A stretch of DNA of 12,890 nt from Nitrospira sp. (GTDB lineage: Bacteria > Nitrospirota > Nitrospiria > Nitrospirales > Nitrospiraceae): assembly GCA_025361385.1 (NCBI GenBank), contig JANYAJ010000462.1:1-12890 (forward strand), in the 5' to 3' direction. The notes beneath the pieces were generated by a model. That model saw only the letters and a program-made list of their open reading frames with translations. It made no database searches and was not told where the DNA came from. Positions 1 through 12,890 of the stretch are shown here, one piece after another. Positions within the stretch are counted from its first letter, which is position 1. Every line of letters starts with the position of its first letter. The position numbers and the translations under genes were made by a program.

Positions 1-204
1 CAATGTGGCCGTGCGGACATACATGTTCGTGAAGATCGTCGGCTTCTCGTCCTCGCCCTCACCTTGAATCCACACCGATAAAAACTTCTCTAACTGGAGT
101 CCGGCGCTATCCATGGCGGGATCGGTATCGTGAAACAGCTCATTTTCGGATTCTTTGAGCGGAATGGCCTCAGCGGACCTGAACATGAAATTGCGTTTCC
201 ACAT
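1..204 (-). CDS. Hypothetical protein, N-terminal 68 residues (cut by window edge)
   Basis: An open frame runs from an ATG at 204 leftward off the window edge without a stop. The first residues are MWKRNFMFRSAEAIPL, and the visible part is acidic, with a Glu/Asp-rich stretch near residues 48-54. A strong ribosome binding site (GGAGG, centred near 215) lies about nine bases upstream of the ATG, which is the main reason to call this a gene. No signal peptide, membrane segment or known motif is visible, and I do not recognise the family. The gene diverges from the sulfur-carrier operon and has its own possible promoter between the two. Function is unknown. Confidence 0.6.
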   Translation of the reverse strand, partial: MWKRNFMFRSAEAIPLKESENELFHDTDPAMDSAGLQLEKFLSVWIQGEGEDEKPTIFTNMYVRTATL

Positions 205-228
205 GCAATCACGCCTCCAAAAGATGGC

Positions 229-258
229 ATAGTGGCGGCGGATCACAAACAAAGTCAA
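229..258 (-). promoter_or_regulatory. Possible sigma70-type promoter for the leftward partial gene
   Basis: Read on the minus strand, TTGACT (258-253) is followed after 18 bases by CACTAT (234-229). The -35 is close to consensus and the -10 is weak. It lies about 25 bases upstream of the ribosome binding site of the leftward gene. This is inferred from pattern only. Confidence 0.3.
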
Positions 259-284
259 GCCACGAACCGGCCCATTTCGTTGCC

Positions 285-312
285 TTGACAACGGCAAAGT
301 CCGTTTGATAAC
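285..312 (+). promoter_or_regulatory. Probable sigma70-type promoter of the sulfur-carrier operon
   Basis: A perfect -35 hexamer TTGACA (285-290) is followed after 16 bases by GATAAC (307-312), which matches four of six -10 consensus positions. It lies about 40 bases upstream of the ThiS start at 355. It is the best promoter-like sequence ahead of the operon, and it overlaps in-frame codons that would otherwise allow a longer thiS ORF. Confidence 0.5.
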
Positions 313-354
313 GTGTTGAAATTGTTTAATCTCTGGGCCATATTAGGAGTCTTC

Positions 355-555
355 ATGCAGGTCAAAATCAATGGCAAGCCAGAAGAGATTTCAGGAGGAA
401 CGGTCCTCGATCTTCTCCAGACCAAAAAAATCGAACCACAAATGGTTGCGGTTGAAGTCAACGACAGCGTGCTAGACCGGAATCTCCTCGCCACCACCAG
501 CCTGAACGAGGGCGACCGCGTCGAGTTCTTGTTCTACATGGGAGGTGGCCGGTGA
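355..555 (+). CDS. thiS: ThiS-like sulfur carrier protein (ubiquitin fold)
   Basis: This 66-residue protein of the ThiS/MoaD beta-grasp family carries sulfur as a C-terminal thiocarboxylate after adenylation by an E1-like enzyme. It starts MQVKINGKPEE, has the family-typical VAVEVND strand and ends FYMGGGR. The ATG at 355 is preceded by AGGAG (345-349) at a 5-base spacing. An in-frame GTG at 313 is less likely because it overlaps the probable promoter and adds a non-family N-terminus. The C-terminus has three glycines and an extra Arg66, whereas many ThiS proteins end exactly in Gly-Gly, so trimming may be needed. The stop overlaps the start of the cysteine synthase gene by four bases. It could serve thiamin synthesis, cysteine synthesis or both; with no thiG or other thi gene here, the cysteine role is favoured by context. 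Confidence 0.88.
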   Translation: MQVKINGKPEEISGGTVLDLLQTKKIEPQMVAVEVNDSVLDRNLLATTSLNEGDRVEFLFYMGGGR

Positions 556-1481
556 CGATGCCGCTGCACAAGGATATTACCGAACTCATCGGGCGGACTC
601 CTCTTGTCCGTCTGAACCGGCTTTCTCCGACCGGCGGAGCAACGATCTACGGAAAGGTCGAGTTCTTCAATCCTGGCGGGAGCATCAAGGACCGGATCTG
701 TCTCAACATGATCAACGAGGCGGAACGCCTGGGCCATTTGAAGCCGGGCGGCACGATCGTCGAACCCACGAGTGGGAACACCGGAATCGGACTGGCATTG
801 GTCGCAGCGGTCCGTGGATATAAGCTGATTCTCGTCATGCCGGAGAGCATGAGCATGGAGCGGGCCAGTCTCTTGTCCTCCTACGGCGCACAGCTCGTCT
901 TGACGCCGGCCTGGGAAGGAATGAAGGGCTCGATCCGCGAGGCGGAGAGCATCATCGCGCAAAATCCGTCGTACTATATGCCGGATCAGTTTTCCAATCC
1001 GGCGAATCCGGCGATGCACAAGAAGACGACGGCGATCGAGATTCTCGAATCGCTCGATGGAAAGATCGATGCCTTTGTCGCGGCGGTCGGTACGGGCGGC
1101 ACGATTACCGGATGCGGAGAATTGTTCAAGGAACGGAATCGCGACGTGAAGGTGATCGCCGTGGAACCGGCCGGGTCGCCGGTCTTGTCCGGCGGAGAGC
1201 CAGGGCCGCATAAGATTCAGGGTATCGGCGCAGGATTCGTTCCAAAAGTATTGAACCGTGCCGTCATCGATCGGGTGATGACCGTGACCGATGACGAAGC
1301 CTATCAAACGGCCAAGCAGCTTTCGAAGAAAGAAGGTCTCCTGGTGGGTATCTCTGCGGGAGCCAATGTGTTCGCCGCACAGAAAATCGCACAGGAACTG
1401 GGACCGGGCAAGAACGTGGTCACGATTCTCTGCGACACAGGCGAGCGGTACATCAGCATCGAGAAGTACTTTAATATTTAA
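552..1481 (+). CDS. cysK: Cysteine synthase (O-acetylserine/O-phosphoserine sulfhydrylase family, PLP-dependent)
   Basis: This 309-residue enzyme of the CysK/CysM fold-type II PLP family has full usual length. It makes cysteine from an activated serine and a sulfur donor. Visible landmarks are the PLP lysine K46 in PGGSIKDR, the substrate loop TSGNTG (73-78), the phosphate-binding GTGGT (180-184), GISAGA (266-271), whose Ser268 should contact the PLP ring nitrogen, and the C-terminal GERYISIEKYF. The GTG at 552 is chosen because GGAGG at 541-545 lies six bases upstream; an ATG at 558 is the alternative. It is translationally coupled to the carrier before it. That pairing recalls mycobacterial CysM, which takes sulfur from thiocarboxylated CysO rather than free sulfide. 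Whether this enzyme uses the carrier, sulfide or both cannot be told from sequence, so cysM would be an equally fair symbol. Confidence 0.92.
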   Translation: MTMPLHKDITELIGRTPLVRLNRLSPTGGATIYGKVEFFNPGGSIKDRICLNMINEAERLGHLKPGGTIVEPTSGNTGIGLALVAAVRGYKLILVMPESMSMERASLLSSYGAQLVLTPAWEGMKGSIREAESIIAQNPSYYMPDQFSNPANPAMHKKTTAIEILESLDGKIDAFVAAVGTGGTITGCGELFKERNRDVKVIAVEPAGSPVLSGGEPGPHKIQGIGAGFVPKVLNRAVIDRVMTVTDDEAYQTAKQLSKKEGLLVGISAGANVFAAQKIAQELGPGKNVVTILCDTGERYISIEKYFNI

Positions 1482-1603
1482 GGACGCTGAAAATGGCTTC
1501 CACCTTCGTTCTCGGCTCAAGAAAATCCTCAAGGTACCCCCGAGGGTACGCCTCCGGTTTTCTCTCGCCTGCGGCCTCGCTGGAAAACCATTTTGAGCAT
1601 CCT
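1481..1603. repeat. Palindromic intergenic repeat, family A copy 1
   Basis: This 123-bp element is bounded by AGGACGCTGAAAATGG at the left and CCATTTTGAGCATCCT at the right, which are inverted repeats of each other. In the middle lies a smaller palindrome, GTACCC (1534-1539) with GGGTAC (1544-1549). A clearly related copy occupies 5077-5197, and a shortened, inverted remnant occupies 6333-6389. The element begins at the last base of the cysteine synthase stop codon and fills most of the gap to the next gene, so it sits inside the operon. It could form a long hairpin in the transcript and act as a processing or stability element or a partial terminator. It encodes nothing visible. Confidence 0.8.
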
Positions 1604-1626
1604 TTTAGATTCACACACTGAACATC

Positions 1627-2439
1627 ATGGAATTTACAGAAGATCAGATAAGCCGCTACAGCCGCCATATCCTGCTACCGGAAGTCGGTGGCAAGGGGCA
1701 GAAGAAGATCGCCAAGGCCAAGATTCTCCTGGTCGGCGCGGGAGGCCTGGGGTCGCCTGCCGCCCTCTATTTGGCCGCAGCCGGAGTCGGCACGATCGGG
1801 CTCATCGATAGCGACGTCGTGGACCTGACCAACCTGCAACGTCAGATTCTCCATCACACGTCGGATGTCGGGCGCCCCAAGGTGCTCTCGGGCAAAGAGA
1901 AGATCCAGGGATTGAACCCGGACGTCCAGGTCTCGATGTATGAAGAGCGGCTCACGGCGGGCAATGCACTGAAGATCATCAGCGAGTACGACGTCGTGAT
2001 CGACGGGGTCGACAACTTTACTGCCAAGTTTCTGATCAACGACGCCTGTTTCTTTGCCGGAAAACCGTTGATCCATGGCGGCATCCTCCGCTTCGATGGA
2101 CGGGTGACGACCATTGTGCCGAAGCAGTCCGCCTGTTATCGTTGCGTGTTCAAGACGCCGCCGCCAGCCGGGCTGGTCGCCTCCTGCCAGGAAGCGGGCG
2201 TCATCGGCGTGTTAGCAGGCGTCATCGGCACGATTCAAGCGACAGAAGCGTTGAAACTCATCCTGGGCATCGGGCAGCCGCTCACCAACCGATTCCTGGA
2301 TTTTGATGCACGCAAAACGCAGTTCAGAGAGATCAAAGTCAAACGGAATCCCGATTGCGCCCTCTGTGGTGCGCACCCGACGATTACCGAATTGTTCGAC
2401 GACGGCGATCCTTTTGCCGGCTGTGCCGTCCGGCCATAA
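1627..2439 (+). CDS. moeB: E1-like sulfur-carrier adenylyltransferase (ThiF/MoeB/HesA family), paralog 1
   Basis: This 270-residue enzyme of the ThiF/MoeB family uses ATP to adenylate the C-terminal glycine of a sulfur carrier. The nucleotide-binding GAGGLGSP spans residues 37-44, followed by the acidic and arginine-bearing segment DSDVVDLTNLQRQ (61-73). Two cysteine pairs, C170/C173 and C244/C247, form the usual zinc site. C187 in the SCQEAG motif matches the conserved catalytic-region cysteine. There is no fused rhodanese domain, so the sulfur donor must be another protein or sulfide. The ATG at 1627 gives the family-typical start MEFTEDQISRYSRH but has no clear Shine-Dalgarno. It follows a 123-bp repeat and precedes the threonine synthase gene. 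It is closely related along its whole length to the enzyme at 4269-5072, so its carrier specificity cannot be assigned from sequence. Confidence 0.9.
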   Translation: MEFTEDQISRYSRHILLPEVGGKGQKKIAKAKILLVGAGGLGSPAALYLAAAGVGTIGLIDSDVVDLTNLQRQILHHTSDVGRPKVLSGKEKIQGLNPDVQVSMYEERLTAGNALKIISEYDVVIDGVDNFTAKFLINDACFFAGKPLIHGGILRFDGRVTTIVPKQSACYRCVFKTPPPAGLVASCQEAGVIGVLAGVIGTIQATEALKLILGIGQPLTNRFLDFDARKTQFREIKVKRNPDCALCGAHPTITELFDDGDPFAGCAVRP

Positions 2440-2466
2440 CCATTGACGTAGTGAGGTGGGGTCCCC

Positions 2467-3717
2467 ATGGCCAAAATGAAAGCGTTAGTCTGCCGCGAAT
2501 GCGGAAAAGAATATCCAACCAAGGCGATCCACGTCTGCGAGATGTGCTTCGGTCCCCTCGAAGTGAAGTACAACTACGAGGAAATCAAGAAGACCATCTC
2601 TCGGAAAAAGATCCAGGACGGGCCGCAGAGTATCTGGCGTTATGCCGATCTCCTGCCCGTTGAAGGACCGACCTTCCTCGGTCCGCATGCCGGAATGACC
2701 CCGCTGGTGCGCGCCAAGAATCTCGGCGCCTACCTCGGGTTGGACGAGCTCTATATTAAGAACGATACGGTGAATCATCCGACGCTCTCGTTCAAAGATC
2801 GCGTGGTCGCTGTCGCCATCACCAGGGCTCGCGAATTGGGATTTGAGACCATCGCCTGTGCCTCGACTGGCAATCTGGCGAATTCCGTCGCGGCCCATGC
2901 GGCGGCCGCGGGCATGCGCGCCTACGTGTTCATTCCCGCCGATCTGGAAGCCGCGAAAGTCCTGGGGAATTTGATCTATAAACCCAACGTGGTCGAGGTC
3001 GAAGGCAATTACGACGACGTCAACCGCCTCTGCAGCGAGATCGCTGGCGAATATCCCTGGGCCTTCGTGAATATCAACGTGCGTCCTTACTATGCGGAAG
3101 GGTCGAAGACGCTCGCCTATGAAACGGTGGAACAACTCGGCTGGCGCACGCCGGACCAAGTGGTCATCCCGATGGCGTCAGGCTCGCTCTTGACCAAGAT
3201 CTGGAAGGGCCTCCATGAAATGAAAACCTTAGGGCTCGTCGACGACGTGCGTACCAAGATCAACGGCGCGCAAGCCGAAGGTTGCTCCCCTATTTCGACG
3301 GCCTTCAAGGGGGGACGGGATTTCTTCAAACCGGTGAAGCCGAAGACCATCGCCAAGTCCCTGGCCATCGGCAACCCCGCCGACGGGTACTACGCCCTCA
3401 AAGCGACGGCCGAGAGCAAGGGCTCCATGGACATGGTGTCGGACGACGAAGTGGTGGAAGGGATCAAGCTGTTGGCGCAAACCGAGGGAATCTTCGCAGA
3501 AACAGCCGGCGGTGTGACCATCGGCGTGCTCCAGAAGCTGGTGAAACAAGGCACGATCAAGAAGGGCGACGTGACCGTCGCCTATATCACCGGCAACGGC
3601 TTGAAAACGCAGGAAGCGGTGATCGATGCGGTCGGCAAGCCTCACCGCATTCAGCCGAGTCTCGCAAGCTTTGAGAAAACCTTTAAGATGGGAAAGAACG
3701 GTGGTGGTGACGCATGA
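2467..3717 (+). CDS. thrC: Threonine synthase (PLP-dependent, with N-terminal zinc ribbon)
   Basis: This 416-residue fold-type II PLP enzyme resembles threonine synthase, which converts O-phosphohomoserine to threonine. An N-terminal zinc ribbon is formed by C9/C12 and C24/C27. The PLP lysine is K110 in LSFKDR, the phosphate-gripping loop is STGNLANS (133-140), and a late glycine-rich motif ITGNGLK lies at 374-380. The start at 2467 has a good ribosome site (GAGGTGGG, 2453-2460). The stop overlaps the next gene's ATG (ATGA at 3714), so the enzyme and the MoaD-like carrier are translationally coupled. That placement among carrier, NIL and E1 genes is unusual for a plain threonine synthase. By inference the enzyme could use a carrier thiocarboxylate on phosphohomoserine to give homocysteine, or be an ordinary threonine synthase that shares the operon. 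Sequence alone supports only the family assignment. Confidence 0.88.
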   Translation: MAKMKALVCRECGKEYPTKAIHVCEMCFGPLEVKYNYEEIKKTISRKKIQDGPQSIWRYADLLPVEGPTFLGPHAGMTPLVRAKNLGAYLGLDELYIKNDTVNHPTLSFKDRVVAVAITRARELGFETIACASTGNLANSVAAHAAAAGMRAYVFIPADLEAAKVLGNLIYKPNVVEVEGNYDDVNRLCSEIAGEYPWAFVNINVRPYYAEGSKTLAYETVEQLGWRTPDQVVIPMASGSLLTKIWKGLHEMKTLGLVDDVRTKINGAQAEGCSPISTAFKGGRDFFKPVKPKTIAKSLAIGNPADGYYALKATAESKGSMDMVSDDEVVEGIKLLAQTEGIFAETAGGVTIGVLQKLVKQGTIKKGDVTVAYITGNGLKTQEAVIDAVGKPHRIQPSLASFEKTFKMGKNGGGDA

Positions 3718-4001
3718 TTAAAGTTCGCATTCCAACTCCGCTCCGTCCCCTCACGAAGGGACAAGGCGAGGTCGACGCACAGGCCACGAGTATCACTGAG
3801 ATGATCGACACCTTGAATACCGCGCATCCCGGGATCAAGGATCGTCTTTGCGACGACACGGGTGAGCTTCGCCGTTTCGTGAACATTTACGTCAACGAGG
3901 AAGACATCCGATTCCTCAAGGGCAAAGAGACCTCGCTCAAAGACGGCGACGAAGTCTCGATTGTGCCCGCCATTGCGGGAGGCTCATCATGCCAAGCATG
4001 A
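3714..4001 (+). CDS. MoaD/CysO-like sulfur carrier protein with tail beyond the diglycine
   Basis: This 95-residue protein of the MoaD/ThiS superfamily resembles mycobacterial CysO. Landmarks are IPTPLRPLTKGQ near residues 6-17, RRFVNIYVNEEDIRF at 53-67, LKDGDEVSIVPAIAGG at 75-90, then a tail SSCQA (91-95). In this family the diglycine normally ends the protein so that it can be adenylated and thiocarboxylated, so the tail must be removed first; the JAMM protease gene at the end of the operon is the obvious candidate. The ATG at 3714 overlaps the threonine synthase stop. The 3' end overlaps the NIL gene by 13 bases, and the GGA-GGC codons for the diglycine form that gene's Shine-Dalgarno. The CysO-like features favour amino acid sulfur transfer over molybdopterin synthesis, and no moaE or other moa gene is visible here. 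Confidence 0.88.
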   Translation: MIKVRIPTPLRPLTKGQGEVDAQATSITEMIDTLNTAHPGIKDRLCDDTGELRRFVNIYVNEEDIRFLKGKETSLKDGDEVSIVPAIAGGSSCQA

Positions 4002-4231
4002 AAGTGCATGTGCGGTTTCCTGAAGATAAAATCAAAGAGCCCGTCATCTATCAGATCGGCCACGAATTCAAGGTGGTCACCAACGTTCGGCGAGCGGACG
4101 TCCGTGAAACCACCGGGTGGATGGATCTCGAGCTGACAGGAGAGAGCGCGGAAATCGAGCGGGCGGTCGCTGGCCTTCGCAAGAAGGGCGTCATCGTCGA
4201 CCCGATCGAATTGGATGTCGTGGAGGGGTAA
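3989..4231 (+). CDS. NIL-domain protein
   Basis: This small 80-residue protein consists of little more than a NIL domain, the ACT-like fold also found at the C-terminus of the methionine transporter ATPase MetN and fused to ferredoxin in a methanogen homocysteine-synthesis protein. Typical parts are the KVHVRFPEDKIKEPVIYQI start, the central hydrophobic strand WMDLELTG (44-51), and the last strand GVIVDPIELDVV. The ATG at 3989 lies six bases after GGAGG (3978-3982); ATG 3998 is an alternative. It overlaps the MoaD-like carrier gene and is therefore probably made in step with it. Standing alone between a carrier and an E1 enzyme, it may bind an amino acid ligand or act as a partner or chaperone in sulfur transfer. 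That role is inference; the domain call is firm. Confidence 0.82.
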   Translation: MPSMKVHVRFPEDKIKEPVIYQIGHEFKVVTNVRRADVRETTGWMDLELTGESAEIERAVAGLRKKGVIVDPIELDVVEG

Positions 4232-4268
4232 GAGGTCCAGCCTCTACCCACAAGCCGAAAGCAACGCG

Positions 4269-5072
4269 ATGGAACTTACCGAACAACAGATTCAACGATA
4301 CAGCCGTCAGATTATTCTCAGCGAAGTCGGCGGCAAGGGCCAGATGAAGTTGAGCAAGGCGAAGGTCTTGCTCATCGGCGCCGGCGGACTCGGCTCGCCG
4401 GCAGGGCTCTATCTTGCTGCCGCCGGTGTCGGCACCATCGGCCTGGTCGATGGCGATGTCGTCGATCTCTCGAATTTGCAGCGGCAAATCATGCATTCCA
4501 CTGCGACAGTCGGCATGCCGAAAGTGGAATCGGGCCGTAAGACCTTGTCGGCGATCAACCCTGAGATTACGATTAAGACCTATCACCAGAACGTCGACAG
4601 CGACAATATTCTGGCGCTGGTGTCCGAGTATGACATCGTGCTGGACGGGTCCGACAACTTTTCAACCAGATTTCTCGTGAACGACGCTTGCTTCTTTGCC
4701 AAGAAGACGCTGATCTCCGCCAGCATGTTCCGGTTCGAAGGCCAGCTGACGACGATCAAACCCCATGCCGGCTATCCCTGCTATCGCTGTCTCTATCCAG
4801 AGCCACCGCCGGCGGGATTGGTCCCGAACTGCCAAGAGGCCGGTGTCTTGGGAGTCCTCGCCGGAACCATGGGTATTCTTCAAGCATCGGAAGCGATCAA
4901 AGAAATTCTCGGCATCGGGGAAACCATGGCCGATCGCCTGATGATCTACGATGCCCTCGAAATGAAGTTCAGGAAGGTCCGCCGTCCCAAGGACCCGGCC
5001 TGCCCGCTCTGCGGCGAGAATCCGAAGATCAAAGATCTGAGTATGGACTATGTGGTCAGCTGCACCATCTAG
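4269..5072 (+). CDS. moeB: E1-like sulfur-carrier adenylyltransferase (ThiF/MoeB/HesA family), paralog 2
   Basis: This 267-residue second member of the ThiF/MoeB family has all the functional residues: GAGGLGSP (37-44), DGDVVDLSNLQRQ (61-73), zinc cysteines C171/C174 and C245/C248, and the conserved C188 in NCQEAG. It is nearly identical to paralog 1 around the nucleotide site and diverges mainly at the C-terminus, where it ends SMDYVVSCTI. The ATG at 4269 is chosen because MELTEQQIQRYSRQ aligns with the start of paralog 1. A GTG at 4215 would add 18 residues with no family match and would overlap the NIL gene. No Shine-Dalgarno is evident for 4269; the nearest purine-rich run is around 4222-4236. 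It probably activates the MoaD/CysO-like carrier 270 bases upstream, a pairing based on proximity only. Confidence 0.9.
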   Translation: MELTEQQIQRYSRQIILSEVGGKGQMKLSKAKVLLIGAGGLGSPAGLYLAAAGVGTIGLVDGDVVDLSNLQRQIMHSTATVGMPKVESGRKTLSAINPEITIKTYHQNVDSDNILALVSEYDIVLDGSDNFSTRFLVNDACFFAKKTLISASMFRFEGQLTTIKPHAGYPCYRCLYPEPPPAGLVPNCQEAGVLGVLAGTMGILQASEAIKEILGIGETMADRLMIYDALEMKFRKVRRPKDPACPLCGENPKIKDLSMDYVVSCTI

Positions 5073-5076
5073 CCTC

Positions 5077-5197
5077 AGGATGCTGAAAACGCCCGCCAGC
5101 TTTGTTCTCGCATCGTTCGGATCCTCAACGTACCCTGAGGGTACGCCTCGGACCCTCTCTCGCTGCGGCCTCGCTGGACAGACGTTTTGAGCATCCT
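5077..5197. repeat. Palindromic intergenic repeat, family A copy 2
   Basis: This 121-bp element is related to 1481-1603. The ends AGGATGCTGAAAACG and CGTTTTGAGCATCCT are inverted repeats, and a 7-bp perfect palindrome (CGTACCC, TGA loop, GGGTACG) lies at 5129-5145. Next to the shared AAAA/TTTT, copy 1 has TGG paired with CCA whereas this copy has CG paired with CG, so pairing is kept while sequence differs. It lies five bases after the second E1 gene and just upstream of the JAMM protease gene. As an RNA it could form an extended hairpin that modulates read-through or stability between the two. Confidence 0.8.
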
Positions 5198-5220
5198 GCG
5201 TAAGATTGGACTCAACTAGC

Positions 5221-5736
5221 GTGGCTGATCTCGTCATTCCTCAAACAATCCTCGACGACCTGGTGGCCCATGCCAGGGCACTTGATCCTTACGAATGCTG
5301 TGGTCTGCTGGCAGGAACCAACGGAGCCGTCACCCATATTTATCGGATCAAAAATATCGTGGCGAGCGAGGGAGCTGAAAAATTATCTTCCTTCGACCCG
5401 GCAAAGGCCGCGCACCTGGAACGGCTCTCCCCGGCCGAACGAGCCGAAATTGCCTTTGTGATGGATATGCAGGATTTTTCTGCGGCAAAGAAGGATATTC
5501 GAAACAAAGGGCTCGACCTGCAAGTGGTCTACCACTCTCATCCTCACGACCCGGCGCGCCCCTCCATCACCGACATCAAGATTGCCACCGACTACGAAGA
5601 AATCTGGCCGAAGATCAACCTGCCAATCCCCGCCTATCTGATTCTCTCCCTTATGGAGAAATCGAAGCCCGATATACGTTGTTACTGGATCAAGGGTGGG
5701 ACCGTCTCAGCGGCGCACATCACGACCGCGAATTAA
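5221..5736 (+). CDS. JAMM/MPN+ zinc metalloprotease (Mov34/M67 family, Mec-like)
   Basis: This protein of about 171 residues has a complete JAMM motif. With numbering from the GTG at 5221, E25 lies in YECCGLLAG, and H105, H107, S115 and D118 form HxHx7Sx2D in the segment YHSHPHDPARPSITD. Such proteases cut the peptide bond after a carrier's diglycine: mycobacterial Mec releases cysteine from CysO-Cys, and Wolinella HcyD trims the tail of HcyS. The operon context and the tailed carriers fit that job. The GTG start places the first strand where Mec-like proteins begin; a TTG at 5206 is the alternative, and neither has a clear Shine-Dalgarno. The stretch between the catalytic Glu and HSH is about 80 residues, longer than the spacing I remember for small bacterial JAMM proteins, owing to a helical segment near residues 60-95. 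It is the last gene of the operon. Confidence 0.88.
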   Translation: MADLVIPQTILDDLVAHARALDPYECCGLLAGTNGAVTHIYRIKNIVASEGAEKLSSFDPAKAAHLERLSPAERAEIAFVMDMQDFSAAKKDIRNKGLDLQVVYHSHPHDPARPSITDIKIATDYEEIWPKINLPIPAYLILSLMEKSKPDIRCYWIKGGTVSAAHITTAN

Positions 5737-5740
5737 GCCT

Positions 5741-5825
5741 GGTTTATTTGGTCTGTCTGGTTTGTTTTGTTGCATGCCCCAGAGAAACCAAACAAACTAA
5801 ATACACCAGATAGACGAGATAGACC
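5741..5825 (+). repeat. Long GT-rich imperfect inverted repeat after the operon
   Basis: The arms 5741-5771 and 5795-5825 pair over 31 positions with three mismatches and four G-U wobbles when read as plus-strand RNA, and are separated by a 23-base loop. The left arm is almost pure G and T; the right arm is rich in A and C. It lies four bases after the JAMM gene stop, in the direction of operon transcription. It may stabilise or terminate the operon transcript, but there is no U-tract of the intrinsic-terminator type. It is unlike the other repeats in the window. Confidence 0.65.
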
Positions 5826-5842
5826 TCTTGAGAATTTCCAGT

Positions 5843-5871
5843 TTGTATCCCATCAGCCCCAATGCGATAAT
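5843..5871 (+). promoter_or_regulatory. Possible promoter of the small secreted protein gene
   Basis: TTGTAT (5843-5848) is followed after 17 bases by GATAAT (5866-5871), a near-consensus -10 element. It lies about 38 bases upstream of the ATG at 5909. The -35 is weak, so this is a tentative call. Confidence 0.4.
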
Positions 5872-5908
5872 GCGCTCCTCATTGTCCTCATACGAAGGAG
5901 TGCTCGTC

Positions 5909-6247
5909 ATGCCCTATCTGCGTACGACTCTTCTCTCCGGATTCTTGAGTCTCCTCCTCCTCAGTTTGATCGCGACTCCAGGCTTTGCCGAGGACAAGAG
6001 CTTCTACAGCCCCATCATCAGCGTCAACTTGGAAGAGCACAAGATCTTGATCTCCACACTCGGGGCCGTCTTCTGGATCGATGTCCCCGATGCCGCCAAG
6101 CCACACCTCGAAAAACTGCCGATCTCGGGCCTCGCAGATTTCGTGCTGGACATGAGAGAGAATGGGCAGGCGCCCCTGCTGAAGACCTGGAAAATAAAAT
6201 CTGGAGAGACGACCTGCAAGTACTTCGATGGCACGACGTGCAAGTAG
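5909..6247 (+). CDS. Small secreted hypothetical protein with a C-terminal cysteine pair
   Basis: This 112-residue protein begins MPYLRTTLLSGFLSLLLLSL, a clear Sec signal peptide, with a likely cleavage site after GFA at residue 27. The mature protein is about 85 residues. Its only two cysteines lie near the end, in the segment TTCKYFDGTTCK, eight residues apart, and could form a disulfide after export. The ATG at 5909 is supported by AAGGAG (5895-5900) eight bases upstream; reading from in-frame starts further upstream would bury the signal peptide. I do not recognise the family and see no catalytic motif. It has its own possible promoter and a different codon context from the preceding operon, so it is probably an independent gene. 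Location outside the cytoplasmic membrane is a confident inference; function is unknown. Confidence 0.72.
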   Translation: MPYLRTTLLSGFLSLLLLSLIATPGFAEDKSFYSPIISVNLEEHKILISTLGAVFWIDVPDAAKPHLEKLPISGLADFVLDMRENGQAPLLKTWKIKSGETTCKYFDGTTCK

Positions 6248-6332
6248 CTTCGTCGCTTGCGCTCATGACAACCAGGCAGGCACGTCAGGCGTGGCATTCC
6301 TCACCCGCCCATTCCGAGGTCTTACGATAGCA

Positions 6333-6389
6333 CTGCTCAAACTACGTTGAGGAGTTTTCCGAGGCGAGGACAAAACTCGAACGCATCCT
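6333..6389 (-). repeat. Shortened, inverted remnant of repeat family A; likely terminator of the helicase gene
   Basis: Read on the minus strand this piece begins AGGATGCG and ends TTTGAGCA, the end sequences of family A, and its ACGTTGAGGA (plus-strand positions 6343-6352) matches an internal block of copies 1 and 2 in reverse. The central third of the element is missing. Within it, GAGTTTT (6352-6358) and AAAACTC (6372-6378) form a perfect 7-bp stem. It lies one base beyond the helicase stop codon (minus strand), so it could serve as that gene's terminator, and perhaps as one for the secreted-protein gene converging from the other side. Confidence 0.55.
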
Positions 6390-6390
6390 A

Positions 6391-7950
6391 TTAGGCCCGA
6401 CCGCCGTCAAACCCAGAATCCCGCCACTTTTCCAACAACGCAATACGGCGAGCCAGTTGCGCGACGGTCGCTTGCTCGACTCGCCCGCCTGTCCGCTTGA
6501 TGAGTTCTGCATTTAGTTTTCGATGATCGACACCGGTCTTTCGAGACACCGAGCCGACGAGGGAACGATGCTGGTCGCGCAATTCGTTCTTTCTGTCATG
6601 CAGCGCCACTGGCGGCTCGACGAACCCCTTGCCATCAAGGGCGGGCTCTCCCTCATCTCCTCCGATCAACGTATCCATCCTGGCGATCCCATGGAGAGGG
6701 ATGTATTCTTTCAGCGATGTGGCCGCTGTCCCGAAAAGCGTTCGCTGCACGGAGGGCATGATCTCTTCAAGGACATGGTCGCGTTCAGCCTTGATCCGTT
6801 TGGCATAGTGGACCAGCGTCGCATCCTTCGGCAGATACAGCCATGCCCGCTGCGGCTTCGGCAGGCCCTCCTGCATCCGGACGAATCGGCCGACAACCTG
6901 GCGGAAATACATTTCTGTCAGCACGTTTGTGGCGTACACGCCGACACGAAGCCTTGGAATATCGACGCCTTCGCTCACCATGTTCACGGCGACGAGCCAT
7001 TGCTGAGTTTTATGTTGCGAGAAGGCCTCGATCGTCTTCGAGGCAGATGGATCGTCCGATATGGCCACATGGGCACGGCTGCCTGTGATCCGACCCACCA
7101 GTTCCGCGACCTGCCTGGCATGATCCTGATTCATCGTGACAATGAGGCCACCGGCATCCGGCTGTTCTTGTTTCCGAAGCCGGCGTAACTCGGCATGGGC
7201 ATCCGTAATGACCGGCTCCAGCCAACTGTCTTGCAACAGCGCAGTCTTGAGCCGCTCCCGCTGCAACTCGAACGTGAGTCCATCTTCAAATGTCGCTCGA
7301 TGTTCGCGCCCCTCTGAAAGCCACGTCAGCTCCCCCTCGTAGCTCGGAAAAAGAATCGGGCGGCAGACGCTTTCGCGGATCGCCTCGGCATATCCATAGG
7401 TGAAGTCGGCCTGACTCTCACCCTGCTCGTACCGCACATAGGGAATCGGGTTGTTATCGGAACGAAACGGGGTGCCGGATAAGGCCAGACGAAACACCGT
7501 GTCGTCGAACGATTCCCGCAACGCATTGCCCCAATCTTTGCCCTCGCCTGCATGGTGCAACTCATCGAAGATGAGCAGCGTGGGCCGATTCCGGCAGGCA
7601 CGCTGGAACACGCCAGGCGCCAGACAGACTTGCTGGTAGGTCACGACAGCGCCATGGTAATCACGCGCTTCGACGCCTTGCTCGTTCGTCAACCCAGGAT
7701 CCAGTTGAATTCCCACCAAGCCTGCGGCGGTCGCCCATTGCGTACGCAAGTGATTCGTCGGACAGATCACCAAGACACGGGTCGCCACCCGATCAGCCAG
7801 GTACTGATGGGCAATGCGCAGGGCAAATCTGGTTTTACCCGCTGCGGGCGTGGCCGTCGCAAGAAAATCAGGGCGCGTATGGGTCAGGACGCTGGAGACG
7901 GCACGAGCTTGCCACTCGCGCAGTTTGGCCGTCCAAGGGGACAGGGTCAC
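6391..7950 (-). CDS. Superfamily 2 DEAD/DEAH-box helicase (restriction-helicase-like)
   Basis: This 519-residue protein has the SF2 ATPase motifs in order: the Walker A variant TPAAGKTR (34-41), DELHH as motif II near residue 129, SGTP as motif III near 158, a motif V-like region SEGVDIP near 333, and QVVGRFVR as motif VI near 355. The layout resembles the helicase part of type III restriction Res subunits and related DNA-unwinding or translocating ATPases, but no nuclease motif is visible. The C-terminal 100 residues are charged and probably helical, ending SGFDGGRA. The GTG at 7950 has AGAGG a few bases upstream. No methyltransferase, specificity subunit or nuclease gene adjoins it, so it is not part of a recognisable restriction system here. 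A role in DNA repair or defence is possible; only the family is supported. Confidence 0.85.
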   Translation of the reverse strand: MTLSPWTAKLREWQARAVSSVLTHTRPDFLATATPAAGKTRFALRIAHQYLADRVATRVLVICPTNHLRTQWATAAGLVGIQLDPGLTNEQGVEARDYHGAVVTYQQVCLAPGVFQRACRNRPTLLIFDELHHAGEGKDWGNALRESFDDTVFRLALSGTPFRSDNNPIPYVRYEQGESQADFTYGYAEAIRESVCRPILFPSYEGELTWLSEGREHRATFEDGLTFELQRERLKTALLQDSWLEPVITDAHAELRRLRKQEQPDAGGLIVTMNQDHARQVAELVGRITGSRAHVAISDDPSASKTIEAFSQHKTQQWLVAVNMVSEGVDIPRLRVGVYATNVLTEMYFRQVVGRFVRMQEGLPKPQRAWLYLPKDATLVHYAKRIKAERDHVLEEIMPSVQRTLFGTAATSLKEYIPLHGIARMDTLIGGDEGEPALDGKGFVEPPVALHDRKNELRDQHRSLVGSVSRKTGVDHRKLNAELIKRTGGRVEQATVAQLARRIALLEKWRDSGFDGGRA

Positions 7951-7962
7951 GACAGCCTCTTT

Positions 7963-8121
7963 CTACTGGTCACTGCGGTCGGGACATGGGTACGACAACG
8001 TGGGGACTCGGGTTTCATGCTCCACCACATTACTCGTCATAGACTGATGTTGTCTCATAATCGGGAGGGCCTGGTCGACCCCTCTGAATGCCTCGCCCAG
8101 CCGGTTCGCCTGTTTCATCAT
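7963..8121 (-). CDS. Possible small ORF upstream of the helicase (52 residues)
   Basis: A frame starting with a double ATG at 8121-8116 runs to a TAG at 7965-7963, starting MMKQANRLGEAFRGVDQALP and ending CPDRSDQ. AGGA lies just ahead of the ATG pair. The stop falls 12 bases before the helicase GTG, with the helicase ribosome site between, so it could be a coupled leader gene. The sequence has no recognisable motif and no strong coding signature beyond an open frame in the right place. It may be chance. Confidence 0.3.
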   Translation of the reverse strand: MMKQANRLGEAFRGVDQALPIMRQHQSMTSNVVEHETRVPTLSYPCPDRSDQ

Positions 8122-8180
8122 ATCCTATTGTAAGCAGTGGCAAACTGTGCCTTCTGCTTTCGTGAGAAATAACCGATTTC

Positions 8181-8208
8181 TTGCCATACACCATGCTTGC
8201 TTTAGGAT
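8181..8208 (+). promoter_or_regulatory. Possible promoter of the diguanylate cyclase gene
   Basis: TTGCCA (8181-8186, five of six to consensus) and TAGGAT (8203-8208, four of six) are separated by 16 bases. They lie about 105 bases upstream of the GTG at 8313. Apart from this and the small minus-strand ORF, I see nothing else in the 362-base gap between the helicase and the cyclase. Confidence 0.4.
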
Positions 8209-8312
8209 AGAGCAGTGACACGACACCAAGCCCTTAGCATGATGAACCACGGACGAAGAACCAACCCCGCGTCGCCAACAGCAGCGACTCTGGCCTGGTT
8301 CCACTTACCCTC

Positions 8313-10442
8313 GTGAGTACACCAGTCCACACACCAATCATGACACACCGATTCCCAGGCTGGATGGACCGCCATCACCTTCGACTCGTTTTCGTGTTCA
8401 CCATTATGACGATGGTCACGCTTCTCTGCGTGGGTTGGGCCCTGCACACCATCCAACAACGATTGGTACAATCCAGCGGCCATAACCTGGTGCAGGCGGC
8501 CACAGATGCCGCCAGTAAATTCGACATGATGATCCTCGCGCGATCTGGGGATATCCAGCTCCTCTCAGCGGCTCCGATCGCTCAAGGCCAGAATCCGAAG
8601 GCACTGACACAATATCTCCACGAACTGCTGCATGCGTACCCGGCCTATCGGTGGATCGGCGTGACGGACTCATGGGGCAGGATCATCGCAGCAACAGATT
8701 CGTCGAACACCTCCCTCGACCAGAGCCAGCGGCCCTGGTTTCAGCTGGCGCGCAACCTCACTGGCGTCAGGATTCTTGATGCACAGATGAGTGAGGAATC
8801 AGGCGCGACCTCGGCACTCACAGTCATCGCCCCCCTGCACAGTCCTGACGGACAATTTCTCGGCGCGATCAAGGCCGTCGTGAGTATCCCTTCACTGCTG
8901 ACGATCCTTGACGATACAATGCACGTACTCAAGGATATCGAATGGACAGAAGAGTCGCACCTTGAATATCAGCTCCTCAACCAAAAAGGCGACCTACTCG
9001 CTGATTCAGCGCTACAACAACACGGCCACCTCAACCTCAAACAGCTTGGCGTCTCTTCCGCCACACTAGTGGCCAGCAACGCTCGAGGATTCGTCGAGGA
9101 AACGCACCTTCGCCGAGGCACCTCCGTCGTCACCGCCTATGCGCAACTGGCCATTCCCCACTCCGACCCTATCCTACGGTGGGGCATCTTAATTCGCGTA
9201 GACCGGAACAGCATTCTTGCCCCTATTCAGTCGTCTCTCTGGAAACTGTCGTGGCTGTCACTGCTGCTCCTCCTTCCTCTAGCCGGGCTTGTGCTGTGGA
9301 TGATCAAGGCCCGTCACGAAGAATGGAGCACCGCGAACCGGGAATCCTTCCGGGCGAGCAACGCGGAAGCGGCCCTCACCAAGCGAACAGAAGCCCTTCA
9401 TGCCTTGGTTGTGGCCACACAGACCTTGTCTGCGCAACAAGACCTCGACGAACTGCTTGAGCATCTCCTCAATATTGCGAGAGGAATCACCAGCGCGCGC
9501 TACGCGGCGTTAGCCGTCTCACACAACAACCAGCAAACACCAGGACAGTTCTTCAGCACCGGAGCGGATGATGCTGCGGCTGACGCCATCCGGATACTCC
9601 CACTCGAAACGGGAGCGCGAAAATCCCTAGGCCAGGAGCACGGGACTCTCTCCCTGAATCATCTTGCGAAATACTGGGCATCACTCGGGCTTCCAGCAAA
9701 CCATAGGCCAATGACGTCATACCTCGGGGTCACGATCCGGTGTCATGACCAATTCTTCGGCCGGCTCTCCCTCGCGAACAAACTAACGCCAAACGGCCTC
9801 GCGACCGACTTCAGCGAACTGGATGAACAGATTGTGCTGACCCTGGCCACCCAAGCCGGCACCGCCATTCAAAACCTCCAGCTGCTCCACGACTCCAACG
9901 AGCAGGCCAAGCACGATTCGTTGACGGAATTATTGAATCATTCGGCCATTCTCAGCGCCTTGACGCAAGAGCTGTCACGGGCTGAACGAAACCGTCAACC
10001 CGTGGGAGTCCTGATCGCTGACCTCGACCATTTCAAGCGAGTCAACGATACCTATGGGCATCAGGTTGGAGATGCCGTCCTTCGAGAAGCCGCGCAACGA
10101 CTCCGTGAAACTGCACGGAACTACGACCACGTCGGTCGCGCCGGAGGAGAAGAGTTCTTGATCGTCGTGCCTAATTGCGATCTGGATGCCTTAGCAGAAT
10201 GCGCTGAACGATATCGAACCGCCATCAGCGACATGCCCTTTGAGACGCCCAGTGGTCCGCTCACCATTACCGTGAGCATCGGTGCGACGGTCTGCTCCCC
10301 AGAATACCCATTGAGTTCTGAGCTCTTGAGGAAAATGGCCGACTACGCGCTCTACCGCGTCAAAAGTCACGGCAGAAACGGGATCGACATTGTTCCCCAT
10401 CCCCACGCACTGGTGGTGGAGCAGATGAAAAAGACCGCGTAA
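8313..10442 (+). CDS. Membrane-bound sensor diguanylate cyclase (Cache-like, GAF, GGDEF)
   Basis: This 709-residue protein should make cyclic di-GMP from two GTP in response to an external signal. A first membrane segment lies at about 24-45, followed by a periplasmic Cache-like sensor region (about 50-300) with the typical RPWFQLA segment at 140-146. A second membrane segment lies at about 313-331, then a short helical linker, a GAF-like domain (about 365-525) and a GGDEF domain (about 535-695). The active site is GGEEF (611-615), with the metal-binding D570 in IADLDHFKRVND. The inhibitory site RNYD (602-605) is intact at the correct distance, so product feedback is expected. The GTG at 8313 and an ATG at 8340 are both possible starts, and neither has a clear ribosome site. 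It stands alone, with no response-regulator or EAL gene beside it. Confidence 0.88.
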   Translation: MSTPVHTPIMTHRFPGWMDRHHLRLVFVFTIMTMVTLLCVGWALHTIQQRLVQSSGHNLVQAATDAASKFDMMILARSGDIQLLSAAPIAQGQNPKALTQYLHELLHAYPAYRWIGVTDSWGRIIAATDSSNTSLDQSQRPWFQLARNLTGVRILDAQMSEESGATSALTVIAPLHSPDGQFLGAIKAVVSIPSLLTILDDTMHVLKDIEWTEESHLEYQLLNQKGDLLADSALQQHGHLNLKQLGVSSATLVASNARGFVEETHLRRGTSVVTAYAQLAIPHSDPILRWGILIRVDRNSILAPIQSSLWKLSWLSLLLLLPLAGLVLWMIKARHEEWSTANRESFRASNAEAALTKRTEALHALVVATQTLSAQQDLDELLEHLLNIARGITSARYAALAVSHNNQQTPGQFFSTGADDAAADAIRILPLETGARKSLGQEHGTLSLNHLAKYWASLGLPANHRPMTSYLGVTIRCHDQFFGRLSLANKLTPNGLATDFSELDEQIVLTLATQAGTAIQNLQLLHDSNEQAKHDSLTELLNHSAILSALTQELSRAERNRQPVGVLIADLDHFKRVNDTYGHQVGDAVLREAAQRLRETARNYDHVGRAGGEEFLIVVPNCDLDALAECAERYRTAISDMPFETPSGPLTITVSIGATVCSPEYPLSSELLRKMADYALYRVKSHGRNGIDIVPHPHALVVEQMKKTA

Positions 10443-10487
10443 CGGCCTTACCGTCGAGGCACGCATCGTCCGATCGAGAAGGGCAGC

Positions 10488-10509
10488 GGTGTGCCGGAAG
10501 CACACACCG
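10488..10509. terminator. Hairpin between convergent genes, possible two-way terminator
   Basis: The cyclase gene (plus) and the PagL-like gene (minus) converge on a 67-base gap. In it, CGGTGTG (from 10488 on the plus strand, with the imperfect partner CACACACCG ending at 10509) and GTGTGC/GCACAC (89-94 and 100-105 of the 10400s) can form a short GC-rich hairpin on either strand. There is no long U-tract, so termination would be weak or factor-assisted. Confidence 0.4.
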
Positions 10510-11070
10510 TCAAAACCGATAGCTGACCTCGAACATGTGCAAGTCGACTCCATGGGCATCCTGTCCATAGAGTCCCGCATCGGACATATGATGGAACCAA
10601 TAACCCACGCCAAGCCCACCATAGACCTTGGCTCTGAGCGAGGTATCCCATATAAACTGAAAGGTGCCACCCATATCCTGATCTGAGAAATGGTGTTGGC
10701 TGAGGAGTGCGCCTCCCCCTCCGACCTCTAGCGAGAGCCAGCCGTCTTTCTTCCCAAACACAAACCCCGGAACCAATGTGGTCACAAATGAGGTACCCCC
10801 CGATGCCGTCAAGGCACCCACACTCCCCATCACTCTTGTGCCGACACCCCAACCAGAGGCAGAGTACCATTCCCAGGGCATCGACCAATTCCCCATGAGG
10901 TCGTATCCCTGAAAATATTGCGTCTCCTTCTTACCGATCGGAGAGCTTCCGCTGACTCCCCCCCGTATCCCGATACTGTTCAAGCGAATCTCTTCCGCCT
11001 GACTCAAGGAGGAAAGAAGAAGACATCCCACAAGCCCAACGACGGCTAACTGCAAGGTCATTCGCGACAT
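10510..11070 (-). CDS. PagL-like lipid A 3-O-deacylase / acyloxyacyl hydrolase family outer-membrane protein
   Basis: This 186-residue outer-membrane beta-barrel protein belongs to the PagL family, which removes the 3-O-acyl chain of lipid A and remodels the outer leaflet. A Sec signal peptide covers residues 1-25 (hydrophobic core from 7-20, cleavage after SQA). The rest alternates hydrophobic and polar residues as in barrel strands and ends with the aromatic signature VSYRF. The catalytic His-x-Ser is HMS at 161-163 within YWFHHMSDAGL. The acidic partner, Glu in Pseudomonas PagL, seems replaced by Asp176, with one residue more spacing. The ATG at 11070 is preceded by GGAGGA (11082-11077), whereas upstream in-frame starts would precede the signal peptide by 28 residues. 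Activity is probable but the Asp substitution leaves doubt. Confidence 0.78.
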   Translation of the reverse strand: MSRMTLQLAVVGLVGCLLLSSLSQAEEIRLNSIGIRGGVSGSSPIGKKETQYFQGYDLMGNWSMPWEWYSASGWGVGTRVMGSVGALTASGGTSFVTTLVPGFVFGKKDGWLSLEVGGGGALLSQHHFSDQDMGGTFQFIWDTSLRAKVYGGLGVGYWFHHMSDAGLYGQDAHGVDLHMFEVSYRF

Positions 11071-11081
11071 CAAATCTCCTC

Positions 11082-11102
11082 CCTGTCTCGCACAGAGACA
11101 GG
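11082..11102 (-). promoter_or_regulatory. Hairpin abutting the ribosome site of the PagL-like gene
   Basis: CCTGTCTC and GAGACAGG form a perfect 8-bp stem with a 5-base loop, directly next to the Shine-Dalgarno of the PagL-like gene and sharing one G with it. A second, shorter palindrome (GAGAC/GTCTC, 11095-11106) shares bases with it, so the two folds exclude each other. It could modulate translation. This is a structural pattern only. Confidence 0.35.
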
Positions 11103-11232
11103 TCTCAGTGACCGCCACCGCCCCCCACTTCCGCCGTCGCGTGCAGCCATGCAAGGCCCTTCCAAACTCGCTCGTGATCTCTTCAAGGATGCGGGCCTGA
11201 GTAACCCCGTTTCCCCCTAATAATCAACTAAG

Positions 11233-11322
11233 GGCAGCCTCGCTGGTTCTCCCCTACGCACGGCCAACGAGGGCCTCCGGAGGCCGCGCGTTGCGCGAGC
11301 ACGGAGGACCGGCGAGGCTGCC
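11233..11322. repeat. 90-bp palindrome, family B copy 1, directly 3' of the pyrophosphatase gene
   Basis: The outer arms 11233-11252 and 11303-11322 pair at all 20 positions, with two G-T wobbles on the plus strand. The inner core contains GGCCTCCGGAGGCC, a perfect palindrome, followed by GCGCGTTGC and CGAGCAC. The same core at the same offset (31 bases from the left end) occurs in 12283-12372. The element lies nine bases beyond the pyrophosphatase stop and would form a large hairpin in the transcript, possibly acting as terminator or 3' protector. The 160 bases between it and the PagL-like gene hold only that gene's leader. Confidence 0.75.
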
Positions 11323-11330
11323 TGCCTCCC

Positions 11331-11999
11331 CTATCCCCAGCGCATTTCCAACTCAGGAAATTTCGCCTTGTAATCGGCATGGCTGGTCCGAATAACCTTC
11401 ATGGCTTCCTCGCGGCCATAGATACTCGTAATTTCAACCTTATGCTGAGTGCTGCCTGGCGCACTCTTATAGGTCAGGAAATAATGCTGCAAGCGATCGA
11501 TCAGCGCCAGAGGAACCTGACTGATATCAGTATAACCTCCGTAAGTCGCATCGTCTTTCATGACGGCGATGATCTTGTCGTCCGCTTCGCCATCGTCTGC
11601 CATACTGAGCCCACCGATAGGCAAGGCCGTGAGGAGAATGTCGCTGTGCGGGATCGTCTTTTCCGTGAGGACGCAGATATCGAGGGGATCGCGGTCCCCC
11701 ACCATACCTTGACGCTTAGCCCGTGCGGAAAATAACGCCGCAACGCCATCTCCGCAATAGGTTTGCGGAACCAGTCCGTAATAGACCGGGCAATAATTCG
11801 AAAATCGTTGTGGGCGATCGACCTTGAGGAACCCGCTCACCTTATCGACTTCGTACTTCACCGTGTCGGTCGGCACAATTTCAATATAGGCCGTCACCAC
11901 CTCAGGGGCCTTCTCTCCGATAGAGACTCCATGCCAGGGATGGGCTCTGAACATGAGGCTCATCAGTCGCAGCACGGAATCGGCTTGGTTGCCGCTCAT
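11331..11999 (-). CDS. ppa: Inorganic pyrophosphatase, family I
   Basis: This 222-residue soluble enzyme hydrolyses pyrophosphate to phosphate, pulling forward biosynthetic reactions, including the ATP-to-AMP adenylations carried out by E1-type enzymes. Family I marks are VKYEVDK near residue 48, YGLVPQTY near 74, the signature GDRDPLDIC near 101-109, and the acidic DDGEADDKIIAV near 135. It is longer than the roughly 175-residue E. coli enzyme because of an N-terminal extension (HPWHGV) and a longer C-terminal part, like some chlamydial and Bacteroidetes enzymes. The ATG at 11999 has GGAGG eight bases upstream; a TTG at 12014 overlapping that site is rejected. It is apparently monocistronic, with a hairpin repeat at its 3' end. 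Confidence 0.93.
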   Translation of the reverse strand: MSGNQADSVLRLMSLMFRAHPWHGVSIGEKAPEVVTAYIEIVPTDTVKYEVDKVSGFLKVDRPQRFSNYCPVYYGLVPQTYCGDGVAALFSARAKRQGMVGDRDPLDICVLTEKTIPHSDILLTALPIGGLSMADDGEADDKIIAVMKDDATYGGYTDISQVPLALIDRLQHYFLTYKSAPGSTQHKVEITSIYGREEAMKVIRTSHADYKAKFPELEMRWG

Positions 12000-12282
12000 C
12001 ACGTCTTCCTCCAATGAATGTTATGAAAATAGGAGCTGAATGCGTAGGACGACTACCCTAACACCTGATACGAAGAGGATATCGGGGATCGCTCACCACT
12101 CCACGTAAAAACTGTTTTTTGTCCTTGATCCAAACCTCAGGCAGCTAACAATGCTTTAAATAATCCTTCCACGCTTGCGTGTTTACTTCTCAGAGGGCGT
12201 GTCCAGGCTGCCCTTTACTGCACGCATCGAACGAGCACCTTTCTATCGATGCCGCTTCCACTCTTGCTCGGTTCTCTCAAAA
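12000..12282. other. Intergenic leader of the pyrophosphatase gene, with possible repeat remnant
   Basis: Apart from the pyrophosphatase ribosome site (12008-12012), no convincing promoter was found, although AT-rich runs at 12110-12165 could hold one. Around 12221-12239 the sequence GCATCGAACGAGCAC resembles the core end GCGTTGCGCGAGCAC of repeat family B, and a run GGCTGCCC at 12207-12214 resembles its arm, suggesting a decayed third copy. No coding frame here looks real. Confidence 0.35.
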
Positions 12283-12372
12283 GAGGTGGCTGACGGTCCC
12301 CCACTGCGCGTGTCCAACGAGGGCCTTCATAGGCCGCGCGTTGCACGAGCACAGGGGACCGTCTGCTACCTC
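12283..12372. repeat. 90-bp palindrome, family B copy 2, overlapping the RNA helicase stop
   Basis: The outer arms 12283-12301 and 12354-12372 pair over 19 positions with one mismatch and one wobble. The arm sequence (GAGGTGGCTGACGGTCCCC) differs completely from copy 1, yet the length is the same 90 bp. The inner core CCAACGAGGGCCT, AGGCCGCGCGTTGC and CGAGCAC is nearly identical to copy 1. The right arm covers the stop codon of the minus-strand RNA helicase gene (12366-12368), so the hairpin begins within the last codons of that gene and probably acts at its 3' end. Confidence 0.75.
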
Positions 12373-12890
12373 GCCCCCCTTGGCTGCTCCAGAAACAATC
12401 GCACGCCGACCTTCTGTCCCTTAATCCTGGTACGGCTGAGGGTCTCGATGATCTCGCGCGCCATCACTTCAGGCACTTCCACCAGCGAGAATCGATCCAT
12501 AATTTCGACAGCGCCAATCGAACTCGAATTGAGTCCGGCTTCGTTGGCAATCGCGCCGACGAGATCGCCCGCCCGGATGCCTGCCTCCCGGCCAGCGCCG
12601 ATATAGACCTTCGCCATACCTGGCGTTCGGCCGCCACGACCTGGAGGGCTGAACGGCCTGCCCTGTCCCTCTCTCGGCATCATCGCACCAGCTCGCCCGC
12701 GGGGATCCGATCGAGAATCTTCCATGGGGCGCCGTCCCATCGATGGACGCTCCGGCGGTCTGTTCGACACGGCCGGAATATCGTATTCCTTCCGCTCCCC
12801 ACCCTGCAGACGAAACACGAGCTTGAGGGCGGCAGCCGCCACTTCCGCCGGGTCTCCTTGTTCAGCCATCGAGGCCACCACAGCCCGAAA
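12366..12890 (-). CDS. DEAD-box ATP-dependent RNA helicase, C-terminal part (cut by window edge)
   Basis: The last 174 residues of a DeaD/CsdA-type RNA helicase are visible; the frame is open to the right edge and the helicase core lies outside. The visible part starts in the helical region after the core (EQGDPAEVAAAALKLVFRL), passes through a disordered arginine-, proline- and glycine-rich linker of about 60 residues, and ends in a DbpA-type RNA-binding domain: KVYIGAGREAGIRAGDLVGAI, SSSIGAVEIMDRFSLVEVP and IKGQKVGVRLF. Such helicases help ribosome assembly and mRNA decay, especially in the cold. The RGG-like linker is typical of accessory RNA contacts. The stop codon lies inside a 90-bp palindrome. 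I am confident of the family; which paralog it is cannot be told from this part. Confidence 0.88.
   Translation of the reverse strand, partial: FRAVVASMAEQGDPAEVAAAALKLVFRLQGGERKEYDIPAVSNRPPERPSMGRRPMEDSRSDPRGRAGAMMPREGQGRPFSPPGRGGRTPGMAKVYIGAGREAGIRAGDLVGAIANEAGLNSSSIGAVEIMDRFSLVEVPEVMAREIIETLSRTRIKGQKVGVRLFLEQPRGAR

Follow-up and report, generated by a model that had tools for sequence, protein, structure and literature searches.

An operon with two sulfur-carrier modules in Nitrospira

The window analyzed here, the whole 12,890-nucleotide stretch of a Nitrospira sp. contig, contains a block of eight genes, all on the plus strand between positions 355 and 5736. In order, they encode a small ubiquitin-like sulfur carrier (carrier 1), CysK, an E1 (E1a), a ThrC homolog (thrC2), a second carrier of this kind (carrier 2), a NIL-domain protein, a second E1 (E1b), and a JAMM protease (Table 1). 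All eight reading frames proposed in an initial annotation of this DNA are present, and profile matches assign each to a family. The carrier 1 stop codon overlaps the cysK GTG, carrier 2 overlaps thrC2, and the NIL start falls in the carrier 2 tail. A SAM riboswitch is reported upstream of Streptomyces metM (PMC12172450); no counterpart was found in the window, which returned no Rfam match at the gathering threshold.

TABLE 1 Features of the eight-gene block and the evidence that identifies them
Feature	Position	Strand	Evidence
Carrier 1, ThiS-like, 66 aa	355..555	+	TIGR01683, 59.3 bits (over cut-off); PF02597, 45.4 bits
Masked diglycine at carrier 1 C terminus, GGG plus one extra residue (R)	541..552	+	Read from sequence
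CysK, O-acetylserine sulfhydrylase type	552..1481	+	TIGR01139, 456.6 bits (over cut-off)
E1a, MoeB/ThiF-type adenylyltransferase	1627..2439	+	PF00899, 293.8 bits
thrC2, MetM-like threonine synthase homolog, N-terminal cysteine motif	2467..3717	+	TIGR00260, 295.4 bits (over cut-off)
Carrier 2, MoaD/SAMP1-like (MetO-like), 95 aa	3714..4001	+	PF02597, 65.5 bits
Five-residue tail past carrier 2 diglycine	3984..3998	+	Read from sequence
NIL-domain protein, 80 aa	3989..4231	+	PF09383, 54.7 bits
E1b, MoeB/ThiF-type adenylyltransferase	4269..5072	+	PF00899, 272.5 bits
JAMM metalloprotease	5221..5736	+	PF14464, 64.3 bits; GTG start, TTG at 5206 also possible

To assess the distribution of the operon, we used 61 genomes (that of the window and 60 automatically drawn relatives) and 148 genomes of the phylum drawn in the same way. 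Completeness of 90% or more with contamination of 5% or less holds for 41 of the 61 and for 133 of the 148. From the 61 genomes, 40 Nitrospirales loci were picked for long contigs. Outside the order, 81 genomes were thrC2-positive, and 40 distant loci were taken from them for family spread. The gene order is identical in all 41 Nitrospirales loci (the window and 40 further loci, one from each of 40 genomes of this order), which rules out a chance cluster or the artifact of a single assembly. Departures among the 40 are a frameshifted cysK (L118) and carrier 1 fused to CysK (L131 and L132; L223 and L131 are one contig). Carrier 2 and NIL share one frame in L107, as do NIL and E1b in L111, and carrier 1 lies 222 nt upstream of cysK in L129. 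Searching Nitrospirota beyond the order, as the initial annotation had suggested, recovered both modules in 17 of the 40 distant loci and the ThrC-type module alone in the other 23. The operon is conserved and, as originally proposed, divides into two modules. Both contain a PLP fold-type II enzyme together with a carrier and an E1.

Carrier 1 and cysteine synthase

The nearest solved relative of carrier 1 is ThiS (2k5p). It is not simply the thiamin ThiS, since ThiS-type carriers are also encoded separately: next to ThiG in L208 and L209, and in the window's own genome on a different contig (L206). The operon CysK has cysteine synthases as its best PDB matches and is the sole CysK/CysM match in its genome at E ≤ 1e-40. 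In-frame carrier1::CysK fusions occur in seven genomes of two phyla (6 of the 80 fetched loci plus L249) and in 20 protein clusters, and they back the proposed pairing of carrier 1 with CysK. Likeness of the carrier alone does not yield this pairing, as it is the solved relatives nearest to carrier 2, not carrier 1, that include the mycobacterial CysO entry 3dwg. In a structural model of a fusion, junction residues 60 to 77 have pLDDT values under 50, as they might in an exposed linker; a fold search with this model returned cysteine synthases alone among the best 50 matches.

CysE scores over the cut-off in 50 of the 61 genomes, including that of the window. The initial annotation had named complete standard sulfide-dependent routes to cysteine and methionine as part of what would refute its reading; with CysE common and an ordinary O-acetylserine-type CysK, these genomes may still make cysteine from free sulfide. 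One may then suppose that only module 2 works by thiocarboxylate, that CysK uses O-acetylserine and free sulfide, and that carrier 1 and E1a act in the thiolation of another product, their place next to cysK serving co-regulation. CysE, the type of CysK, and the ThiS-like sequence of carrier 1 agree with this explanation, which we nevertheless consider rather unlikely in view of the carrier1::CysK fusions, spread over seven genomes of two phyla and 20 protein clusters, and of the separate ThiS proteins.

The ThrC homolog, carrier 2, and homocysteine

In a quick-method tree of 149 rows (a subsample with thrC1 rows from Nitrospirota only and a long Nonomuraea row), thrC2 forms a clade apart from housekeeping thrC1 (branch 2.66, support 100). 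At least two ThrC matches are found in 53 of the 61 genomes, and thrC1 lies inside the same locus in 20 of the 23 single-module loci, which is what use of O-phosphohomoserine by both enzymes would predict. Carrier 2 matches 4n6e_B and 3dwg_C in the PDB (E about 1e-21) and reaches 56.8 bits with the SAMP1 model, below its cut-off of 60. It adjoins thrC2 in all 81 set A loci. The thrC2-carrier pair is also present in Nonomuraea, whose homolog is 53% identical to thrC2 and whose gene precedes a carrier gene. Among the best 80 of 585 relatives in a wider scan, the pair recurs in cyanobacteria, and the thrC2 family extends to Aquificota (L231, L236, L239, and L283). This adjacency in other phyla supports the pairing of the ThrC homolog with carrier 2. 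The sole PDB match of the NIL protein is the NIL domain of MetN (2qsw, E 0.009), and it probably senses methionine. Module 2 therefore resembles MetM/MetO, which leads from O-phosphohomoserine to homocysteine.

The initial annotation advised looking for MetY, MetX, and MetB. The usual homocysteine enzymes searched for (PF01053, MetX-type, and HcyBio) are absent from most relatives. Among the matches listed, PF01053 enzymes (MetB/C/Y/Z-type) are clear in only 3 of the 61 genomes, leaving 58, including that of the window, with no clear PF01053 protein; absences in the latter are weak because that genome is only 82% complete. A MetX-type enzyme is present in 1 of the 61. The DUF39/HcyBio route to homocysteine is ruled out for these genomes, with 0 of 61 positive. 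Across the phylum, again among the matches listed, a PF01053 enzyme is found in 31 of 126 genomes with thrC2 versus 14 of 22 without it (Fisher P = 0.00065), and 8 of these 22 lack a PF01053 enzyme as well.

Module 2 might instead act mainly as a second threonine synthase or a threonine deaminase, with carrier 2 in another role. The TIGR00260 score over the cut-off is in line with this, as is a cyanobacterial (Microcystis) homolog, 51.6% identical to MetM, that behaved as a threonine synthase and deaminase and did not raise methionine (PMC12172450). Most genomes, however, carry a housekeeping thrC1, thrC2 keeps its adjoining carrier gene across phyla, and most genomes would be left without a known homocysteine route, all of which makes this explanation very unlikely in our view.

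Masked carrier ends, E1 enzymes, and the JAMM protease

At least one residue follows the MGGG of carrier 1 in all 58 set A and all 17 set B carriers, and the residue varies though the tail is never missing. Carrier 2 continues past GG in 65 of 81 set A sequences and ends at GG in 16. Among Nitrospirales sequences chosen by match size from the matches listed, 20 of 20 ThiS-type and 20 of 20 MoaD-type carriers also continue past the diglycine; the MoaD-type rows comprise 12 MoaE fusions, with MoaE confirmed by Pfam only in the fusion of the window's own genome (L207), and 8 tails. Cyanobacterial carrier 2 ends at GG in 29 of 30 sequences, and no JAMM was found in 31 cyanobacterial loci. The tails could be neutral, arising merely from overlapping start codons or from gene order in MAGs; they would then require no trimming, and JAMM would only free amino acids from carriers. 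The overlaps in the window and the 16 carrier 2 genes that end exactly at GG are what such an origin would produce. We judge it unlikely: the carrier 1 tail is always there with a varying residue and is kept even where the nearest in-frame cysK ATG lies at or after the carrier stop (24 of the 29 pairs with such an ATG), ThiS and MoaD are masked as well, and the fusions presumably could not work uncut.

The nearest solved relative of E1b is MoeB (1jw9). In a quick-method tree, E1a and E1b each form their own clade, and the E1s of single-module loci form a third group beside E1b on a very short branch (0.01). E1a and E1b are the only strong E1s in 39 of 40 genomes. All 78 JAMM match rows contain the motif HxH..S..D; they come from 61 loci, 17 of which have a match in two parts. 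In 20 genomes chosen for a JAMM search, the operon JAMM is the only one over the cut-off in 6 of the 7 Nitrospirales genomes, and several genomes outside the order have two. The proposal that both modules share one protease holds, but five two-module loci have no JAMM nearby. One genome (G045, 96% complete) has no E1, JAMM, or thrC2. Protein P0010 in our data set is the L157 protein.

Since carrier 1, ThiS, and MoaD are masked and, in all but one of the genomes searched for each, the operon holds the only strong E1s and the only JAMM over the cut-off, maturation and activation of four carriers may depend on this operon. We give even weight for and against the proposal that in Nitrospirales the four ubiquitin-like carriers (carrier 1, carrier 2, ThiS, and MoaD) are all made blocked, by tails or by fusion to a client (MoaD::MoaE, carrier1::CysK, and carrier2::NIL), to be unblocked by one operon's JAMM and loaded by its two E1s.

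Comparison with known systems

The HcyS/HcyF/HcyD system of Wolinella, which acts with MetY, comprises a carrier with a C-terminal extension, an E1, and a JAMM-type protease for homocysteine. It is cited in PMC5764234. The operon differs in its acceptor, as MetY (PF01053) is absent from most genomes here and a ThrC homolog takes its place. The initial annotation named this system and the mycobacterial one as precedents and overlooked one for the ThrC-carrier pair, MetM/MetO. A 2024 study by Hasebe reportedly describes homocysteine synthesis by MetM/MetO in Streptomyces. That system, covered in part by PMC12172450, likewise has a ThrC homolog, spare to the housekeeping ThrC, with a small sulfur carrier right after it. 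Here too, the ThrC homolog is distinct from housekeeping ThrC and the carrier gene directly adjoins it; in contrast to MetM/MetO, the operon also includes the cysteine module, both E1 genes, and those for NIL and JAMM, and carrier 2 is often tailed.

The mycobacterial CysO/CysM/Mec system with MoeZR and the type 4c and 4d operons (Iyer 2006) likewise gather a ubiquitin-like carrier, an E1, a JAMM/JAB protease, and a cysteine synthase in one neighborhood (PMC1779556 and PMC3227635). Carrier, cysteine synthase, and JAMM also share one operon here. The type 4c E1 (PMC1779556) has a rhodanese domain, as do MoeZR-type E1s, whereas no rhodanese domain was found in E1a or E1b, for both of which PF00899 is the only family match. 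MoeZR loads MoaD1, MoaD2, and CysO, and CysM uses O-phosphoserine (PMC3227635); the CysK here appears, by family and nearest structures, to be of the O-acetylserine type, with CysE present elsewhere in the genome. Carrier 1 also differs from CysO in being ThiS-like with a tail, and a second module follows. We do not class the operon as a CysO/CysM/Mec member.

Processed carrier precursors have parallels as well. DRJAMM cleaves MoaD-MoaE and leaves a C-terminal Gly (PMC8832034), and MoaX is a carrier made fused to its partner and freed after glycine, in a study that did not identify the protease (PMC4326299). Residues past the carrier diglycine and an HxH...S..D protease motif are found here too; the partner differs, being cysteine synthase for carrier 1 and NIL for carrier 2. 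We found no report of carrier-cysteine synthase or carrier-NIL fusions in the searched literature. Taken singly, the modules have known counterparts. What appears new in the searchable literature is their combination, the fusions with CysK, and the proposed maturation and activation of four carriers by one operon.

Proposed mechanism and significance

We consider it probable that the operon comprises two protein-thiocarboxylate routes with common machinery, and we infer both the chemistry and the assignment of E1s to carriers. JAMM would trim both carriers, as well as the carrier::client fusions of some lineages, to expose a C-terminal glycine, which E1a and E1b would adenylate; sulfide or a persulfide donor would then yield the thiocarboxylate. 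Carrier 1 would pass its sulfur to CysK for conversion of O-acetylserine to cysteine, and carrier 2 to the MetM-like thrC2 for conversion of O-phosphohomoserine to homocysteine. JAMM may also free the product if it stays joined to the carrier, and the NIL protein would be the probable methionine sensor.

The initial annotation had suggested delivery of sulfur as thiocarboxylate to both cysteine and a homoserine-derived product. The module pairings and the scarcity of usual homocysteine enzymes favor it in part; for cysteine, free sulfide may suffice. Observations that run against the two-route reading are the frequency of CysE (50/61), the PF01053 enzymes in 31/126 thrC2 genomes (among the matches listed), the 8/22 genomes that lack both thrC2 and a PF01053 enzyme, the Microcystis homolog (PMC12172450), the five two-module loci without JAMM, the genomes with two JAMMs, and G045.

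Most Nitrospira-type genomes examined have no clear textbook homocysteine enzyme, and the operon offers a testable route. The thrC2 family is also present in Aquificota, and a survey lists homocysteine synthesis as an open gap for one of them, Aquifex aeolicus (PMC5764234). If the two-route reading is true, sulfur would enter both sulfur amino acids via protein thiocarboxylates, and the E1s and protease would probably be common to thiamin and molybdenum-cofactor synthesis. The carrier1::CysK fusions lead to the prediction that cleavage follows the glycines, and they recall the precursors of ubiquitin, which is synthesized as a fusion with a ribosomal protein and released by a deubiquitinase. 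If one operon does unblock and load all four carriers, carrier1::CysK would be a bacterial counterpart of the ubiquitin-ribosomal protein fusion, and cysteine, methionine, thiamin, and molybdenum cofactor would all pass through one operon.

Operon architecture and conservation

The source genome (3.05 Mb, 82% complete, 5.7% contaminated) contributes the window as one entire contig, whose first 5.7 kb carries eight plus-strand genes. They form two putative modules: carrier 1 with CysK for cysteine, and the threonine synthase (ThrC) homolog thrC2 with carrier 2 for homocysteine.

Genes of the two-module operon
Gene	Position	Strand
Carrier 1	355-555	+
CysK	552-1481	+
E1a	1627-2439	+
thrC2 (ThrC homolog)	2467-3717	+
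Carrier 2	3714-4001	+
NIL protein	3989-4231	+
E1b	4269-5072	+
JAMM protease	5221-5736	+

The two-module gene order described in the initial annotation is identical in 41/41 Nitrospirales loci, comprising the window and 40 loci, one per genome (40 genomes), picked from 61 genomes for long contigs. Departures from the standard operon are a frameshift in cysK (L118), fusion of carrier 1 to CysK (L131 and L132), carrier 2 and NIL in one frame (L107), and NIL and E1b in one frame (L111). Across these and 40 distant loci, picked from 81 thrC2-positive genomes in the phylum outside the order (81 loci in all, set A), the encoded enzymes keep motifs of the type expected for activity: GxGGLG in 67/67 E1a-class proteins (58 E1a and 9 single-module E1s) and 57/57 E1b, a second CxxC-G zinc motif in 63/67 and 48/57, SFKDR in 81/81 thrC2, GS[VI]KDR in 59/60 and TSGNTG in 58/60 CysK, and HxH...S..D in 78/78 JAMM match rows from 61 loci.

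An imperfectly palindromic, REP/MITE-like repeat of ~123 bp occupies the cysK-E1a gap (1481-1603) and the E1b-JAMM gap (5077-5197) in two copies that are 77% identical; blastn with both gave 128 matches, some overlapping each other, in 36 of the examined sequences.

Distribution beyond the order

Both modules are present in 17 of the 40 distant loci, while 23 contain thrC2-carrier 2-NIL, accompanied by the housekeeping threonine synthase gene thrC1 in 20/23, an E1 in 9/23 and a JAMM in 8/23. A scan of named genomes (set B, the best 80 of 585 relatives) located most or all of the operon in Nitrospira, Nitrospiraceae, Manganitrophaceae and Leptospirillum, and thrC2, mostly with carrier 2, in Cyanobacteria, Omnitrophota, Nitrospinota, Chloroflexota, NC10, Aquificota, Deltaproteobacteria and one Actinomycetes MAG. 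The two modules lie close together in Omnitrophota MAGs L237 and L249, and the same parts are more loosely grouped in L244 (NC10) and L293 (Deltaproteobacteria); the two-module idea therefore extends beyond one phylum. Among the loci examined (outside, the best 80 of 585), only Nitrospirota-like loci have the strict eight-gene order.

Several set B loci have their own arrangements. Near thrC2, L244 contains three carrier-like, two CysK and two NIL matches, one E1 and one JAMM, possibly a multi-carrier cluster. L234, L273, L276 and L282, three of them on contigs titled Nitrospinota, Nitrospina or Nitrospinae, share the order cysK-thrC2-carrier 2-E1-second CysK-like gene (225-237 bits), and the second CysK-like protein of L234 is extended at its C-terminus. 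L220, a full operon on a contig titled Nitrospinota with thrC2 82% identical to the window's, is probably misbinned or mislabelled.

Carrier 1 and its proposed role in cysteine synthesis

Judged by its sequence, the operon CysK is of the O-acetylserine type. It is the sole CysK/CysM match at E≤1e-40 in its own genome and 35/40 fetched genomes; G004, G032, G039 and G042 have additional matches, and G031, with a frameshifted cysK, has none at this threshold. CysE exceeds the cut-off in 50/61 genomes, and with an O-acetylserine-type CysK free sulfide could thus serve as the sulfur source for cysteine.

That carrier 1 may work with CysK is indicated mainly by their in-frame fusion in L131, L132, L149, L152, L157 and L185 (6/80 loci) and in L249, where the carrier sequence ...FMGGG or ...YMGGG continues into CysK without a stop. 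Protein searches scoring the carrier part alone yielded 9 + 11 fusion clusters (20), 4 on contigs of 0.27-1.59 Mb and 2 partial; one of them, P0010, corresponds to the protein of L157, and the named clusters are annotated as cysteine synthase A. In a modelled fusion (mean pLDDT 77.8, 18 sequences), carrier and synthase are both folded, and residues 60-77, at the MGGG junction, fall below pLDDT 50, which fits an exposed linker, cleavage itself lying outside what the model shows. The mycobacterial PDB entry 3dwg (CysO) is among the nearest solved relatives of carrier 2, not of carrier 1.

thrC2 and its proposed role in homocysteine synthesis

Because 53/61 genomes have at least two ThrC matches, with a shorter protein encoded elsewhere besides thrC2, the latter appears spare for threonine. 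In a quick tree (149 rows), thrC2 and thrC1 form two clades on either side of a branch of 2.66 changes per column with support 100; only Nitrospirota contributed thrC1 rows, and a long Nonomuraea row is of unsure placement. This Nonomuraea homolog is 53% identical to thrC2, and a carrier-2-like gene whose product ends in GG lies directly after it, the Streptomyces metM-metO layout as cited in PMC12172450, which also cites a 2024 report of ThrC-carrier homocysteine synthesis. A cyanobacterial homolog described there behaved as threonine synthase and deaminase and did not raise methionine, which counts against a homocysteine role for thrC2.

The usual homocysteine enzymes are missing from most of the 61 genomes. 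PF01053 proteins score at least 378 bits in 3/61 and no higher than 44.4 bits elsewhere (among the matches listed), a MetX-type protein occurs in 1/61, one of those three, and HcyBio in 0/61. Since PF01053 includes synthases and lyases of transsulfuration alike, its scarcity implies that the sulfur of cysteine and that of homocysteine probably have separate points of entry. Across 148 phylum genomes, PF01053 enzymes occur in 31/126 with thrC2 versus 14/22 without (among the matches listed; Fisher p 0.00065, kinship ignored), and 8 of the 22 thrC2-negative genomes have neither; the relationship is one of association, not exclusion.

In L211 (G060), MetX-type and MetY-type genes adjoin in a genome that retains the entire operon, and their route can therefore coexist with that proposed for the operon. 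G045 (same order, 96% complete), related to fusion-bearing genomes, has only another CysK and no E1 (E≤1e-25), JAMM, thrC2 or CysE match.

The NIL protein matches a single PDB entry (E 0.009), the NIL domain of a methionine importer, and is proposed to sense methionine. PMC5764234 describes NIL/ferredoxin proteins as participants in the DUF39 route too, so a chemical role is possible.

Masked carriers and their proposed maturation

The MGGG of carrier 1 is followed by one or more residues in 58/58 set A and 17/17 set B loci; the identity of the tail residue varies widely and its presence is constant. Carrier 2 extends past GG in 65/81 set A loci and stops there in 16/81, and shares a frame with NIL in L107, L147 (Pfam-checked), L237, L243 and L293. 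It stops at GG in 29/30 cyanobacterial loci, and no JAMM, E1, NIL, carrier 1 or CysK occurs within 31 such loci; in the other set B loci it stops at GG in 12/45. In Nitrospirales, ThiS-type carriers have at least one residue beyond GGG in 20/20 genomes fetched, and MoaD extends past GG in 20/20 (148-156 more residues in 12, tails of 1-13 in 8). The source genome encodes a MoaD-MoaE fusion (L207) and, on another contig, a ThiS-type carrier with a 16-residue tail beyond GGG (L206).

Both PF00899 E1s of this genome lie inside the operon, and 39/40 fetched genomes have exactly two at E≤1e-25 (G059 has a third, 107 bits). The initial proposal of a single shared protease held, with exceptions. Among 20 chosen genomes searched for JAMM, the operon copy is the sole one over the cut-off in 6/7 Nitrospirales; the seventh, G045, has none, and two or three occur in several genomes from outside the order. 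At five two-module loci the JAMM is missing from the neighbourhood and lies elsewhere in the genome (G061, G070, G088, G164 and G182). Precedents exist for one E1 serving several carriers (MoeZR, PMC3227635), for JAMM cleavage of a carrier fusion (PMC8832034), and for cleavage of MoaX after Gly82 by a protease unidentified there (PMC4326299). We infer that four carriers, namely carrier 1, carrier 2, ThiS and MoaD, are all matured and loaded by the products of this operon. In a quick tree, E1a (58 rows) and E1b (57 rows) form two clades running parallel through the phylum, with 9 single-module E1s as a third group; the persistence of two old paralogs next to each other suggests that they have different clients.

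Relation to known systems

Operons combining a carrier, an E1, a JAB protease and a cysteine synthase were predicted in 2006 (PMC1779556). The literature searched, covering few subscription papers, yielded no description of the two-module operon, of fusions between a carrier and cysteine synthase, or of carrier masking in Nitrospira. Within that coverage, the new part is the carrier 1-CysK fusions and the reading of one operon serving four carriers; the operon otherwise resembles known kinds.

Aquificota contigs with thrC2 are L231, L236, L239 and L283, one titled Aquifex aeolicus, and carrier 2 adjoins in L239 and L283. A gap in homocysteine synthesis in Aquifex is noted in PMC5764234, and thrC2 in Aquificota may be the answer to it.
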